A DNA stretch of 64,000 bases from Methanosarcina horonobensis HB-1 = JCM 15518 (GTDB lineage: Archaea; Halobacteriota; Methanosarcinia; Methanosarcinales; Methanosarcinaceae), in the NCBI RefSeq assembly GCF_000970285.1, contig NZ_CP009516.1, positions 3,141,036-3,205,035 of the forward strand. The letters are read 5' to 3'. Numbering within the stretch: the stretch's first letter is position 1; each line of letters starts with the position of its first letter. This document shows positions 1-64,000 of the stretch, in pieces. The notes under the pieces are model-generated. The model saw nothing but the letters and a program-made list of their open reading frames with translations, made no database searches and was not told the origin of the DNA. The position numbers were made by a program, and so were the translations under genes.

Positions 1-343
1 TGGAAACTCGCATAGTGTCCCTCATGCAATTTATAATAATCCAAGTTTATAATCCAAGTACGTCAAACAATGGATATCGATTTTAATGAATTTGTAATAT
101 TTTATATTCAGTAACTTAATCCGGTCAATTGCGTAAAGGTAGTTCTGGTATAACTAAATTAAATGACATTGGGAATATCATGTGCCAGATCTTTTAAATT
201 TTTGTTAACCTTTCCTGCTGTTTAGTAGATGAGTTCAGTTATATAGTTTGTCATTTACGGTTTTTCAAAAGAGGTTAAAGTATTCTTTCTTCAAAATTAT
301 ATTTTCTTCTAAAAACTACTTTCTCTTCTAATAGACTTTCTCC
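1..343. other. Gene-free left margin
   Basis: AT-rich DNA with no convincing reading frame. It lies downstream of the minus-strand regulator at 344-1420 and probably holds only its 3' flank. No repeat or hairpin stood out. Confidence 0.4.
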
Positions 344-1420
344 TTACCCATTCCTCTCATTAAATCCTGTCTGTTTGAGGACCTCTTCATCGGGAATTCG
401 GATAATATTTCCTCTGCCCCTTTTGAACTTTTCAACCAATCCACGTTCTTCGAGATCCGAAAGCATAAGACTTACTTTAGACTCTGAATAAGGAGACTTC
501 TTTCGGAGTTCTCTCTGGGTAATTCGATTTCCATTAGCTCGGATCAGATTCATTATCTCTTTCAGATCGTCAGGTAGACTTGCTTCCGGACTTTCTGGAC
601 CTTCGAGGCTCAATGAATCAGGTATCTCTTCAGACAGGGAATTAACGAACATTTTTGAGTCTTCTGGCAACTTCACTTCTTGTTGCACAGCTGTTTCTGT
701 CTCAGAGGTATCTCCTCCTACAATATGAGATGCATGAGGCTCATAGTTTGTCTTGTGAACTTCCTCAATTGAACCGGCTTCACCGAGCTCTGCATATCCC
801 GATATTTTTGCTCCTGCGGTGAAATTTTCAGGTTTTGATGTATCTGGCTCTGATGTGTTTGATTTTGATGAATTAAGACTTTGAGCTTCTCTCGGAGAAC
901 CTGATACCTTTTCAGGAGGGTTTCTTTTTTCCTTTTTTACCAGATAACCAGCAAGAAGCAGGATACAAACTGCAAGTAAAGCAAAAGTTAAGACCGTATT
1001 TTGTGAACTTACTTGAGATTGAGTTTCCGTTTCCTCAAAATCCAGATCGACATTTTCGAAATCTTCCTGATAAAGAAGATCTTCCTGATAAGTAGGGAAA
1101 AGGAGAAGATCACGGACATATTCCCCTTCATCGGCGGAAACTATAACTTCTTCTTCAGTTGTATAAACTATAGTATTCTCTTCAAAATAATTGGCAGTTA
1201 TCAGATAAGTTCCCGGAGTAAGATTAAAAGAATATTCGGCATCCGTTGCAACATAAGACTGCTCCGGAGTAGAGTTAATCTCAACTATTGAGTTTTTGAG
1301 AGGTTCAAAACTATACCACTCATATACGGTCCCGTGAATCGTCGCCGCAAGTGCATTTCCCTGAACACAAATCAGGAAAATGAATACACAGGCGATCTTG
1401 CAGAGCTTTCTAAAATTCAC
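344..1420 (-). CDS. Membrane-anchored winged-helix regulator with extracellular beta-sandwich
   Basis: The 358-residue product has a signal peptide (residues 1-25, ending ALAA) and then a carboxypeptidase-regulatory-like beta-sandwich (about 26-110, with the pattern GTVY...TPGTYLITANY). One membrane span follows (about 142-162), then a long Ser/Glu-rich linker and a C-terminal winged helix (about 285-350, ITQRELRKKSPYSESKVSLM). This outside-sensor, inside-DNA-binding layout is a known class in Methanosarcina; the HTH resembles the MarR-like domains fused to membrane anchors. I infer that it senses an envelope signal and acts at DNA. It diverges from the secreted coiled-coil gene at 1636, so that cassette is a natural target, but nothing in the sequence proves this. 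Confidence 0.75.
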   Translation of the reverse strand: MNFRKLCKIACVFIFLICVQGNALAATIHGTVYEWYSFEPLKNSIVEINSTPEQSYVATDAEYSFNLTPGTYLITANYFEENTIVYTTEEEVIVSADEGEYVRDLLLFPTYQEDLLYQEDFENVDLDFEETETQSQVSSQNTVLTFALLAVCILLLAGYLVKKEKRNPPEKVSGSPREAQSLNSSKSNTSEPDTSKPENFTAGAKISGYAELGEAGSIEEVHKTNYEPHASHIVGGDTSETETAVQQEVKLPEDSKMFVNSLSEEIPDSLSLEGPESPEASLPDDLKEIMNLIRANGNRITQRELRKKSPYSESKVSLMLSDLEERGLVEKFKRGRGNIIRIPDEEVLKQTGFNERNG

Positions 1421-1568
1421 AAAGCTTTAAATGGGTTTTTAGCATAAATCCTTTACTTTTCCTCAGCAGAAGTTCAAAATCACTGAAGGCAAATTAAAGT
1501 TTTATCAAGAAAATAAAGACCCAATCAAGTTTGGAAGTACGTATATTGTTACTAATTAGTTTTATTCC

Positions 1569-1585
1569 GAAAAGTATACTTATAT
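1569..1585 (+). promoter_or_regulatory. Promoter element shared with 3623-3639
   Basis: GAAAAGTATACTTATAT lies 67 bp upstream of the ATG at 1636. The same 17 bases occur 70 bp upstream of the paralogous gene at 3693. It contains the palindrome AAGTATACTT overlapping a TATA-like tract, so it may combine TATA/BRE with an operator. Confidence 0.55.
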
Positions 1586-1635
1586 CCCCCTATTCCTTTA
1601 TGACAGTATTATAGCTTGCCAAAGGAGGCAGTCAG

Positions 1636-2709
1636 ATGAAAAAATTAGGAGCTGTTCAATATCTGGCTTACGTCACATTTATATTAATTATATTCAGTAT
1701 ACTGTCTGGAGAAGCATTTGCTACTAGCTCTTTATCGAAGAATGAAAATGGAAATCAGTATGCAGATGAAAGCATTGTTGATACCGAAAATTATGAGAAA
1801 GACAGTTCAGAAGATACTAATAATGTTACTGAGAATTATAGTTATAAAAACTTACAGGGAGAAGACAGAACAAGAATACAGGATAAGGATAAGTTTTCTG
1901 CATATAAATCAGAAAAAAAGCAGATACAGGAAGCTCTCCAGTTACAGAAGAGTAAGTATAGGGAAATAAAAGAGGATTTTCTTAAAATAAGGAATCAAAT
2001 TCAGGCAGGAAAGCTTAATCCCAACTCCGAAAAAGCTGTAGATGCCACAAGAACCTACCTTAATTCCAGTATCAGTTATATGATAGCTCATCTGAAAAAC
2101 GTAAAAGCCAATATGCAGTACTCAAACGGCAATGGAACAGAAGAAAGAATTGTTGCCATGGACGAAAATATTAAACTGCTTGAAGCTGAGCAGGCAGCAA
2201 TTGCAAATGCTTCCAGCCAGCAAGAACTTATAACTGCGATCAGGTCAGTGCGTGAAGTATGGACTAATGCGCAGAAAACCAGCCTGACAGGTGCAGGACA
2301 AATTGTCAGCCAGAAAATAGGAGAATTCCTTGACAAGTCCGAAAATCTCTCAGGAAAACTCGATACTGAAATTCAGAGCCTTAACATGACGGGTGTTGAT
2401 ACATCTGACCTTCAGACAAGGCTTGCCAGTTACAATTTATATATAAAAGCTGCGCAGGAGAAAAAAGCAGCTGCAGACTCTATTTATGAAGATGAAAATG
2501 CTACCAGGGAAGATCTGGAAGTCGCAAACAATTATTTGCGCGAGTCCCTCAATAATGTCAACAAAGCAAACAAGATACTTAAAGTAATTTTCGGTGACCT
2601 GAAGGAGTATAACCTCGAAGAAGTTAACAAAATTGGAGTCGAAAATAGCACCGAAACCGAGCTTAATAATATCACAAGCAACAATACTAACAATAATTTA
2701 TCTGTATAA
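1636..2709 (+). CDS. Secreted coiled-coil protein, copy 1
   Basis: The 357-residue product has an N-terminal hydrophobic signal (about 10-30, ending AFA) followed almost entirely by charged helical, coiled-coil-like sequence with few aromatic residues. Strong SD AAAGGAGG lies just before the ATG. The body (about 90-330) aligns by eye with the product at 3693, sharing blocks such as YLNSSISYMIA, SNGNGTE and KIGEFLDKSENLSGKL. Several NxS/T sequons suggest an N-glycosylated surface or pseudoperiplasmic protein. It is followed by a small lipoprotein gene, and the pair is repeated downstream. No family name is recognised; a structural or scaffolding role is only a guess. Confidence 0.8.
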   Translation: MKKLGAVQYLAYVTFILIIFSILSGEAFATSSLSKNENGNQYADESIVDTENYEKDSSEDTNNVTENYSYKNLQGEDRTRIQDKDKFSAYKSEKKQIQEALQLQKSKYREIKEDFLKIRNQIQAGKLNPNSEKAVDATRTYLNSSISYMIAHLKNVKANMQYSNGNGTEERIVAMDENIKLLEAEQAAIANASSQQELITAIRSVREVWTNAQKTSLTGAGQIVSQKIGEFLDKSENLSGKLDTEIQSLNMTGVDTSDLQTRLASYNLYIKAAQEKKAAADSIYEDENATREDLEVANNYLRESLNNVNKANKILKVIFGDLKEYNLEEVNKIGVENSTETELNNITSNNTNNNLSV

Positions 2710-2811
2710 ACGGCATTCCTGTAAACGAGACAAAAAAGGAGTAACAAATAGTATAGCTCAAGAGAATTGAAAATTTCTTTGAGGATTTATTGGGAACTAA
2801 GGAGGCAGAAA

Positions 2812-3072
2812 ATGGTCAAATTTGCTCACCTGCTTATGCTGTCATTTTTAATTGTCTGGACTGCAGGATCCGGCTGTCTCGGAAACGATTCCTCTGATAT
2901 GGAAGATGGAGGAATTACGGAAAACGTTGCCGAGGCAGGGAATGCAGATGATTTAAATATGGAACTCCTTACTTTGGCTGAGATTCAGGAACTTGATGCT
3001 GATATGGCCGAACTCGAGATCCTGCTTGATGACGCAAGCCCTGAGGAAGAAATAGAAATCGAAGAACTGTGA
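2812..3072 (+). CDS. Small acidic lipoprotein, copy 1
   Basis: The 86-residue product starts at ATG 2812 behind GGAGG; a longer frame from TTG 2767 lacks an SD. It has a hydrophobic signal ending AGSGC, a lipobox-like site with Cys near residue 21, then a very acidic tail ending EEEIEIEEL. It is clearly paralogous to the product at 4798 (shared pattern GSGC-GND-SDMEE...EIQE...LEI/LEDLL...EE...IEEL). It probably forms a unit with the preceding coiled-coil protein. Function unknown. Confidence 0.75.
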   Translation: MVKFAHLLMLSFLIVWTAGSGCLGNDSSDMEDGGITENVAEAGNADDLNMELLTLAEIQELDADMAELEILLDDASPEEEIEIEEL

Positions 3073-3085
3073 GCCAAAAGTAAAC

Positions 3086-3137
3086 ACTGAAAACACGGAA
3101 GATCTATGAACTCATTACTTTTGCTTCGTGTTTTCCG
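3086..3137 (+). terminator. Terminator-like hairpin after lipoprotein copy 1
   Basis: GAAAACACGGAAG pairs with CTTCGTGTTTTC across a loop of roughly 25 bases with one bulge, immediately after the lipoprotein stop. It separates the first cassette from the second. Confidence 0.5.
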
Positions 3138-3622
3138 TGACCCAACTTAAAGTTTAAGATTGATGGAGAATTCTGGTTCCTGCCAATATCTTTTCTTCAG
3201 TAGTGAAGTTTTGATCTTGTAATTTTTGATTTTGCGAATTGTTAACTTTACGTTGATTTTTAATGTAGAGATTACTTCATTTGCGATCTTCGTCTAAATT
3301 TTCTTTGTATTTTGTATAAACTTATCGGGTTACTTGCTAATTTATATGCTTGAGATATAAAGGAACTCATTCAACACTAATTTAAGATTCGCGATCATCT
3401 GAGGGAGATTAATTTCTGAAGAAACAAAATAATGATGAAAAAATAATCAATCTCACTTAATTTGTTTATTTTAATTTGACATGGAGTTTAGGTTTTAGTA
3501 TAAAAATTTTTCTTCAAATATTAAAAATTAACAGAGCACAAAGGGTTTTAAAGCCTTATGTAGAGAATAAAACATATATCAAGCTTTAAATTTCATATTT
3601 ATCTCATAATTTTCTCTTTTAA
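3138..3622. other. AT-rich intergenic stretch
   Basis: No reading frame, repeat or strong hairpin seen between the two duplicated cassettes, other than the promoter at its right end. Confidence 0.4.
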
Positions 3623-3639
3623 GAAAAGTATACTTATAT
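3623..3639 (+). promoter_or_regulatory. Promoter element of cassette copy 2
   Basis: Identical 17-mer to 1569-1585, including AAGTATACTT followed by a TATA-like run, at nearly the same distance from the start codon. Its conservation against a diverged background suggests a functional site. Confidence 0.55.
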
Positions 3640-3692
3640 ATTCTTCCATCTTAATAAAGTAACAATTGAATAATTTAAACGGAGACTTTCAT

Positions 3693-4784
3693 ATGGGAAA
3701 ATGGGGAAAAGTAATATTCTATGGATCATACATAACTATAATACTTATTATATTAAGTATTCTATCACCGGCAGCTTTTGCCAAGAGTGATACTGCGGCA
3801 GGTAAAGGTGCTGACATGCAATCACTTGAAACTGTTCAGGCTAGGGTTAAGGAAAAAGTCCAGGAAAGGAATCAGACCGTGAATGGAACTCTGGAACGAG
3901 AGCAGCTGCGTGAAGAAACTAAGGAAAAAATACAATTAAAAGAGCAACTCAAGATCCAGAAAAGCAGTTACCAAACCTCAAAGCAAAATTTCCTCCAGAT
4001 AAGATCCAGACTGAGGTCTGGAAATTACAGTGAAGAAGATCTTAACACTACAAGGAAATATCTCAATTCAAGCATTGACTATATGATAGCCAATCTTGAA
4101 AAAGTTAAGCATAACCTTGAGCAGTCAAACGGTAATGGTACTGAAGCCAGAATTTCTGCCATCGATGAAAGGATAAGCCAGCTTGAGGAAGAAAAAGAAG
4201 CTATCGGAAACGCAACAGAGCCTGAAGAGCTCGCAACTGCGGCAAACTCAATACGCGGAACCTGGAATAATGCAAAACATAGCGTAGTTGCCGAAACAGG
4301 AAAAACTGTCAGCGAGAAGATAGAAAAATTCCTTAACAAATCCGAAGATATTGCCGGAAGGCTTGAAAGTGAAATAAATGAAGTGAATGAGACTGGCACT
4401 GAGACCGCAGAACTAGAGGCAAAACTAGCTGATTACAATGAACTTATGGACTCAGTGAGAGAAAAGAAGGAAGTCGCCGAAGAGATCTTCGAGAAAGAGG
4501 ATGCTACTCAGGAAGAACTCAAAGAAGCAAATGAATACCTTCAAAATGCTCTTGAAGATATACGTGATGCAAACGAGATATTGAGAGAAATCTTCAGTGA
4601 ACTGGAACACTACAGAGAACAGTTCAGGCTTGAAGAAGAAAACCAGAAAACTGCTCAAACCAACGACGAAGATGCAGATGATAGCGCAGATGATAAAGAA
4701 GATGAAGATAAGGAAGATGAAGATGAGAAAGGCACACAAGAGGCTGTGATTACGAATTCCTCTACGAAAGAAACTAACAGTTAA
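3693..4784 (+). CDS. Secreted coiled-coil protein, copy 2
   Basis: The 363-residue product starts at ATG 3693 (GGAG SD at 3681); the frame opens earlier at TTG 3666 without an SD. Signal sequence about 5-30 (ends AFA), then continuous charged heptad-like helix, paralogous to the product at 1636 over about 230 residues (YLNSSIDYMIANLEKVK, SNGNGTEARI, EKFLNKSEDIAGRLE). It differs by a strongly acidic C-terminal tail of Asp/Glu/Lys. Secreted and probably glycosylated. Same unknown role as copy 1. Confidence 0.8.
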   Translation: MGKWGKVIFYGSYITIILIILSILSPAAFAKSDTAAGKGADMQSLETVQARVKEKVQERNQTVNGTLEREQLREETKEKIQLKEQLKIQKSSYQTSKQNFLQIRSRLRSGNYSEEDLNTTRKYLNSSIDYMIANLEKVKHNLEQSNGNGTEARISAIDERISQLEEEKEAIGNATEPEELATAANSIRGTWNNAKHSVVAETGKTVSEKIEKFLNKSEDIAGRLESEINEVNETGTETAELEAKLADYNELMDSVREKKEVAEEIFEKEDATQEELKEANEYLQNALEDIRDANEILREIFSELEHYREQFRLEEENQKTAQTNDEDADDSADDKEDEDKEDEDEKGTQEAVITNSSTKETNS

Positions 4785-4797
4785 GGAAGGGTAAAAA

Positions 4798-5052
4798 ATG
4801 GTAGAGTTCAGATATCTATTTGTCCTGTCAATTTTGTTTTTCTGGCTTGCAGGATCCGGTTGCGTCGGAAATGATGCCTCGGATATGGAAGAAGGTATAA
4901 CTACAGATATTCCCGGAACAGAAGAAAATACCTCCGCGAAACAGAGCCTTACTGAAGCAGAAATTCAGGAGTTTGAAGGAAATATCTTAGAACTTGAGGA
5001 TCTGCTCTCGAATTCAAGCCTTGATGAAGAAATAGTAATTGAAGAGCTTTAA
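4798..5052 (+). CDS. Small acidic lipoprotein, copy 2
   Basis: 84-residue paralogue of the 2812 product. ATG follows AAGGAAGGG 13 bp after the coiled-coil gene, so the two are co-transcribed. Hydrophobic signal ends AGSGC (lipidation Cys near residue 22), then an acidic body ending EEIVIEEL. Extracellular, membrane-tethered by lipid. Function unknown. Confidence 0.75.
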   Translation: MVEFRYLFVLSILFFWLAGSGCVGNDASDMEEGITTDIPGTEENTSAKQSLTEAEIQEFEGNILELEDLLSNSSLDEEIVIEEL

Positions 5053-5073
5053 GAACAGAAAAAAATGCCTTAA

Positions 5074-5104
5074 AAAAGATGCTCTCATTTGAAGAACATC
5101 TTTT
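5074..5104. terminator. Bidirectional terminator-like hairpin
   Basis: AAAAGATG pairs with CATCTTTT between the convergent lipoprotein (+) and phasin-like (-) genes. T-runs follow in both directions. It overlaps the last codons of the minus-strand gene. Confidence 0.45.
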
Positions 5105-5411
5105 CTTTATTTTTCATTTTCTGGACTTCGCCCTCCAGAGTCTCTAATCTTGATTCCAGTTCATGCATATCTTTTCTGGTAAAGACGTCTGCCTTTGAAA
5201 TGGTATCCTGAATCTTGTCGGAGATTTTCTTTTCGAGGTCAACCCTCTGTTTCTTGCTCTCTTCGACAAGGTCCTGAACAACTTTTTTACCTTCTTCTTT
5301 GCTGATATCCCCTTTGTCAACCAGGTCTTTTACAAGTTCATTTACTCTTTCTTCGGTCATTGCCCACAGTCCAGCCCCTATGAGCCCGAGTTTTCGAACA
5401 GGTTCTTTCAT
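5085..5411 (-). CDS. Phasin/PhaI-like helical protein
   Basis: The 108-residue product has a short hydrophobic N-terminus (KLGLIGAGLWAMTEE), then amphipathic helices with a V-x2-LVDKGDIS-EEG-K-V-x2-LV pattern and a C-terminal coiled coil (LESRLETLEGEVQKMK). This arrangement matches the family annotated as phasin family or polyhydroxyalkanoate synthesis regulator. Methanosarcina are not known for PHA granules, so the name describes homology rather than role. It is probably monocistronic, convergent with the lipoprotein gene. Confidence 0.7.
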   Translation of the reverse strand: MKEPVRKLGLIGAGLWAMTEERVNELVKDLVDKGDISKEEGKKVVQDLVEESKKQRVDLEKKISDKIQDTISKADVFTRKDMHELESRLETLEGEVQKMKNKEKMFFK

Positions 5412-5702
5412 ATATAAACACGCATCCTGGATTATTAATCTGAAAATAGTTAATTTGAAGTAATGAGTTTGAAGTGGTGTATAATGAATTAAAAACTGAT
5501 AATATATTAAAGGTGATGATACATTAAAAATACATTGCTAAAAAAGTATCTTTATATCAAAATTCTCTTTTTGATCTTCTTTTAATATTCATTAGATGTT
5601 CTTTTTATGTTTTTTCAATATTTCGAGTAAATGTTTCAGATAATATCTCGGGTTTATTCAGCGTGATATTAATTGTCCACGTCTGCAATGTATGTAGCTT
5701 AA

Positions 5703-5882
5703 TGCCAAAATGCGAACAACAGTGAAACCGAAGAGGTAACTTTTATTCTTTCAACATCGGAAATTGCCCCATGGATACACTATTATGGGCTGAGTGAGAT
5801 GCAAGATGGCTCTTACTTCGAATATGCGTTTCACGTTCATGTTCATTATTTATCCCTTAATTCGTCGGAATTAAGGAATTAA
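5703..5882 (+). pseudogene. Possible gene fragment, no start codon
   Basis: About 60 sense codons run to TAA at 5882 and read like real protein (EVTFILSTSEIAPWIHYYGL, then aromatic/His-rich sequence), but the frame begins just after a stop at 5700 and has no usable start. Probably the remnant of a lost secreted or membrane protein; unassigned. Confidence 0.25.
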
Positions 5883-5923
5883 TGCAAAAATGTTAAATTC
5901 ATTAGGAACGTTTCAAAGTAAGG

Positions 5924-6088
5924 ATGTATCCTGCTGGCCCTTCCCTTCTGGAATTCATACTGGATAATTTCAACACTGAAAATCTGCCCGGAAAAATAAG
6001 AAATTTACTCTACTTTACGATTGGTGTGTTTGCTTCTGCAATTTTCTTTTTTTGCATTTTCCGTCTGCTTAAAACAGCTTTTTTATAA
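5924..6088 (+). CDS. Small one-helix membrane protein, possibly the end of a lost gene
   Basis: 54 codons from ATG 5924 with AAGGA-like SD close by. The C-terminal half is a clear membrane span (YFTIGVFASAIFFFCIFRLL) flanked by basic residues. It could be an independent peptide, or the C-terminal anchor of the same degraded gene as the fragment at 5703. Confidence 0.35.
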   Translation: MYPAGPSLLEFILDNFNTENLPGKIRNLLYFTIGVFASAIFFFCIFRLLKTAFL

Positions 6089-6221
6089 ATATCAGTAACT
6101 GTTGTCTTGAAAGGAATGGATCACAACTTTTTTATGGATTTCCTTGATTCTCCCAACCTGCCCGTCCGTTAATTGAACTTTTATCCCATGTGGGTAAGTT
6201 GAAGAGTTGTTAATATTCTCT

Positions 6222-6589
6222 TTACAGGCGTATCTTGTCGTTCTTGTCCCGTTCGCGAAGCTTCTGGACTACTGTTTTGAGAACAGGAAGATCTTCTTTT
6301 ACGGTATCCCATACAGCATTAGTATCAACACCAAATAATCATGGATTAGTTTATCTCTCATGCCTGCTATTCCTCTCAAGTGGACCTTGAGGATATTTTT
6401 CTCTCAGAACCTGCGATAGGTTTTTGGTAGCTTCGCCAATTATCTGGATTTGCCTGTTTGCCTGATAGTTCCGTCCTGAACAAGGCTATTTGACAAGAAT
6501 TCTTCTTCGCTAAGGTCTCCTGTATATTTTTCAATAGAGGAGATGGACTGAAGGATGTGGCTGAGATAAACCATGTCATCTTTTTTCAT
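6222..6589 (-). pseudogene. HepT-like (DUF86) toxin, frameshifted
   Basis: ATG 6589 overlaps the stop of the MntA-like gene as ATGA. The frame opens as a HEPN/DUF86 protein (MKKDDMVYLSHILQSISSIE...), hits a stop after QTGKSR, and continues in other frames with the family's later blocks: IGEATKNLS, then RDKLIHDY near 6335, then NAVWDTVKEDLPVLK and a C-terminus ending at TAA 6224. At least two frameshifts separate blocks that would make one protein of about 120 residues. The RNase-type toxin is therefore inactive unless the sequence contains errors. Confidence 0.75.
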
Positions 6590-6882
6590 TCGGAGATCAC
6601 TCTGGCTTCTTTTTTAATTCCCTCTATCAAGTACGGACTTATTGACTTTTCAGTTAGAAGATCAACTTTTATTCCCAGGTAATCCGACAGTTCCAGTTCT
6701 ATATTCACGAGAGTTAGCAGGCTTTTTCGCTCGGCAAACTCAACCAGAACATCAATATCAATTTCGGGTTTCTCTTCGCCTCTAACATAAGACCCAAAAA
6801 CAGATACTTTAACTGCTCCGTATTTTTTCAGAAAAGAAGAGATTTTGCGGAAGAGCTCTTCCCGTTCTTTCACAGTTTGCAT
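6586..6882 (-). CDS. mntA: MntA-like minimal nucleotidyltransferase antitoxin
   Basis: The 98-residue product has the minimal nucleotidyltransferase motif GSYVRGEEKPEIDIDVLV (about residues 31-48): GS, then the D-x-D metal-binding pair. In HepT/MntA modules this partner AMPylates the HEPN toxin to silence it. The frame is full length for the family and intact. It is translationally coupled (ATGA) to a toxin gene that is now broken. The symbol is used by homology only. Confidence 0.75.
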   Translation of the reverse strand: MQTVKEREELFRKISSFLKKYGAVKVSVFGSYVRGEEKPEIDIDVLVEFAERKSLLTLVNIELELSDYLGIKVDLLTEKSISPYLIEGIKKEARVISE

Positions 6883-7041
6883 GCTGGTATATCTTGTTTT
6901 TTTAATTTAAACCTTCCCGATTTGCGTTTCGACATCAGATTTGTGTTTCGGGAGCCTGCGGTCTTTTTCTCTCACTGCGCTCGCTCAAGAGGACATTAAC
7001 CGGTTGTTCTATAATTTTATTTACAGTTGTGGATAAACGGC

Positions 7042-8355
7042 TCAGCCATTCTCCTCAAGCAGCCAGTACCACAGAGGCACATACCTGATCTTCTTTCCAT
7101 CAACAACCTCCTCGTCAAAAACATCCGATGTGATGATAGTCCCTTCTTTCATTTTGAAGTTCTTCATTCCGGCAAGCAGGCCGTTTACTTCGCGTTCTTT
7201 TGTTATCGAGTCTGACAAATCCGAACAGACCTGTATCAAACGGGTGGGTTCAAGTCCTTCTTTTGTTATGAAATCGACCTCAAAGCCCTTCTGGTCCTGC
7301 CAGTAGTAGATTTCGTTTCCGGAGTGTAAGAGCCGGATGAAGACGAGATTCTCATATAATCTTCCGGTATCGGAGGAGAGTTTGAAAGAAACGGCGTTGA
7401 TCATACCTGTGTCGATACAATATAATTTCCTGGGTTTGTTCATCTGTTGCTTTAGCGATTCATTGTAGTGGTTGACGCTAAAGAGCAGGAATGCGTCCTC
7501 AAGGTATGCAATATAATTGATTATAGCATCTGTACTGAGGGAGGAATAATTGGCAAACAGTCTTCTGAGAGAGTTGTAGGTATGAGGTTTTGCAATATTC
7601 GATATGCAGAATAGCGCCAGGTCTTTGAATATCAGGGGATTGCGTACTCCATGCCTTGAAATAATATCCCGGTAGATAATGTCGTCAAAATATGACTGCA
7701 ATGTTTCCCGATGTTGAACCGACGGATAGACTATGGTCTCGGGGAATCCTCCTTTTTCCAGGTATTCGTTGAATCTGCGTTTGACAACTGGCCTGTCTTC
7801 CGAATAAGGGAGTGTTTTCATATCAAAGGTTATTGAATGATAATCCAGGAATTCTGCAAAACTGAAAGGGAACATTCTGGTGCTCAGATGCCTGCCTGTT
7901 AATAAGGTGGATATCTCCTGTGAAAGCAAGGATGCATTCGAGCCGCTAATTACTAACTTTACATTCTGTTTTCTATCGTAAATGCCTTTAACCCATCGTT
8001 CCCATGAAGGGAAGTTCTGGATTTCATCAAGGAAAAGATACAAACGGTCTCCTTCGGATATCTCCTGAATTTCCCTGAAAGTTTCTACCAACAGCTGCAA
8101 CTCGTCCCCATTTAGCGGCTGCAAACGATCATCATTAAGATTCAGGTACAATATATTGCTCTTTGGTACGCCACGTTCAAGCAGTTCCAATATCAGTTGA
8201 TACATATAGTATGTTTTGCCGCATCTCCTCACACCAACTATGTCATTTACATGCGGAGCATCAATGTTCACATTATACCTGCGCTCCTGCAGTGGTGGTA
8301 ATACTCTTCCCTCCCACTCGATAATGGCACTTTTCAGTTTCTCTCTTGTATCCAC
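7042..8355 (-). CDS. AAA-type ATPase with DUF4143 C-terminal domain
   Basis: 437 residues, the usual length. N-terminal ATPase has Walker A VGVRRCGKTYY (about 40-50), Walker B YLFLDEIQNF (about 105-114) and sensor VISGSNASLLS. The C-terminal half carries a DUF4143/PD-(D/E)XK-like core (YYWQDQKGFEVDFIT, about 345-360) and ends YVPLWYWLLEENG. Members of this family are common in archaea in patchy distribution. Biochemical roles are poorly known and a toxin/antitoxin-like or defence link has been suggested. A near-identical C-terminal fragment lies at 9823-9951. Confidence 0.85.
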   Translation of the reverse strand: MDTREKLKSAIIEWEGRVLPPLQERRYNVNIDAPHVNDIVGVRRCGKTYYMYQLILELLERGVPKSNILYLNLNDDRLQPLNGDELQLLVETFREIQEISEGDRLYLFLDEIQNFPSWERWVKGIYDRKQNVKLVISGSNASLLSQEISTLLTGRHLSTRMFPFSFAEFLDYHSITFDMKTLPYSEDRPVVKRRFNEYLEKGGFPETIVYPSVQHRETLQSYFDDIIYRDIISRHGVRNPLIFKDLALFCISNIAKPHTYNSLRRLFANYSSLSTDAIINYIAYLEDAFLLFSVNHYNESLKQQMNKPRKLYCIDTGMINAVSFKLSSDTGRLYENLVFIRLLHSGNEIYYWQDQKGFEVDFITKEGLEPTRLIQVCSDLSDSITKEREVNGLLAGMKNFKMKEGTIITSDVFDEEVVDGKKIRYVPLWYWLLEENG

Positions 8356-8684
8356 AAAGAATAGTCAGGAATCTCTTATTTATATACTTGTCCATTATAG
8401 TCGATGAAATGTGCTAATTTTATCGTGTATAAACGATAAATTTATGAGATTGTGTTTACATGTTTTGGAGCTTTTGCGTGCACTACTTTATTACCATTGC
8501 AAGGAAATAGAAACACGCAGGATTTTCCAAAATGTGCCTTTGATCTTGCATTCTTCCGTTTGTCCTCTGCATTATCCGAATATACAAATTATGAGGATGA
8601 GTAAAAAAGGAATTACTATTTCTTCAATAAGTCTGCACAGATGGTAATAGACGAGATTCGTAAATTATTAGAGGAAACACTATT
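8356..8684. other. Divergent intergenic region with hairpin at 8419-8440
   Basis: It separates the divergent ATPase and UbiA genes. TTTATCG/CGATAAA form a 7-bp-arm hairpin at 8419-8440, close to a TATA-like tract for the minus-strand ATPase (around 8375-8390). A 78-codon frame in this interval lacks an SD and protein-like composition. Confidence 0.4.
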
Positions 8685-9536
8685 ATGTTAAAAACAAGAT
8701 TGATAGGCCTGTTTCGCTTATTCCGTTCTGAACTGCCATTTGCTGCGGGAGTGTGCGTGATATTGGGGGAATTACTAGCATTGGGTGGAATTCCCGCCCC
8801 AGCAGAAATTTTACTGGGATTTCTGAGCTTTTTTTTCATTTCGGCTGCAGCTCTGATCCTGAATGACTATTTTGATATCGAAAGTGACAAAATAAACGCA
8901 CCGGAAAGGCCGCTCCCGGCAGGTCTTGTTACTGAGCGAGATGTTGTGTTACTCTCCATTGCAGTGACAATGCTTGGATTTATCACAGGCTACCTGATTA
9001 GCATGGAGGCTTTGTTAGTAGTTATTTTAGTCTGGACAGTGGGTTTTCTTTACAATTGGAGGTTCAAAAAGGCTGGTTTCATTGGAAATCTGATGGTTAG
9101 TTTTTCGGTTGGTATGACTTTTGTTTTTGGCGGCATAGTAGCAGGTAAACCATTTGAAACTATAGTCTGGTTTTTCGCGATCATAGTAATGCTAGTAGAC
9201 CTGGGGGAAGAAATTGCTGCAGATGCTATGGATATTGAAGGGGACCGGAAGGCAGGGTCCCGTTCCTTGGCCCTGATACTTGGACGTGAAAACGCACTGA
9301 AAATCAGCGCAGTGATTTTCTCACTGGTAGTTTTTGCAAGTATCTTGCCGTTTCTCCTGGGCTGGTTAGAGTGGATTTATCTTTTTCCCATTTTACTGAT
9401 GGATGTGATTATTCTGTACTCAACCAGTAAATTGTTAGACTCGAGAATAGTAAATCGGCGAATTTATATTCGCTGGATATACTTGAGTGGATTGGTGGCA
9501 TTCTTAATTATCATAATTATTCGAATGGTTATGTGA
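8685..9536 (+). CDS. UbiA-family membrane prenyltransferase
   Basis: The 283-residue integral membrane protein has about eight helices. It carries both Asp-rich prenyl-diphosphate motifs: NDYFDIESDKIN (about 60-72) and AADAMDIEGDRKAG (about 180-193), plus the family tag R-x-LPAG. GAGG lies 11 bp before the ATG. UbiA enzymes transfer prenyl chains to an acceptor in the membrane. In methanogens candidates include archaeal lipid (DGGGP synthase) and methanophenazine synthesis; the acceptor cannot be read from sequence. It sits alone, between one intact and one broken copy of the DUF4143 ATPase. Confidence 0.85.
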   Translation: MLKTRLIGLFRLFRSELPFAAGVCVILGELLALGGIPAPAEILLGFLSFFFISAAALILNDYFDIESDKINAPERPLPAGLVTERDVVLLSIAVTMLGFITGYLISMEALLVVILVWTVGFLYNWRFKKAGFIGNLMVSFSVGMTFVFGGIVAGKPFETIVWFFAIIVMLVDLGEEIAADAMDIEGDRKAGSRSLALILGRENALKISAVIFSLVVFASILPFLLGWLEWIYLFPILLMDVIILYSTSKLLDSRIVNRRIYIRWIYLSGLVAFLIIIIIRMVM

Positions 9537-9549
9537 AAATCTGATGGCA

Positions 9550-9740
9550 ATTCGATTCTAAGCCTCCCAATACTGCGTGCAGCGGACAGGTGCGGGAATT
9601 CGCCCACCCTTTTCGGGATTCTACCCAAAGGTGGATTCGAAGTCTGGTGATTTTTCTTATCAGATCCGCCCTTGCAGGCAACGCCAGCAGTTGGACGGCA
9701 GCTCCGCCTGCCCAGCCGATTTGCGAGCAAAATCCACTAA
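9550..9740. other. GC-rich island of unknown nature
   Basis: About 190 bp with conspicuously higher GC than the surrounding AT-rich DNA, so frames stay open on both strands by composition. It contains short inverted pieces around GGCAGCTCCGCCTGCC, but no protein family or RNA recognised. It may be a dispersed repeat or structured RNA. Confidence 0.35.
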
Positions 9741-9822
9741 AATAAGGATTGGAACCGTTTATCAAAATACTTAACACTATAGATGTATCTTTTCTAATTG
9801 ATTATTCTGAGAATGAACCTCT

Positions 9823-9951
9823 TTAATAACTGCTCTTCTTCCCAACATCCCCCTCAAGCAGCCAGTACCACAAAGGCACATACCTGATCTTCTTCCCATC
9901 AATAACCTCCTCATCAAAGACATCCGATATGAGGATAGTTCCCTTTTTCAT
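9823..9951 (-). pseudogene. C-terminal remnant of a second DUF4143 ATPase
   Basis: The translation from residue M-K-K-G to YVPLWYWLLEGD matches the last 35 residues of the intact ATPase at 7042 (TI-x-SDVFDEEV-x-DGKKIRYVPLWYWLLE) with few changes. Nothing of the ATPase core precedes it. It is the tail of a deleted or partly duplicated copy. Confidence 0.8.
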
Positions 9952-10008
9952 TTTGGGGTTTCTTGCCAGATTTTCCTGATAGATGCTATTTTTATGGTAC
10001 AAAATCAT

Positions 10009-10427
10009 TAAAAATCATAATGCCAAAAGAGGATTTCAGCAATTCAAATATTCAAAAATTTCAGAAAAAACCTGTAAGAAGATTAAAAAGTGGGATACGA
10101 CGAGAGTAAATTTGAGAATTTCGGAGAAACTCTCTGATTAAGAAGATTATTTCGTTCTATTGTTCAATTACCTGCTCTGAGATAGAAACTTTTCCCAAAA
10201 ACCGTTTTTATACTGATTTATTTATATTTTTTAGCTGCGTTTGTATTATTAACGAAATCAAGACAAGAAAATAACTGCTTCTGATCAGGGATACATTATA
10301 GCATTTGTTGATTTTAAGCTAGCATTTGTTGATTTTAAGCAGTTTCATTAGTATAATGAAAGTGGGGGTTCGATATATGACCCGTTGCTTGCAACGGGCA
10401 GCTATAAGTTTAGCTTGGGGGGAACAA
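10009..10427. other. Intergenic region with tandem duplication and hairpins
   Basis: Contains a 21-bp exact tandem duplication (10299-10340), a hairpin TTTCATTA-GTA-TAATGAAA (10343-10361) and a hairpin CCCGTTGC-TT-GCAACGGG (10381-10398). These lie just upstream of the degenerate beta-propeller gene. No gene seen. Confidence 0.5.
10299..10340. repeat. 21-bp exact tandem duplication
   Basis: Two abutting identical copies (10299-10319 and 10320-10340) of a unit beginning TAGCATTTGTTG and ending TTTTAAGC. It looks like a recent slippage duplication in non-coding DNA. Confidence 0.85.
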
Positions 10428-10862
10428 ATGAGAGGTAAATTCTTTTTTATAGCCTTAGTTTTTCAGTTTTTAATTATGATTTCTATAGTTGCATCGACCT
10501 GACAGGAAACCTGGTTTAGGAAAGGATATGAGCCTGACATTTATGGTGACAAAGTAGTGTGGTCAAATGGCAGTATTCATCTTTACGAAATAACCAGTGG
10601 AACTGACACTGAGCTCAACTCCTCTTCAGCACGACACCCAGCCTCTATAAGAACAAATAGTGTGGCTTGATAACAGCAGTGGAAGCTCCTGTCTTTATGT
10701 TTATGGCATATCAACTGGTGAAAAGTTTCAGATTAACAAAAAAGTAGGCAGTGGTAGGACCTGCGAGGTCAATGGTAAGACTTATGTGGCTGTGGAAGTG
10801 ACCCAGCTATTTGCGGTAACATAACAGTATGGCAGGATTATATCTACAGTGAAAATTACTGA
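10428..10862 (+). pseudogene. Degenerate beta-propeller surface protein
   Basis: Starts well (GGGGGGAAC SD, ATG 10428, signal peptide MRGKFFFIALVFQFLIMISI) but hits a TGA right after the signal. It then continues with propeller-like blocks in several frames: YEPDIYGDKVVWSNGSIHLY, a stop near 10670, and SDPAICGNITVWQDYIYS ending at TGA 10862. The blocks match the repeat of the intact gene at 11139 (IYGDRIVW, DVYMYNLST). It is a broken, shortened paralogue. Confidence 0.8.
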
Positions 10863-11138
10863 CTTTGAGACCTGATTTCCTGAAATTTTAGATTCATTTA
10901 GAATTCAAAGCCCTGTTTCACTTTGATGTCATCGGTACTACCCGCCTATATTTTATTTTTTATGGAATCCCATGGTATTTATACGGATTTTTGCTTCTAT
11001 TCAAATCTGAACATTAGATACACGACCTGAAATTAAAATATATTTTATAAATATTAAGTCTAAAAGAAAAAATTTAAAAATTATGGACAAAATTTACTAT
11101 TAATGGTTTTCAAATGAAATAAAAGGTAACGATTTCAA

Positions 11139-12539
11139 ATGGAACAAAGGAAAGAGAATGAAAATAAGAGAAAGTCATACTCGGTATCCTTAGTTTCAAC
11201 AGTTTTGATTTTGTTTTTAATGCTCTTTTTAATTCTAACTTTACCTATGGCATCGGCAGCTAATGAAGAAAAGGTTCCATTCAAAATCAATGAAACCCAG
11301 ATTACAACCAGCGGATCAGCAGAAAGACCTGTCATCTACAAGGACATGATAGTATGGCAGGATTATCGCTATGGAAACTATGGTGATGGAACGTTTGATG
11401 GAACGTACGATGTATATGTGTATAATCTTTCAACGTCCAGAGAGATTCAGATTACTACACCCGGATCTGCAGCAACGAATCCGGATATCTATGGCGACAG
11501 GATAGTATGGAGTGATGATCGAAACGGAAACTTTAGACTTGAAAAATCCGATATCTACATGTGCAGTCTTTCCACTTCCACGGAAACTCGGATTACCGCC
11601 AATGAATCTTACTCTGTCTCTCCTGCTATCTACGAAGACAGAATAGTATGGACCGAATACAACAATGTTCATATGTACAATCTTTCCACCCAAGAAGGCA
11701 GTCAGATAGTTACCAGCGAATCAATGATATTTAGTCCTGCAATCTATGGCAACAATATAGTGTGGGAAGAATTACTTGTTTCAACTGACAACGGGGTTTC
11801 TCGTGACATCTACTTTTATGGTTTCGATACTCATAAGAAAACTCAGATAACTACCGGTGGGTCAGCAGGCAGTCCTGAGATCTACGGGGACAGGATAGTA
11901 TATGAGGACTGGCGTGATGGACATTCAAATATCTATATGTATAACACATCCACTTCCAGCGAAACTCAAATAACTACCAGTGGATCAGCAAGCAGCCCTG
12001 ATATCTATGATAACAGAATAGTGTGGCTTGATGGGCGTAATGGAGACACTGATGTTTACATGTACAATCTTTCCACTCACAGGGAAATTCGGGTTACCAG
12101 CAGCGAATCAAGTAAGGAATACCCTGCGATCTACGGGGACAGGATAGTGTGGGAAGATACCTTTAATGGAACCTCCAATATCTATATGAGTACTTTCTCA
12201 GGGGACGAGTCAGAACTCAAAACACCTGTAGTGAATTTTACCAGCAATATTACAGAGGGTTATGCTCCCCTTACGGTAAAGTTTACAGACCTATCAGAAA
12301 ATGCAACTGAATGGAATTGGAACTTTGGAGATGGAACCAACTCGACCCGTAAGAATCTGGAGCACACTTTTTCTGCAGCAGGATATTACAGAGTAACGCT
12401 TAATGTGAGCAATGCGTATGGGACGGATACGAAGAAAATAGATATAAATGTGAGAAATAATTCCCAAAAAATCCCCTGCAGATTCAATTTTTTGATTTTT
12501 GAGATGCTGGTACTGTATCTCTTTAAGAGGTCAGCCTGA
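11139..12539 (+). CDS. Secreted beta-propeller protein with PKD domain
   Basis: The 466-residue product has a signal peptide (hydrophobic about 18-38, ending ASA). Six to seven repeats of about 50 residues follow the pattern ITT-SGSA-x-P-x-IYGDRIVW-x-D-x-RNG-x-DVYMYNLST, the TolB-like blade common in Methanosarcina surface proteins. A PKD domain follows (about 365-445, FGDGTNSTRKNLEHTFSAAG). A short hydrophobic C-terminus (FNFLIFEMLVLYLF) then a basic residue may anchor it. It is probably an S-layer-associated adhesin or binding protein; ligand unknown. A wrecked paralogue lies directly upstream. Confidence 0.85.
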   Translation: MEQRKENENKRKSYSVSLVSTVLILFLMLFLILTLPMASAANEEKVPFKINETQITTSGSAERPVIYKDMIVWQDYRYGNYGDGTFDGTYDVYVYNLSTSREIQITTPGSAATNPDIYGDRIVWSDDRNGNFRLEKSDIYMCSLSTSTETRITANESYSVSPAIYEDRIVWTEYNNVHMYNLSTQEGSQIVTSESMIFSPAIYGNNIVWEELLVSTDNGVSRDIYFYGFDTHKKTQITTGGSAGSPEIYGDRIVYEDWRDGHSNIYMYNTSTSSETQITTSGSASSPDIYDNRIVWLDGRNGDTDVYMYNLSTHREIRVTSSESSKEYPAIYGDRIVWEDTFNGTSNIYMSTFSGDESELKTPVVNFTSNITEGYAPLTVKFTDLSENATEWNWNFGDGTNSTRKNLEHTFSAAGYYRVTLNVSNAYGTDTKKIDINVRNNSQKIPCRFNFLIFEMLVLYLFKRSA

Positions 12540-12559
12540 AACTGCTACAGGAGAATTAC

Positions 12560-12781
12560 TTGAAAAGAATTAAGTTCATGTCTGGCATTTTTTTCTTTTT
12601 ATGGAGAGTGGTAGAGAAAACTGTAACTTATTTTGACTCACCTTTTTTAACTCATCTAAAATATCCAGACGCTTCGGGGGAAGTTACAAAAAATATGGGA
12701 TCACCGGTACATCTTTTGCCATTCTTCCTTTTTCAAGCTCTATTTTCAGTTATTATTGGTTTCTTAATTATATTTCTTTAG
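12560..12781 (+). CDS. Possible small membrane protein
   Basis: 73 codons from TTG 12560 with AGGAGAA upstream, 20 bp after the propeller gene. N- and C-terminal hydrophobic segments (FMSGIFFFLW and LLPFFLFQALFSVIIGFLII). Codon use and composition are not decisive. It could be a non-coding 3' region. Confidence 0.3.
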   Translation: MKRIKFMSGIFFFLWRVVEKTVTYFDSPFLTHLKYPDASGEVTKNMGSPVHLLPFFLFQALFSVIIGFLIIFL

Positions 12782-12905
12782 TTATTATATGTCAGAAATA
12801 ATAATCTCTTTATGAGACTCGAGGACTATTTACTGGTTTCCGGGTTTCGATTAGTGATAGCTGACGTCAGTAGAATTAATTCTAAAGAAAAGGGGGTAAT
12901 TAAGC

Positions 12906-13127
12906 ATGGGCGAAGAAATGGCAGGAAAAGCTCAAATGCATCACGGCTCAATGTCCGAGATATGGGAGCTTCTGACCGAAGAGCAGAAAAGAGAAGTTGC
13001 GTTAATGAAAATGGAAATGAAAATACAATGGATGGAAATGAAAATAAATAAAATGGAAAAAAAGATCGAGCTAAAGAAAAAATCCATAGACAACATTAAA
13101 AAGGTCCAGGGAATGATAAAAAAATAA
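12906..13127 (+). CDS. Small Met/Lys-rich coiled-coil protein
   Basis: 73 residues from ATG 12906 behind GGGGGTAATTAAGC. Charged, Met-rich helix (LMKMEMKIQWMEMKINKMEK) with clear heptad spacing and no cysteine. A longer frame overlapping it in another phase reads as a shadow. A structured terminator follows. Function unknown; probably a soluble oligomeric helix. Confidence 0.65.
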   Translation: MGEEMAGKAQMHHGSMSEIWELLTEEQKREVALMKMEMKIQWMEMKINKMEKKIELKKKSIDNIKKVQGMIKK

Positions 13128-13139
13128 GAAGCAAGGGGC

Positions 13140-13195
13140 CGAGAGCTTTATATCCTGAAAAATACGGATAATTTTTAACTTTTTGAAAGCTCTCG
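13140..13195 (+). terminator. Branched hairpin after the coiled-coil gene
   Basis: Outer arms CGAGAGCTTT (13140-13149) and AAAGCTCTCG (13186-13195) pair perfectly. Inside them TATCC/GGATA form a second small stem followed by a T-run. This is consistent with a terminator or a small structured RNA. Confidence 0.55.
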
Positions 13196-13498
13196 ATACC
13201 CAACACTTACTCCTGTCCAGATCCCTATTTTGATTTTCCATTTTTTATAATTATTCTTCGTGGTAAAAAGACAACTTGCGAAAATTATTTATCTGCTCAG
13301 ATCAAATAGATAGTCATGTTAAGTATTGAACAGGCCTGTTTTGGCTAACTATTGGACTATTGGTAACTATGTTTTCTAATTAATCCAGAATCTGAATAAA
13401 TTTATGCTCGGGTTTGATTTTTCTTCCTTTGAAAAAATGATTTGCTTTTTGTTAATGAATCGTATAAAAAATGAAAATAGGAGGAACAGTGATATCTA

Positions 13499-13654
13499 AT
13501 GAAACACATTATAAAGATTTGTCCAGTGTGCGGTAATCAGTTTGTCGTCCTGGAAAGCATGGAAGAAAAAGCTATTTACTGCACGATTAAGTGCTTTCTG
13601 GAATCTCAGGATCAAACGAGTAAAGATGAAACCTCTACTTCACTGCCTGAATAG
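13499..13654 (+). CDS. Small zinc-ribbon-like protein
   Basis: 51 residues from ATG 13499 with GGAGGA upstream. CPVCG near the N-terminus and YCTIKC in the middle make a four-Cys treble-clef or zinc-ribbon arrangement, followed by a Ser/Thr-rich tail. Resembles small archaeal zinc-finger proteins; target unknown. Confidence 0.6.
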   Translation: MKHIIKICPVCGNQFVVLESMEEKAIYCTIKCFLESQDQTSKDETSTSLPE

Positions 13655-13733
13655 TCTATTTATGATCTATTGAGTCAGACTGCGTGAGATTTGATTAATC
13701 CTCGGTTTTCTTTAATCTACAGGGGGAATTCGT

Positions 13734-13898
13734 ATGGCAAGGAATACTGGTGAAGGTAGACGGACTGGTGCCGTCAAGGGACGGTCACAGGCGTATAACC
13801 TAAAAACCGATAAATGGGTTCAGTTTGATGAGAATCACAAAATTATGACCAGCACTGACAACCCGCGAAAAGGAGTTAGAAGAAAAGGGATAAAATAA
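13734..13898 (+). CDS. Small basic protein
   Basis: 54 residues from ATG 13734 behind AGGGGG. Very basic and Gly/Arg-rich (RRTGAVKGRSQAYNLKTDKW...KGVRRKGIK), with a pattern of alternating charged and aromatic residues. Composition suggests nucleic-acid binding. No family recognised. Confidence 0.6.
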   Translation: MARNTGEGRRTGAVKGRSQAYNLKTDKWVQFDENHKIMTSTDNPRKGVRRKGIK

Positions 13899-13964
13899 TT
13901 TGAATGAGTGCGTACAATAGGCACCTTGTCTGGTTTTGTACATGGTTTATAGGGGGGAGAAATA

Positions 13965-14033
13965 ATGAATTTTATCCTTCGTCCTGTACTTTTTATCTCT
14001 TCTGGATTTCCTAAATGGATAATTACTTTTTAA
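13965..14033 (+). CDS. Possible 22-residue peptide
   Basis: A very strong SD (GGGGGGAG) sits 6 bp before ATG 13965. The frame MNFILRPVLFISSGFPKWII ends at TAA 14033. Hydrophobic, possibly membrane-associated. The SD is the main support. Confidence 0.35.
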   Translation: MNFILRPVLFISSGFPKWIITF

Positions 14034-14067
14034 TGATCCCTGCCATTTTTCCTAGCATCTTAATAAA

Positions 14068-14214
14068 TTATCTTATTAAGCGTTCGTCTTCTTTTAAGGA
14101 TTCCTTAAGAGCTTCTACTTTCCTTTTCAGTACATTGATTTCTTTTACCAGCGAGTTTGTAATTGCCTCTATTTCCTTTGCTTCTTCTACCGCTAACTGT
14201 TTTTTTGATAACAA
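14068..14214 (-). CDS. Small coiled-coil protein with TTG start
   Basis: 48 residues on the minus strand from TTG 14214 with AGGGAGGTC ending 6 bp upstream. Sequence is a charged helix (EEAKEIEAITNSLVKEINVL, then KRKVEALKESLKEDERL) with regular heptads. The plus-strand frame across the same DNA is its shadow: low complexity and without an SD. Function unknown. Confidence 0.6.
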   Translation of the reverse strand: MLSKKQLAVEEAKEIEAITNSLVKEINVLKRKVEALKESLKEDERLIR

Positions 14215-14713
14215 GTTTATGACCTCCCTAAAATAGTTTATTAAGCAGCTTCATTTTGTAAGGTTTATGTTGCTCAAAATTTATAATCTTACCAGATAAA
14301 CTGTATTTGAACATATATATAATTATTCTACAGTTGTAAATGACATTATCCAAGCAAATAGTTTAATTTTTCATCAAAGGTATGAGTTAAGGGTTTAGTA
14401 TCTCAAGGCTTATCGAACAAACCGGAATTATTTATTTAAGTGTTTAATCAGCACCCATCCCGAATCTAATAAAACAAAAGCTTTATATTCGAATTTTACG
14501 TACTTCTTCCCACAGCATTGTACATAGATGAACATCATATTTCCGCAGCAAGAGCAGCGGTAAAACTCCTTAAAATATCTTTTCGAATTCTCAAAACAAC
14601 TTATCAGATTATTTGAGAGTTCAGGTTTGTTTTTAACCTCATTTTATTTCCTTTGAGGCCTGTCAAAATTATCCATTTCATTAAATATTACCCACGATCC
14701 GAGATGAGCTTAT
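14215..14713. other. Divergent promoter region
   Basis: About 500 bp between the small minus-strand gene and iorA. AT-rich with TATA-like tracts (TATATATAA-like near 14313 and TTATTTAAG near 14430). No gene or repeat seen. Confidence 0.4.
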
Positions 14714-16600
14714 TTGACTGAAAAAAAACTATTAATGGGTAATGAAGCCATTGCACTTGGAGCTATAGAGGCCGGAGTCCAGGTAGTAACAGGGTATCCC
14801 GGCACCCCCTCGACCGAAGCTCTGGAAACGATTGCCCGGCATGCCAACAGGTGCGGGATCTATACAGAGTGGTCGAGCAATGAAAAGGTTGCACTTGAAA
14901 CGGCTGTAGGGGCAGCTTACTCCGAGGCAAAGGCGCTTGTGACCATGAAGCAGGTAGGATTAAATGTTGCATCTGATCCCCTGATGAGCCTGAGCTATAT
15001 CGGCGTAAAAGGGGCTCTTGTCCTGCTTGTTGCAGACGATCCCGGACCTCATTCTTCCCAGACCGAACAGGATACAAGGGCTTTCGGGCATTTTGCAAAT
15101 ATCCCTGTCCTTGACCCTGCAACCCCTCAGGAAGCTTACGAGCTTACAAAGCTGGCTTTCGAGCTTTCTCACGAATTCGAAATCCCTGTTATCCTCAGGA
15201 CTACCACGCGGGTTTCCCACAGCTGTGGTGACGTCGAGCTTGCAGTTTCAGAATCTAAAGCCCCAAAACCTGTTCCGGTTGAAACTTCCTGCGAGGGCTT
15301 CACAAAGGACAGGCGCTGGACGATTTTTCCGAGGCTTACTGCAGAGCGGCACCCCTGGCTTGAAAACGTGCAGGTGCAGCTTTCCAACCGCTTTTCAGAG
15401 CCTCCGTACAATTCCGTTTCGGGAACCGGAAAAATAGGGATTATAGCCTCAGGGGTTTCAGCCCTCTATGTAAAGGAGGCTGTAAAAAGTTTTGAAGAAC
15501 TTTTCACTCTTTTCCGAGTCGGGACAGTATATCCTTTCCCTGAAAAGGCAGCTCTTTCCTTCTTAAAGGGAATCGAAAAACTGATCGTGGTCGAAGAACT
15601 TGACCCTTACCTTGAAGAACAGGCTCTCCAGCTTATCGGAAGGTCTCATTTGCCTGTTGACGTTTACGGAAAAAAGAACGGCTTTTTCCCTGTGAGCGGG
15701 GAATATAACGTTGATGTTATTATTGATTGTATAAACAAGGTATTTGCAGAACTCGGGGAAACTGCCAGCCTTTCTCATGCTGTCCCTGCTGTTTTGAGGG
15801 GAGAACTTCCGCCCCTGCCTGTCAGGGCTCCGACTCTCTGTGCCGGCTGCATGCACAGGACTGTTTTTTATGCATTCAAGCAGACTGCAAAACGGCTCAA
15901 AAAAGACTCTCAGGTCGAGACCATTTTTTCCGGAGATATCGGCTGTTATACCCTTGGAAACGCACATCCTCTCAATATGGTTGACACCTGCCTCTGCATG
16001 GGAGCAGGGATGAGCATTGCAGGAGGTCTTTCCCGCACAAACCCTGAGGCAAAGCAGGTGGCTTTTATCGGGGACTCAACATTCTTCCATTCAGGCATTC
16101 CTGCAGTGGTAAATGCTGTTTACAACGGAGCCAATGTTACCCTTGCAGTTCTTGACAACCGCACAACTGCCATGACAGGACACCAGCCCCATCCCGGAAT
16201 AGGAGTAACTGCGCTTGGAAGTCCCTCAAAAGCAATTGATATTGCCGACGTGGTCAGAAGCTGTGGAGTAGAATTTGTAAGGTCCGTAGATATAGACAGC
16301 CTGGAAAATTGCCTTGAAGGCTGCGTAGAAGCGGCAAAAGAAGCTATTGAATTTAAAGGCCCTTCAGTAGTCGTGTTTAAAGGAAAATGTGTTGGGATTA
16401 CAAAGCCCAGTATACGGTTTATAATTGATACTGAAAGCTGTACAGGCTGCGGATTATGCGTAAAGCAGCTCGGCTGCCCTGCTCTTTTCCTCCCTTCAGG
16501 AGAAGAGAAGCCTATTATCCAGAATAGCTGCAGCGGCTGCGGGCTCTGTGAACAGGTATGTATTTCAGGAGCCATAAGGGAAAGTGGGGTGAAGAAATGA
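14714..16600 (+). CDS. iorA: Indolepyruvate ferredoxin oxidoreductase, alpha subunit
   Basis: 628 residues, normal length; TTG start at 14714 behind GAGATGAG. N-terminal pyruvate-oxidoreductase-type domain (GYPGTPSTEALE, about 22-33), TPP-binding domain (GDIGCYTLGNAHPL about 410-423, GDSTFFHSGIPAVVNA about 455-470), and a C-terminal two-cluster ferredoxin domain (CTGCGLC and CSGCGLCEQVC, about 576-620). The enzyme interconverts aryl-pyruvates and aryl-acetyl-CoA with ferredoxin. In methanogens it is thought to work largely in the synthetic direction, assimilating arylacetates. It overlaps iorB by ATGA, giving translational coupling. Confidence 0.95.
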   Translation: MTEKKLLMGNEAIALGAIEAGVQVVTGYPGTPSTEALETIARHANRCGIYTEWSSNEKVALETAVGAAYSEAKALVTMKQVGLNVASDPLMSLSYIGVKGALVLLVADDPGPHSSQTEQDTRAFGHFANIPVLDPATPQEAYELTKLAFELSHEFEIPVILRTTTRVSHSCGDVELAVSESKAPKPVPVETSCEGFTKDRRWTIFPRLTAERHPWLENVQVQLSNRFSEPPYNSVSGTGKIGIIASGVSALYVKEAVKSFEELFTLFRVGTVYPFPEKAALSFLKGIEKLIVVEELDPYLEEQALQLIGRSHLPVDVYGKKNGFFPVSGEYNVDVIIDCINKVFAELGETASLSHAVPAVLRGELPPLPVRAPTLCAGCMHRTVFYAFKQTAKRLKKDSQVETIFSGDIGCYTLGNAHPLNMVDTCLCMGAGMSIAGGLSRTNPEAKQVAFIGDSTFFHSGIPAVVNAVYNGANVTLAVLDNRTTAMTGHQPHPGIGVTALGSPSKAIDIADVVRSCGVEFVRSVDIDSLENCLEGCVEAAKEAIEFKGPSVVVFKGKCVGITKPSIRFIIDTESCTGCGLCVKQLGCPALFLPSGEEKPIIQNSCSGCGLCEQVCISGAIRESGVKK

Positions 16601-17274
16601 AGGGCGAAGGAACGAGAGTTGAAAGGACAAAACCTGACGGAAAGAAGTACGATATTCTGATTGCAGGTGTTGGAGGGCAGGGTGTTGTACTTGCTTCCCG
16701 CATGCTTGCGCTTACTGCAATTAAAACCGGGTTCCATGTAAGTACGGCTGAAACCATAGGCATGTCCCAGAGGGAAGGCTCAGTCAGCAGTCATGTAAGA
16801 ATAGGAGACGAGATTTCGGGCTCCTTAATCCCGGCAGGGAAGGCAGACCTGCTTATAGGGCTTGAACCCGCAGAAACCGTAAGGAATCTTCCATTCCTGA
16901 AAAAGAACGGAAAAGTAATAGTAAACTCTCATACCATACCTCCGGCATCCAAGCCCCCCGGAAGCCCTGAATATGACCCTGAAGCTTTGCTGTCTTTTCT
17001 GGAAGCACACTTTCCGGGCATGATCTGCCTGGATTTCACCCGGCTTGCTGAAGAGGTAGGGACATACAGGGCTGCCAATGTTGCTATGCTGGGAGCGGCT
17101 GCGGGCATGGATATATTGCCTTTTTCAAGAGAAACTATTATGGCGGTACTTGAAACCGAAATTCCTGAAAAACACAGGGCTGTAAACAGGGCTGTGTTTG
17201 AAGGTGCAATCGAAAAAATCAAGTTAATCTCCGCGCCCCTGAATGGGGAACAGAAGGTGAAATCAAATGTATGA
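16597..17274 (+). CDS. iorB: Indolepyruvate ferredoxin oxidoreductase, beta subunit
   Basis: 225 residues from ATG 16597, which overlaps the iorA stop; an upstream in-frame start at 16558 lies inside iorA and is less likely. Gamma/beta-type 2-oxoacid oxidoreductase fold with GVGGQGVVLASRMLA (about 21-35) and SQREGSVSSHVR (about 60-71). It pairs with IorA to form the heteromeric enzyme. The downstream paaK start overlaps the iorB stop. Confidence 0.95.
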   Translation: MKGEGTRVERTKPDGKKYDILIAGVGGQGVVLASRMLALTAIKTGFHVSTAETIGMSQREGSVSSHVRIGDEISGSLIPAGKADLLIGLEPAETVRNLPFLKKNGKVIVNSHTIPPASKPPGSPEYDPEALLSFLEAHFPGMICLDFTRLAEEVGTYRAANVAMLGAAAGMDILPFSRETIMAVLETEIPEKHRAVNRAVFEGAIEKIKLISAPLNGEQKVKSNV

Positions 17275-18574
17275 AGCATCCCTGGAGTCTGAGCTCGACC
17301 CGGATGTCCAGCTCTACCATCCCAAACTCTCGGAAGAAGACACCCTTGTAAAATTGAAGAACCTGCTTAAACGTGTGGTTGAAGGTAGCCCTTTTTACCA
17401 GAAGAAATTCAGGGAAACAAACGTGGATACCGAGAAAATAAAGTCTCTTGAAGACCTCAAACTCCTGCCTTTCACACACAAAGAGGAACTGAGAGACGCT
17501 TATCCCCTTGGTCTACAGGCAGTGTCTGATTCCGCAGTTGTCAGGATCCACTCTTCCTCAGGAACAACCGGTAAGCCTGTCATTATCCCCTATACCCGTA
17601 AAGATGTCGATGTTTGGGCTGAACAGATGATGCGCTGCTACATGCTGGCAGGGCTCACCAACCAGGACAGGATTCAGATAACTCCGGGGTACGGACTCTG
17701 GACCGCAGGAATAGGGTTTCAGCTTGGAGCCGAGCGCCTTGGAGCAATGGCAATACCCACTGGTCCAGGAAATACTGAGAAACAGCTTGAGATGCTTGTT
17801 GACCTTAAATCCACCGCCCTTGCAAGCACCTCTTCATATGCGCTTTTGCTTGCCGAAGAGATTGAAAAGCGCGGTCTAAAAGATCAGATCCATCTTAGGG
17901 TAGGAGTTATCGGCTCGGAACGCTGGAGCGAAAAGATGCGCAGCAGGATCGAAACCGAGCTCGGAATCGAGACCTTTGACATATACGGGCTGACGGAAAT
18001 CTATGGTCCAGGAATTGCCCTTGACTGCTCGTACCATGAAGGGATGCACTACTGGTCCGACCACCTGCTTTTTGAAATTATCGACCCTATAACCGGCGAG
18101 CAGCTTCCAGAAGGCACCCTCGGAGAGCTTGTTATTACAACCCTTACAAAAGAAGGAGCTCCTCTGATCCGCTACAGGACAAGAGATCTCACTCGCATAA
18201 TTCCCGGACTCTGTAAATGCGGCTGCCCTTTCCCGAGAATTGACAGAATCCTCGGCAGGTCTGATGACCGTATAAAATTCAAGGCAGTAAATATCTATCC
18301 AGGTCAGATTGAGGATATTATCCACAAAGTTCCCGGAGTAAGCAGCGAGTACCAGATCCTCCTTACGCGCAAAGATGGCAGAGACAGCATGACCTTCAGA
18401 GTTGAAATTGAAGGAGCAGAAGATCCTGCAAAGAAAGAAAAAGCTGAAAAAGCCCTGGGAAAAGCATTCAAGGACTTTATAGGGGTGAGCGTTGATATTG
18501 TGGGTATGAAGCTAGGGGAACTTCCAAGAAGCATGAAAAAGACAAAAAGAGTAATCGACGAAAGGGAGCTTTAA
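17267..18574 (+). CDS. paaK: Phenylacetate-CoA ligase (aryl-CoA ligase)
   Basis: 435 residues, typical PaaK length. ATG 17267 has AAGGTGA 7 bp upstream inside iorB. Adenylate-forming motifs: SSSGTTGKPVIIPYT (about 96-110), DIYGLTEIYGPG (about 235-246), YRTRDL (about 303-308) and GRSDDRIKFKAVNIYP (about 330-345). It activates phenylacetate or indoleacetate to the CoA thioester with ATP. With IorAB this gives a route from arylacetates to aromatic amino acids. The frame ends within the operon terminator stem. Confidence 0.95.
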   Translation: MYEASLESELDPDVQLYHPKLSEEDTLVKLKNLLKRVVEGSPFYQKKFRETNVDTEKIKSLEDLKLLPFTHKEELRDAYPLGLQAVSDSAVVRIHSSSGTTGKPVIIPYTRKDVDVWAEQMMRCYMLAGLTNQDRIQITPGYGLWTAGIGFQLGAERLGAMAIPTGPGNTEKQLEMLVDLKSTALASTSSYALLLAEEIEKRGLKDQIHLRVGVIGSERWSEKMRSRIETELGIETFDIYGLTEIYGPGIALDCSYHEGMHYWSDHLLFEIIDPITGEQLPEGTLGELVITTLTKEGAPLIRYRTRDLTRIIPGLCKCGCPFPRIDRILGRSDDRIKFKAVNIYPGQIEDIIHKVPGVSSEYQILLTRKDGRDSMTFRVEIEGAEDPAKKEKAEKALGKAFKDFIGVSVDIVGMKLGELPRSMKKTKRVIDEREL

Positions 18575-18601
18575 ACACTCTTCATATTCTAAGCTCCCTT
18601 T
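18561..18601 (+). terminator. Terminator of the iorAB-paaK operon
   Basis: Perfect 11-bp arms AAAGGGAGCTT (18561-18571) and AAGCTCCCTTT (18591-18601) with a 19-base loop. The left arm encodes the last codons of paaK and its stop lies at the loop base. Confidence 0.75.
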
Positions 18602-18660
18602 CATTAACTATTCCTTAATTTTTATTCAGCTTATTTATTACTCTATCTTTTTACTCGACC

Positions 18661-18799
18661 TGTTTTATTACCCTGTTTTATTACCCTGTTTTATTACCCT
18701 GTTTTATTACCCTGTTTTATTACCCTGTTTTATTACCCTGTTTTATTACCCTGTTTTATTACCCTGTTTTATTACCCTGTTTTATTACCCTGTTTTATT
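18661..18799. repeat. 13-bp tandem repeat, ten copies plus a partial
   Basis: Ten exact copies of TGTTTTATTACCC (18661-18790), then a partial eleventh copy TGTTTTATT running into the end of the MscS gene. The MscS stop codon (TTA on the plus strand, 18795-18797) lies inside that last copy. Perfect identity suggests recent expansion; copy number is likely to vary between strains. Confidence 0.95.
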
Positions 18800-19949
18800 G
18801 ATTTGTTTCATCATCTTCTGTTCTCTCGTCAATATCGGTTAGTCTGCCTCTAGGAGAATATCTCACTTTAATTTCTTCCGCTGAGGTGGGTTTTTGAGGA
18901 GCTTTTTCCTTCTGAAGATCTGTTTTGTATACGATAGTCCTGTAGGGGTACGGGATTTCAATACCTTCCCTGTCAAAGCGGTTTTTAATTGCTTCCCTTA
19001 TTTCACACCCTGAACTGTATGCGTCACTCCTGTCCTTAAACCACATCATCATACGCAGGTTTACAGCAAAATCCCCAAGCTCTGTCACGTATACTTTAAT
19101 CCCTCCTCTCTCTCTGAAATCCGGGTCTACAGTATGGAGTACGGACGGGTTCATGAACCCATTTGCGAAGGTTTCAGGTCTCAGGATACTGGGCTTTACG
19201 ACACTATACTCCAGGGTCTGGGGAGACATAACCTTTGGATGTTTTCTGGCTTCTTCAATCATGATTTCCTTTGCCTTACCGATATCGGAATCATAGCTAA
19301 TTCCGACCTCTATTGGCCAGATAACTGCAGGGTCTTCTATTGTCCAGTTAATTATTGCTTCATTGCTGATCACTGAGTTGGGAACAATAAGGCGCCTGTT
19401 ATCCCAGGTTATAATAACTGTATGCCTGAGATTGAGGTCCGTAACTTTTCCGTATTCGTTCATAATAGTCAGTCTGTCTCCAACCCTGAAAGGTTGAAAC
19501 AGAGCAAGGGCAATACCTGCAATAATATTGCTCAGCGTATTCTGGGCTGCAAAACCGATAACTATTCCGGCAAGCCCTGCACCGGTAAACATGGCTACGG
19601 AAAGACTGCGCAGGCTGGGAATGCTGAATATTATAACAACCAGACCTATAAAATAAACTGCTGCAACCGTTATGTGCCTGAACATCCGGAAAGTCGTGGT
19701 GTCCATATGCAGCCTGCGGCTTGCTCTTTTAAAGTAACTTTCCATTATGTTGTTTACAGTTCTTGCTACAAGGATAGTTCCCATGCCCACTAAAACAATG
19801 AATAACAGCGTACTGAGGTTATCCGAGAACCAGGTGAATGCCTTCCCCAGTATTGCGTCAAAATATGATATGTTTTCTACAAGAGTATCGGGGGTTTCCA
19901 TAGCATCAAGGGTGGTATTTAAATTATCCAGGGTTTCCAGGGTTTCCAT
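18795..19949 (-). CDS. MscS-family mechanosensitive channel
   Basis: 384 residues. An N-terminal segment rich in LETLDNL-like repeats precedes three membrane spans (about 40-60, 90-110, 120-150). The pore helix and beta-domain signature read GAGLAGIVIGFAAQNTLSN...QPFRVGDRL, followed by the MscS middle domain (IVPNSVISNEAIINWT). The cytoplasmic cage domain ends about 340, and then comes a charged tail ending DDETNQ. It should open on membrane tension and release osmolytes. The stop codon overlaps the tandem repeat. One of three channel-like genes in this 9-kb block. Confidence 0.9.
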   Translation of the reverse strand: METLETLDNLNTTLDAMETPDTLVENISYFDAILGKAFTWFSDNLSTLLFIVLVGMGTILVARTVNNIMESYFKRASRRLHMDTTTFRMFRHITVAAVYFIGLVVIIFSIPSLRSLSVAMFTGAGLAGIVIGFAAQNTLSNIIAGIALALFQPFRVGDRLTIMNEYGKVTDLNLRHTVIITWDNRRLIVPNSVISNEAIINWTIEDPAVIWPIEVGISYDSDIGKAKEIMIEEARKHPKVMSPQTLEYSVVKPSILRPETFANGFMNPSVLHTVDPDFRERGGIKVYVTELGDFAVNLRMMMWFKDRSDAYSSGCEIREAIKNRFDREGIEIPYPYRTIVYKTDLQKEKAPQKPTSAEEIKVRYSPRGRLTDIDERTEDDETNQ

Positions 19950-20083
19950 GCCCTCAACCTTTGGCAGGAAGCTTTATATAAATATTGATTTTAAAAACTC
20001 ATTAACTGTAAAAATGTAAGTAAAATTTCTCAAAAGAGTTCAAAGCAGCAGAGACAGTATAATAAAAGATAAATTCAGGCAAA

Positions 20084-20093
20084 AAGTATACTT
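20084..20093 (-). promoter_or_regulatory. Palindrome AAGTATACTT upstream of mscS
   Basis: Same 10-bp palindrome as in the two cassette promoters at 1572 and 3626. It lies 135 bp upstream of the MscS start. Possible shared operator, but a 10-mer can recur by chance in AT-rich DNA. Confidence 0.3.
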
Positions 20094-20120
20094 AAACAAA
20101 AATGTAAATTCAAATAAAAA

Positions 20121-20144
20121 GAAATTTCCCTGGATGGAAATTTC
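20121..20144 (-). terminator. Hairpin downstream of the FAS1 gene
   Basis: GAAATTTCC-CTGGAT-GGAAATTTC: perfect 9-bp arms, 6-base loop, about 120 bp past the FAS1 stop on the same strand. T-rich on both sides. A plausible terminator. Confidence 0.5.
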
Positions 20145-20262
20145 CTTTAACTTTTAAGAATTGTTTTTTTCTGATTTTTTGGTTATTCTTTTTGGTTATG
20201 CTTTTTTGATCTTTTACTGATCTCTTATATTATCTTTACATTACCTTTCAAAGGAATAATCT

Positions 20263-23010
20263 TCATCCATACAGATTTTCCTGTCGTATAAAGACCCAGT
20301 AACCTTCATAAGGTTCAACTTCAAATTCATCTGCTCCTAGCTGATTCTCACCTATTGTCCCATTGAGACTATTGTAGCCGACATACTGGTAATAGCCTGT
20401 AGTGTTATTGCCAGGCACCCATGGCCCCACTATTTTTACATATGAGCTGTTAAGAGACGAGTTGTTAAGGATTATAAATGCAGCTTCTGCAGGTACAGTC
20501 TCGTTTACGGGTGAACCCAGAGCATTCCAGCCCGGATATACCTGCAGACTCGGTGGAGCAATAATCTGTTTCTTCTCAACTGAAGAGAATTGTTCCGAAG
20601 CATTGAATTCGGTTCCATTGGGAACATTGATCCAGTATGCTTTCAGAGGTTCAATATCTGAGACATCCTCGAAGAGCCTGGTTGAAGCATTGTAGTAAAT
20701 CAGGAAGGTATAGTTCACATCCGAAAGCAGATAATCAACGCTTGTATTGTTGGCTTCGAAAGGAATTGAGAAGAAATACCAGCCTCCGGTCTGGTTTCCA
20801 TCCGTCTGGTTTCCGGCAGGAATTCCGCTGCCCGGCGGGACGAGCACTTCGTCAATTATACAGATAACCCCATTGTTTACAATGATTATCTGTGTGATAT
20901 TTACGTTCTGTATTTTGATGTTGTTACCTATTGTATTTACCTGGAGGACATTGCCCTGAATGTTAGTAACATTACTCGTGCTCGCAAGCTGCTCACGAGT
21001 AAACCTTCCACTTAACACATGATAGGAGAGAACTTCCCTGAGCAGAGTAGTGTTGTTCATCAGCTGACTACGGGTTTCTGCCGGCAGCTTATCGAAGGCT
21101 TCGTTATTTGGAATACAGACGGTATATGGCGTTGTCCCGTTCAGGGTCTGTGTCAGGTTTGCGGTCTGCACTGCATTTACAAATGTGGTTAAGTTCGTCT
21201 GGTTCTGTGCAGCCGGGATGATATTCGCTCTCGCTATTAGTTCATCAACCGTAACATTAGCTACATATGTAGCATTTTCTATTGCTGCTTCCCCGCCTTC
21301 TTCAGTTGTGTACCAGAAGCTAAGGTTGTCACCTGAACTTACCGGGTTAATTCCGAAGTTTTCTTCAGCGGGTTCTCCGTTAATGTAAACAAACCACTTC
21401 TCTCCGGTTGTGTTATTGTTCTTGATTCCCTCAATGCTCTGGAGTATGAATGACATGTTGGTCATATTACCAGTCATATTGCCTGTCTGGTTTCCTGTCA
21501 TATTTCCAGCCATACTTTGAGTCATATTACCGGTCATGTTTTGCATTAAGGACGCATTAAATTCGAGTCCTGTTACAGCGAGAACTCCGAAGTCGGTGAA
21601 GTTGTTTACTCTATAGCTCTGGGTGGAGTTTTCCGGCATAAACATTGTATTTCCCTGGATAAGACTCACCGAGTCATTATACAGTTCTGTCAGGTTTTGT
21701 TCAGGCTCAGGTCCCGATTCAGGTCCTATTTCTTCTTCTATAGCAACCGTAACGTTTGCCACATAAGTTGCATTCTCGATTGCGGCTTCTCCGTTTTCCT
21801 CAGTCGTATACCAGAAGTTCAGGTTAGTTCCGTTACTTACAGGGTTCATCCCGAAGTCTTCTTCAGCCCGTGTTCCATTTATATAAACAAACCACATTAT
21901 GCCGGTTTCGTTATTGTTTCTTATGCCTTCTATACCCTCAAGTACGGACATATTGGTCATATTAGTCAGGTTCACACCCTGCACGGACACATTATACTGA
22001 AGTCCTGTTACATTGAGAGCTCCGATGTCGGTGAAATTATCTACTGTATAGGTCTGCATACTATTTTCCGGAGTAAAGGTGAAATTTCCTTCAGTCAGGT
22101 CCACGGTATCGTTGTATAATTCTATCGGACCTTCCACTGCTTCTTCCGGAATAAGGACCGCATCTATTGCATGGATCACTCCGTTGCTGGCATTGATGTC
22201 CTGCACCGTAACCTGTGCATTTCCTATGAATACTCCTTCTTCAGTCACATTGACCGGTAGCTCACTGCCCTGAAGAGTCGTGATATTGCTTACATTGGTG
22301 AGATTTTCTGCCATCAGACTCTCGTTTGCAACATGATAGAGGAGGACATTATTCAATGCATCCGTATCATTCAGGAGTGCTTCGATGGTTCCGTTGGGAA
22401 GAGCACTGAACGCTTCATCCGTAGGAGCAAAAAGCGTAAACGGACCTTCTCCTTTCAGGGTGTCGGTAAGGTTTGCAGCTCCGAACGCCAGCAGAAGAGT
22501 TGTGAAGTTGCCTTCCTGAGTTGCCGTTTCAATAATGTCGTTTCCCTCTAAAGGACTTTCAGGCGGGATCAGTACAGTATCAATAACGTGTACAACCCCA
22601 TTGTCTGCTGTAACGTTTGCCTGAATAACTTTCGCATTTCCTACAAATATTCCTTCTTCAGTTGCATTGACAGGCAGTTGACTTCCCTGAAGGGTTGTGA
22701 TGTTACTCACATTAGCCAGGTCTTCTGACATCAGGGTACCGTTTGTGACGTGGTAAAGGAGCACCTGCTCAAGTGCGGCAGGGTCTGCTGTTAACTCCTC
22801 TAAAGTGCCTTCCGACATATTCTCGAAAGCCTGGTCTGTTGGGAGAAACACCGTATGTGTCTCATTCCCTGTCAGAACATTAATAAGACTACTATTATTG
22901 AAGGCACCTGCAATAATTACGAAATTTTCGTTGTCTCCTATAAGGTCTAGTATGGTTGTTGTTCCTTCTTCCTGTGCCGAACCGGTACAGGCGGCTACAT
23001 TTAATAACAA
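20263..23010 (-). CDS. FAS1-domain surface lipoprotein
   Basis: At least 915 residues. Two FAS1 domains (about 15-150 and 155-290) carry the H-box pattern LLYHVTNGT / LLYHVANES and end VIHAIDAVLIP. Two DUF4430-like modules follow (about 297-440 and 440-595, sharing WFVYING and NFWYTTEE / SFWYTTEE), then a third FAS1 (about 600-735), a Gly/Asn linker and a C-terminal domain ending in PYEGYWVFI. The lipobox VAAC is only 8 residues from the first canonical start (TTG 23010). The upstream in-frame codons to 23055 encode the missing basic n-region and hydrophobic core, but offer only ATT or ATA as start codons. Many NxS/T sequons indicate heavy N-glycosylation. Probable adhesion role. Confidence 0.85.
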   Translation of the reverse strand: MLLNVAACTGSAQEEGTTTILDLIGDNENFVIIAGAFNNSSLINVLTGNETHTVFLPTDQAFENMSEGTLEELTADPAALEQVLLYHVTNGTLMSEDLANVSNITTLQGSQLPVNATEEGIFVGNAKVIQANVTADNGVVHVIDTVLIPPESPLEGNDIIETATQEGNFTTLLLAFGAANLTDTLKGEGPFTLFAPTDEAFSALPNGTIEALLNDTDALNNVLLYHVANESLMAENLTNVSNITTLQGSELPVNVTEEGVFIGNAQVTVQDINASNGVIHAIDAVLIPEEAVEGPIELYNDTVDLTEGNFTFTPENSMQTYTVDNFTDIGALNVTGLQYNVSVQGVNLTNMTNMSVLEGIEGIRNNNETGIMWFVYINGTRAEEDFGMNPVSNGTNLNFWYTTEENGEAAIENATYVANVTVAIEEEIGPESGPEPEQNLTELYNDSVSLIQGNTMFMPENSTQSYRVNNFTDFGVLAVTGLEFNASLMQNMTGNMTQSMAGNMTGNQTGNMTGNMTNMSFILQSIEGIKNNNTTGEKWFVYINGEPAEENFGINPVSSGDNLSFWYTTEEGGEAAIENATYVANVTVDELIARANIIPAAQNQTNLTTFVNAVQTANLTQTLNGTTPYTVCIPNNEAFDKLPAETRSQLMNNTTLLREVLSYHVLSGRFTREQLASTSNVTNIQGNVLQVNTIGNNIKIQNVNITQIIIVNNGVICIIDEVLVPPGSGIPAGNQTDGNQTGGWYFFSIPFEANNTSVDYLLSDVNYTFLIYYNASTRLFEDVSDIEPLKAYWINVPNGTEFNASEQFSSVEKKQIIAPPSLQVYPGWNALGSPVNETVPAEAAFIILNNSSLNSSYVKIVGPWVPGNNTTGYYQYVGYNSLNGTIGENQLGADEFEVEPYEGYWVFIRQENLYG

Positions 23011-23082
23011 CAGAATAATTAAAGCATAGGCTAAACTGGTTAAACCCGATCTAATCCGTATTCCCCCTTGAATTCCCCTTCA

Positions 23083-23757
23083 GCAGATCCTCTTTTTGTC
23101 TATTGGATCCGATCCCGTTTTAGTCTGGCTGAATTTTTGTTTCGTGTGAAAATGTATGATTTCCAATTTTATATATCATACAAAGAGTATTTGTATCTTC
23201 TTATTAATATTAATTTATGGAGAATAATGGTGTTTTTACAAAAATTATTTCAAATCCTATAATAATGAAAGTCATTTAATCCGTTTTCTGTTTTTCAGTT
23301 TTTTACCTGAGTTTTCTGAAGAAATACCTGATTTTTGTTTCTAAAAACGCTTAAAAGCCTTTAAGATCCTTTACTGACTCCTTTCAGGGAACCTGATCGA
23401 GCTTTTATCTCAATAAAAAAACGCATCTGCAAGAAAAGTCGAATAAAAGATATAATAATTATTATCTTTTATTTGTTTCTAAAAAATAGTCTGCTAGAGT
23501 TGAAGATAAGTGTGTATAATATAAATTTAATACATTTTTTATATATAAATCTATTAAAAACGAGTGCATTTATATCAAGCTCCGGATATGACTTAATCTC
23601 TGGCTAATAAACCAATCTTAGATAAGCCTTAGATTAGCTAATCTGGAAAAACAATCATAAAAAAATAAGATCAGGCAAGTCTAACTCAATCGGCTAAAAC
23701 CGGTTAGCCTCACAATTCAGGAAAGATATTTTTTAATTAAAAAATGAAAGGAAGAAA
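23083..23757. other. Long gene-free stretch
   Basis: About 675 bp between the FAS1 lipoprotein and the TM-helix protein, both on the minus strand. AT-rich, with several TATA-like tracts and no protein-like frame. The region 23590-23710 repeats short TTAGCCTAA-like pieces but no clear repeat unit. Confidence 0.4.
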
Positions 23758-24678
23758 TTACTTCCTTTCTCTGGCATAAGCAACGATTGCGTCTTTAACT
23801 CCGTATTTGAATGCCACCACGAGAGCGATTCCCCATGCCAGCGGCCTGAAGAGTATGTAGATTATGGTAGTATCAATTAGCATCGTGTCCAGGGCAACCA
23901 GAACTACAATAAGAAGCAAGAAGCCTCTCAGAAGTGGAAGAAGTATATCTGCCCCTTCGATTTTCATACCTTTGATAGTATTGCTCAGGTAGTCCATCAC
24001 TATATCAATAGAGAGAATCCCTATCAATAGGATCAGGATAGCTATCAGTACACGTGGCAGGTACAGAGTAATATCTATCAGCAGATCTGTAATCATAGGT
24101 TGTCGCAGGATGTCAAACACAGCCGTGAGGACTATCAAATACCCGAATATTCTAACAATTCCAGCTATGACGCGCGAAACCTTCAGTCCGCTGGATCTAA
24201 GTGAAGCTCCAAAAGATGTCCGTTCAAATCTTTCATCCAATCCGGTTGAAATAAGGACTCTCTCAAGTAGATCGCTGACGAAGTCAACAATCAGCAGACC
24301 TATTAGCAGGACTATGAGAGCTGAGATTACAAGCGGGATGTAGAATATTATAAGATCGACAAAACTGTTCACGACCTCGATATTCAGAAGATCCAGAATG
24401 ATTATGGCAAAGATAATGTAAATGAACCAGCGGATAACCGCATCAAAAAAACCCACTGTACTCATCTGTCCTCTTCTTATCATTCCACCTATCACAGTTC
24501 TGTCAACCAGATCATCAAGTCCTATTTTGTCCAGTACTTTGGCCCCGATCTTTCCAAGGGCTTTTCCCAGTATTGTCCCTATAATAATAAGAAGAATTAT
24601 GGCTACTAATGTCGGAATAAATGCTATAAACTGATCAAACATAGCGTATAGACTATTCATAATCTCATTTTGAACCAT
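23758..24678 (-). CDS. TM-helix-repeat (CmpX/MscS-related) membrane protein
   Basis: 306 residues from ATG 24678, which has GGGGTGAT 4-5 bp upstream; a TTG 45 bp earlier is weaker. About eight membrane spans occur in two or more repeats of the 'conserved TM helix' type (LVAIILLIIIGTILGKALGK, LVISALIVLLIGLLIVDFVS, VLIAILILLIGILSIDIVMD), separated by G-L-D-x-L/R-F-E-R motifs. Related proteins are annotated as mechanosensitive-like or CmpX. It lacks the MscS beta domain. It lies beside two real MscS genes and CorA. Confidence 0.8.
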   Translation of the reverse strand: MVQNEIMNSLYAMFDQFIAFIPTLVAIILLIIIGTILGKALGKIGAKVLDKIGLDDLVDRTVIGGMIRRGQMSTVGFFDAVIRWFIYIIFAIIILDLLNIEVVNSFVDLIIFYIPLVISALIVLLIGLLIVDFVSDLLERVLISTGLDERFERTSFGASLRSSGLKVSRVIAGIVRIFGYLIVLTAVFDILRQPMITDLLIDITLYLPRVLIAILILLIGILSIDIVMDYLSNTIKGMKIEGADILLPLLRGFLLLIVVLVALDTMLIDTTIIYILFRPLAWGIALVVAFKYGVKDAIVAYARERK

Positions 24679-24977
24679 ACAAATCACCCCTATATCCGGT
24701 TTTAATACTGACGATCTTCCCAAATTCCCCTATTTTTTGGAAGGTCTATTATTATATTTATTGTAATATTCTATTTAATGGATATTACATATATTTATCT
24801 GCAAACACTTAAAAACTCATTTCCAGGGTTGGAGTCATGTTGCGCTAAAAATTATCCCAACTGCTTCAAAAACTTGATAGTTGTTTTCAAAAAACCATGT
24901 ATAGGCTTAAATCATTGAAGTATTAATTAAACAAATTAAACAACGCGATTATTTTTATTATAAAGTGAGGCAGAGCC

Positions 24978-26048
24978 GTGAAACCGAGGACTTTCAGAAG
25001 GAAGCAATCAAAGGTCGGTCTTGCCCCCGGAACTCTCGTCCACGTGGGGGAAAAAAAGGCAGAGAAAGTCGTAATTAGAGCCTGGATATATAACAGTGAG
25101 AAACTTATAGAAAAAGAGCTCAAAACCGTGGAAGAGTGTCAGGTCCTAAAAGACCACCCCGGCATGAACCTGTGGATAAATGTGGACGGACTCGATCAGG
25201 TAGAGGTTATAGAAAAACTTGGAAGCTACTTTGGGATTCATCCTCTTACCCTCGAAGACGTGCTGAATACAGGGCAGCGCCCGAAAATGGAAGATTATGA
25301 TTCTTACATTTACACTGTACTGAAAATGATGCTTCTAGATGAAATAAAAGAAGAGATCATTATAGACCAGGTAAGCATCATCCTTGGTCCCAATTATATC
25401 CTTTCTTTTCAGGAGAGGGAAGGAGATGTTTTCGATCCTGTCCGGGAAAGGCTCAAAAATCCTGCTTCACGCCTGCGAAAGAACGGGGTGGATCTTCTTG
25501 CATACAGCCTGATAGATGCTGTAGTTGACAATTATTTTTTGATTCTTGAACACTTTGGGGAAGAGATTGAGAATCTTGAAGAAAAGCTGATAATGAATCC
25601 CGTACCTGAAACTATGAGAATGATTCAGAAGTACAAGAGGGAGATGATCGTACTTCGCAGATCAGTCTGGCCCCTCAGGGAGCTGGTAAACAGTCTGCAG
25701 AGAGTCGAGTCCGGACTCATAAAGGAGGCTACTCAGATTTATCTAAGAGATGTTTATGACCACACCATTCAGGTCATTGACTCGATAGAAGCCTTCAGGG
25801 ACATTCTCTCTTCAATGGTAGATGTCTATCTATCCAGCTTGAGTAACAGGATGAATGATATTATGAAAGTCCTGACAGTCATCGCCACTATCTTCATCCC
25901 CCTAACCTTTATTGCAGGGGTTTACGGCATGAACTTCAAATATATGCCCGAACTCGAATGGCGCTGGGGTTATCCTGTAGTCGTGATAGGAATGGCAATA
26001 ATAGGAATAAGCATGTTCCTTTACTTTAAGAAGAGAAGGTGGGTTTAA
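24978..26048 (+). CDS. corA: CorA-family Mg2+/Co2+ transporter
   Basis: 356 residues from GTG 24978 with GTGAGG upstream. The N-terminal soluble domain includes HPLTLEDVLNTGQRPKMEDY (about 80-99). A long stalk helix follows, then two C-terminal membrane spans with the YGMN signature (about 314-317) and a basic tail FKKRRWV. A divalent metal channel in the cytoplasmic membrane. Confidence 0.9.
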   Translation: MKPRTFRRKQSKVGLAPGTLVHVGEKKAEKVVIRAWIYNSEKLIEKELKTVEECQVLKDHPGMNLWINVDGLDQVEVIEKLGSYFGIHPLTLEDVLNTGQRPKMEDYDSYIYTVLKMMLLDEIKEEIIIDQVSIILGPNYILSFQEREGDVFDPVRERLKNPASRLRKNGVDLLAYSLIDAVVDNYFLILEHFGEEIENLEEKLIMNPVPETMRMIQKYKREMIVLRRSVWPLRELVNSLQRVESGLIKEATQIYLRDVYDHTIQVIDSIEAFRDILSSMVDVYLSSLSNRMNDIMKVLTVIATIFIPLTFIAGVYGMNFKYMPELEWRWGYPVVVIGMAIIGISMFLYFKKRRWV

Positions 26049-26228
26049 AATACTATTTTCCTTTTTTCTATCTGTTCTCTTCTCACTTATCCTTTCGGGC
26101 TTCTTTTTCTAATCTCTTCACTTTCTTTACGATCTCAAAAATTTATTTGAAGTAATTTTTTTATAATGGTTTGAATGTAGTATTAATAAATTTAGAAATT
26201 ATTGAAATATGTTATTTGCTGGAATACT

Positions 26229-26972
26229 ATGTACGGCTATTACGATCCCCCCTTTTCAGTAGAACAGGAAGGAATCTCTATCTCTGTGGAAAGAACTGGA
26301 GATAGATGGACATACAGGAGGAAATCTGGAAAAGATGAAGTGGAAAAACTTATCCTTGGAGATAGAAAACGCATCATCATAAATCCGGTTGAACCTCTAA
26401 ATACTCCAAAAGAAATTACTCCAAATCTGCTGATAGAGTTTGAAAAAACCCTGCTCCTTGCAGGTGGGGAGAAAAAACAGATTTTTTTAACTTTTCCTGT
26501 TGAGATAGGCATTTTCATTCAGGAAGCAGGCAACAAGAGCCCTCAACTTGTGGATGTGCTCAGTCTGGCGAGGCAGAAATTTACCCTTTACGGAGAGGTT
26601 TCAAACGGAGTTGTCTGTAAGCACTGGAAAAGCAGGTTATACTCTGTTTTTCCTTTACTTAATCCTCTGCAGGAAGGCATTATGGAGCTTACTCTGAGAA
26701 ATGCCTCCTCTGATTGGGCTTCAATCTCAAAAGCCGTTTTCAGTGCATACGGGATGAAGCTCTACTATGACGGGGATGTCTTCATGAAAGCCCGTATGGA
26801 CATACTCAACAGGAACACGGCTGAAACAGGTTTTGAGATGCAGCCAATTAGCGGAGAGTCGAAGGGTTATCTTGTGAAAGACCAGAAGATCAGGAAAGAG
26901 GCTTTCGGTGTTTACGGCCTCCGGAAGCTTGGCTTCGTACCACTTAAATTTTATATGGGGTGGGGCTTTTGA
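26229..26972 (+). CDS. DUF432 protein
   Basis: 247 residues from ATG 26229; an in-frame TTG at 26202 is the alternative. A soluble, beta-rich sequence with the DUF432 hallmarks IINPVEPLNTPKEITPNLLI and a C-terminal YGLRKLGFVPLKFYMGWG. Its 3' end overlaps the MscS gene by 13 bp. DUF432 is often a neighbour of MscS channels in methanogens, which suggests a linked role, perhaps as a cytoplasmic or regulatory partner. Biochemistry is unknown. Confidence 0.75.
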   Translation: MYGYYDPPFSVEQEGISISVERTGDRWTYRRKSGKDEVEKLILGDRKRIIINPVEPLNTPKEITPNLLIEFEKTLLLAGGEKKQIFLTFPVEIGIFIQEAGNKSPQLVDVLSLARQKFTLYGEVSNGVVCKHWKSRLYSVFPLLNPLQEGIMELTLRNASSDWASISKAVFSAYGMKLYYDGDVFMKARMDILNRNTAETGFEMQPISGESKGYLVKDQKIRKEAFGVYGLRKLGFVPLKFYMGWGF

Positions 26973-27883
26973 TCCTTCCTGATACTAATTTTCTTGACCT
27001 TGGCCTACCTACTTCAAATGGTACGGTTACTCTGGGATCTTTGCTAAAGTTTGTAGTCATTCTTTCGTTCTGGATGATTTTTTCCAGAATTCTCACAATT
27101 TACCTGCGAAGGTCTCTTAAAGACCGGGTCAGTAAGGACGTGGGCGAGCCTATTCTCAAACTTCTTTACTATGGTTCTCTCATAGTGGTTTTTATCTCGA
27201 TACTTCCTCTAATAGGAATTGACCCCTCCGGGCTTCTGCTTGCAGGAGGAGTTGCAGGTATCGTGATCGGTTTTGCAAGCCAGAACATTGTCGGAAATCT
27301 GGTTTCGGGCTGCTTCCTTATGTTTGAAAGGCCCATAAAAATAGGGGATCAGGTAGAGATCAACGGGATAGCTGGCTATGTCACCGATATCCGCATAATT
27401 TCCACCCTTATGCGAACCTATGACGGCCTCCTTGTCCGCATTCCAAACCAGCAGGTGTTTACGACAAACATCACAAATATAGTGGGACACCCGGTAAGAA
27501 GATTTGAATACACGATCAGAATTCGCTATAGTGACGATGCCAGTGCTGCAATATGGCTGATCAAGGACCTTATAGATAAAGAGCCATTTGCTCTCCTGAG
27601 CCCTTCTCCATCAGTCTTTGTAAACGACCTTGGGGACAGCTGGGTCAATATCACAGTAAGGATCTGGGCTCCTGTTAGCGAGTGGTTCGGATTGAAAACA
27701 AGACTCCTGTGGAACATTAAAAAAACCCTTGAAGAAAACGGGATCGAAATTCCCTACCCACAGCGCGTACTTCATATTAAATCCGAAACGGAAAAAAAAC
27801 CTCAGGTAGCTGAAGAGCCGAAAGAAAATGAATTTGAGAAAAATGAGCCTGTGTTGAACTTTGAAGAAAGAGTGTTAAATTGA
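26960..27883 (+). CDS. MscS-family mechanosensitive channel, compact
   Basis: 307 residues from GTG 26960, overlapping the DUF432 gene. Three N-terminal spans, then the pore signature LLLAGGVAGIVIGFASQNIV (about 92-111) and the beta domain RPIKIGDQVEINGIAGYV, IPNQQVFTTNITN. The cage domain ends around 275 (NGIEIPYPQRVLHI), followed by an acidic tail. Compared with the 18795 channel it is shorter at the N-terminus. Coupled translation with DUF432 is likely. Confidence 0.9.
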   Translation: MGLLILPDTNFLDLGLPTSNGTVTLGSLLKFVVILSFWMIFSRILTIYLRRSLKDRVSKDVGEPILKLLYYGSLIVVFISILPLIGIDPSGLLLAGGVAGIVIGFASQNIVGNLVSGCFLMFERPIKIGDQVEINGIAGYVTDIRIISTLMRTYDGLLVRIPNQQVFTTNITNIVGHPVRRFEYTIRIRYSDDASAAIWLIKDLIDKEPFALLSPSPSVFVNDLGDSWVNITVRIWAPVSEWFGLKTRLLWNIKKTLEENGIEIPYPQRVLHIKSETEKKPQVAEEPKENEFEKNEPVLNFEERVLN

Positions 27884-27927
27884 GTCCTGATGAGCCATGA
27901 AAACTGAGTGGCTAAGGAAAAGAAAAA

Positions 27928-28095
27928 GGGATCTTTAAATTATAGATCTCCTGTTACTTTTTAGTCACTGCCCCTATTTGATTTTCCTTTTTAGCCGTTG
28001 TCCCTTTATTTCATTTTTCTCTCTTTTTCTCTTTTTTTCTTTTCGTTTTTCTTTTTATTTTTTTATTTTTTCTTTTCACTTTTACTTTTTATATC
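27928..28095. terminator. Hairpin and pyrimidine tract between convergent genes
   Basis: GGGATCT/AGATCTCC form a hairpin at 27928-27951 followed by a T-run. From about 27990 to 28080 the plus strand is almost pure pyrimidine (T with scattered C). This probably ends transcription from both sides. Confidence 0.5.
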
Positions 28096-28097
28096 AC

Positions 28098-28697
28098 TTA
28101 TTTTTGTTTTCTGCCCTCAAGTGCTTCTCTGATAGGTTTAACTGTAAGGGCTCCCGGTGTTCCTTTCATAGCATGGGGAGGCCAGCTTCCGGATTTTATT
28201 TCTTCCGAATCTTCCGTATGTTCGTCTTCGAGAAGCAGGATTACACCTATATCGTCAGGGATATCATAAACCATCTTTGCCCCGCAGGCACTGGCTTCCT
28301 TCAGAGCCTTTTTTCCTTTTTCCGGATCAAAGGGAGCAGTACAGCCTTTTACGATATTTGTCCGAAAACCTCTCTCGAGAAAACCAAGAGCGTTCAGGTG
28401 AATGCAGACCTCATCAACAAGACCTGTCATAAATACTTCGTCAATTCCGAGCTCTGCTATCTTCAGTTCAAGTTCTGGATTTGTAAATGCATCGTAGTGG
28501 TCTTTCGAAAGCCTGAAAAGAGAGACGGTCCTGCTGTTAACTGCTTTTCTTACCAGGGCTGCAATAGGCTCCATGATTGACTTCCCAAGCGGGGCTACAA
28601 GCTTGCCCTCGTATTCCTCTCCTTCATGTTCATATTTCTCGAATACGAAGTCATTTGTCATATCCATAATTATCAGAGCTTTCAATTTTTCACCCAA
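28098..28697 (-). CDS. Isochorismatase-fold cysteine hydrolase with rearranged motif order
   Basis: 199 residues from TTG 28697 with AAGGAT upstream. The catalytic triad candidates are Asp12 (MDMTNDF), Lys65 (SKDHYDAF) and Cys98 (GLVDEVCIHLNALGF), as in nicotinamidases. The WPxHxxxGTxGA block normally sits between the Asp and Lys segments; here it is at residues 172-183 near the C-terminus, after ILLLEDEHTEDSEE. The N-terminal strand to Lys segment is correspondingly short. This reads as a circular permutation or segment transposition within the fold. The substrate is unknown and it stands alone as a gene. Confidence 0.75.
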   Translation of the reverse strand: MGEKLKALIIMDMTNDFVFEKYEHEGEEYEGKLVAPLGKSIMEPIAALVRKAVNSRTVSLFRLSKDHYDAFTNPELELKIAELGIDEVFMTGLVDEVCIHLNALGFLERGFRTNIVKGCTAPFDPEKGKKALKEASACGAKMVYDIPDDIGVILLLEDEHTEDSEEIKSGSWPPHAMKGTPGALTVKPIREALEGRKQK

Positions 28698-28983
28698 TCT
28701 TTATCCTTCAATCGATTTTACCTTTTATCTTCTATTTTACGTGATCTGCGATAAGCTTACCCCTGGAGCCCTTTATTTAAAGCTATTTCTTCAAAACATA
28801 ATAAAAATACCAAAACACTTAACATATATAATATATTAAAAATATTTTATTGTTAGATATTTACTTCTGCTAAAAATTGTCATCAATTTTGGAGATTAAT
28901 CTATAATTTAGCTTTTATTCGATTATGAAACTTATGACTTTCTAACTTTAAAATGATCAAAAAGCAAAACAGGTAAGGGTAAA

Positions 28984-31900
28984 ATGGTAAAAAAACATAA
29001 TTGTTTTTTCTTTCTTGCTTTGACATGCCTTCTGCTAGGGCAGGCAACAGCAGTTTCAGAAAATCTGACTTCCATAGAAAACGGATCCGTTACATCAGGA
29101 AATAATACATCAATAATAGTTGAAAGTAATGTCTTAAGTACATTTGAAAATAATAATTCCAATTACTATGAAAATGACGAATCTGTTCCACCTGAAAATC
29201 ATTCTTCTAAACTTTTTTCCCTTGCTCCTTTGAATCCTGAGTTTGAGGAGTATCTGGAAAATGAAGGGCTAGATGAGAACCGAATACTCCTTACCTCAAA
29301 TGAGGTTTCTGAAGAAGAGGCCGAAAATTTTGCTACAGGCCTCACTCCTGCCCCCGTAGACCTCACACACCTGAAAACTGTTGAGAATCTGGCAGGCGAG
29401 GGCAGCTATCCAGTTTCTTACGACCTCCGGGCTCTAGGGCGCGTGACTCCCATCCGGGACCAGATGGATGCAGGAAGCTGCTGGGCATTCGGAGCCTGTG
29501 CAGCCCTGGAATCTTACATTCTCGGAACAGAGGGAAAAAGTATGGACTTCTCCGAGAACAATATAAAGAACCTGCTTTCAGAGGATTATCCTGAAGGTTT
29601 TGACCGCACTTATGACGATGGCGGAAATGCTCTTATGACCACGGCTTACTTTACCCGCCGGAGTGGCCCGGTAAGTGAAACCGATGACCCCTATGACTCT
29701 CACTCAGGAATATCCCGGACAGACCTTCCTTCCTTAAAACGGATACAGGAAGTTCTTTTCATTCCGGCAAGAAGCGGACCGGAAGATAACGACCTGATCA
29801 AATGGGCCCTGATGAATTACGGGGTGGTTGGCTCTGCGATTTACTATTCTCCCGATGCTTATGACGCTACCAACTTCACATATTATTACCCTGGGTCGAA
29901 CAGTGAAAACCATCTGATAGGCATCGCAGGCTGGGATGATTCGTTTGACAGAAACAGGTTTACTCCTGCAGCTCCCGGGGATGGGGCATTCATTATCAAA
30001 AATTCCTGGAGTACAAGCTGGGGAGAAGAAGGCTTTTTCTATATCTCTTATTACGATACTGCCATAGGGAGCATAAACAACGTTCAGACTACCGAAGACC
30101 TGAGTTCTTATTCCCATGTATACCAGTATGATCCACTTGGCTGGGTCGAAAATATCGGGGCCTCAGGAAGCAGCACAGCCTGGGCAGCCAACATTTTCAC
30201 AGCCGAAAAAGCCGAAACCCTTGAAACCGTGAGTTTCTATACTACTGCAACCAGTACGGAGTACGAAGTATACATCTACACAGATCCGGTTTCCGGACCC
30301 ATAAATCCTGCAGGGGCAGAAAGTTCTGCCAATGGGACAATTACCTTTGCAGGCTACCATACGGTTTCCCTGAATACCTCAGTTCCTCTTGATCCCGGGC
30401 AGAACTTTTCAGTAGTTGTAAAGTTTACTACTCCCGGGTACTCTTTCCCTGTGGCGGTCGAATACCCGCAGGAAGAGTACAGCAGCAAAGCCAGGGCAAA
30501 CCCCGGAGAGAGCTTTTTCAGCCCTGACGGGGAGAACTGGATAGATACTGCTCTTGCTGCAGAAAACATGAACGTTTGCATCAAAGCCTTCACAAACAGG
30601 AGTGAAGCTGCAGAAGCTGCCTTCACGGCCAATGTTACCTCGGGCCCTACTCCCCTCACAGTAGAGTTTATTGATGCAAGTCTCCTTTCCCCAACTGCAT
30701 GGTACTGGGATTTTGGAGACGGAAACACTTCCGCCGACCGTTTCCCTATTCATAAATATACAGAAGCCGGGAAGTATAATGTCACACTCCATGTGGAAAA
30801 TGAATATGGAAACAGTACTCTTGAAAAAACAGAATGGATTAGTGTAACTAACTCTTCCATACTCTACGTGGACGATGACGAGCATGCGGATTTCGCTTCC
30901 ATCCAGGCTGCAGTTGACGCCGCTTCTCCAGGCGCCACAATCATTGTCCGCAACGGCACATACACTGAAAACGTGGATGTGGACAGGGCAGTTACAATCC
31001 TTTCGGAATCCGGGCCCGAGTACACGGAAGTAAGAGCGGTAAACCCGAAAGATTCGGTGTTCTTCGTAACTGCTGATTCGGTTAACATCTCAGGCTTTTC
31101 CGTAAGAGGAGCATCAGAACTTGTATCTCCTTACTCCTACCCCACTGGCGGGATCTGGCTCTATGAGGTCAGAGACTGCAACATAAGCGGAAACGTGCTT
31201 TCAAACAACTACTGCGGGCTTTATGTCACTGTTTCAGAAAACTGTACCATGGAAAGGAATAGAGCCGAATCCAATAATTACGGGATATATATATCCTCAT
31301 CGGAAGGGAATACTCTTAGAAACAACAGCATGGAAAACAACTCTTACAACTTTGCGTTTCCAAAAGCTTCGACAGAACAGGATATTGATGAAAGCAATAC
31401 CGTGGAAGGCAAACCAATTTACTATCTCGCAAATGAAAGCAACCTTGTCCTTGATTATGGTTCGAATGCCGGAACGGTGTACTGTATCAACTGTCAGAAC
31501 ATGACGATCCGTGACCTTAATCTTTCTGGAAATAACTATGGACTGTACTTTTATAACACAATGGATTCCCATGTTGAAAACACCAGTTCGTCAGATAACC
31601 GGTATGGGTTCTACATCAGTAGTTCCTCCGGCCTGAACTTCACGGACAACAATGCAAGTTCAAACTCCTACGGGCTTTATATTTCAGGCTCGGAATGGGA
31701 CTCACTTGCAGGCAATAGAATGAGTGAGAACACGTACAACTTTAGAATTTCAGGAAATTGTACCTCGCAGAACATTCCTGAGATAGAATCAAGCAACCTT
31801 CTTAATGGAAAGCCTCTGTACATCCTTTCCGGAGTTTCTGACCATGTCCTGAATGCCGGGTCAGGTGCGGGTTCCGTTTGTTTGCTTAACTGCCAGAACG

Positions 31901-34900
31901 TAACAGTCCGGGACCTTGTATTCCGGAACGAATCTTACGGGATCTACCTTTACGGGGCAGAACGGACAGAACTCAAGAACAATACGTTCTTCAACAACAC
32001 ATACGGAGTATACTTCGAGGATTCGGAAAACAGCACGGTACAGGAAAGTGAGTTTTCAGGCAACTCATATGGGATTTACCTGACGGCCTGTTCAGGAAAT
32101 TCCCTGACAGACAACAACCTGACCGGAAATAAGGAACACGGCATATATCTTTACGAAGCCCGGTATAACACCATAAACGGCAATAATGCTTCTGGTGGAC
32201 ACACCGGAATTCTGGCGGACTGCTCGAACAATAATACCTTTGTGGAAAATAACGTTTCGGGTAGTGATCTCGGGCTCGAGCTGTTTGATTCGGATTACAA
32301 CGTCCTGACAGCAAACAATGCAAATTCGAACAATGAAAGCGGAATTAGCCTGACCATAAGCCAGCACAACATACTTTCACGAAATATAGTCTTGGAAAAT
32401 ACCCGAGGTATTACTCTTGAAGGCTGGACAGGGGAATTTTTAACGTCCGACAATGTACTGTTTGCAAATACGGTTTCAAATAACTCTGAATTCGGGCTCT
32501 GGCTTACTGCAGCTATAAACAATACCGTTTACGGTAACTCGTTCAATAATACAAAGAACGTTAAGGACACAGGCAATAACGTCTGGAATACCACCACAGG
32601 TAACTACTGGAGCGATTATACGGGTTCTGACTCTGACAGCAACGGGATAGGAGATACTCCTTATGTTATCAATACTGTCACAGGAAGTAAAGACTACCTC
32701 CCTGTCTGCAGAGAACCGGGCGTTCCGCTTACGCTCACAGTTGGTTCCGGGCCCGGGACTTTTTCCTCAATTCAGGCGGCCGTAGATGCTGCATGGGATG
32801 GGGACACGCTTCTTGTAAACCCCGGGACTTATGAAGAAAACGTGCAGGTGACCAGGTCCGTAAACATCATTTCTTCCTCAGGGAACCCTGAAGACACCAT
32901 TGTCCGTGCAGCTGTCCCTGAAGAAAATGTTTTCAATGTGACTGCCAATTCCGTAAACATCAGCGGGTTCACCGTATCCGGGGCTTCGGAAGGACATGCT
33001 GCAGGAATCTATCTGGAAGGAGTATCCGGCTGCAGTATAAGTGAAAATATCCTTTCCGACAATTATCAAGGAGCCTGGTTATATGAGTCTGAAAACTGCA
33101 CCCTTTCCGAAAACACCGTTACCGGAGGAGAATTCGGGCTCCACCTTGATAATTCCGGCAATAGCTCTGTAAACGATAACAGCATAAGTTCGGTTTCTAC
33201 CTGCGGGCTCTGGCTGAACAGAGCATCAGGAAACGAGGTATCAGGAAACGAATTGCAGGACAACGGATACGGAATTGCTGTTAGGGGCCTGAGTGACGGA
33301 AACAGGCTGTATAACAACACCATAAGCGGAAGTGAACGGTTCGGGTTCTGGCTTTCGGCCTCGGAAGCAAATATCCTGAGAAATAATTCAATGCAGGATA
33401 ACACTTTCAATTTCATGGATGATGTATATTACCGGAATGAAAACCTGATTCCAAACGATATAGATACCAGCAACCTGGTGGATGGAAAAACCATTTATTA
33501 CCTTACAGGAGAATCCGATAAAGTGCTCGATTCTTCTTCAAATGCCGGTACAGTCTACATGATAGGCTGTGAAAACGTAACTGTCAGGGATCTTGTGCTC
33601 GAAAAGAACGGGTACGGGGTTTTTCTTGCGGAATCCTCCAATTCTACCCTGTATAACCTCACCGTATTCGGGAACAATAACGGGATTATAGGGAGGGACG
33701 GCATTGACTGCAACTACTCAAACAACAATGTGAAGAATAACAGTTGCGGAATCGATCTTATTGATGGGAAAGATAACTACCTGAATAATAACATAATCTC
33801 AGAAAACATGTATGGGCTAATGCTCTCTTCCGATTCCAGCGTCCTGAGAAACAATCTTCTTTCAGACAACGAGTACAGCTTTGGAGCTTCTCCTTACACC
33901 GGACAGGGGACCTGTGATATAGACACCAGTAACCTCGTGAACGGGAAGCCAATTTATTACCTTAAAGGGGAATCTGATAGAGTACTCGATACCTCTTCAA
34001 ATGCAGGAACTGTGTACCTTTTTGATTGTGAGAATATAACAGTCCGGGACCAGGTACTTGAGCATAACATATACGGACTTTTCCTTTACAACACGACAAA
34101 TTCGAGCCTGGAGAATAACGTAATTAGCCTCAATGACGAAGGTATTTACCTTTATATTTCCGATACCAATATCCTGCGTGACAACAACCTGTCAGACAAT
34201 TATTGTGGGCTGGAACTCGATGATTCCGGGAATAACAGCATTTACAACAACCTGTTCAGGAACATGGATAATATTTTCCTCCGGGGAGAATGCGACGGAA
34301 ATATCTGGAACGTCAGCAGAACCGATGGACCAAACATTCTGGGAGGTCCCTATATAGGAGGGAACTGCTGGGCAGCACCTGGCGGAACAGGCTTTTCCGA
34401 AACCACTCCGGATGCCGATGGAGACGGTTTCTGTGATACGTCTTACGAAATTCCGAACTCCGACAATGAGTTTGACAGCCTTCCCCTGTACATGCCTCCC
34501 GAAGCAGGGGATGACGGAGAAGAAGAGAAAGAAGAGAACAGCGGAAGAAATGGAAGCAGCAGGAGGCGTTCAGCTCTTTTCGGAGGAGTTTCGGGAACGT
34601 CTTCTGCCAACGTCCTGACAACGGGCGTTTCCAGACAGCAGGTTCTTGCAGGACAGCAGGCAGAGTTTACCTTCAGCGAACCCGGATGCAGTGTTACGGG
34701 AATTAGCTTTGTTTCAGGGACAGGTGCAGGGACAGTAACCGGAAAAGTTGAAGTCCTGAGAGGTCTCCCGAGTACCGTTCTTGAAAGCCCTGAAGGTGAG
34801 ATCTACCAGTACATGAACATAGTTATCGGAAGCCAGTTCTTCGGAGAATTGGATACGTTTAAGAGTGCAGTGATCGAATTTAAGGTTCCCCGCAGCTGGG

Positions 34901-35238
34901 TGGAAGAAAACAATATTGATGAAGCCAGCTTGACCCTGAACCGTTACCACGACAACGCCTGGACCTTACTTCCGACTGAAAAAACCGGGGAAGATGATAA
35001 ATTTCTCTATTTCAGAGCCGAAACTCCTGGCTTTTCCTACTACTCGATTACAGGAGAAAAGAAAGCTTCTGTTACGATAACGCCAGCAACCGGACCTGAA
35101 ACCGAAGCACAGCAAGTAACCGGGGACGAAGTTCCGAATACAGACTCCGGAGAAACCAAGATAATTCCGGGTTTCGGTCCTGCCATTATGGCAACTGGAA
35201 TGGTTTCTGCTTTGCGCCTGTTAAAAAAGAAATCATGA
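28984..35238 (+). CDS. Giant surface protein: papain-like peptidase, PKD, NosD beta-helix, PGF-type anchor
   Basis: 2084 residues. Signal peptide 1-23. C1A papain-like peptidase about 145-360, with Cys166 in GSCWAFGA, His310 in ENHLIGIAGW and Asn340 in KNSWSTSWGE. A lectin-like beta domain (about 380-540) and a PKD domain (about 548-625, WDFGDGNTS) follow. Two right-handed beta-helix units begin about 632 (ADFASIQAAVDAASPGATI) and about 1252 (GTFSSIQAAVDAAWDGDTLL), each with many NosD/CASH repeats (NxYGxYxxxSxxN) and N-glycosylation sequons. A PGF-pre-PGF domain (about 1880-2040) precedes a C-terminal tail with PGFG, a hydrophobic span and RLLKKKS, typical of archaeosortase-processed surface proteins. 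ATG 28984 follows AGGTAAGGG. Monocistronic. It probably cleaves or binds polymers at the cell surface. Confidence 0.9.
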   Translation: MVKKHNCFFFLALTCLLLGQATAVSENLTSIENGSVTSGNNTSIIVESNVLSTFENNNSNYYENDESVPPENHSSKLFSLAPLNPEFEEYLENEGLDENRILLTSNEVSEEEAENFATGLTPAPVDLTHLKTVENLAGEGSYPVSYDLRALGRVTPIRDQMDAGSCWAFGACAALESYILGTEGKSMDFSENNIKNLLSEDYPEGFDRTYDDGGNALMTTAYFTRRSGPVSETDDPYDSHSGISRTDLPSLKRIQEVLFIPARSGPEDNDLIKWALMNYGVVGSAIYYSPDAYDATNFTYYYPGSNSENHLIGIAGWDDSFDRNRFTPAAPGDGAFIIKNSWSTSWGEEGFFYISYYDTAIGSINNVQTTEDLSSYSHVYQYDPLGWVENIGASGSSTAWAANIFTAEKAETLETVSFYTTATSTEYEVYIYTDPVSGPINPAGAESSANGTITFAGYHTVSLNTSVPLDPGQNFSVVVKFTTPGYSFPVAVEYPQEEYSSKARANPGESFFSPDGENWIDTALAAENMNVCIKAFTNRSEAAEAAFTANVTSGPTPLTVEFIDASLLSPTAWYWDFGDGNTSADRFPIHKYTEAGKYNVTLHVENEYGNSTLEKTEWISVTNSSILYVDDDEHADFASIQAAVDAASPGATIIVRNGTYTENVDVDRAVTILSESGPEYTEVRAVNPKDSVFFVTADSVNISGFSVRGASELVSPYSYPTGGIWLYEVRDCNISGNVLSNNYCGLYVTVSENCTMERNRAESNNYGIYISSSEGNTLRNNSMENNSYNFAFPKASTEQDIDESNTVEGKPIYYLANESNLVLDYGSNAGTVYCINCQNMTIRDLNLSGNNYGLYFYNTMDSHVENTSSSDNRYGFYISSSSGLNFTDNNASSNSYGLYISGSEWDSLAGNRMSENTYNFRISGNCTSQNIPEIESSNLLNGKPLYILSGVSDHVLNAGSGAGSVCLLNCQNVTVRDLVFRNESYGIYLYGAERTELKNNTFFNNTYGVYFEDSENSTVQESEFSGNSYGIYLTACSGNSLTDNNLTGNKEHGIYLYEARYNTINGNNASGGHTGILADCSNNNTFVENNVSGSDLGLELFDSDYNVLTANNANSNNESGISLTISQHNILSRNIVLENTRGITLEGWTGEFLTSDNVLFANTVSNNSEFGLWLTAAINNTVYGNSFNNTKNVKDTGNNVWNTTTGNYWSDYTGSDSDSNGIGDTPYVINTVTGSKDYLPVCREPGVPLTLTVGSGPGTFSSIQAAVDAAWDGDTLLVNPGTYEENVQVTRSVNIISSSGNPEDTIVRAAVPEENVFNVTANSVNISGFTVSGASEGHAAGIYLEGVSGCSISENILSDNYQGAWLYESENCTLSENTVTGGEFGLHLDNSGNSSVNDNSISSVSTCGLWLNRASGNEVSGNELQDNGYGIAVRGLSDGNRLYNNTISGSERFGFWLSASEANILRNNSMQDNTFNFMDDVYYRNENLIPNDIDTSNLVDGKTIYYLTGESDKVLDSSSNAGTVYMIGCENVTVRDLVLEKNGYGVFLAESSNSTLYNLTVFGNNNGIIGRDGIDCNYSNNNVKNNSCGIDLIDGKDNYLNNNIISENMYGLMLSSDSSVLRNNLLSDNEYSFGASPYTGQGTCDIDTSNLVNGKPIYYLKGESDRVLDTSSNAGTVYLFDCENITVRDQVLEHNIYGLFLYNTTNSSLENNVISLNDEGIYLYISDTNILRDNNLSDNYCGLELDDSGNNSIYNNLFRNMDNIFLRGECDGNIWNVSRTDGPNILGGPYIGGNCWAAPGGTGFSETTPDADGDGFCDTSYEIPNSDNEFDSLPLYMPPEAGDDGEEEKEENSGRNGSSRRRSALFGGVSGTSSANVLTTGVSRQQVLAGQQAEFTFSEPGCSVTGISFVSGTGAGTVTGKVEVLRGLPSTVLESPEGEIYQYMNIVIGSQFFGELDTFKSAVIEFKVPRSWVEENNIDEASLTLNRYHDNAWTLLPTEKTGEDDKFLYFRAETPGFSYYSITGEKKASVTITPATGPETEAQQVTGDEVPNTDSGETKIIPGFGPAIMATGMVSALRLLKKKS

Positions 35239-35599
35239 GAGCAAAAAACCCGAGCCTTTGGTTTAGTGAGGGGAAATATTTCTTCCCCATTAACTTTCTT
35301 TTTTTAGTTCCGTCTTTCAATAAAGTTTGTCCGCCGCTAGCTAGATAATGTTTTTGAAAAGAAAGAACGGAAATAATGGCTGTAAAGAATAATAAACAAA
35401 TGTAATATTCCTAAAAACAATAACTAAAATGACAAAAGCCTGAAAAGGTTCAAACTAAACTGAATTAAACTATATCTAAAAAAGGCCGCCAGACAAGCTG
35501 GCGGAGGCTCTGTGATACTTACTTTATGTTAAAATGGCAGGCCAAGAAAATTAATTCTCTAGCCAAGAGAAAGGTCGATTTCACTTTTCTTAATATTTT
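35239..35599. other. Convergent intergenic region
   Basis: Contains a small hairpin after the giant gene (GGGGAAATATTTCTTCCCC, about 35271-35289) and the repeated palindrome at 35485-35507. No gene seen. Confidence 0.45.
35485..35507 (+). repeat. 23-bp hairpin repeat, copy 1
   Basis: CCGCCAG-ACAAG-CTGGCGG hairpin (35486-35504) with flanking G and AGG. Its exact reverse complement recurs at 42093-42115, 6.6 kb away. GC-rich against AT-rich surroundings. Confidence 0.8.
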
Positions 35600-35902
35600 T
35601 TATCCTCCGCCAACCGGAGGGATAAGGACAACAAGATCCCCTTCTTTCAGTTCGGTTTCAGGTCCCTTGAGAAAATCAACATCTCTGCCGTTAACAAGAA
35701 ACCTGATTCTGGGATTTTCGTCCTCGAAGGGTTTACCTGCTGCTTCTTTAAACTCCACTCCAAAACGGGATTCAAGGAGTTCAAGGAGATCTTTTACAGT
35801 ATCCCCTGAATTCAGTTCAAACCGGATTTCGTGAGCTCCGACTATCTCGCGGATCGAGGCAAGGAATTTCACATTTACTTTCATTTTTCCGGCATTCTCC
35901 AT
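35600..35902 (-). CDS. MoaD/ThiS-family sulfur carrier
   Basis: 100 residues if started at ATG 35902, which shares its A with the aldehyde oxidoreductase stop (TGATG); MKVNV at 35884 is an alternative start. Beta-grasp fold with FELNSGDTVKDLLELLESRF and a C-terminal VVLIPPVGGG, whose di-Gly end is thiocarboxylated in the family. Placed directly after a tungsten-type AOR, it probably delivers sulfur for that enzyme's pterin cofactor. Confidence 0.85.
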   Translation of the reverse strand: MENAGKMKVNVKFLASIREIVGAHEIRFELNSGDTVKDLLELLESRFGVEFKEAAGKPFEDENPRIRFLVNGRDVDFLKGPETELKEGDLVVLIPPVGGG

Positions 35903-37728
35903 CAGGCAATTTCGAGTTCCCTCAGCTTTTCTTCAGTTGGTACTCCATCAACCCAGCCTCTGAGTTCATAATATTTGTCGATCATATCAGGCACATGAGA
36001 GATCTGCCCTTTGGAAGGCCCTGCAGGAGTTGATTCTGTTATGAGGCGCCTTGGCAGGACATCCTGTGTTCTATTAAAGCCATACCTGTTGTTCATCATA
36101 CGTTCAAGGTTTGTGATTCTCTCTCCTATCTTAAGCAGTTTATCAGGGTCAAGTTCCATGCCTGTGATAGCTTGAAGCATTCCTGCATATTGAGGGAGCC
36201 AGAGGGCAAAGCTAGTAAAGAGGCAGATGACGGTTGAGTTAATTACAGAGACCATATCCTGCATGAAAATTGTCCATTCAGGTTTCCCTTCCGTCGAATA
36301 GGGATCCCGCTTCTCAGGAATTCCAAGGATCTCGGATGGAATGGTATAACCGTAAACGTGGTCTCCTCCGCGGTTTGATGTTGCATACTCAAGCCCTATT
36401 CCCTGGATCGGACGCGGGTCATAAGCCGGCAGTTCCATACCTTTAACGTTTATTGCATATTCCGGAGAATGATATTTTTCTGCAAGTTTTCTTGAACCAA
36501 GTGCAAGATCAGCTCCGAACCCTGCCTTGTATGCTGTCCTCCAGATACACTCAACCATTGCTCCGGCATCCCCGAACCTCAGGTTCAGGCCCAGCAGTCT
36601 TTCTTCAGGAATTTTTCCTTTCTCGACAAGCTCCATAGCGCAGGCAATTGTCCCTCCCATGGAAATCGTATCTATCCCGAACTCATTACAGAAATGGTTT
36701 GCTTTCACAACGGCATCAAGCTCTTTTACTCCGCAGTTGGAGCCCAGGGCAAAAATAGTCTCATATTCCGGACCTTCGGTATACTTCACATTGAAAGGTC
36801 CTTCAGGAACCACGGACTTTCTTCCGCAGACAATCGGGCAGCCCCAGCAGCCTGTAGTGCCTACGAGATAGGTTGCAGTAAGCCGTTCTCCGCTCTGTTC
36901 ATCAGCTTCTGGGAAATAGCTTTGCTGGAAGTTCCTCGAAGAGTATGCACCGTGTGCATTTACTATGTTCACAAGGACTGCAGTTCCGTAAACGTGAAGA
37001 CCTCCTTTGGGGCCGGTAACCGGATTTTCCCTGATAAGGCTCATTGACTCTGTAACCTTTTCAACAAGCATCTCCGGGTTTGCGGATTTCTGCCTCTGGT
37101 TCCCGGAAACTAAGATTGCTTTCAGTTTCTTGCTGCCCATAACAGCCCCTGAGCCGGTCCTGCCTGCTGTCCTGTATTCATCGTTCATTATACAGGCAAA
37201 GGAGATCAGGTTCTCACCGGCTGGCCCTATACAGGCAATGGAGGTTTTCTTTGGGTCTGTCCCCACCCTGTCGAGCAGTTCTTGCGTAACTGCGGTTACG
37301 GTCATGCCCCATATATCGGGAGCCTCAACAAGTTCAGCCTTTCCATTTATAATGGTCAGATAAACGGGTTTCTCCGAGATACCCCTGACAACTACTGCAT
37401 CGTAACCTGCAAATTTCAGGTAAGGTCCCCATTTCCCTCCAGAGTTCCCGCTCCCTACTGCTCCTGTGAGCGGGGACTTGCTTGTAAGAATATGGTAACG
37501 CCCGCTCGTTGGCACTCTTGCCCCGGTAGCAGGACCTGTAGCAAAAACAAGGAGGTTATCCGGGTCAAAGGGCTGCATATCGTCCCTGAACTCGTCATAT
37601 ATGAGTTTCAGGCCAAGCCCTTTTCCTCCAAGGTACATCCTCAGAATCCCTTCGTCCAGCGTTTTATCTTTAAGCTCTCCGGTTTCAAGATTAACATCAA
37701 GAATTTTTCCTGCATAGCCCCCTAACAT
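35902..37728 (-). CDS. Tungsten-type aldehyde ferredoxin oxidoreductase
   Basis: 608 residues, the usual family length; ATG 37728 has GGAGGAG 8 bp upstream. N-terminal GGYAGKILDVNLETGE and KGLGLKLIYDE are family hallmarks, followed by pterin-binding motifs around RVPTSGRYHILTSKSPLTG and AGRTGSGAVMGSKKLKAI. The [4Fe-4S] cluster ligands include CWGCPIVCG (about 293-301) and a late Cys near 505. It oxidises aldehydes to acids, reducing ferredoxin, in the cytoplasm. It is translationally coupled to the MoaD-like gene. Confidence 0.92.
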   Translation of the reverse strand: MLGGYAGKILDVNLETGELKDKTLDEGILRMYLGGKGLGLKLIYDEFRDDMQPFDPDNLLVFATGPATGARVPTSGRYHILTSKSPLTGAVGSGNSGGKWGPYLKFAGYDAVVVRGISEKPVYLTIINGKAELVEAPDIWGMTVTAVTQELLDRVGTDPKKTSIACIGPAGENLISFACIMNDEYRTAGRTGSGAVMGSKKLKAILVSGNQRQKSANPEMLVEKVTESMSLIRENPVTGPKGGLHVYGTAVLVNIVNAHGAYSSRNFQQSYFPEADEQSGERLTATYLVGTTGCWGCPIVCGRKSVVPEGPFNVKYTEGPEYETIFALGSNCGVKELDAVVKANHFCNEFGIDTISMGGTIACAMELVEKGKIPEERLLGLNLRFGDAGAMVECIWRTAYKAGFGADLALGSRKLAEKYHSPEYAINVKGMELPAYDPRPIQGIGLEYATSNRGGDHVYGYTIPSEILGIPEKRDPYSTEGKPEWTIFMQDMVSVINSTVICLFTSFALWLPQYAGMLQAITGMELDPDKLLKIGERITNLERMMNNRYGFNRTQDVLPRRLITESTPAGPSKGQISHVPDMIDKYYELRGWVDGVPTEEKLRELEIA

Positions 37729-38168
37729 AGATAGTCTCCTCCAAAAGTATGTTTTTAGCTTTTTCCAATAATGATATCCTTCGGTGTCCGGCTCTATTCC
37801 CCAATTCTAATGTTCCAAGCAGGGTTTAAAAAAGAGTCTGCCGGATTAAGTTTAAGATACTGGTCTGAATGAAATGAATTTTAATAGTATTTAATTATGT
37901 AGGGGTTCCTTTATAAAAGTGTTTACATAAAAAACTGAGCTGCAAGGCGCCCTCGGGTAATTTACACAAGTATTTCCCTTATCTTGAGTTACGGAGTTCG
38001 TGGAAAATTGTAAATTTAGCTTTATCAGGTCTTTATCGGTCACATAATAGCCCAGGAATAAGAGAACAACCACTGGAGAATGAGTATTATCAGGTACAAT
38101 TTTATTTTAATTCGAGGCGTAGAGACATCTTATTTTTTTCTGTCAACCGGACGTTCTGAATAGCCCTG
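37729..38168. other. Intergenic region between AOR and the PocR kinase
   Basis: About 440 bp. A 60-codon minus-strand frame here lacks SD and protein-like character. A/T-rich tract near 37890-37900 could be the AOR promoter. Nothing else seen. Confidence 0.4.
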
Positions 38169-40826
38169 CTACACATTGATTTTTATAATGAACTCGGTAC
38201 CTCTATCCCTTTTTATCTCTATTTCACCGTTTAACTGATCTACCAGGATATTTACAAGCTGCAGGCCGAGTGTGTCTGAACTTTCCAGATCAGTATTTTC
38301 TGGAATGCCAACTCCGTTATCCGAGACAATCAGGGTATACTTCGTACCTTTTCCAGCTATTTGCTTTTTGTTATCACCCGATTCATTTTTGACTTTTCCT
38401 TCTCTAACTCTTTCTTCTTCATAGAGTTTGATTCGAATCTCACCTTTGCTCCTGCCTGTAAATGCATGTTTTAAGGAGTTGGAAACAAGTTCATTGACAA
38501 TTATCCCTAACGGAACAGCTGTATCCATGTCAAAGAAAATATTTTCTTCAAGATCCATGCTTAAGCTAATATCGACATTTCCGAGGCGGTATGTCTGGAA
38601 AAGGTTCTCAACGAGCTTTTCAAGGTACGGTGAGAAGTACAGTGTATTGTCTCCTCCGCCTTCATGCAGTTCTTCATGAATCAGGGCAATAGACATTATC
38701 CTGTCCTGACTTTCTCGAAAAGCGTTGAGGACATCAGAGTCTGTAATACACTGCCTGTTGCTGAGATTTTCAGCCTGGAGATCCAGGAGAGAAGAGATAA
38801 CCTGAAGATTATTTTTGATCCTGTGATGAATTTCTTTTTTACGGGCAGTCTCAAGGTTCATCAGGGCTTTTTCAGCTTTTTTACGGTCAGTAATATCCTG
38901 AATTATTCCTTTTATTCGAACAGGAGTATTTTTTTCATCAAAGATAACATGGGATTGCATATAGATTGTACGTTCTTCTCCATTATCCCGGACAATCCTA
39001 TATTCAATACTGTAAGATTTTCCATTTACAGCTCTCTTGGCGGTAGTATCAAAACAGTCTCGGTCATTGGGACGTATGTAACTTAGATACTCATTGTAAG
39101 GAGGTGCCAATTTTTTGGGATCTCGTCCGAATATACGATACATCTCCTCAGACCAGTATGCTTTGTCAGCTGCAATATCCCATTCCCAGTTTCCAATGTG
39201 AGCCATTTTCTGGGCTTCAGCAAGGCCCTTTTCACTTTCTTTTAACGAATTATAAGCCTTCTCAAGCTCTGCGGTCCTTTCTTCAACCAGTTTTTCCAGA
39301 TTATCAAGTGTTTCTTTCGACCTGGCTTCCGCTTTCTTTATATCCGTAATGTCCCGTGAAATGGCAAGAGCTGAAATCACTTCGCCATCAGCAAACTCCG
39401 GTACTATTCTGGTATTAAAATAGTATTCTTTTCCTAGAGGTGACCTATAATTATATTCTATTTCTTCGGGTTTGCCTGTGGTAAAAACGTTTTCAATATG
39501 TTCTTCCCAGAACTTTACTGTCTCAGGGTCCATTCCCAGTTCACTGCTAATTTTTCCTATGATCTCTTCTGGAAGGTAACCGGAAGGTTCCGCAACAGCA
39601 GGATTAACATACATGTAACGCATTTGTCTGTCATATCGGGCAATCACATCAGGAGAATTCTCAGCCAATGTACGGAATTTGTTTTCACTCCTAATCAATG
39701 CTTCTTCAGCTTTTTTGCGCTCTGTAATATCTATGAATGCAGAAACAGATCCGCGCAGGTTCTCTTGTTCATCACGTAAAGGTCTGGCATTGCCCAATAC
39801 ATGTCGTAAATTGCCGTCAGCAGATACGATATCCAGCTCGCAGTCCTTTATCTCTCTACCTGCAGCTGCCATCTGCGACGGCATCTTTTCAGGTGGGATC
39901 TCCTTCCCGTCCTTGAATAACTTAAAAAACTCCGGTTTATCTCTTTCAGGAGCTGACTTGGAAAAGTTCGTACCCACAGGAACCCGTAGCCATTCATAGG
40001 AGAGACGGTTACCAGTTAGCTGACGCACCTGGGGATCGTGTGTTATAAACACAGCAACAGGTACGGCATCTAATACGGTTTCCAATTCTTTAGAGCGAGC
40101 TCGTTCACGTTTTTCGCTCTCCTGCAGTGCTTCCAGTAGATTATTGCGTTCCTCCAGCGATTGGGCTAATTTGATGTTACTGTGGCTTAGCTGTGAGAGC
40201 ATGTTGGCAAGTTTCATGAAGAAAGACATGCTATTTTCAACAGTTTCTCTGCTCAGCCGTGGAACTTTTTCTAAAGCTGCTATGTATTCCTCTTCATTGA
40301 AACCATATTTTCTAGCCTGAGATCGAAAAAGCTCATAGTCCAGAGGCTCGTCTTCAAAAAAGAACTGACCTGAAAAGATATTGCCGATGTGATGGCCATC
40401 AACAATGATAGGGGTTACTATGTCCCACAGATTGTTTTTGCACCTGTAGAGCTTAAACTCTCCCGGAAGAACGCCTGTGGACAGCTTTGTATCACTTTCT
40501 ACGCAGTGCCTGCAGGTTTCGGGATGAACCCTATGAAATATGGTACAGATGTCCTGCCATCCAACACCTATCAGAACATTGCCTTTAAGATCAAGTAAGG
40601 CCATGGTAATGTGAGCAAATTTATAAAAATCATCCATGATGGACTGGACTGCCTGAACATTAATAATATCAGCAAGTTCCAGGTTTGTCATCTCCCGAGA
40701 AGGCGAAGGGGTGCTCTCCGGTCTCAGCCTGATGTGCTGCTCAGTCTGGTTCAGCTCCTCTTTTGCGCACTTATCCACAATAATATCAGTAATATCAGTA
40801 CCAGACTTTCTTGGTTTTTCTTTCAT
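38169..40826 (-). CDS. PocR/PAS sensor histidine kinase (HisKA_2 type)
   Basis: 885 residues; ATG 40826 behind GGGGGTCC. Order: PocR ligand-binding domain (about 47-210, with HPETCRHCVESD and FSGQFFFEDEP), coiled coil, three PAS domains (about 245-375, 378-500, 530-655), HisKA_2 dimerisation domain with HHRIKNNLQVISSLLDLQAE (about 668-687), and HATPase (NELVSNSLKHAF, DNGVGIPENTD). There is no membrane span, so it is a cytoplasmic sensor; PocR domains bind small hydrocarbons in known cases and the paired Cys may bind metal or redox groups. No response regulator is adjacent, as is common for Methanosarcina kinases. Confidence 0.9.
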   Translation of the reverse strand: MKEKPRKSGTDITDIIVDKCAKEELNQTEQHIRLRPESTPSPSREMTNLELADIINVQAVQSIMDDFYKFAHITMALLDLKGNVLIGVGWQDICTIFHRVHPETCRHCVESDTKLSTGVLPGEFKLYRCKNNLWDIVTPIIVDGHHIGNIFSGQFFFEDEPLDYELFRSQARKYGFNEEEYIAALEKVPRLSRETVENSMSFFMKLANMLSQLSHSNIKLAQSLEERNNLLEALQESEKRERARSKELETVLDAVPVAVFITHDPQVRQLTGNRLSYEWLRVPVGTNFSKSAPERDKPEFFKLFKDGKEIPPEKMPSQMAAAGREIKDCELDIVSADGNLRHVLGNARPLRDEQENLRGSVSAFIDITERKKAEEALIRSENKFRTLAENSPDVIARYDRQMRYMYVNPAVAEPSGYLPEEIIGKISSELGMDPETVKFWEEHIENVFTTGKPEEIEYNYRSPLGKEYYFNTRIVPEFADGEVISALAISRDITDIKKAEARSKETLDNLEKLVEERTAELEKAYNSLKESEKGLAEAQKMAHIGNWEWDIAADKAYWSEEMYRIFGRDPKKLAPPYNEYLSYIRPNDRDCFDTTAKRAVNGKSYSIEYRIVRDNGEERTIYMQSHVIFDEKNTPVRIKGIIQDITDRKKAEKALMNLETARKKEIHHRIKNNLQVISSLLDLQAENLSNRQCITDSDVLNAFRESQDRIMSIALIHEELHEGGGDNTLYFSPYLEKLVENLFQTYRLGNVDISLSMDLEENIFFDMDTAVPLGIIVNELVSNSLKHAFTGRSKGEIRIKLYEEERVREGKVKNESGDNKKQIAGKGTKYTLIVSDNGVGIPENTDLESSDTLGLQLVNILVDQLNGEIEIKRDRGTEFIIKINV

Positions 40827-41176
40827 TCAGGACCCCCAACTATAAAATGTAACTTTGCGAGACTGTGTTTGATTAAGTGTTAGTGCTGCATCAGGAACTA
40901 CGATCTGTGTTAGCCACCATCATTTTTGAGACTATGATTTTGATCCCCGGAAACTTTTTTGAAACCCTTAACTGATTAAGCAAAACGCATTGCATAATAT
41001 ATTAAAAAAAGAATCGATCAGCCAATCAATTAAATGTTTTGTCCTAAATAAAATCAATCATATATTAATATTTGTGCCCTCATGATATCATAAATTCAAC
41101 CAAAAAACTGTTTTTGTTCAGTATCTTAAAAAGAATCAGCTTAGCTGTAAAAAGTATCTGAGAGCTTCATGAGTAC
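40827..41176. other. Gene-free stretch
   Basis: AT-rich, 350 bp. It probably holds the promoter of the PocR kinase. No frame or repeat recognised. Confidence 0.4.
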
Positions 41177-41938
41177 TCATGCTTTGGTGATATATTCGTA
41201 CCTGACATCCGCCCTCGTAATCTCTGGCAACTCTCCCCACATGCCCATGTATTCCCCCTGGATCGCGAGTGCGCCTTTTATTCCCGGAATCCCTTTTACA
41301 GCCTTGAAAGATGCCTCTACTGATTCCTTTCCTATTCCCACTTCATTTCCAAGTGCAGTTGCAGCCGCATCTGCAAGGGAAACATCATCAGAAAACACTG
41401 CAGCCGCATCTGCCATTCCGAAGCTTATCGAAGGGCCTACCGTCCCTGCTGAAGTGCATACACCTGTTATAGAGTCACGCGGTTCGAATATAAGCCCCAG
41501 GTTTTTGATAGGTGACTGCCCTGCATAGATCCCGACAATAACAGGCCTGTCATTTATAAGTGCAATATCCCCGCCGTTATCAACTATGGCATATTTTGCT
41601 CCGGCTTTTACCATAGCTTCTACCGCAAGGGCAGAGATTGTGCCGGCAACCGCACTCATTGGTCCTATTCCCATTGTGTTTCCTGCTTTTATCATTCTCC
41701 TAACTACTTCAGGAGCATTTTTCGGGAATTCGTAGGGTTCGAGAGTGAACTGGAAATAAGGGTCTGAAAGAATGTAAGTTTCAAGGACTGCCCTGTGGAT
41801 CCGAATAGCTTCTTTTGCGGCTTCTATGTGAGCCTGATCATAGGCGGAGATAGTAACTATGGTCTCCTTAAGCTGAAAGTGTTCTTTTATAGGAGTTCTG
41901 GCAGGTTCTTTAGCAAATTCTCTCGCGGGTTCTGGCAT
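41177..41938 (-). CDS. UPF0280 (ApbE-like fold) protein
   Basis: 253 residues. Family blocks: [20 protein letters not shown] (about 80-99), [12 protein letters not shown] (about 115-126) and [19 protein letters not shown] (about 162-180). The NGGDIA stretch resembles the nucleotide/flavin part of ApbE FMN transferases. The family is conserved in methanogens but its function is not established. The first start is used; no SD is obvious, so the true start may be slightly internal. Confidence 0.85.
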
Positions 41939-42510
41939 GTTGGTCTACATGGATTTATTGCTTAAAAAAGAAATGCTTTTCTGAAATGACCTGCCAGTCT
42001 GATAAAAAAACTTGTACACCAGCACTGAGATATAGGTCAGGAAAATATTCTATTTCCCTTAAAGGGCTTTTAAGTTCACACTGTACTGGAAACCTCCGCC
42101 AGCTTGTCTGGCGGCCCTTCTCAAAAAGCAGAAAGAGAAGAAAGAAGAAATTTGCAAATTAATGAAGTAAAGAAATAAGGGCGAAAAAATATTTTTTAAA
42201 GTATAGTTTTGTCCTGTTTCATTTGAGTTCTTTCAAGTTTTTGTCGGTTTCATTTTAACTTCTAGAAAACTTGCGGTTATTATTGCTTTCACTCTCTGAG
42301 TTTTATTTTAAATATTCATTTTCTATGTTTTTCTCTGCTTTTTGAGAAAGGCCGCTCTCCTGCGTCGAGCGTGACAAGAATCACAATTCGAAAGTTTTGA
42401 TCAAAAAAGAGATTTTTGGCGGCTTTTTCAAACTTGCCGCCCACTTTGATTTCTTGATTTTTTAATTTACTTTATGCCCGGTCTAAGTTGTTTTCCGGAT
42501 TAAATTGCAG
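41939..42510. other. Intergenic region with hairpin repeat
   Basis: About 570 bp with no gene. Contains the second copy of the 23-bp hairpin repeat and a GC-richer patch near 42345-42375 (GCCGCTCTCCTGCGTCGAGC). Confidence 0.4.
42093..42115 (-). repeat. 23-bp hairpin repeat, copy 2 (inverted)
   Basis: Exact reverse complement of 35485-35507, forming CCGCCAG-CTTGT-CTGGCGG. The two copies point towards each other across the AOR, kinase and UPF0280 genes. Confidence 0.8.
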
Positions 42511-43668
42511 TTAGAACTGCAGCTTTTTCATCCTTTCCACAGCTTCTTTGATCCTTTCGACCGACTTTGTAAGGGCGAACCTGATGTAGCCTTCACCGGC
42601 TTCTCCAAAGCCCACACCCGGGGTTGCAACGATTCCGGCTTCTTCGAGCAGGAGTTTTGCAAAACTGATTGAGGTAAAGCCTTTCGGGACCGGAGCCCAG
42701 ATGTAGAAGGTGGCTTTTGGCGGCTTTACCTCAAGGCCCATTGCAGTGAGCCCTTCAATAAGAGCGTCCCGCCTCTCTTCGTAGATTTTGTTAGTTTCAT
42801 CAACACAGTCCTGGGATGATGAAAGGGCTGCAATACCTGCAATCTGGATTGCATCAAAGACGCCGGAGTCAACATTGGACTTAACTTTTCCGAGACCCTT
42901 TATGAGAGCTTTGTTTCCTACGGCAAACCCGAGCCTCCAGCCGGTCATGTTATAGGTTTTTGAGTGGGAGTAAAGTTCTATTCCAATGTCCATTGCCCCT
43001 TCAGCAGCAAGGAAAGAAGGAGCCTCGTATCCGTCATAGACCATCTGGCAGTAGGCGTTGTCGTGCACGGCAATGATATTGTTTTTCTTGCAAAATTCAA
43101 CGACTTTCTCGAAGAACGCCATATCAGCAGTTGCTGCAGTGGGGTTGTTCGGGTAGTTGAAGAAGAAGAGTTTTGCCTTCTTCAGGACGTCTGCCGGGAT
43201 TGAGTCCAGGTCAGGCAGGAAGTTATTTTCAGCCTTCAAGGGCAGTGGATACGGTTCCCCACCCGCAAAAAGAGTCCCGATCTTATATACAGGATACCCG
43301 GGATCTGTATAAAGTACGATATCTCCGGGGTTGACAAAAGCGAGCGGGATATGGGCCACAGCCTCCTTTGACCCTATCAGGGAAAGGACTTCGGTTGCAG
43401 GGTCAAGCTTTATTCCTTTGTATTTCTTGCACCATTCAGCCGCAGCCTTCCTGAACTCGGGCATCCCGGCATAAGAAGGATACTGATGCGTCTTAGGGTC
43501 GCAGACAGCCTTCTGCATGGCCTCAACAATGTGCGGGTGTGTCGGCAGGTCGGGATCTCCCACGCCAAGGTCTATTACGTCCACTCCCTTAGCAATCATT
43601 TCGTCCTTTGATTCATCGATAGCTGCAAAAAGGTATGGGGGTAATGAGTTTATGCGGTCTGAATACAT
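42511..43668 (-). CDS. dapL: LL-diaminopimelate aminotransferase
   Basis: 385 residues from ATG 43668, which has GGTGA 6-7 bp upstream; the longer frame starts at the GTG of that same SD (43680). Fold-type I aminotransferase: [19 protein letters not shown] (about 33-51), [10 protein letters not shown] (about 170-179), PLP Lys in [15 protein letters not shown] (about 230-244), and RFALTKS near the end. DapL converts tetrahydrodipicolinate to LL-diaminopimelate in lysine synthesis, the route used by Methanosarcina. Monocistronic. Confidence 0.9.
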
Positions 43669-43848
43669 TGGAAAAGTCACCTGAATATGAATTTACAGTA
43701 TGTAATTCTGCATAATTACGGCAGTGGGGATATTAAAAGGTATGGGATGATGAGAGAAAAATCAGATCATTAAACGGACCGGGAATTAAAGGACTGGATA
43801 TTATTGACTTCGCAGGAAAAAATGCAAAGTTGAAAACTTTTATAAAGT

Positions 43849-44169
43849 ATGATTGTAAACTTTTGTAATGTGTCGAAAATTAAAACTGCTATTTTGAGTT
43901 TCATTGTATCCGAATTATTTATTCTAACTATAGAAATGGTATTTGGAGTCCCACTTAATGTCTATTATTACCTGGATCTTAATCTTACAAAAACGACTGA
44001 TGTTACTTTTCCATTTTTGCTAAGTAATGGTGAGGGAGCCGAATCTTCTGGAGGTTTAATATTTATGACAAATTTACTCAGCATGCTATTATGGCTCCTG
44101 ACATCTCCTGCCCTATTGATTGCAGTTGTAGTTTACATCTTAGCACCGGATGACGAAAGTAAACCCTGA
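43849..44169 (+). CDS. Two-span membrane protein, unknown
   Basis: 106 codons from ATG 43849 (GTG 43870 also possible). Two hydrophobic helices (about 13-33 and 75-98) separated by a polar loop, with a charged C-terminus. No SD is visible, so it may be leaderless. No family recognised. Confidence 0.5.
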   Translation: MIVNFCNVSKIKTAILSFIVSELFILTIEMVFGVPLNVYYYLDLNLTKTTDVTFPFLLSNGEGAESSGGLIFMTNLLSMLLWLLTSPALLIAVVVYILAPDDESKP

Positions 44170-44340
44170 TGTGATCACATACTTAAAAGTGGTAATATAA
44201 AAGTAATAAGGTTTAGCATTACTATATAACAATTACTGTCTTAAAAATCACAGAGAAAAACAAACGAAGAAAACCTGGTGGCATTTACAATAGGGTGTAC
44301 GCACTTTTCTTATGAATCAAAACCACGGAGGGACGATTAG

Positions 44341-44910
44341 ATGATCGTCAATGAGACTTTAAAAACCATTAAACAGCGCAGGAGTATCAGAAGTTTTAAA
44401 GACGAGCAGATCAGGGAAGAAGAATTACAGGCGGTACTGGAAGCAGGTTTGTATGCTCCTAATGCCGGGGATCAGTCGTGGCATTTTACAGTAGTTCAAA
44501 ACAGGGAACTGCTGGACAGACTGAACCTTGCAGCCAAAGAAGTTGCTAAGCAAATGGAAATGGAACATTTAAGGAAACTGGGAAAAAACGAAAAGTTCAA
44601 TTGCTTATATGGTGCACCGACACTGATCATGGTCTCCGGCAATGAGCATGCCCCCGTACCTCTCGAGGCAGACTGCGCTGCAGCTACTCAGAATTTGCTG
44701 CTAGCCGCAGAGTCAATAGGGCTGGGATCGTGCTGGATTTTCTTTGTCCTGTTAGCATTTTATTCCTCAGAGGGGTCCGAACTGAGAAAACAACTGAAAA
44801 TACCTGAGGGCTACAGACCTTACTGTTCGGCTGTGCTCGGGTATAAGAAAGCTACAGTTGTCAATGTACCGGACAGGAGGAAGCCAAACCTCATCACATA
44901 CATCAGATAA
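44341..44910 (+). CDS. Nitroreductase-family flavoprotein
   Basis: 189 residues; ATG 44341 with GGAGGGACGATTAG upstream. FMN-binding RRSIRSFKDEQI (about 13-24), a middle PTLIMVSGNEHA and C-terminal GYKKATVVNVPDRRK match the nitroreductase fold. It probably acts as a dimer using NAD(P)H or F420-type reductant; the electron acceptor is unknown. Stands alone. Confidence 0.88.
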   Translation: MIVNETLKTIKQRRSIRSFKDEQIREEELQAVLEAGLYAPNAGDQSWHFTVVQNRELLDRLNLAAKEVAKQMEMEHLRKLGKNEKFNCLYGAPTLIMVSGNEHAPVPLEADCAAATQNLLLAAESIGLGSCWIFFVLLAFYSSEGSELRKQLKIPEGYRPYCSAVLGYKKATVVNVPDRRKPNLITYIR

Positions 44911-45012
44911 TCTTAACCGAAAAGAATTGGTTGAGAAGTCACTTTAAACAGCAAAGTAAACTGCTTCAAGCAGTGTAATTTTTCTATTTCCTGCTTTTTG
45001 CAGTATCCAGTT

Positions 45013-45480
45013 TCAGCTTTCAAGCACCTCTACAGCCAGGTCTGCATTGATAATATAATCAAAACTGATAACTTCGTCCCATTTTTGCTGCATAAACATA
45101 GACTGGAAACAGACTCCGATAACTTTTCGTTTCTCTGAACCCTCGAGAACCTTTTCTGCAATTTCTCGAGCTTTTTCAGGCGCGGTGCCGATCTTTGGCA
45201 TTGCAAGCCCGCCGAGCAGGACAACAGCACCTGCATGGGCATCTGCAGGTTCTCCAAGCTGCATTCCTTCGGGAGCCATTGAGATTGATCTGGCTTTTTC
45301 AAAGTCAAGATTGGGAACAAAAACAAGTTTCCGGTCCCTTACCACAAAACCAAGAAGTTCGGCAAAGGGTGTACAAAAGCCGGGGGTTCCAACAAAAGTA
45401 ATCTTTTCTACTCCATCCATGAGACTCTTGAAACTATTCAGGATGCCTCCTACTCCCTGAGAGGTATTTATTATCGGCAT
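45013..45480 (-). CDS. DUF2124 protein
   Basis: 155 residues; ATG 45480 behind AAGGAGAAG. Rossmann-like: ITFVGTPGFCTPFAELLGFVVRDRKLVFVPN (a single block, residues about 27-57) then GAVVLLGGLAMPKIG. This is the DUF2124 pattern found in methanogens. It lies near mch but is not obviously in its operon. Function unknown. Confidence 0.8.
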   Translation of the reverse strand: MPIINTSQGVGGILNSFKSLMDGVEKITFVGTPGFCTPFAELLGFVVRDRKLVFVPNLDFEKARSISMAPEGMQLGEPADAHAGAVVLLGGLAMPKIGTAPEKAREIAEKVLEGSEKRKVIGVCFQSMFMQQKWDEVISFDYIINADLAVEVLES

Positions 45481-45889
45481 GAAACTCTTCTCCTTATTGA
45501 TCTCTCCTTATTAATCTCTAATACAAATACAAATCCTGTTTTTTGACCACTTTCTTGTATTATCAACTTTCTTTGTAGCACAAAATCTACTTTCACAATA
45601 AGATTGGTAACATTCCCATAAATAAGTTGAGTTTAAAGCCAGAATTACTCTATCTGAAAAATACCCTCTATAAAGTTTTCTTTTCACTTCTTCATCCACT
45701 TTTTCTTTTATAGAATAAGCGACAGACGAGCTGACATGGGCTCTCTATGAAGATTAGATTAAAAAACAATTTTAGATTAAAAACAATTCCGAGGTCAAAG
45801 TAAGTGTTTCTCTGGCCGGGAAAGAAAGACCAAAAGTAAGAAAAAAGAGCAGAAAAACAAAAGAAAAATAAGAAAAGGCAAATGCCCTC
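45481..45889. other. Gene-free stretch upstream of the DUF2124 gene
   Basis: About 400 bp. A 62-codon minus-strand frame (45511-45699) has unlikely composition and no SD. The A-rich tract near 45840-45870 lies just past the mch stop and could help termination on the minus strand. Confidence 0.4.
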
Positions 45890-46855
45890 TCAAACTTTCC
45901 TGATTCCGAAGGATTCGAGCAGAATTTCAGGATAAAGCCCGCCGCTCGAAATAGTCTTTGTGCTCTTGAGATCGTTTACCGTTACCCTTGCAGGGGCGAA
46001 CATACCTGCGTCAACTTTAAAGAAGTCAAAGTTCGCTGCCTTGAAGGTCTGGTAGAAGGGCTTTCCGAAATCGCTTGAAGTTGTTGAGGGAACTTTCTTT
46101 ACGAAATCCTCGAGTTCAGCCAGTTCGCCTTCGAAGCGGACGGTGTAGTTGGTCTCGCCGCAGTATATCACACAGTCATTGGTTGAGCCCATGCACTGGA
46201 CATCGTTTCCGACAATAGGGGCTATTGGGGCAATTCCGTACCCGCTCTTGATACAGTTGATGTCAAAGCCTATGGATTCGAATTTGTGAATACCGGTTTC
46301 GACGACACGGGCTGAGATCTGGACAGAGCCTGCAATGGAAGCTGTAGGTGCAACAGCGATCATCACATTTTCGGGGTCTACACTGCAGTGTTTTGCAATG
46401 TACTCGACCACTTTTTCATCAGGAAGCTTGTCGGATTCCATGACAAGGACAGCAGCTTCAAAATCATCCTCGTACCCGATTTCTTCGTAGAGCTCTTTGG
46501 GCTTTAAGCCGAGTGCACGTGCAGGACCTGAGCCCATCCCGAAGTAGCCCCCTACAGAGATTCTCCAGCCTGCGTACTGGGAAGCCATACAGGCAATTAC
46601 AGGGTTGTCGGTTGCTACCTGGATGGCAGGCCAGTTGATGCCGTTGAGGTCAAAGGTGCTGTATTTAAGGTCAGCAAGGTCAGCAAGGCAGAGTCTTGCC
46701 AGGTACATTCCGGCTTCATATCCGCCTTCGGCTTTAACTCCACAGTCAATGATTGTGGCACCATTTTCAAGTTTGGTTACTTCCGTTTTCAGGTCTTCAC
46801 TCCAGTCGAGCATCTCTTCGATGACGTATGAGCCCATTTCGTTGACGCTTATCAA
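45890..46855 (-). CDS. mch: Methenyltetrahydromethanopterin cyclohydrolase
   Basis: 321 residues, full length; TTG start at 46855 with AAGGTGAT 6 bp upstream. Family blocks: [19 protein letters not shown] (about 44-62), [20 protein letters not shown] (about 108-127) and [20 protein letters not shown] (about 167-186). It interconverts methenyl- and formyl-H4MPT (here tetrahydrosarcinapterin) in the C1 branch of methanogenesis. Monocistronic, with a repeat-rich upstream region. Confidence 0.95.
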
Positions 46856-47040
46856 AATATCACCTTATTTGTCGATCTGAAAATTTTTTATCCAAGTTCA
46901 TCGAAACCGTTTATTGAGATTGTTTACAGACAAAAGTTTGACTGCATACCAAACTGTTGATCACTTTAATCAGACGGCTGGCTACCAATCAAGCTAATTT
47001 CCCCGGCTGGAAGTTTGTCCTGCCAGATGAGTATTCTATC

Positions 47041-47120
47041 GGATAACTAAGTACCATCTCGAATAATTGAGTACCGAATAACCGGGTACTGAACAGCCAG
47101 GTACTGAATAACTAAGCCAA
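47041..47120. repeat. Degenerate 15-bp repeats upstream of mch
   Basis: Five imperfect copies of a 15-mer like GAATAACTAAGTACC: 47041-47055, 47061-47075, 47076-47090, 47091-47105, 47106-47120, the first followed by a 5-base spacer. Located in the 380-bp gap between mch and the U32 gene. Confidence 0.7.
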
Positions 47121-47232
47121 CTCGCTTAGGTTGTTTCCCGAATTTGCTATCCGTATAAGGAAGAATCCAATATATAGATACTGTTATAATATTTTAATAA
47201 AACAATACTAGTTTACCGGATAATACAATCAA

Positions 47233-48429
47233 TCAGATTATAAAGATTCGGTCATTTTTTCGAACCGCCCTATCAACGGCAAGCCCGACCTCATCCCCTT
47301 TTTCGGCTGTTTGCAGGTTTATGCCCTTTTTCATAAGGGAGCTGACTTGCTGCTTTAGATAAGTAGTGTTTCCTTCTATCAGGATTTCATCTCCTGTTGC
47401 AAGCCCTCCTTCAAGAAGTTTTATCGCCGCAGCCTGCTTTTTGGGGTAATAGTTTTCAACAATTCCCACAGCCCTGCGTTTCTTTTCCGATGCATTCATG
47501 CCTTTTTCAGGAGAGAAACCTTCCAGACCGGGAACTCCGAAGTAAAATCCGGTAGAAAAGCCCCTGTTATACACAGCAGCTAACCCGGATCTCCACGTGT
47601 CTGCTTTTTCGCGGGTATAAGTGCCTTCTTTGCAGGCATCTATTGCTTCCCTGTAGCAGCGCGAGACTACTTCCAGATATCCCGGGTCGCGCAGCCTCCC
47701 TTCTACTTTAAATGCATCTATTCCGGCTTCAAGGAGTGCCGGAATATATTCTATCATACATAAGTCTTTTGCACTGAGGAGGTATTTTCCCCTGCTTTGC
47801 ATGACAAGATCGTTTTCTCCGTGAAGCTCCCACTCCCAGCGGCAGGGCTGGGTGCACTCCCCGCAGTTTCCGGATTTTCCAAGGACATATGCAGACAGGT
47901 GGCACCTTCCCGAAACTGCCATACACATAGCACCGTGAACGAAAGTTTCGACCTGTATCTCTGTCTGCTGCCTGATTTTCCGGATTTCTTCTAAGGAAAG
48001 TTCCCTTGAAAGCACTATACGTTCTGCACCAAGGGTTCTGTAAAACTCTGCAGTTTCATGATTTGTTACATTTGCCTGTGTGGAGATATGGGTCCTGAGT
48101 CCGGCTTTGCGCGCTTTCAGGATAACAGCCGGGTCCCAGGCAATAACTGCATTTACTCTGGCTTTTGCGGCTGCAGCTATCACATGGTCTGCTTCCTCAA
48201 GCCTGTCTTCGTTTACTGTTGAATTCACAGCCAGATAGGCTTTTAACCCCCGTGCTTTAACCTCAGAGACAAACTTTTCAAGGTTTTCAAGAGTGACGTC
48301 TTTTGCTTTTGCCCTCAGGCTGAGCTTATCAGTTGAGAAATAGACAGCGTCGGCATACTTATAACAGGCTTCAAGCCCTGCAAGGTTCCTGATGCCCATT
48401 ATGAGTTCCGGGCCTGGACTATTGTACAT
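47233..48429 (-). CDS. U32 peptidase-family protein
   Basis: 398 residues. Radical-like TIM-barrel U32 motif E-T-F-V-H-G-A-M-C-M-A-V-S-G-R-C at about 160-175, then the Cys set GNCGECTQPCRWEW (about 187-200) and DAFKVEGRLRDPGYL (about 237-251). Relatives include TrhP and UbiU/V, which act in tRNA or quinone hydroxylation with an iron-sulfur cluster bound by such Cys. The C-terminal domain looks OB-like. The exact substrate is unknown; the peptidase name is historical. Confidence 0.85.
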   Translation of the reverse strand: MYNSPGPELIMGIRNLAGLEACYKYADAVYFSTDKLSLRAKAKDVTLENLEKFVSEVKARGLKAYLAVNSTVNEDRLEEADHVIAAAAKARVNAVIAWDPAVILKARKAGLRTHISTQANVTNHETAEFYRTLGAERIVLSRELSLEEIRKIRQQTEIQVETFVHGAMCMAVSGRCHLSAYVLGKSGNCGECTQPCRWEWELHGENDLVMQSRGKYLLSAKDLCMIEYIPALLEAGIDAFKVEGRLRDPGYLEVVSRCYREAIDACKEGTYTREKADTWRSGLAAVYNRGFSTGFYFGVPGLEGFSPEKGMNASEKKRRAVGIVENYYPKKQAAAIKLLEGGLATGDEILIEGNTTYLKQQVSSLMKKGINLQTAEKGDEVGLAVDRAVRKNDRIFII

Positions 48430-48570
48430 GAGAGAGGGAATGCCTGAACTCCGATTTAAAAATATCTTTATTGCATTTTATTACTTACCTACATTTATCA
48501 GTCCAACAAATAACAGTAAGAAATGTAAACTTTTTCCATTTAGTTAAAGGATAACTGGTTAACGGAAAAC

Positions 48571-48633
48571 TATATATAAGCGTACTGCATTTTTCAAAAT
48601 GGGGATGAAGTCAAATTAATTAGAGATTAATTT
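48571..48633 (+). promoter_or_regulatory. TATA box and leader hairpin of the 22-residue peptide gene
   Basis: TATATATAAG at 48571-48580 is a strong archaeal TATA box. Transcription would start near 48605, leaving a leader of about 90 bases that contains AAATTAAT-TAGAG-ATTAATTT (48613-48633), a perfect 8-bp-arm hairpin. Confidence 0.6.
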
Positions 48634-48694
48634 AGCGTACAGACTATAGAAACAAGTAAAGATTGTTAATATCTCAAATATGGGGGTATATTAA

Positions 48695-48763
48695 ATGGAA
48701 TACGAACTCGAAGAAGTCGAAAGAGACTATGTGGAATTCCGCAAGGAAATGGGAGAAGAATAA
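48695..48763 (+). CDS. 22-residue acidic peptide
   Basis: ATG 48695 behind GGGGGTAT; TAA at 48763. The peptide is highly charged and acidic (MEYELEEVERDYVEFRKE plus MGEE). A strong promoter, structured leader and SD make it more than a chance ORF. Methanosarcina mazei is known to make functional proteins of this size that bind metabolic enzymes; whether this is one of those cannot be judged here. Confidence 0.55.
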   Translation: MEYELEEVERDYVEFRKEMGEE

Positions 48764-49333
48764 ACATAAACCGTAAGTGCATTAAAAAATGCCGACGACC
48801 ATATCTCAGAATTTATCAATATTTTTTTCTATTTTTTTCCTTTTAAAGAAAAAAATTGTTTTTGTTTGTCCAAATCGTAGAGTAATTTTTATTTTATTGT
48901 GACTCTTGGTTTGTTTAAAACAAATACTTGATTTCGAACACGTTTACCTGATGAAATCTTAACCCAAGAGATCCGCTTTTTTGTCTCATGTTAATATGTT
49001 TATACTCCTTAAGGTATTGCAATATCTGATTGTTTTTATTTTCAATTAGATTTCAATATCTACTGTGCTTCAATGTTCATGCGCTTAAAATCTACCCGAT
49101 TAACAGATACTAAAATTTATGAAAAAAGTGTGTTACAAATAATAGCATTTTTTTAGCCGATTAAGATCAAGTAACATTTCGCAAATATTATATATTTAAT
49201 TTTTGTTCTATGCTTAAAGCTAAAGCTTGGAACCATTAGCCAGCACTGAAATTAGCTTAAATTTTTATCTCATAAAAATTTTTATGAAAATAAACTTCTG
49301 GGACAATTGTAAACACATGTAGGGATCGATATA
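48764..49333. other. Long AT-rich intergenic stretch
   Basis: 570 bp without a gene. Possible TATA tract ATTATATATTTAA at about 49188-49200, serving the acyltransferase gene. No repeat noted. Confidence 0.4.
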
Positions 49334-50584
49334 ATGAAAAACAAAATAATTGCATTTGACTTTTTAAGGGCATTAGCAATAATTATGATTATTCCCGCTC
49401 ATTTGAGTAGCTATTTGTTTTCTAAATATAGCAAGTTAGCACTCTATGCTTTTGATCCTTATTTTGCAAACATGGGTTTGGGACTCTTTATATTTATGAG
49501 TGGATACCTTCTATATTATAACAACTACTCGATAAACTCACTTGAAAATGTGTTTGATTTTTACAAAAAAAGGCTTCTCAGAATCTATCCTCTTTACTGG
49601 TCTGCACTCGCCATCTTTGTAATGATATTTTACGTACTTGCTCCCAGGTTAGATTCAGGCTTTGTATTTCCTAACTCAGATAATGTGTTTACTTTTTATA
49701 ATGTACTTGTACATGCACTGGGACTGCAAATCCTGCTTGCGCCGGCTTATGCTACTCCTATGTTAACTCTCTATTTTGTGGGCTTGATTGTTATTTTCTA
49801 TGCCATTTATCCGTTTATTATCATGTACTCAAAGAGTACAAAGAGCCTTTTATTTTCCTCACTTATCGTATACTCTGGTTTTTTTTTAATCTCAAAAACT
49901 TTCAATGTTATTGACCACCGTTTTTTCATGTTTTTTCTAATCTTTATGTTTGGAATCATTGTCTGCAGAGAAAATCTGTTTGAAAAAGCCGTAAAAACCC
50001 CCAAAACATCTTTTTTTCAGATCCTGCTGGCAGTTCTTCCGGTTATTTTCGTGCTGGTAATTGTTTTAGGATTGAGAAGTTCAATGTTTCTAGACCCAAA
50101 AATTTCTGTTACTATTGATAACGGTAGCGGGACAATTAGCTCTTTCACAGTAAGATCTATTATGGACAGTGTAGCGGGCTTACTGGGTGTCAATTCACCT
50201 CTTTTACAATTCATTATTGACACAGCGCTACTTAATATCTTTATAATAATATTCTGCGTTTTTGAGTATTCGCTTGCTATGAGGTTTATCAATGATAAAT
50301 TTTCACGTTATTTAAGTTCTTTTTTTACGCATATTGCTACATCTTCATACTGTGTTTATTTATTTCACAGACCTTTTTTTGTTCTGTGGAATTCGGGAAC
50401 GAATTTCATAAACTCTCCAATTTTACGTGATGTTATTATGCTGTTTGTAGCCATTCCCCTGTTATTCTTTACTTCATATCACATTCAAAAAATTGAATTA
50501 AACCTGAAAAATAGTTTCTCGTCGAGGAAATTCCCCGGAAAGAAATTACCTTACATGAGGGCCATTATAGGTTTCAATAAATGA
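49334..50584 (+). CDS. Membrane acyltransferase (acyltransferase 3 family)
   Basis: 416 residues, about ten membrane spans. N-terminal FDFLRALAIIMIIPAHLSS (about 8-26) carries the family R...H pair. LFIFMSGYLLYY, YKKRLLRIYPLYWSAL and the C-terminal SYCVYLFHRPFF are typical. The family O-acylates surface polysaccharides or lipids at the membrane. More AT-rich codon use than metabolic neighbours hints at horizontal origin. Monocistronic. Confidence 0.85.
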   Translation: MKNKIIAFDFLRALAIIMIIPAHLSSYLFSKYSKLALYAFDPYFANMGLGLFIFMSGYLLYYNNYSINSLENVFDFYKKRLLRIYPLYWSALAIFVMIFYVLAPRLDSGFVFPNSDNVFTFYNVLVHALGLQILLAPAYATPMLTLYFVGLIVIFYAIYPFIIMYSKSTKSLLFSSLIVYSGFFLISKTFNVIDHRFFMFFLIFMFGIIVCRENLFEKAVKTPKTSFFQILLAVLPVIFVLVIVLGLRSSMFLDPKISVTIDNGSGTISSFTVRSIMDSVAGLLGVNSPLLQFIIDTALLNIFIIIFCVFEYSLAMRFINDKFSRYLSSFFTHIATSSYCVYLFHRPFFVLWNSGTNFINSPILRDVIMLFVAIPLLFFTSYHIQKIELNLKNSFSSRKFPGKKLPYMRAIIGFNK

Positions 50585-50710
50585 GAATAGTAAAGGAAAC
50601 GAGTAAACAAGGTTAATAAGATCACAGAAATTTGACCCACAGCAAAAAGAGGAACTGGAAACTGGGGCTGAAGAGGTAGAAGAAGAGTTATCCAAATAAT
50701 TAAGCTCGTT

Positions 50711-50743
50711 TTGGGCTTTCCGGAACGCTTCTGGAAAACCCAA
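50711..50743. terminator. Strong hairpin after the acyltransferase gene
   Basis: TTGGGCTTTCCGGAA pairs with TTCTGGAAAACCCAA around a CGC loop (13 Watson-Crick pairs, one G-U, one mismatch), followed by AATTTTTG. It lies between convergent genes and may serve both. Confidence 0.7.
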
Positions 50744-50822
50744 TTTTTGAATATTTTAGTAATCAAGTGATCCACTATTGATGTTTTATTATACCTTGAA
50801 ATTAGTTACTTTGATTTAAAGA

Positions 50823-51248
50823 TTAAATACAAATTAAATAGGCAGAAAATGAGTCGAAAGCCAGGTAAAAAGCCGTTTTTTTCGCGTAGCTTCCCGGTTC
50901 TTCAGGCTCAGCAAAATAAAGCCTTTTTCTGTCCGGACAATACATATCAAGATCAAGCCGAATTCTTTCTATAAGGTCCATGCAGCAGGTTTCTGTGACT
51001 CCATAATTTTCCTGCAGAATTTTTATCAGAACTTCGATCTCAATTCCGTCGTGGATAATTTTTTGCAGGCCCTGCAGGATATTCCCAACAAGCTCTTCTT
51101 CAGGTAGGGAATCCTTTACCTCGATATTTTCAATCACATACCTGCAAGCCTGTTTCTCCCCTTCAAATTGCAGGTGCTCCAGAGCGGACAAGCTTATATC
51201 GTGGTATATTTCATTACCACAGACCGGACAACGTGTTTTTACAAACAT
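50823..51248 (-). CDS. CpXC-type zinc-ribbon protein
   Basis: 141 residues. N-terminal RCPVCGNEIYHDISLSALEH matches the CpXC family start, a zinc site paired with a second Cys set (CCMDL, YCPD). The middle is helical with EEELVGNILQGL. Cytoplasmic; role unknown. Confidence 0.6.
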   Translation of the reverse strand: MFVKTRCPVCGNEIYHDISLSALEHLQFEGEKQACRYVIENIEVKDSLPEEELVGNILQGLQKIIHDGIEIEVLIKILQENYGVTETCCMDLIERIRLDLDMYCPDRKRLYFAEPEEPGSYAKKTAFYLAFDSFSAYLICI

Positions 51249-51618
51249 TATTTACCTCCCTGCGGAAGATAAATTACTTTTAGGCATATAAGAAAGAATC
51301 AAGCGTGCTGAAAGTACTTAGAACCTGAGTGAGAAGCTATTCAAAAACCGAGTGAGGAACCAGTTTCAGTATGATAACAGTAGTTGTTGTCGAATCTATC
51401 AGTTAACTGAAGATATAAAACCAAACAAATTTGCCTCTTTACTTCACCAGAAAATTTTAAATATTATAAAAATAATTAAGAAATCACAAGTTATATAAAA
51501 CTTGGAAAAACGGAAAAACGGATTTCCGGATAATATGACGTCAGATAGTAAGAAAGACGTAAATAATGTTTTTAATAAGATTCAGTGTGCACTATTAATT
51601 AAAACTAATTTGCGCATA
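51249..51618. other. Intergenic region
   Basis: No gene seen. A plus-strand frame from 51502 overlaps the end of the RHH gene and reads as its shadow. Confidence 0.4.
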
Positions 51619-51984
51619 TTATTCAAAAAAAACTCTTCTAAGGTTTTCTTCTTTATTTCCTTTCTCTTTTTCCGATTCGCGGGCATTTTTACTTACATTT
51701 TCCAATTCTTTATATAAAAGGACTCCTAGGGTATCTTCAGGACTGAGATTTAATTCTCCAGAAATTCTGGCAAGAATTTGAGCATTCTTTTTTGATAAAA
51801 AAACCGGCTCTACATCTTCTTTGCCCCAATGTAATAGTACAACTTTCTCGATATTCATTTTTTTGATCTGCTTGACACAAAACTCTATTCCATGACTTCG
51901 ACTACTAAATATTTTTTCATCGCATAATCTGTCAAGCCATAACACAAGATCGTCATCCATTGAGATAGTGAACCGTTCTTTCAT
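51619..51984 (-). CDS. Ribbon-helix-helix regulator with C-terminal tail
   Basis: 121 residues from ATG 51984. The first 45 residues (RFTISMDDDLVLWLDRL...SSRSHGIEFCVKQI) form a ribbon-helix-helix DNA-binding unit, as in CopG-like proteins. The rest is a helical region with SPEDTLGVLLYKELENV and a charged tail. No toxin partner is adjacent. Probable transcription regulator. Confidence 0.7.
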   Translation of the reverse strand: MKERFTISMDDDLVLWLDRLCDEKIFSSRSHGIEFCVKQIKKMNIEKVVLLHWGKEDVEPVFLSKKNAQILARISGELNLSPEDTLGVLLYKELENVSKNARESEKEKGNKEENLRRVFFE

Positions 51985-52159
51985 CGCTAAACCATACCAT
52001 TGATTATAATATAAACAATTGTATGAAATTAGAACCGATAATAAGCTATTTATGAGAATAATTAATACTATAATATGATTAATTCACCAGAATGTAGAGA
52101 GGTATAGGAAAAGATAGAGTGGAAATACAGAAGAAAATGAAGTGTAAAAAGGAGGTAAA

Positions 52160-53455
52160 ATGCTGAATAAAAAGAGAAGTACAAGAGCAGGACTCTGCGA
52201 CACAATTTTCCGGAAATCTAAACAATATATGGAGAGTGTAGTCCTCCTGTTAGTTCCTTTATTTTTAACAAGCCAAAAGATAGAAAAGACAGAAATAAAT
52301 GCTGAAACCTGGAGAAGAACAGTTTTTCTCTGGAGAGATGAAACCGAAAGCACATATTCGGCAAATAATTTACGGATCGAGGAAGACGACTATCGTCTAC
52401 TCGTTCAAAACATCGAAGGTTTCATAGGATTCAGGGTAGATGAGAACTTTATACCTGTATTCATTGACGGAGCAGTTAATGACATAACCGGATACAGTAT
52501 AGAGGATTTTTTATCCCGCAGAATAAAATGGTTAGGAATAGTCATAGCTGAAGACCGGGCTCTAATTTTTGAGAATATCGAAAAAACTCTATCCAACCCG
52601 ACTGTCTCAACCGAGTTTGAGTACAGGATACGGAGCAGGGATGGAGAAATAAAATGGGTTCGGCAGGTTATTCAGAAAATTCCGGCAGGCTACGGAAAGC
52701 CCGGAGAAATACAGGGATTCGTTCGTGATATTACCAGGCATAAATTAGCAGAGATTTCCCTGGAAATAATTAAGGACGCACACATAAAAGAAATAAATCA
52801 CAGGATAAAGAATAACCTTCAGGTGATCTCATCCCTACTCAGTCTCGAGGCTGAGAAGTTTACTGACCCTGAGGTTCTTGAAGCCTTTCGGGAAAGCCAG
52901 AACCGCATAGCTTCGATGTCTTTAATCCATCAGGAACTTTACACAGAAGAAACAGATACAATTGACTTTTCAGATTACCTCCGGAAACTCACTGCAGGTC
53001 TTTTCGGTTCATACAGAGTGGGAAAAGACGAGATCAGTTTGAAGCTGGATCTTGAGCAGGTATATATTGAAACAAACACTGCAGTAGCCCTTGGCATTAT
53101 TGTTAACGAACTGGTTTCAAATGCCCTGAAGTATGCCTTTCCGGCTGGAAAAGAAGGGAAAATCTGCATAAGCCTTTCCAGGGTGAAGAAATATGAAAAA
53201 CAATACGAAAACTCTGGAAATCCAAGAACAGTACCAGACTGCCTGAACGAAAACGATTTGCCGTTTATACTGACCGTAGAAGATGATGGTCAGGGAATTC
53301 CGGAATGGGTGGACTTTAGGAACACAGATTCCCTGGGTCTGCAGCTTGTAAATATTTTTGTCGAGCAGATAGAAGGTTCTATCGAACTTATAAGAGACAG
53401 CGGGACAAAGTTCAATATTCACTTCAGCAGACTGAAAAATGGGAAACTAGGCTGA
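52160..53455 (+). CDS. PAS/HisKA_2 sensor histidine kinase
   Basis: 431 residues; ATG 52160 directly behind AAGGAGGTAAA. A short hydrophobic segment (MESVVLLLVPLFLTSQ, about 24-39) could be a single membrane helix. One PAS domain (about 78-200), HisKA_2 with NHRIKNNLQVISSLLSLEAE (about 214-233) and HATPase motifs NELVSNALKYAF and DDGQGIPEW follow. Same kinase class as the PocR kinase at 38169. No partner regulator adjacent. A strong terminator follows. Confidence 0.88.
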   Translation: MLNKKRSTRAGLCDTIFRKSKQYMESVVLLLVPLFLTSQKIEKTEINAETWRRTVFLWRDETESTYSANNLRIEEDDYRLLVQNIEGFIGFRVDENFIPVFIDGAVNDITGYSIEDFLSRRIKWLGIVIAEDRALIFENIEKTLSNPTVSTEFEYRIRSRDGEIKWVRQVIQKIPAGYGKPGEIQGFVRDITRHKLAEISLEIIKDAHIKEINHRIKNNLQVISSLLSLEAEKFTDPEVLEAFRESQNRIASMSLIHQELYTEETDTIDFSDYLRKLTAGLFGSYRVGKDEISLKLDLEQVYIETNTAVALGIIVNELVSNALKYAFPAGKEGKICISLSRVKKYEKQYENSGNPRTVPDCLNENDLPFILTVEDDGQGIPEWVDFRNTDSLGLQLVNIFVEQIEGSIELIRDSGTKFNIHFSRLKNGKLG

Positions 53456-53461
53456 AAAAGT

Positions 53462-53498
53462 GAGAACTGAAACTCCTGCAGATAGAGTTTCGGTCTCT
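53462..53498 (+). terminator. Terminator of the HisKA_2 kinase gene
   Basis: CTGAAACTC and GAGTTTCGG form the core stem, extended by GAGA/TCTC, within 10 bp of the stop. Confidence 0.6.
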
Positions 53499-53614
53499 GA
53501 TTAAAAACATACTTATGCGGTTTCTAATGTACAAAATGCGGCAACTCTTGAGGTTGAGAACCAATAAAACAAAAAGAGATAAAAAGATATTCAGAAAAAG
53601 CCTTGAGATTATAC

Positions 53615-53628
53615 GCTGAGGGGGAGAA
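53615..53628. repeat. 14-bp repeat CGCTGAGGGGGAGA, copy 1
   Basis: Matches 57067-57080 exactly, in the same orientation. The other copy continues as a tRNA 3' end, so this may be an old attachment-site half. Confidence 0.45.
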
Positions 53629-53874
53629 ATTAAACCTCGTAGGACTAACCTACAGATTAAAAGATTCTCGTACAGATCCGCAGATTGAGTCAAAGATATA
53701 CAAGTATAAACTTATTCATTACAAATCTTTTAGGAATATGCTTGTTAATTTCGATGAGTAAAGGGTTATTATAAAAAATATAAGAAAAACAGATGCAGTT
53801 TAAAGAATGCCTTCTGATAGTGAAAAAATAGTAGAATTTTTATCAGAAAATATATGGTTTCATTTATTGTCACA

Positions 53875-54185
53875 CTATACAGCCTTATGCTCCAAATCAG
53901 CAATGATTCCAGCCGAGTATTCAGACAGAGGATACTCAACCAGCAATAAATCTGGATCTTCAAGCAGATCATAAATACCTTTTTCTATCAAGGCTGTTGA
54001 TATCCCTCTTCTTCTAAATGCGGGGAACGTGTAAATGTCTATTAATTTCCAGGTATCATAAACCTCACGATCAATATTCACTATATCTTCTACAACGACG
54101 CAAATCCTACAGGAATTCCATTTAATATATACAGATATGAAACTTCCTCAAATCCTATATATTTAGTTAAGGAAGTCCTGGAAAA
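53875..54185 (-). pseudogene. GNAT acetyltransferase, frameshifted
   Basis: Reading from about 54185, EEVSYLYILNGIPVGFAS stops at TAG. The adjacent frame continues VVEDIVNIDREVYDTW, KLIDIYTFPAFRRRGIS and TALIEKGIYDLL to the end at 53875. The RRRGISTAL block is the acetyl-CoA motif of GNATs. The two frames join into one protein with one shift, so the gene is broken. Confidence 0.7.
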
Positions 54186-54208
54186 GGAAAGGCAAAGAAA
54201 AAGGAATT

Positions 54209-54474
54209 TCACTTATATGCTTTGTCGTGAGGACTAAACTTCAAAAAAAGTGATGGTTTCATTAGTATTATCTATTTCATAGATTAGAACGAAGTGGCCA
54301 ATGTGAACTCTGCGAAGTCCTTTAAGTACATTCCGCAAAGGTTTTCCACACTCTGGATTTTCTAGAATACTGTTGACAGTTTTTCTTAAAACGGCTATAA
54401 AGAACAGAATCCTTTTTGAAGAGGACCTTTGTTTCTTTTTCAAAATCGGGTGATAAAACTACCTGATATGTCAT
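54209..54474 (-). pseudogene. RelE/ParE-type toxin, frameshifted
   Basis: ATG 54474 starts MTYQVVLSPDFEKETKVLFK, shifts, then continues as TVNSILENPECGKPLRNVLK, GLRRVHIGHFVLIYEID and TFFEV with a premature stop at 54236. The next frame supplies SPHDKAYK ending at 54209. Two shifts interrupt a normal-length RelE-fold mRNase. It is coupled by ATGA to an antitoxin remnant. Confidence 0.7.
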
Positions 54475-54570
54475 TTTTCAAGGCTGCTAAAAAAGTCATC
54501 TACTATGTTGAACTTGATACCTTTCCCGTTGAGGACTTCTAAATGAATTCCTGGGAAGAAAAACTATTTA
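54471..54570 (-). pseudogene. Antitoxin C-terminal remnant
   Basis: The last 25 or so codons of an antitoxin (EVLNGKGIKFNIVDDFFSSL then EK-stop at 54471) run into an in-frame stop near 54570, with no DNA-binding N-terminus. The break coincides with the start of the ATPase gene at 54543 on the other strand, so the truncation may mark an insertion junction. Confidence 0.55.
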
Positions 54571-55150
54571 AAGAATTTATCCCTTCTCCTGGCCAGCACG
54601 GCTTGGAGATCGGGAACACAGGATCAGGAAAAACAACCCTCATGTATTGGCTACTGTACGGCTTTCTCAACGCTCGGACTCAACTCCCTCCAGACCTCTG
54701 GGAAACTCTTCTCTGGTTTGATAGGGGGAAATCCTCCGAAGTCCTGCAGCTCTCCAGGATGGCACCCGTCAGACTCGTAGCATCCTCTCATGGCTGGCGA
54801 AAACTCCGGCCAGGCATAAGGTCCTCTTTCCAGTTCTTAATCTCCCTCAGAGGCGCCAACTATCCCAGCAGCGAACAGCCAAAGCTCTACCGATTCAACC
54901 GCTCTTTGAAAAACTCGAACCCGGCCAGGCAATAATAGCCTTTCCCACAAAGACCTTTACGGATAAGATCCGGATACCCTGGTACGGAAAAGGTGAAGAC
55001 CTCGGCTATATCAGATATCTCGGCCATCTCGAACCCGAACACAAACCCAGGACATCAAAATCAAGCGTATCCCTTGAAGATCTCGTAACAAGCCCTAAAA
55101 GCCGTAGTTCCGCAATCATAAAGGCGGTGAAACATGGAAATAAACGGAGA
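54543..55150 (+). pseudogene. P-loop ATPase (virus/plasmid type), frameshifted
   Basis: ATG 54543. Walker A GLEIGNTGSGKTTLMYWLLY (about 21-40), then LLWFDRGKSSEVL. The first frame ends at 54935. A -1 frame takes over before about 54850 and reads LFEKLEPGQAIIAFPTKTFT, then IRIPWYGKGEDLGYIRYLGH and further sense sequence to about 55130. Together they would make a protein of roughly 200 residues, similar in size to small HerA/Zot-like packaging or morphogenesis ATPases. No slippery heptamer is evident at the switch, so it is probably a pseudogene. Confidence 0.6.
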
Positions 55151-55259
55151 ATTTATTTATTTTTCAACTCTGGATTTATGCATAATTTGTATTCTCCTTG
55201 CAATCATTTTTCAGTATCTATTTTTCAAATTAACCGAATCACGTGCAAGAGAAATATAA
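55134..55259 (+). CDS. 41-residue one-helix membrane peptide
   Basis: ATG 55134 with GGCGGTGA upstream, overlapping the ATPase end. One strong membrane span (LDLCIICILLAIIFQYLFF) followed by a short polar tail. Small membrane peptides next to a P-loop ATPase are typical of small archaeal viruses and plasmids. Confidence 0.5.
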   Translation: MEINGEFIYFSTLDLCIICILLAIIFQYLFFKLTESRAREI

Positions 55260-55305
55260 AAACGTATAAATTCCATAAAATCCATACTTTTTTTGGGAGT
55301 GCAGT

Positions 55306-55632
55306 ATGGAACTACATTCTATCGTAGTGGCTAGGGACCTCTGTTTAGGGAAAAAAGACCGAAGACAAGTCTGGCTGTCTATGGAAAAATTTTTGATTCA
55401 AACCATTGACATGCACGGTTTAGACCTCAGCAACACAATCAATACTGCCGTAGAAAAATACCTTCAGGAAAAACAATATCTCATGCCTGAAACCCTTGAA
55501 ACCCTCGGGTCCTGCTCAGTCCTAGAAAAACAGATACTCGAAAACGGAATTAACGCAATAGCCGAACACATAACCACTCAAAACATGCACATGCTCGTTT
55601 CCAGAATCAAAGAAAGCGTTCCACAATCTTAA
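55306..55632 (+). CDS. Hypothetical element protein
   Basis: 108 residues from ATG 55306 (upstream GGGAGTGCAGT). Mixed helical composition: VWLSMEKFLIQTIDMHGLDL then a C-terminal helix. The N-terminal half could be RHH- or HTH-like, but no family is recognised. Lies between the ATPase remnant and the recombinase. Confidence 0.45.
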   Translation: MELHSIVVARDLCLGKKDRRQVWLSMEKFLIQTIDMHGLDLSNTINTAVEKYLQEKQYLMPETLETLGSCSVLEKQILENGINAIAEHITTQNMHMLVSRIKESVPQS

Positions 55633-55664
55633 TACAGTTGAAATTATATTTTCTTTAGTTTTCG

Positions 55665-56612
55665 ATGTACGAAAATAACCTCATTCTGGATTTAGGTATA
55701 GACCGGGATCTTCCCGAAACATCTTTTCTTACTGATTTTTTACTAGACTGTCAGGTCCGTAATTTCTCTCCCAGGACAATCCAGTCTTACAAAAGCAACC
55801 TGAAATACTTCTTATCCCAGCATTCCATAGACCTTACACCTGAGGTCCTCAAAGACTTCCTGGTCCACATCAGGGGTAAAAAACACTATTCTCCGTCTAC
55901 CGTGGAAAACTATTTCGCGGTGCTCTCTTCTTTTTTTGATTGGCTTGAATGGGAAGGAGTAATCGAAAAAAACATAGTCCCACAATTCCGGAAACGGTAC
56001 TTAAGATACTACAAAGAACAAAGGCACGAAGAGCGCCAGCTAATCAGCCTGGAGCAAATGCGGGCCCTGATAGATTCAGCTGAATGGATAGGCTGGAAAG
56101 CCATGTTTATCTTTTTTGCCAAGACCGGGATAAGAAGGCAGGAACTTATAGACCTCGACCTCAAGGACCTCTACATAGAAAGCAGGTATGCAGTCCTGAA
56201 ACCTCACGCAAAACGAAGTAATAGAGTAGTCTTTTTTGATCAAGAATGTGCTCAGATCCTCGAGGCCTGGCTATCCTGGCGCCAGGAACACAAAATCAAA
56301 TCGAAGACGCTCTTTGTAGGGGTGCAGGGTTCCAGGATCTCTAGGGACGCAGTCTATGAAACAACCACAGAACACGCTCAGCGTTTAGGCTTCCATAACT
56401 CCAAAAGCCGACTACACGAAAAATTCACCCCTCACTGTTTTAGGCACTGGTTTACTACTTGGCTAAGGCGCTCTGGCTGCCCTCGTTCAATTATACAAGA
56501 ACTCCGGGGTGATTCCAGGAAGGAAGCCATAGACATTTATGACCACATAACCCAGATAGAAATAAAAGAGAGTTACTTAAGATACATTCCACAGCTGAAA
56601 ACAAATATATGA
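55665..56612 (+). CDS. Tyrosine recombinase (XerA/integrase type)
   Basis: 315 residues. N-terminal SAM-like core-binding domain (about 20-110). The catalytic domain has Arg in TGIRRQELIDLDL (about 162-174), HCFRHWFTTWLRR (about 257-269) with H-x-x-R, and Tyr in DIYDHITQIEIKESYL (near 300). Full length and intact. It is the likely integrase of the element whose ATPase is broken. It may act at tRNA-like sites. Confidence 0.85.
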   Translation: MYENNLILDLGIDRDLPETSFLTDFLLDCQVRNFSPRTIQSYKSNLKYFLSQHSIDLTPEVLKDFLVHIRGKKHYSPSTVENYFAVLSSFFDWLEWEGVIEKNIVPQFRKRYLRYYKEQRHEERQLISLEQMRALIDSAEWIGWKAMFIFFAKTGIRRQELIDLDLKDLYIESRYAVLKPHAKRSNRVVFFDQECAQILEAWLSWRQEHKIKSKTLFVGVQGSRISRDAVYETTTEHAQRLGFHNSKSRLHEKFTPHCFRHWFTTWLRRSGCPRSIIQELRGDSRKEAIDIYDHITQIEIKESYLRYIPQLKTNI

Positions 56613-56648
56613 AAAAAGTTTATATGTTTTTCATCTTTACTTTTTTCT

Positions 56649-56942
56649 ATGGGAGTGTTAAAACGGATTGATTCAGTGATAATAACTGAATCAAATAAGG
56701 AGTACATGCGGTTATATAACTTTACTAAGTTTTGCCTCAAAGCTGGTTTTTATTGGCTTTGTTTTAGAACGGGTGCATTCCTCGTAATTCTCCTTTGTCT
56801 CAACATAAACAAAGATGCTGCATTTCAGGAAAGCATAAAAGATGGGTTTCCATGGTTATCATCAACAGCTTCATTTATTGATTCAATTTTTCTCTTTACT
56901 TTCTTGCTTATACTATTGGCTCTATTCTATATTTGTTATTAA
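56649..56942 (+). CDS. Two-span membrane protein, unknown
   Basis: 97 codons from ATG 56649. Two hydrophobic helices (about 36-57 and 75-96) with a polar loop. No SD recognised. Same direction as the recombinase, 36 bp downstream. Confidence 0.45.
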   Translation: MGVLKRIDSVIITESNKEYMRLYNFTKFCLKAGFYWLCFRTGAFLVILLCLNINKDAAFQESIKDGFPWLSSTASFIDSIFLFTFLLILLALFYICY

Positions 56943-57342
56943 TTCAATAGTGAAGCCAAAAAAAAGATAAGTTTGTCTTTCAGTGCCGTGACTCAAAAAG
57001 AAGATAGTTTCTTAACAAACGAACAAAAAAAGACCATTTTTAGTAATGTTAACCAGAGAAGTTAGGCGCTGAGGGGGAGATTCGAACTCTTATAGAGCCC
57101 GACATTACCCCTTACATGTACTCACTAGAAGCTGATATTATCGTAAAACCTTTGCGTCATTTTGAGAATGTCGAGCTTGCAACTTTTTAAAAAAGTTTCC
57201 ATCCTAAATGACAAGGTCCCTGTTACCAGCAGGTCGAAATACAGCCTAACATATAATGACCTCTGAAAGTTTAAAAAGCTTTTTATATTTATAAATTTCA
57301 ACTAAAAGTTAGACGGAAATTTTACCAGAATTTTCGTACTAA
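56943..57342. other. Gene-free stretch with tRNA 3'-end-like segment
   Basis: It holds the tRNA-like att candidate at 57067-57091 and a TATA-like tract near 57280-57295 (TTTATATTTATAAA) for the downstream operon. No gene seen. Confidence 0.45.
57067..57091 (-). repeat. tRNA 3'-end fragment, putative attachment site
   Basis: On the minus strand the sequence reads GAGTTCGAATCTCCCCCTCA then GCG. This fits the T-loop (TTCGAAT), 3' T-stem and 3' acceptor strand of a tRNA. The rest of the tRNA is absent on the right. Its first 14 bases on the plus strand are repeated at 53615. Such 3'-end fragments are typical integrase att sites. Confidence 0.5.
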
Positions 57343-57633
57343 TTGAATGAGCTTGCAATAATGAAAAATGATACAATAGATAGCGGAAGCTATGCTTTAA
57401 CTCAGAATAGTAACGTAGTTGAAAACACAAAGTTTTTTTCACAATGTGATGAAAGATTACGTACCTGTTGTCCTTACTGTGGATCTATTAGAATATACAG
57501 AAGGACCAGAAAGGGCGGTTATGTCTGTTCTAACTCAGACTGTCTAAGATCATTTAACATCCCAGCATCTAAATTTACCGGAGTTAGCGGCGGTAGTTTA
57601 CCTACATCTCTTTTCAAGGGGGTCCGGGCATGA
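57343..57633 (+). CDS. Zinc-ribbon protein, first gene of the mini-operon
   Basis: 96 codons from TTG 57343 (ATG 57361 possible). CCPYCGSIRIYRRTRKGGYV then CSNSDC forms a zinc ribbon of the IS/transcription-factor kind (about 42-68). The stop overlaps the next ATG (ATGA). Probable DNA- or RNA-binding protein. Confidence 0.6.
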   Translation: MNELAIMKNDTIDSGSYALTQNSNVVENTKFFSQCDERLRTCCPYCGSIRIYRRTRKGGYVCSNSDCLRSFNIPASKFTGVSGGSLPTSLFKGVRA

Positions 57634-57743
57634 AGGTAATATCCAGTATAGGTCTTTGCCTTTTAACTTTCATTATTTGCCTCTTCTTCGGTCTTCTGAT
57701 GTTCACCTTCTGTTTTTCTCTCCTCTCGGGGGTGGGTCTGTGA
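57630..57743 (+). CDS. 37-residue one-helix membrane peptide
   Basis: ATG 57630 overlaps the previous stop, with AAGGGGGTCC upstream. Almost entirely hydrophobic (LCLLTFIICLFFGLLMFTFC). Its stop overlaps a GTG for the next peptide (GTGA). Confidence 0.5.
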   Translation: MKVISSIGLCLLTFIICLFFGLLMFTFCFSLLSGVGL

Positions 57744-57835
57744 GTCGGGATGAGATTATATTTTTCACTCTTTTTTATTTGAGTATCTTTCTTATAGGGC
57801 TTGCCTCCGGGATCTGTTCGGAGGTGTGGCTTTAA
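57740..57835 (+). CDS. 31-residue one-helix membrane peptide
   Basis: GTG 57740 overlaps the previous stop; GGGGGTGG lies upstream. MSRDEIIFFTLFYLSIFLIG is a charged N-terminus plus membrane helix. Stop TAA overlaps the next ATG (TAATG). Confidence 0.5.
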   Translation: MSRDEIIFFTLFYLSIFLIGLASGICSEVWL

Positions 57836-58215
57836 TGGCGCCAGAATCAAATGCCCTTGCTGCCCGGAACGGTTGCCTTATTGAGAAGATTGTCAGGACC
57901 CTATATCCTGACGCTCAATTTGATTATAAGGGAATAGTTGACCTCAAAATAAATGGGCAGCCTGTAGAGATTAAATCCTGCCAGGTTTCTGTATCTGATC
58001 ATAGTCACGGATCTGGGACCAGATCAGGAAGGTTTGCCTTCTCTGCAGAGCAGCACAAAAGCCTGATTCAAAATAAGGGTGAGTATATCCTGATGGTTCA
58101 TAAAAGTGGAGAACCATTCCTTTTTTTCAGGATCCCTGCAGCAGCCTTAAAAATATCTGAATTTTCCGGAGTCAAAAGTGTCTGCTGGAAATCAGTAATT
58201 TCAAGGGCGGTGTAA
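57835..58215 (+). CDS. PD-(D/E)XK-type nuclease, resolvase-like
   Basis: 126 residues. GCLIEKIVRTLYPDAQFDYK then GIVDLKINGQPVEIKSCQV reads as the core E...D-x(n)-E-x-K of the PD-(D/E)XK fold (Asp near 44, Glu-Ile-Lys near 53-55). Later SAEQHKSLIQNKGEYILMVH is a typical Q/H helix. Length fits small Holliday-junction resolvase or endonuclease homologues. Overlapping start suggests coupling with the membrane peptides. Confidence 0.65.
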   Translation: MAPESNALAARNGCLIEKIVRTLYPDAQFDYKGIVDLKINGQPVEIKSCQVSVSDHSHGSGTRSGRFAFSAEQHKSLIQNKGEYILMVHKSGEPFLFFRIPAAALKISEFSGVKSVCWKSVISRAV

Positions 58216-58218
58216 TTT

Positions 58219-58341
58219 GTGGCTGCCAGAATAATTGCTGAACTTCCTGCTCGCTCCTTCCTTAATTATGAGGAAATCAGAGCTAGGCTCAGGGAGTTCA
58301 TAGACATTATAGAGCTACAGCCAAAGGAGGAAAATAAATGA
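58219..58341 (+). CDS. 40-residue helical peptide
   Basis: GTG 58219 (upstream GGGCGGTG inside the nuclease gene) to TGA 58341, which overlaps the next ATG as ATGA. Amphipathic helical sequence (NYEEIRARLREFIDIIELQP). The overlap on the right supports translation. Confidence 0.45.
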   Translation: MAARIIAELPARSFLNYEEIRARLREFIDIIELQPKEENK

Positions 58342-58880
58342 ACTCTGTAGCTGCAGAAATGTTTGGAACTCCTTTAAACCTGGGATCAGGGGAAGTTGTC
58401 AAGGAAGCCATAAAGGAACTTTTCCGAGAAGAACCCGAGTTTTTTCAAGCTGCCCTGCAGGGGATACTTTCAGAGATTTCAGAACGCATAGATCACACAC
58501 AAATGGAACAGATTAAGGATAGGTCAAGGATTGCAGATCTGGAACTTCTCCTAGGACTTGATGAGGAGATCCAAGATCCTGAAGATCCATACTATCCGGA
58601 AAAAAAAGAGAGACTAGAGGAACTCAGACAGAAAACTAGCTTTATCCGGGAGATTCAAGGAAATCCTGAGCAGAGTTTAGAAAACCATCTCTATGAAGAA
58701 CTCAAACGGAGCCTTTCAATGAAAAACAGAGATATCATGAACTTGTTCGGATGGGATAAAAAGAATACTATGAAGGCGACACGATTGATGCAAAAAATGG
58801 CGGAGACGTTCTCTGATGTGGTTTATGAGCCAGTTCCAGGAAAGAAAAGAGTAATGAGAATCCACCTAAAAAAACAATAA
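58338..58880 (+). CDS. Putative DNA-binding protein, last gene of the mini-operon
   Basis: 180 residues; AAAGGAGG 8 bp before ATG 58338. The N-terminal half is helical with an acidic middle. The C-terminal 60 residues (LYEELKRSLSMKNRDIMNLF...TMKATRLMQKMAETFSDVVY...KRVMRIHLKK) look like a winged helix. The iterated palindromes lie just downstream, so it could bind them as repressor or replication initiator. No family recognised. Confidence 0.55.
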   Translation: MNSVAAEMFGTPLNLGSGEVVKEAIKELFREEPEFFQAALQGILSEISERIDHTQMEQIKDRSRIADLELLLGLDEEIQDPEDPYYPEKKERLEELRQKTSFIREIQGNPEQSLENHLYEELKRSLSMKNRDIMNLFGWDKKNTMKATRLMQKMAETFSDVVYEPVPGKKRVMRIHLKKQ

Positions 58881-58897
58881 AAGTTTACGTTGTAAAA

Positions 58898-58938
58898 TTC
58901 AAACATTATGTTTAAACATTTCAAACATGATGTTTGAA
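58898..58938. promoter_or_regulatory. Two 19-bp palindromes, left pair
   Basis: TTCAAACATTATGTTTAAA (58898-58916, one mismatch) and TTCAAACATGATGTTTGAA (58920-58938, perfect about its centre) lie 22 bp apart, about two helical turns, so bound proteins would sit on one face. Confidence 0.8.
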
Positions 58939-59152
58939 TTTTTGATGAAAAAAGGTGAAAATTGTGATACCATTTATATAGTGACTGAATGAGGGAAAGA
59001 TAATTTCCTCAAAATGAAAAAGTGATACAAGGAAAGTTGTGTTACTTGGGCAAAAATCCAAAATTTTCTCTTATTTTTTATCTCTCTTATTTTATATTAT
59101 CTTCATAACTTGTAAATGAAATTTGTAAAATGAATCCTATCTGTTACAAAAG

Positions 59153-59190
59153 TTCAAACATCATGTTTGAAACGTTTGAAAATGTTTGAA
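59153..59190. promoter_or_regulatory. 19-bp palindrome plus half-sites, right group
   Basis: TTCAAACATCATGTTTGAA (59153-59171) followed by half-sites ACGTTTGAA (59172-59180) and ATGTTTGAA (59182-59190), spaced at about 9-10 bp. Same motif as the left pair, 215 bp away. Confidence 0.8.
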
Positions 59191-59332
59191 ATTATATTTT
59201 CGCAACCAGTAATCTCTTTTTTGTAGATAATCCATGAGATTTCAGAATAAAGTAGTTAGTTACTAACAAAAAAGAACCTGAAGTAGCAAGCAGGAATCGA
59301 TAATTCAAGAAAGTTGTCTATTTCGGTGTCTT

Positions 59333-59896
59333 CTAATTGACTTGTCTCGAAGTTCGGATGTATTTTTCAAAGAAAGAAAACACATCACCTAAGACGTGTT
59401 CATGTAAATCAATGTCGTTATCATACTCAACTGACACAACATGATATCTTTCCGTCCGTAATTCTTCCTTTAATAATGTGCCCATGGCAGGAATACCATT
59501 GTGAGTCTCCTCAAACACTCTACACTTTGAGAGTAAATTATTTCCAATTACATATTTTAATTCACTGGTAACGCTATCTGTTTTTCCCCTACATGTAAAG
59601 ACAAGTATATTTAGATCGGCAAACTTCAAACAATCAAAGCTCTTATCAAGGTTTGAGCTAATTGATTTTTCATCAGAAGGGAAATCTTCAACAATGTAAG
59701 TGCTGATATAACCATTATTTCTCAAATAGTCCCGAAGTTTAATCAGCCTTTCCTTTTCTCCCAAATGCTCTCCATCTCCAGGTGGATTATATGCACCATA
59801 GATGATAATGTGAATCCTGCCTTTATGAGAGATAATAGACTCTGCTTTTTTTTGTTGAAAAATATTCCATCGCTCTGAAGTATTTTTGGATATCAC
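59333..59896 (-). CDS. TIR/deoxyribosyltransferase-like Rossmannoid protein
   Basis: 187 residues. A first strand and loop IHIIIYGAYNPPGDGEHLGE (about 28-47), then ERLIKLRDYLRNNGYISTYI, then ADLNILVFTCRGKTDSVTSE (about 93-112) with a possible catalytic Glu. The order resembles TIR or nucleoside 2-deoxyribosyltransferase folds, which cleave N-glycosidic bonds of nucleotides. In mobile DNA such proteins are often defence effectors. This is a weak, fold-level resemblance. It diverges from the gene at 59993. Confidence 0.5.
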   Translation of the reverse strand: MISKNTSERWNIFQQKKAESIISHKGRIHIIIYGAYNPPGDGEHLGEKERLIKLRDYLRNNGYISTYIVEDFPSDEKSISSNLDKSFDCLKFADLNILVFTCRGKTDSVTSELKYVIGNNLLSKCRVFEETHNGIPAMGTLLKEELRTERYHVVSVEYDNDIDLHEHVLGDVFSFFEKYIRTSRQVN

Positions 59897-59992
59897 ACAA
59901 TTTTAGTTATTTTTACGACATAAAAAAGTATAAGTAAAATCAGTTATACTAAAGTAAATTAAATTATACGTAATTTGATGGAGGAGATTACT

Positions 59993-60511
59993 ATGGGCAT
60001 AGATGAAAATGAAAAAATAAAAGCGTATGCGAACGAATTGCCTGCTGAACTTAGGCGAGCAATCGATGCGTTGAATAGTGATATTGGTTTGGCCGTTTTT
60101 TTTGTACTATTCAAATATGGCGAAATGTCGTTTTCACAAATAATGAGCGAATTAGATATCCCATCAAATTACAGTAGCAAATTAACATACCACATCAAAA
60201 AACTGCAAAAAGGTTCATTGGTTAAAAATGAATATATTAAAAAGGAAAACGTAGATAGTTATTCCTTTTACGATATCACAGAGTTTGGAGAAGGAATTAT
60301 CAATAATTTGATGAACGCAATTCAGGTACCACAGTCGAGTAATTATCTCATACAAACGTTAGATGAAAACTCCACCACCAGTCCAATGACAAGAATTATG
60401 TTAAATTTGGACAGCAATGATAGTAAATTTAATGTAGACTGTGCAGCTGCCTCTGATAGTGTCATTAAAGTTTTGTTAAACCAATCTGAAGCTACTATGA
60501 TGGCAAATTAA
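59993..60511 (+). CDS. ArsR-like winged-helix regulator
   Basis: 172 residues from ATG 59993, which has GGAGGAG upstream; earlier in-frame starts at 59975 and 59978 sit on that SD. Winged helix about 30-110 (FSQIMSELDIPSNYSSKLTY as the HTH, IKKENVDSYSFYDITEFGEG as the wing). C-terminal part is polar with no obvious ligand site. Divergent from the TIR-like gene, which it may control. Confidence 0.7.
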   Translation: MGIDENEKIKAYANELPAELRRAIDALNSDIGLAVFFVLFKYGEMSFSQIMSELDIPSNYSSKLTYHIKKLQKGSLVKNEYIKKENVDSYSFYDITEFGEGIINNLMNAIQVPQSSNYLIQTLDENSTTSPMTRIMLNLDSNDSKFNVDCAAASDSVIKVLLNQSEATMMAN

Positions 60512-60661
60512 TATCACTAGTACTGCGATTCCGAAGTATGTTCACAAAAATTGACGGTTGAATCTATCCCACGATCACGAATTTCTCAACAAATAGGGAA
60601 TTTATTTTGGAATCGAAGCACTAGGAAATTAATAATAATTCTAGGTTGTTGAGGTGAAATC

Positions 60662-61018
60662 ATGGAAACAGATAAAAAAATCTCTTTAAGTTATGCTCCA
60701 CAAAAGGTGAAAACAGAAAAGTCTGATAATTATAGGGAAGTTACGCAGGATAGAGTTTTTGCAGGAATCAGAGAGGGCTATTTCATTTACATGATTCAAA
60801 GTGAAGTGTTTGATACTAATCAACTGGAGGATAAGGATGAAGGGCATTTTACTGATGAGGTACTGGTCAGGGTACCGCCTCAACAGATGGTTAGAATGCA
60901 CAAACTTTTTGGTCAATTAATTAAAAATTATGAAAATATTTATGGAGAAATCAGAAATTTAGAACAAATAGCTTCTGAAAAACCAGATCTATTCAAAGAT
61001 TTATCCTCTAAATCTTAA
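60662..61018 (+). CDS. DUF3467-like protein
   Basis: 118 residues; ATG 60662 behind GAGGTGA. VFAGIREGYFIYMIQSEVFD then VLVRVPPQQMVRMHKLFGQL and IKNYENIYGEI fit the DUF3467 layout (two strands, then a helix ending in a YE-x2-YG motif). Function unknown. Confidence 0.55.
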   Translation: METDKKISLSYAPQKVKTEKSDNYREVTQDRVFAGIREGYFIYMIQSEVFDTNQLEDKDEGHFTDEVLVRVPPQQMVRMHKLFGQLIKNYENIYGEIRNLEQIASEKPDLFKDLSSKS

Positions 61019-61058
61019 GTACTCTCAATTGATTCTAATCAGCATTATTTATTAATCT

Positions 61059-61196
61059 AAATACTCGGCTCTGTACAAAACCTATTTTAATCAGCATTAA
61101 GGGGCCACAATTAACTGTGGGAAATAGAGATCACAAGATCAGTGCAGAATAACGAATATTTATTATTTCATAGGCATTCTACAGAGCCAAATACTC
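61059..61196. mobile_element. 122-bp MITE with target-site duplications
   Basis: Element 61067-61188 begins GGCTCTGTACAAAACC and ends with the inverted copy: perfect 9-bp TIR GGCTCTGTA, 13 of 16 over the extended ends. It is flanked on both sides by the 8-bp direct repeat AAATACTC (61059-61066 and 61189-61196), a clean target-site duplication. It has no ORF, so a related transposase elsewhere must have moved it. Confidence 0.85.
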
Positions 61197-61450
61197 CGGA
61201 TATGATATCTATAGAAAATTAAAGCGTTTTTTTCAAAATCGTGTTCGGGCTTAAACTTTTAGTCTTTTAGGAGTAATTAAGATATTTCCTACATACATAG
61301 GTTTTATATCAAAATCAATGTATCCATGGAAAACAGCATTCTGTATAAACTATAGACTACGATATAAATCTACATAACTATCTAACTTCAAATTTACAGC
61401 AAACCTGCGACATTGCAAAAAAATTTTATTTTAAAGAGGGCCCCGCTAAT

Positions 61451-61470
61451 TGTTACCAAATGTGGTAACA
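61451..61470. promoter_or_regulatory. Palindrome TGTTACCA-AATG-TGGTAACA
   Basis: Perfect 8-bp arms around a 4-base spacer; operator-like. It lies 40 bp from the tandem array. Confidence 0.6.
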
Positions 61471-61508
61471 GATAGATCATTTATCACATAAAATGAAGGG
61501 TTATCATT

Positions 61509-61579
61509 TTGTATTCAAATCTAGGATTGTATTCAAACCTGGGATTGTATTCAAGTCTGGATTGTATTCAAATCTGGGA
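61509..61579. repeat. 18-bp tandem repeats, four copies
   Basis: TTGTATTCAAATCTGGGA with small variations: 61509-61526, 61527-61544, 61545-61561 (17 bp), 61562-61579. Direct, contiguous and iteron-like, just upstream of a TATA tract. Confidence 0.9.
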
Positions 61580-61800
61580 TGAAAAACAAATATAAGTAAC
61601 TACAGCATTTATACTACCTGCATTACCAAAAAATTGAGCAATAAAAGGGAACATACAAAGAAAGCTTTTATGTTCTTATAAATCAAGAGTATACGGATCA
61701 TAAAGGCACTAGAACCTGAAAACGAAAAAATTTAAAGTTCCCATTAAATACTATATGCTAGGTTAGGTGAACCAGTGAAGTAATAAAGTTAGAAAGCTTG

Positions 61801-61835
61801 TAAGTTGTTGGGATCGTGACTCCCTACAACTTACA
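61801..61835 (+). ncRNA. Strong hairpin, possible structured RNA or origin stem
   Basis: GTAAGTTGTTGGGA and TCCCTACAACTTAC pair over 13 of 14 positions with a 7-base loop (TCGTGAC). There is no ORF nearby on either side for 200 bp. It could be a leader RNA, a terminator, or the single-strand hairpin of a rolling-circle origin. Confidence 0.45.
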
Positions 61836-62038
61836 GACTTATGTTTAAGGAAAGTATTTCAAAACATTGCAATAATATACCATTTCTAATTGTATCGTAC
61901 ATGTACTTGTACTTTGCGATTGTATATAACTCTGAAAATTGCAATCTACTGAAATCTTTCCTTTTTTTTGTACAGAGTAATAAAACTTTGCATGAAGTAA
62001 AAAGAACTCATGTCAAATAAATAACAGGAGGACATATT

Positions 62039-62182
62039 ATGTCAACTGTATTCCACGCAGGATTCATGACATATCTGTTGATTGCAATCATCTTCTTCTT
62101 AGCTCTCTGCTTTGTTGCTCCCGATATTGCTGACCAGGTATTAATTGATCTGCACAATCTAGCCTCAGCGGTAAAGGTATGA
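62039..62182 (+). CDS. 47-residue one-helix membrane protein
   Basis: ATG 62039 behind CAGGAGGA; TGA at 62182. MTYLLIAIIFFLALCFVAPD is a membrane helix, followed by a short amphipathic tail. It could be a minor virion or membrane peptide. Confidence 0.6.
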   Translation: MSTVFHAGFMTYLLIAIIFFLALCFVAPDIADQVLIDLHNLASAVKV

Positions 62183-62387
62183 TAAATACCTTTTTTCCTT
62201 TTTTTCAATTTTTGAACAATACATAGAGGTCTGAAAATGGCTTCAAAAAAGGGTCTTAGATATTCCCATCTCTTATAAAGAACACACAAGTTTTAAGGTA
62301 AAACCTGTGCATTCTTCATGATTTGGTATAATTATGCGGTAATTTTGGCTCAAAAACATCAAAAGTACGCAGGTTTAAATAAAAGCT

Positions 62388-63020
62388 GTGTATACTTACT
62401 TTGGTGATTTTTTGGTAAAATACCCTAAATCAGGTTATGAAAAAGATTCTGAAGCTTTACATTTCTATGTGAAAGATGTAAGAATCCTTACTCCTAAAGA
62501 ATATGAAGCATTAAAAGCCACTATTCCAAAAGATCAGCATAAAACAACTTTAGATATTCTTCTAATTACAGGTATGCGCTACGCAGAGCTTTTGAGGCTC
62601 TATGATAATCCTGCCTGGTACAATGAGAAAAGAAATATAATTCATCTCCCGGAAGAGGCACAAAAGAAACACAAAAGAAGACAGTTAGAAAGAACTATTC
62701 ATCCTTTACCTTCCATGTTCAATTATCTTCTAAAGGACTTCTGGCAGGCCCGTAAACCTCCCTTAGAAAGTACCTGGAATAAGAACCTTCAAAGATGGGC
62801 TATGTCTGCAGGCATAAACCCTTATGGTCTTTCTGTAAAGTCAAGTAGAAAAACACTGGAGTCCTGGTTAATTGCTTCAGGGGTTGTTGAGTCTACCGTA
62901 TGTTTACGGCAGGGTCATGATTCCTTAACCTCTATGCGTCATTATCAGGGGCTTGCCTTTTCAGATGATGAATTAAGAGACATAAAAAAGCAGCTAATCG
63001 CATGGGGTTTCTCGATATAA
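62388..63020 (+). CDS. Short tyrosine recombinase
   Basis: 210 residues from GTG 62388 (no SD). Catalytic-domain motifs TGMRYAELLRLYD (about 64-76), SSRKTLESWLIASG (about 159-172), RQGHDSLTSMRHYQGLAF (about 179-196) with His and the nucleophile Tyr. The usual H-x-x-R is S-x-R here, so one catalytic His is replaced. Truncated N-terminal domain. It resembles integrases of small archaeal viruses. It differs from the recombinase at 55665, so a second element is likely. Confidence 0.8.
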   Translation: MYTYFGDFLVKYPKSGYEKDSEALHFYVKDVRILTPKEYEALKATIPKDQHKTTLDILLITGMRYAELLRLYDNPAWYNEKRNIIHLPEEAQKKHKRRQLERTIHPLPSMFNYLLKDFWQARKPPLESTWNKNLQRWAMSAGINPYGLSVKSSRKTLESWLIASGVVESTVCLRQGHDSLTSMRHYQGLAFSDDELRDIKKQLIAWGFSI

Positions 63021-63108
63021 TCTTAAGTTCTGGAAATTCATTACCAAAATAAGTGTCCGAAAAACTGAACATGAAAAATGCTGACGTCATTTGATTTATA
63101 ACTCAGTA

Positions 63109-63128
63109 ACTCCAATATATATTGGAGT
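63109..63128 (+). promoter_or_regulatory. Promoter palindrome over TATA box
   Basis: ACTCCAATATATATTGGAGT is a perfect 20-bp palindrome with the TATA box (AATATATATT) at its centre, 44 bp before the ATG at 63172. A dimeric repressor bound here would block TBP directly. Confidence 0.75.
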
Positions 63129-63171
63129 CTGATTAATCGAGTGTACTATGAAATAATAGGAGTTTTCAATA

Positions 63172-63327
63172 ATGGGTCTACGGTTAACAGTTGCCATGTT
63201 ATTTTTAATGAGCTTTCTAACATGGCGTTTTTTTGATGTGGCTGGCTATATCTGGCTTGGGTTTGTACTTGGTCAAATATCATATGCTGAGCATTGGGCA
63301 TTTCCGTCCAACATCACTAAAAAGTAA
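63172..63327 (+). CDS. 51-residue membrane peptide
   Basis: ATG 63172 with AGGAG upstream; TAA at 63327. Two short hydrophobic runs (LTVAMLFLMSFLTW and VAGYIWLGFVLGQI) with aromatic residues; possible two-helix hairpin. It is the only gene directly behind the palindromic promoter. Confidence 0.6.
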   Translation: MGLRLTVAMLFLMSFLTWRFFDVAGYIWLGFVLGQISYAEHWAFPSNITKK

Positions 63328-63401
63328 AATAAGGGCATCTTCCTGATTTTAACGTAGATGTACACTAAGAAATAGTTAATTATTTTGAGTAAACGAAATA
63401 G

Positions 63402-63549
63402 ATGAGAAAAGCCATATTCGAGAAGTTTTCCGAGGGTATCATCCCAAGTATTGACCTCAAGACAGTGGATAGTTTCCAAGAAAATATGGGAAGCTCTTGA
63501 GAAGCACTACAAAGGTCGAATCTATTTTTTTGATGAATTGATGTCTTAA
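63402..63549 (+). pseudogene. Possible frameshifted small ORF
   Basis: ATG 63402 reads MRKAIFEKFSEGIIPSIDLK then stops. The +1 frame continues KKIWEALEKHYKGRIYFFDE to TAA 63549. The two halves read as one protein-like sequence split by one base. No family recognised. Confidence 0.3.
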
Positions 63550-63732
63550 TTTCAATCTATTTAATCCACCATCGTTATTTCCGCTGTTGTTTTTTTCCGG
63601 GCTTTTTTTCCTGCCTTCTGTTAGTTAGTTACATACATCTTTTATTTCAAACTTTTAAGTAAAATTACTTATTTATCTTATTTCTCTTAATTTATATTCT
63701 CTTTTTATAATCCAATTGATTAATTATTTTTT
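63550..63732. other. Leader of the coat-like gene
   Basis: AT-rich, with TTTTTATAATCC-like tract (about 63700-63712) close to the ATG at 63733. No distinct SD is seen; transcript may be nearly leaderless. Confidence 0.35.
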
Positions 63733-64000
63733 ATGATCTCAAAATTTAAAGAAAAGTTTTCCAGAAAAAACATTAAATCGGTAGCTCTAAAATCTGCCAC
63801 CGCAATATCCGGAGGCATGGCGGTACTCTCTGCCAATGCTTCTGCAGCAATAAACACAACTGCCATTACTGAGGCCATAAGTGCAGTAACCGGTATCCTC
63901 CCGGCTATGGGAGATATGGTCTCTGCTGCAATCGGTCCTATGATGACCATAGGAATTTGTATGTTCTGTCTCAGGTTCTTTGACGATATCCTGGGGGCGA
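63733..64000 (+). CDS. Leader-plus-TM protein resembling a filamentous-virus coat protein (partial)
   Basis: At least 89 residues, cut by the window edge. Basic N-terminus (FKEKFSRKNIKSVALKS), a hydrophobic Ala-rich signal ending SANASA (about 35-40), then AINTTAITEAISAVTGILPA and a membrane span (IGPMMTIGICMFCLRFFDD). Short Ala/Gly-rich helix with leader and single span matches the major coat proteins of inoviruses in layout, and also some holin-like peptides. The minus-strand frame over this DNA is a shadow. Confidence 0.6.
   Translation, partial: MISKFKEKFSRKNIKSVALKSATAISGGMAVLSANASAAINTTAITEAISAVTGILPAMGDMVSAAIGPMMTIGICMFCLRFFDDILGA

Follow-up and report, generated by a model that had tools for sequence, protein, structure and literature searches.

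The six small genes at positions 57343-58880 of the window (the whole stretch of 64,000 nucleotides that was analysed, part of a single-contig 5.02-Mb genome, G000) are, close to certainly, the left-end operon of an integrated element and not a free-standing module. As an explanation of the whole, it is judged probable that they form the early operon of this element (element B), ending in a DNA-binding initiator protein (DBP) and an origin of replication. The sequence-only reading had proposed either a virus module or a small defence or conflict system with membrane peptides as effectors. The former proposal was borne out, as the operon is located at the left end of a tRNA-integrated element that also carries an integrase, a P-loop ATPase and membrane or spike-like proteins.

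Array of integrated elements at tRNA-Ser(UGA)

Three elements (A, B and C) are arranged head to tail and share one tRNA-Ser(UGA) gene, with B in the middle. The following features of element A and its borders were located in the window:

53613-53636, no strand: degenerate att copy (7/24 mismatches), likely the left end of decayed element A
54543-54935 (to 55087), + strand: remnant of the element A P-loop ATPase, with an internal deletion
55306-55632, + strand: P108, a small protein encoded between the ATPase and integrase genes of these elements, with 61-66% identity to its counterparts in G005 and G007
55665-56612, + strand: INT_A, tyrosine integrase of element A (PF00589, 2e-23), just left of att
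57066-57089, no strand: att site, an exact 24-bp copy (24/24) of the tRNA-Ser(UGA) 3' end

The att site at 57066-57089 is both the right end of element A and the left end of element B, lies about 270 bp to the left of the first operon gene (ZnR), and is identical to G000:3231640-3231663, the 3' end of the intact tRNA-Ser(UGA) gene located 33.5 kb to the right, beyond the window. At the border between B and C (G000:3213398), a degenerate att copy was found with 19 of 24 positions retained (5 mismatches). Three related integrases were each found shortly before an att copy: INT_A is 82% identical to INT_C, which adjoins the intact tRNA gene, and INT_B lies about 0.9 kb from the att copy at the B/C border. 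Element A (53613-57089) is decayed, element B reaches from 57066 to G000:3213421 (15.3 kb) and element C (18.3 kb) extends to the tRNA gene. In element A, about 130 internal codons of the ATPase gene are gone and a frameshift has arisen; its decay is recent, because the two separated pieces are each still about 82% identical to the intact ATPase of G005.

The same tRNA-Ser site is nearly empty in G025 and G020, since the flanking genes (kinase and tRNA/FKBP) are only about 0.4 kb and about 0.9 kb apart there, respectively, versus 37 kb here. In three other species (G005, G007 and G022), this tRNA-Ser gene is occupied by related elements. Hence the features of tRNA-integrated elements of the tyrosine-integrase type, namely end repeats, an integrase near one end and near-empty sites in relatives, were all found.

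Behind the operon and its cargo, element B encodes a coat-like protein (98 aa), a protein of 125 aa in which two segments are hydrophobic, a spike-like protein of 700 aa that has a signal sequence and, at its C-terminus, a hydrophobic segment, a membrane protein of 318 aa, other small proteins, the P-loop ATPase and the integrase, and this set is syntenic in G005 and G007. The coat-like protein contains one strong transmembrane segment and matches phrog_1646 weakly (E 0.03); the P-loop ATPase was not matched by the Zot/pI Pfam model.

Element B has extra cargo, a part that the G005 and G007 elements do not have in common with it, and may be defective. Encoded in this cargo are a protein of 187 aa with no family match (59333-59896, - strand) and an HTH protein of 178 aa (59975-60511, + strand) that matched Csa3 in PADLOC (3.8e-6). 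The ATPase frame of element B (G000:3209880-3211067) is open for about 340 codons with no ATG, GTG or TTG before the P loop, and a 49-aa membrane peptide ends just upstream of it in the same frame; an unusual start or a stop read-through is possible. A second tyrosine-recombinase-like gene was also observed inside element B (62388-63020), belonging to a different family from INT_A, INT_B and INT_C. Frames similar to it were seen in G147 (49%) and at a second place in this genome, where an integrase remnant and an intact tRNA-Ser(GGA) (G000:3922857) accompany a 31-residue remnant (G000:3918583-3918681) that is 77% identical to the operon nuclease (NUC). This remnant indicates that a similar element once occupied a second tRNA-Ser gene.

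The six genes and the nuclease

The genes of the operon, in order, are as follows:

57361-57633, + strand: ZnR, zinc-ribbon protein of about 90 aa, with homologues in the equivalent position of element C, G005 and G024
57630-57743, + strand: TM37, single-pass membrane peptide (hydropathy 2.78)
57740-57835, + strand: TM31, membrane peptide of 31 aa with a GTG start (hydropathy 2.20), the weakest of the six
57835-58215, + strand: NUC, PD-(D/E)XK nuclease of 126 aa with a PvuII-like predicted fold, phrog_2095 family
58219-58341, + strand: P40, protein of 40 aa with a GTG start; in the G022 element, its homologue immediately precedes DBP
58338-58880, + strand: DBP, predicted winged-helix DNA-binding protein of 180 aa, the proposed replication initiator

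The six open frames on the + strand are present as had been described, and so are the overlaps at four of the five junctions, which were measured as 4 bp for ZnR/TM37 (ATGA), 4 bp for TM37/TM31 (GTGA), 1 bp for TM31/NUC (TAATG) and 4 bp for P40/DBP (ATGA), with a gap of 3 bp between NUC and P40. Overlaps of 1 and 4 bp also occur in the related elements, among which this compact style is ordinary. The start first given for ZnR (TTG 57343, 96 aa) had to be revised: its homologues begin at the residue equivalent to ATG 57361, so the protein most likely starts there and is about 90 aa long. DBP, P40, NUC and TM37 are judged from codon comparison to be coding and under purifying selection, because synonymous change far exceeds amino-acid change between each of them and its homologue (pS 0.79 and pN 0.16 for DBP, 0.72 and 0.17 for P40, 0.68 and 0.17 for NUC, and 0.61 and 0.26 for TM37, the last over 27 codons only). 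Strong Shine-Dalgarno matches precede NUC and DBP (GGAGGTG and GGAGG, respectively). A homologue of TM31 was not detected, which makes it the sole gene of the six without homologue support; it is supported by its position in the operon, one hydrophobic stretch and a weak GGTG.

ZnR matches a TFIIB-type ribbon with an E value of 0.0022, below the cutoff. In element C, the homologue of TM37 (48% identity over 27 aa) is fused to the zinc ribbon in one protein of 125 aa, and this fusion suggests that ZnR and TM37 act together as a membrane-tethered zinc ribbon rather than as a ribbon and a free toxin.

Conservation of the gene order elsewhere had been named as a check on the operon, and the succession of zinc ribbon, membrane peptide, nuclease and replication gene does recur in relatives: at the left ends of element B, element C and the G005 element, a zinc ribbon is followed by zinc and membrane peptides, NUC, and a replication gene or its substitute. 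The genes after the NUC relatives encode an HUH Rep (PF23343), an MCM, a DUF927 protein or a primase of the AEP-TOTE type. As read from the frames, neither element B nor the G022 element has any of these four in recognisable form; a G2P-type rolling-circle Rep, present in element C, G005 and G007, was not seen among the frames of element B. An HUH Rep of its own, the first guess for the element in the window, was not found, and in that place are P40, DBP and a conserved, palindromic, AT-rich intergenic region. The array points to the swapping of replication modules among related elements that use a single tRNA gene; ahead of these modules lie small proteins of the zinc and membrane kinds and a nuclease of the halovirus type.

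The earlier assignment of NUC as a PD-(D/E)XK-like enzyme gained support from a predicted restriction-endonuclease-like fold (pLDDT 86.8) with intact catalytic residues; E17, D36, E45 and K47 are invariant in the alignment of 11 homologues, and the metal-binding residues, on whose retention the assignment had been made to depend, are therefore kept. Among solved structures, the best Foldseek match of the NUC model was PvuII (E 2.5e-4, probability 1.00); Hjc ranked below it (E 0.02) and RecU was also among the matches. NUC was matched by the phrog_2095 profile (2.2e-11) and, in tblastn, by HHTV-1 gp72 (1e-5), and its predicted fold matches three halovirus proteins (SH1 ORF50 and those of HHIV-2 and HHTV-1). 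The family was found in 10 of the 186 genomes of the order, and a scan of genome contigs gave one locus, in G024, on the same contig as this tRNA-Ser gene and about 15 kb from it. M. acetivorans, which served as a named control, also has this family, and together with the conserved gene set this assigns the present genome to Methanosarcina, as had been assumed. Nothing significant was obtained with the NUC profile against PDB sequences, and no match was obtained with NUC against plasmids. In IMG/VR, the aligned NUC query and the NUC of element C gave no match, and the single NUC protein gave one contig, with MCM-like and terminase-like frames (read without profile search).

The G007 and G022 elements have no NUC, so it is optional and not essential for replication, and it is best described as a probable accessory DNA-cleaving enzyme, whose action may be resolvase-like or restriction-like. 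A more specific role, compatible with an initiator and origin at the operon end, is that of a Holliday-junction-type resolvase in the replication machinery of the element. This role is possible rather than probable. It agrees with the position of NUC next to replication genes, with Hjc and RecU among its structural matches, with the intact catalytic residues and with the lack of a methyltransferase partner at most NUC loci; however, PvuII fits the model clearly better than Hjc does, the elements of G007 and G022 dispense with NUC, and in HHTV-1 a Holliday junction resolvase is annotated separately from the NUC homologue. Methyltransferases were found near only two NUC relatives, directly after gp72 in HHTV-1 (gp73) and near the relative in L028. 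The [DNS]PP[YFW] methyltransferase motif was present only near these two homologues, being absent from frames of at least 150 aa in elements B and C and from the stretch of SH1 that was read. A restriction-modification pair was rejected on this motif search, which found no methyltransferase in element B.

DBP and the adjoining intergenic region

The best reading of DBP and the region downstream of it, with a somewhat better than even chance, is that of an initiator with its origin. The features of this region are as follows:

58877-59212, no strand: proposed origin of replication, an AT-rich intergenic region of about 330 bp (25% G+C)
58894-58942, no strand: 20-bp hairpin formed from two palindromes (58898-58916 and 58920-58938), z -4.3
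59153-59171, no strand: third palindrome, TTCAAACATCATGTTTGAA, with an extra half-site at 59182

The C-terminal 70 residues of DBP (110-180) model as a winged helix (HTH and beta wing) with pLDDT 80-89 and the topology expected of such a domain. Its Foldseek matches were weak (best E 0.05) and mostly MarR-type regulators. By sequence, DBP matched no known initiator and, at E values up to 1, no Rep family of Pfam; a match to DUF7845 (Rep-Arvir) was not seen at E up to 1 in a Pfam copy that may not include DUF7845. DBP gave no match against plasmids and phages, nor did the ATPase and the spike-like proteins against phages, and none was found in IMG/VR for DBP, Rep, ATPase or the palindrome block. 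Among the 186 genomes, one intact relative of DBP (71% identical, in the G022 element) and one decayed relative (in G009) were found. The initiator reading is weakened by the small number of intact DBP loci known (two), by the missing sequence match to an initiator and the weak structural matches, and by the possibly defective state of element B.

The region behind DBP is 85% identical to that of the G022 element over 329 bp, with conservation stopping at about 59212, and this identity is retained while the synonymous sites of DBP itself are saturated (pS 0.79). The gene and the region travel together, giving one 912-bp match (77%) to the G022 element, where a homologous hairpin has a z value of -4.9. 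Three palindromes of the form TTCAAACATnATGTTTGAA were counted in the 64 kb versus 0 in shuffles, 6 of the 7 half-sites of the window fall within 300 bp, and the perfect 20-mer palindrome was found, among 112 genomes, only at the two DBP loci. At L064 (G009:826730), the decayed DBP gene of G009 is directly followed by different palindromic repeats (TTAAAACATCGTGTTAAAACATG) with AACATCGTGTT cores, a possible third pair of initiator and repeats with another specificity.

Under the initiator reading, the six genes would accordingly act early and on the replication side, as the left-end operon of the virus-like element B. Excision and circularisation would join the integrase end to the operon at attP. 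The winged helix of DBP would bind the palindromes that directly follow the DBP gene, and replication would start at that place, with DBP taking the role that a rolling-circle Rep, an MCM or a primase has in the relatives. NUC would act as an accessory DNA-cleaving enzyme in replication or takeover, and ZnR and TM37 as an early, possibly membrane-tethered, DNA-binding pair. Whether DBP further represents a new archaeal initiator family, forming with the 330-bp origin a mobile replicon cassette that replaces HUH Rep, MCM or primase in virus-like elements of Methanosarcina, is evenly balanced.

Alternatively, DBP may act in transcriptional repression or in partition, with the palindromes as its operator or centromere, and element B may be replicated by host proteins or by a helper such as element C. 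MarR-type regulators are the best, if weak, structural neighbours of DBP, palindromic sites fit dimeric repressors, and the adjacent element C has an HUH Rep. Nevertheless, this alternative is considered unlikely, because the palindromes are located downstream of DBP between converging genes and not in the operon promoter, because the conserved region spans about 330 bp and includes an AT-rich part and a hairpin of 20 bp, and because DBP occupies the position of the replication gene of the relatives in elements that both lack a recognised replication gene.

A defence module, in which NUC would cut foreign or host DNA and the membrane peptides would be toxic effectors released on infection, could draw on the PvuII restriction endonuclease as the best structural match, on the two relatives beside or near a methyltransferase (HHTV-1 gp72/gp73 and L028) and on the optional nature of NUC, but it is very improbable and was rejected, as was a toxin system, since PADLOC models matched none of the six operon proteins (0/6), the methyltransferase motif is absent in B, C and most other NUC loci, the neighbours of NUC are replication genes, and the TM37 homologue of element C, fused to a zinc ribbon, speaks against the effector role first suggested for the membrane peptides.

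Methanogen genetics has only a small stock of replicons and viruses to draw on. If the segment of P40, DBP and origin (about 1 kb) replicates by itself, Methanosarcina vectors would gain a compact origin, and the initiator would be of a new type. The array also makes the function of the NUC family directly testable in a genetically tractable genus.

Comparison with known systems

NUC and PvuII have the D...ExK active-site pattern in common, but their identity is 14% with a TM-score of about 0.57, and element B is without the partner methyltransferase. The nucleases of phrog_2095 (HHTV-1 gp72, SH1 ORF50 and that of HHIV-2) belong to the same family as NUC and differ in hosts, virus types and neighbours.

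Archaeal inovirus-like proviruses have been reported in Methanosarcinaceae (Roux et al. 2019, PMC6813254). Element B shares with them the host family, integration, an integrase, a P-loop ATPase and small membrane proteins, and its order of small coat-like protein, 700-aa spike-like protein, 318-aa protein and ATPase resembles the inovirus order; the likeness extends to its relatives, which have a G2P-type Rep (PF23343). It is, however, a likeness of gene content and order only, the elements measure 15.3 kb (B) and 18.3 kb (C), and B is without a Rep. Inovirus was not adopted as the class of element B, because the diagnostic ATPase match is absent and the coat match is weak.

A parallel that has been tested is the temperate pleolipovirus SNJ2, in which the initiator gene is the last of a series of overlapping ORFs, the ori lies downstream of it, and the series becomes linked to the integrase gene on excision (PMC13107129). 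Element B differs from it in that DBP is a small winged-helix protein without a Pfam Rep match, the integration site is a Methanosarcina tRNA-Ser gene and the structural genes are not recognisably pleolipoviral. In common with the SNJ2 Rep-Arvir operon (PMC13107129), element B is integrated and carries compact, overlapping small ORFs opposite the integrase end, and in both the last gene adjoins a region of inverted repeat and hairpin downstream of the initiator, which is the ori in SNJ2 and the proposed origin in element B.

Follow-up and report, generated by a model that had tools for sequence, protein, structure and literature searches.

The way in which many archaeal viruses initiate DNA replication is unknown (PMC13107129); in Methanosarcina, the shuttle-vector replicon on which work has been done is of the rolling-circle HUH type (PMC9569500). 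The locus described here, in a window of 64,000 nucleotides from Methanosarcina horonobensis HB-1 (the whole stretch of DNA that was analysed), raises the question of what is served by a set of palindromes lying at the 3' end of a gene for a small protein. A preliminary description had seen in them a multimeric binding array for the winged-helix-like product of that gene, fitting either a looping repressor or a replication origin. From the evidence set out below, we consider it probable that an integrated virus-like Methanosarcina element has its replication origin in this array and that the 180-residue winged-helix protein is the origin-binding initiator.

The array is built from a 19-bp palindrome, TTCAAACATNATGTTTGAA. 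The three copies previously reported are present, with the qualification that two are exact (58920..58938 and 59153..59171) and the leftmost, TTCAAACATTATGTTTAAA (58898..58916), carries one mismatch. The start-to-start distance of the left pair is 22 bp, as had been described, and the inner palindromes bracket a spacer of 214 bp (58939..59152) rather than 215 bp. The direct half-sites noticed on the right also hold: their starts, at 59163, 59172 and 59182, are 9 and 10 bp apart, the last two (59172..59190, plus strand) forming the outer part of the right arm. The left arm has the mismatched palindrome as its outer unit, overlapped by a tight 12-bp palindrome, ATGTTTAAACAT (58908..58919). Over 37 nt, each arm is an inverted copy of the other (89% complementarity), and both face outward: read away from the spacer, each starts with the palindrome that forms its inner unit and reaches the next half-site after 9 bp, and from there to the last half-site is 10 bp in the right arm and 13 bp in the left.

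Shuffled windows contained on average 0.13 matches to the palindrome when up to three mismatches were allowed, and three such matches were reached in none of 100 shuffles; half-sites with at most one mismatch number nine in 480 bp, versus 0.3 in shuffles. Searched genome-wide, the motif proved not to be common: our three sites are the only ones with at most one mismatch in the 5.02-Mb genome, and the lone two-mismatch site elsewhere falls within an open frame. In a scan of about 85,000 species genomes, which may omit records very near the window's own genome, the exact palindrome was found in 22 stretches, and in more than one copy only in that of Methanosarcina sp. KYL-1. Single palindromes (up to two mismatches) in other Methanosarcina genomes were set aside, several of those checked lying within open frames; one is in a 567-codon open frame common to four species. 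On the array itself, Rfam gave sub-threshold matches only, mostly to microRNA models falling on the palindromes.

Three related elements are integrated one behind the other at a chromosomal tRNA-Ser(UGA) gene, and the second of them holds the array. An attachment core, CGCTGAGGGGGAGA, occurs in four copies (53613, 57067, 72364 and 90606, in the window and the sequence beyond it), the last of which is the 3' end of the tRNA-Ser(UGA) gene (extended coordinate 90605-90690), and these copies thus delimit three elements: A, a 3.5-kb remnant with the core at its left edge (53613..53626, matching the tRNA 3' end); B, of 15.3 kb, which runs from its own left-edge core (57067..57080) to about 72364, beyond the window; and C, of 18.2 kb. 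The tandem region spans 53613 to about 90606 (L025, L026 and L079 beyond the window), and a related tyrosine integrase terminates each of A, B and C (at 55665, 70482 and 89222, respectively). Elements B and C encode small membrane proteins, a packaging-type ATPase and a large spike-like protein, which in element B and in the KYL-1 element has carboxypeptidase-regulatory-like domains. The virion and ATPase roles were assigned by reading, and this gene content suggests that B and C are proviruses. A profile of the virion ATPase gave zero confirmed relatives among viral contigs, and the protein had no relative in the phage collection.

The same cassette is found in KYL-1, where it sits in another provirus adjoining the same tRNA-Ser gene: a gene for a 182-aa homologue (71% amino acid identity) is followed by the same array, with one extra unit on the right (L023:16206-16234). 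A third species (G009, L069:9680-9920) carries a relic in which the winged-helix end of the gene is broken by stops and is followed by degenerate left-arm-like repeats, a tandem of TAAAACATCGTGTTAAAACATGTCAAAA units. In a single-sequence search of 185 genomes of the order, the 180-aa gene was found nowhere besides KYL-1 and this decayed remnant, which puts the known intact copies at two; neither the palindrome nor the protein led to a close relative among viral contigs, and phage and plasmid records yielded no relatives. Profile matches in three distant genomes cover mainly the N-terminal part of the protein, not the winged helix, and are probably due to chance. As judged from this joint conservation of gene and array in KYL-1 and in the decayed third copy, the earlier proposal that the product of the gene at 58338 is the partner of a multimeric array is well supported.

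The two intact copies can also be compared in sequence. The left arm is 97.6% identical and the right arm 100%, versus 80.8% for the spacer (88% in its AT-rich right half) and 48% for the third codon positions of the adjacent gene. Invariant runs measure 31, 23, 14, 31, 27 and 47 bp; the tight 12-bp palindrome and the whole of 59149-59195 are invariant, and homology stops about 35 bp past the right arm, at about 59230. The identity of the spacer and its invariant runs, set against the third codon positions, show that selection acts on the spacer too and not on the binding sites alone. The spacer, of 25.7% GC, contains a 23-bp invariant block, CCATTTATATAGTGACTGAATGA (58970..58992, plus strand), with a TATA-box-like TTTATATA at 58973; a possible stem-loop, GAGGGAAAGATAATTTCCTC (58991..59010), with one compensating change in KYL-1; another around the invariant ACAAGGAAAGTTGT (59020..59047), strong in our sequence and weak in KYL-1; a 31-bp invariant AT-rich block with two direct repeats, TCTCTTATTTTTTAT and TCTCTTATTTTATAT (59067..59097), which is a candidate DNA-unwinding element; and a 27-bp invariant AT-rich block with the repeats TTGTAAATGAAA and TTGTAAAATGAA (59110..59136). 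Only 0.7% of the 100-bp stretches of the window are weaker than the weakest part of the spacer, although AT-rich intergenic regions as unstable as the spacer are common in the window. Folded as single-stranded DNA, the whole spacer did no better than shuffled sequence.

Element B has, in order, a Zn-ribbon protein that opens the replication-side operon (57343..57633, plus strand; matching the TFIIB-type Zn ribbon at E 0.002, short of Pfam's cut-off), a phrog_2095 family protein (57826..58215, plus strand; E 2e-11; nuclease-like by reading), the 180-aa protein (58338..58880, plus strand) and the array. Element C and the related element of G023 start likewise with Zn-ribbon and phrog_2095 genes but have HUH Rep after them, the phrog_2095 homologues lying directly before or near the HUH Rep gene; G012 has the Zn-ribbon and the HUH Rep. 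Homologues of the 57343 Zn-ribbon thus precede HUH Rep in the sibling elements, and the 180-aa gene and the HUH Rep gene fill the same slot, in the same host genus. HUH Rep proteins (PF23343) of Methanosarcina proviruses lie at L026:4318-5673, L061:10178-11503 and L062:3186-5195; these HUH-bearing proviruses have their virion module in common with KYL-1, where the module that element C and related HUH elements carry adjoins the 180-aa gene and the array. A scan of the sibling proviruses for repeated palindromes brought up no equivalent array (a palindrome cluster in L062 falls in repeats of a large coding sequence and was discarded).

In element B and the early region of KYL-1, none of the predicted proteins that were scanned is a recognisable replication protein. 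A hidden replication enzyme is possible, since many of the early proteins in the two elements are without a family match. The simplest reading of the synteny, drawn from few elements and two intact copies, is that the 180-aa gene and the array perform the job that HUH Rep and its origin perform in the siblings. It is likely, on this comparison of gene orders, that the array and the 180-aa gene form a replication module that can be swapped.

What kind of protein would the initiator be? An AlphaFold model built with two sequences agrees with the winged helix that had been read in the product of 58338: a C-terminal winged helix (residues 110-180, the putative recognition helix being residues 141-157) is predicted with confidence (pLDDT 80-89), preceded by about 110 residues that are modelled as mainly helical, this N-terminal half being uncertain (mean pLDDT of the model 66, weak outside the winged helix). 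The KYL-1 homologue, modelled alone, gave the same fold. The closest folds, nearly tied, are F-112 of SSV1, other winged-helix proteins, Z-alpha domains and MarR regulators, in line with a predicted MarR-like winged helix. F-112 is likewise a small archaeal viral winged-helix protein and the top structural match (Z 8.7, rmsd 2.8 over 69 residues), tied with several others; its identity to our protein is 13%, and its solved domain has no counterpart of the N-terminal helical half. A shared winged-helix fold is not a shared function. Searches of Pfam, PHROG and PDB sequence families gave zero confident matches, and a sequence-profile search of known structures returned nothing meaningful and no related initiator. 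No nuclease or helicase domain was recognised in the protein, nor was there a match to an HUH Rep domain or an H-hydrophobic-H motif within the 180 residues; the protein would therefore depend on host or undetected viral enzymes.

Haloarchaeal Orc1/Cdc6 ORB origins and the oriS of herpes simplex virus have paired inverted binding arrays that flank an easily melted AT-rich stretch, and the present array resembles them in having inverted site arrays around an AT-rich core. The host's own Orc1/Cdc6 was rejected as the binder, and the array as an Orc1/Cdc6-type origin, because no cdc6 gene lies beside the array and the motif is not enriched in the host origin region. Indeed, the two Orc1/Cdc6 genes of the host lie elsewhere (at 1026 and 4933521), with no motif excess upstream of the first.

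Another likeness is to the Rep-Arvir/SNJ2 module of betapleolipoviruses, in which a gene for a MarR-like winged-helix initiator has at its 3' end a conserved non-coding region of 200-350 bp with a palindrome and a hairpin (PMC13107129). In SNJ2, a haloarchaeal pleomorphic virus, this is an essential 210-bp region with an inverted repeat and a hairpin, and the operon is completed by excision (PMC13107129); circularisation of element B would similarly join the integrase at its right end upstream of the Zn-ribbon-to-initiator operon at its left end. There are also differences. The inverted repeat of SNJ2 is single, short and variable and comes with one conserved hairpin, whereas the array has two invariant inverted arms flanking AT-rich DNA; the hairpin candidates in the spacer are strong in our sequence and weak in KYL-1. 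Moreover, the Rep-Arvir initiators are defined by a catalytic DUF7845 domain (PF25227) with an essential tyrosine, N-terminal and of about 300 residues in SNJ2 Rep (PMC13107129), whereas our protein has 180 residues in all and gave no match to PF25227 at E up to 0.1. The whole genome gave none either, while the control genome, Haloferax volcanii, did match. Lacking DUF7845, the 180-aa protein is not a member of that family and at most works like it. It also differs from the sibling HUH modules and from the RepA of Methanosarcina shuttle vectors (PMC9569500) in that the cassette has no HUH nuclease. Most likely, the initiator is of a kind not yet described.

Several observations together argue that the array is an origin. 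The gene and the array occur only together (in element B, in KYL-1 and in the decayed third copy), the cassette fills the HUH Rep slot of the sibling elements, and no other replication protein was found among the proteins scanned. Flanked by convergent genes, the array follows the 3' end of the 180-aa gene, just as the SNJ2 origin lies downstream of its initiator gene (PMC13107129). Arms and spacer are conserved above third codon positions, the spacer is unstable and has AT-rich direct repeats, and the protein has a predicted winged helix with F-112 of SSV1 and MarR among its closest folds. Sequence features of multi-site, initiator-bound origins are thus found here: like sites, an adjacent candidate initiator gene and an AT-rich stretch with repeats. 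From these features, we infer the following course of events. The element would excise and circularise; the winged-helix protein would bind the palindromes as dimers and spread outward over the half-sites; two such complexes would bracket the AT-rich spacer and open (or mark) it; and host replication proteins, or a nickase, would enter at the opened spacer.

The other function that had been proposed, a looping repressor, takes the form of a regulatory switch in which the 180-aa protein is a lysogeny repressor: bound to the two arms, it would draw the spacer into a loop and silence the promoter of a short non-coding RNA at TTTATATA (58973). The TATA-like box does lie inside the invariant 23-bp block, stem-loops and T-rich stretches follow it, paired arms could loop, and the MarR-like fold is one that is typical of repressors. 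It is possible that the spacer contains the promoter of a short RNA. The stem-loops, however, are weak in KYL-1, a match to Rfam is absent, and the AT-rich half of the spacer is as well conserved as the TATA block. Convergent genes flank the array in both species, and no gene is transcribed outward from it for about 0.8 kb in our sequence and more than 2 kb in KYL-1. Finally, palindromes do not occur beyond chance level elsewhere in either element, and none lies at any other promoter, that of the gene's own operon included. We therefore regard a switch as unlikely; the convergent genes, the lack of a palindrome at any promoter of the element and the HUH Rep slot favour an origin over an operator. 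Apart from this question, the TATA-like block, stem-loops and T-rich stretches of 58970-59097 may be the source of a short RNA, about 80 nt in length.

Should the array be an origin, it might still be one of rolling-circle type with a hidden catalyst, the arms being bound and the stem-loop at 59020-59047 nicked by a protein outside known family models. The pairing of an inverted repeat with a hairpin in SNJ2-type origins (PMC13107129) speaks for this variant, as does the stem-loop itself, whose 14-nt core is invariant while the surrounding bases are the least conserved of the spacer. Against it, no HUH or DUF7845 domain was found in the element proteins scanned, and DUF7845 is absent genome-wide; the hairpin in KYL-1 is not clearly more stable than chance, and a nick site needs no doubled inverted arms around AT-rich DNA. 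To this variant, we allot a small part of the probability given to an origin.

Inverted arrays of phased half-sites next to a gene for a small DNA-binding protein would also fit a role in partition or copy-number control, the array serving the excised element as a centromere-like or incompatibility site with the 180-aa protein as adaptor. This seems improbable to us: the element proteins that were scanned include neither a ParA-like nor a tubulin-like motor, and the slot that the cassette fills belongs to a replication gene and not to an accessory gene. Chance or a general genomic repeat, for which the AT-richness of the region and nothing further speaks, is refuted by the shuffles, the genome-wide uniqueness and the near-perfect conservation between species, and we give it practically no weight.

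More speculatively, the cassette may represent a new family of archaeal viral initiators, i.e. small winged-helix proteins without a nuclease or helicase of their own that bind two inverted phased arrays around an AT-rich core, recruit host proteins for theta-type replication, and are swapped with HUH rolling-circle modules between related viruses. If it is an origin with a non-catalytic initiator, it would provide a compact replicon (about 900 bp) for methanogen genetics and a clear case of unrelated replication modules exchanged within one virus lineage.

A few other genes were noted in passing. Beyond the array in element B (59230-62388), the genes at 59333 (minus strand), 59975 and 60662 are orphans with weak or zero family matches. 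They are followed by a second, shorter integrase-like gene inside B (62388-63020), 83% identical to one in G012 (L061:12461), whose product is a putative internal recombinase, common to B and G012, besides the terminal integrase. Outside the element, 28984-35238 encodes a 2084-aa secreted protein whose start reads as papain-like and in which segments of beta-helix and PKD-like type seem to be repeated, these domain names being assigned by reading.

Follow-up and report, generated by a model that had tools for sequence, protein, structure and literature searches.

The closest described counterpart of the region considered here is the promoter of the ribonucleotide reductase (RNR) operon nrdH-nrdD-nrdG of Methanosarcina (MM_RS07095-07085 in M. 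mazei). Like that region, it carries a dyad (TTGTTAnCAnATnTGnTAACAA), TTGTATNCAA repeats and, 19 bp beyond the last of these, a GAAAAACnATTATAAGTA core, followed by a GCATTT start region and a long leader. In M. mazei, nrdD, nrdG and nrdH fall into one expression cluster with genes of viral replication and are increasingly expressed in the course of MetSV infection (PMC9694453), which suggests that the RNR operon there responds to DNA-replication demand. Three other systems share part of this organization. Bacterial NrdR regulation also places several operator boxes at an RNR promoter, iteron plasmid origins contain, within A+T-rich DNA, direct repeats of about 18 bp in tandem, and the damage-induced E. 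coli tisB-istR locus has a stress-type operator and a long structured 5' UTR ahead of a monocistronic gene for a small, one-helix hydrophobic peptide.

The region lies in a 64-kb window, by which we mean the whole stretch of DNA analysed and whose numbering is used throughout; the window belongs to a single 5.0-Mb Methanosarcina chromosome (G000:C1:3141036-3205035). A first-pass annotation had noted four direct repeats, an operator-like palindrome and a 14-bp hairpin in non-coding DNA at 61451-61835 and had proposed a plasmid or viral origin or, alternatively, that the hairpin is a small RNA. The interval is indeed non-coding in that no ORF of at least 40 aa overlaps it. From the sequence comparisons below, we consider that it probably (at a probability of roughly 0.8) comprises the control sequences and 5' leader of a transcription unit with one gene, in which nrdH-type operators precede the coding sequence of a predicted 47-aa membrane peptide (Table 1). 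An apparent origin would in this way turn into a gene control region.

Table 1. Features of the candidate peptide unit, in window coordinates.
Feature	Position	Strand	Basis
Palindromic operator (putative) TTGTTACCAAATGTGGTAACAG, equivalent to nrdH-type dyad TTGTTAnCAnATnTGnTAACAA	61450-61471	.	1 mismatch to dyad
Four tandem operator repeats (putative) TTGTATTCAAAtCTGGGA	61509-61580	+	repeat starts 61509, 61527, 61545, 61562
Predicted core promoter TGAAAAACAAATATAAGTAA with TATA box ATATAAGTA	61580-61599	+	promoter alignment
Inferred transcription start region GCATTTATA (compare GCATTTAGA of nrdH leaders)	61605-61620	+	TATA spacing and alignments
Predicted long structured 5' leader RNA, ~420 nt	61617-62038	+	fold
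Leader hairpin GTAAGTTGTTGGGA-TCGTGAC-TCCCTACAACTTAC	~61800-61834 (within 61795-61840)	+	fold, conservation
Second leader domain, closed by AAGGAAAG.ATTTC / GAAATCTTTCCTT	61844-61968	+	conserved in G005 and G022
Shine-Dalgarno-like AGGAG	62026-62030	+	sequence; conserved
Gene of 47-aa one-helix membrane peptide MSTVFHAGFMTYLLIAIIFFLALCFVAPDIADQVLIDLHNLASAVKV	62039-62182	+	homologues, codon-position differences
Terminator-like hairpin AAAGGTAT-GATAA-ATACCTTT with T run, overlapping the stop codon	62173-62193	+	conserved

A blastn comparison of the intergenic region with the genus returned weak matches of the repeats and TATA block to DNA preceding a glutaredoxin (nrdH-like) gene in other species. 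Both operator motifs described in the first-pass annotation proved real and above chance. The palindrome, at up to 1 mismatch to the genus consensus, has its sole match within the 64-kb window at this site (0.00 expected), and the TTGTATTCAAAtCTGGGA pattern at up to 2 mismatches has four matches in the window (0.04 expected; 0 shuffles gave four), which form an array with spacings of 18, 18 and 17 bp (TRF score 116). Across the 5.0-Mb host chromosome, the palindrome (up to 2 mismatches) and the repeat joined to its GAAAAA/TATA motif (up to 3 mismatches) each occur at exactly two places, and these are the same two. The second is the promoter of nrdH-nrdD-nrdG (G000:C1:4952554-4952633), and the genes behind it encode glutaredoxin (nrdH), NrdD (PF13597, E = 2.1e-159) and a radical-SAM activase, that is, the anaerobic ribonucleotide reductase operon. 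A reversed-pattern control for the dyad also gave 4 matches at up to 2 mismatches in the host genome, so the dyad alone is weak at this threshold and the case rests on the combination of motifs.

The nrdH-type dyad was found upstream of nrdH in 29 of 30 Methanosarcina genomes, the lone exception being 73% complete, and nrdH promoters carry one to three TTGTATNCAA sites (up to 1 mismatch; background about 0.2 per kb) ahead of the core GAAAAACCATTATAAGTA. The last TTGTATNCAA site normally starts 19 bp before this core, and the last of the four repeats in the window likewise starts 19 bp before the GAAAAA-TATA block GAAAAACAAATATAAGTAA; the last repeat and core stand at -480/-461 in the window and at -377/-358 before the host's own nrdH. 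Alignment of the promoter block with that of the host's nrdH scored 44 (shuffle mean 17.8, maximum 30), and the 68-bp block gave a mean score of 39.5 against 29 nrdH upstream regions (shuffle mean 17.8, maximum 21.9). The exact composite pattern of dyad and first repeat is present in 12 of the 111 genomes of the family, every one of them in the genus Methanosarcina. The two arrangements differ in that the dyad lies farther upstream in the window, at 59 bp from the first repeat compared with 32-33 bp in most nrdH promoters, so that this spacing, 27 bp longer, does not agree. They also differ in the repeats, of which the window has four at 17-18 bp and nrdHDG promoters have one to three, usually spaced by 22-23 bp or, in two promoters, by 33 bp, in the leader RNA past its first 20 nt, and in the product, which is a predicted membrane peptide in the window unit and RNR in nrdHDG.

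Homologues of the peptide were identified in 4 other genomes among the 111 searched, plus one weak and doubtful match. Genomes G005 and G022 have kept the complete unit, from its promoter elements through the leader and ORF to a terminator-like hairpin, rich in A+T, that overlaps the stop codon. Their dyads are degenerate, being 1 bp shorter, and their arrays consist of one proximal copy plus a distant one. Given that single proximal copy, the four-copy array of the window looks like a local tandem amplification of one promoter-proximal site. Short tandem arrays of about 16-18 bp also occur in unrelated intergenic DNA of two genomes, as three copies of ATTGTATTCAATTGG (L031:450-500 in G027) and six copies of GATTGATTTAAGTCTG (L032:4380-4520 in G021), which suggests that such arrays arise in the genus through local amplification. 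In both genomes the unit has other neighbours than in the window, with an IS-type transposase near it in G005. No Rep or tyrosine recombinase was found among the ORFs in 14 kb around the G005 unit or in 6 kb for G022, where the stretch runs only about 0.4 kb past the peptide before the contig ends; these data suggest that the unit is independent of the replicons that adjoin it in the window. A further genome (G017, L075:5001-8046) encodes a homologous 46-aa peptide that has no nrdH-type promoter. Its gene heads a Lamassu-like cluster, in which it is followed after 39 bp by the gene of a 194-aa membrane protein and then by those of an LmuB-like ATPase (PADLOC E = 2.3e-19) and of a 154-aa protein. 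Such a context may hint at a membrane or defence-linked role for the peptide.

The match to the RNR promoter and the related units both bear on the origin proposal, in which a Rep would bind the repeats of an iteron-type plasmid or viral origin and the hairpin would serve as nick or single-strand initiation site of the surrounding integrated elements. Tandem repeats at helical-turn-like spacing, a dyad and a hairpin in A+T-rich DNA would suit such an origin, as would the integrase that adjoins at 62388-63020, but the repeats and palindrome match the RNR promoter of the genus, and the repeats keep a fixed distance to the TATA box, as part of a promoter common to nrdH that iteron origins do not have. 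Searching beyond the window did recover a Rep, an HUH protein in a neighbouring element (L003:2418-3773, REP_ORF2-G2P E = 1.4e-8) that also speaks for an origin, but it is the nearest one and lies 13 kb downstream, with no Rep within 10 kb, rather than adjacent as expected for an iteron origin. Around the units of G005 and G022 the DNA that was read encodes neither a Rep nor a recombinase. The DNA of the unit, its array included, has no match in phage and plasmid collections, and its genomic relatives have one proximal copy beside nrdH-like motifs, so that copy number is not conserved. We therefore regard the origin claim as not supported and an origin at this site as very unlikely.

The HUH protein, a rolling-circle Rep, maps to about 75.3 kb in window numbering within an integrated element that also encodes coat-like small membrane proteins, a 700-aa repeat-domain protein, a tyrosine integrase and a serine resolvase. 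This element is possibly inovirus-like, and inovirus-like elements have been reported for Methanosarcinaceae (PMC6813254). At 58890-59195, past the last gene of the left element, we also observed copies of a dyad repeat (TTCAAACATnATGTTTGAA), some direct and some inverted; a stretch 85% similar to 59004-59225 is present in G021:C3. These dyad repeats are a better candidate for an element replication or partition site than the 61.5-kb region.

Returning to the peptide unit, the predicted leader is more stable than expected for its composition (stretch 61612-62060: z = -4.7; 0 of 100 shuffles equally stable). The 14-bp hairpin in it was confirmed, with 13 of 14 positions paired at -21 kcal/mol, and it is kept in all three leaders (z = -4.6 in the window, then -4.1 and -3.5), in which two of its pairs show changes on both sides. 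The closing stem of the second domain likewise shows a two-sided change from G-C to A-U. Over the whole leader, 10 of 75 predicted pairs are changed on both sides among the three sequences, for which the RNAalifold covariation term is slightly unfavourable (+0.46). Conservation, two-sided changes, a position downstream of the TATA block and a place in the leader of a small-protein gene together support the idea that the hairpin acts as RNA. Of the small-RNA alternative in the first-pass annotation it is thus the RNA role that finds support, in the form of a leader structure. No Rfam family matched the leader, whether at gathering score across the window or up to E = 1 in this region. An ORF within the leader (61841-62020) was discarded, as single-base indels among the three genomes break its frame.

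The same hairpin, with its 14-bp arms and 7-nt spacer, could be taken for a core site recombined by the tyrosine recombinase whose gene lies 550 bp away at 62388; the core sites of such enzymes have arms and spacers of similar length. A site of this kind seems most improbable here, since the hairpin is single-copy in the genome with no second att copy, and a comparison of 58-64 kb with the sequence up to 87 kb showed no direct repeats of at least 16 bp save two A+T-rich 16-mers. Further, in both G005 and G022 the hairpin persists, its spacer is a different one, and the surrounding DNA that was read encodes no integrase. The recombination-site reading was dropped on the grounds of the single copy and the missing att repeats.

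The leader before nrdH is itself conserved genus-wide, at about 330 nt (L041:1600-1930 and equivalents in 28 other genomes), and holds a GGGTTrGCTnAGGAAtGGTAnCCC module; the leaders scanned had no Rfam match. In a single-sequence fold the host's own nrdH leader was not clearly more stable than shuffles (z = -1.1), so we do not claim a riboswitch common to both leaders.

Several observations indicate that the peptide gene belongs to the unit. Differences from the G005 ORF fall 10, 2 and 21 at the first, second and third codon positions, which argues for coding constraint, and the product has one hydrophobic segment (maximum 19-residue KD 2.73). The terminator-like hairpin is kept in all three units (z = -3.0, -5.8 and -4.3); a consensus terminator scan missed it because its stem is A+T-rich, and consensus scans for sigma-70 promoters and terminators are in any case uninformative for an archaeon. 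No relatives of the peptide were found in viral contigs. Coding constraint and a terminator positioned past the ORF also weigh against a transcript of 61.6-62.0 kb that is mainly a stand-alone regulatory RNA, with the peptide secondary or acting as a type I toxin whose structured mRNA is inactive until processed. Structured leaders are a feature of type I toxin mRNAs such as tisB, and the strong structure, small hydrophobic peptide and stress-type promoter would be in keeping with such a system, but the Rfam scan identified no antisense antitoxin gene, the peptide is not strongly cationic, and the unit differs from tisB-istR in its archaeal host, in having no LexA and in that no antisense or trans-acting antitoxin was found by the same scan. 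We therefore consider a stand-alone RNA or toxin improbable.

For the peptide unit we infer regulation by the same protein, a start site, co-regulation with RNR and roles for leader and peptide as follows. The protein or proteins that control nrdH-nrdD-nrdG in Methanosarcina would bind immediately before the TATA box, at the palindrome and the TTGTATTCAA repeats. Transcription would start near 61615 and end at about 62195. The resulting monocistronic mRNA would comprise a leader of some 420 nt, folded into the hairpin and another long domain, the coding sequence of the 47-aa membrane peptide and, at the stop codon, the terminator. The leader may control stability or translation, and the cell would produce the peptide when it also produces ribonucleotide reductase, namely at dNTP demand or replication stress, if the response of the M. 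mazei operon can be extended to it. A search for NrdR (TIGR00244) was negative in all 30 Methanosarcina genomes and positive in 9 of 14 control genomes, so the operator-binding regulator is apparently not NrdR; moreover, the NrdR system uses a pair of NrdR boxes, whereas the window and nrdH promoters combine two unlike motifs in genomes in which no nrdR gene was found.

The operator set common to the window locus and the nrdH promoter has only two sites in the host genome, and these could serve as two DNA baits in a direct search for the regulator. This bears on RNR control in archaea without NrdR and on an orphan membrane peptide under what looks like DNA-precursor control. More speculatively, and with little confidence, we suggest that the unit might be an archaeal counterpart of an SOS-controlled membrane peptide. 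In this view a small membrane protein that moves horizontally, and whose mRNA has a long self-folding leader, would have captured the NrdR-independent RNR operators of the host and would be made at dNTP shortage or virus replication as a dormancy or abortive-infection factor at the membrane.

Finally, other elements were identified elsewhere in the window. Two MITE-like dispersed repeats lie at 60515-60630 (terminal inverted repeats CTAGTACTGCGATTCC...GGAATCGAAGCACTAG; more than 100 matches across the genus) and 61062-61193 (GGCTCTGTACAAAACCTAT...ATAGGCATTCTACAGAGCC). One match to the CRISPR repeat family CRISPR-DR7 was found at 9719-9755 without a surrounding repeat array, and a winged-helix protein encoded at 59975-60511 has a DNA-binding part that weakly matches the Csa3 model (PADLOC E = 3.8e-6).
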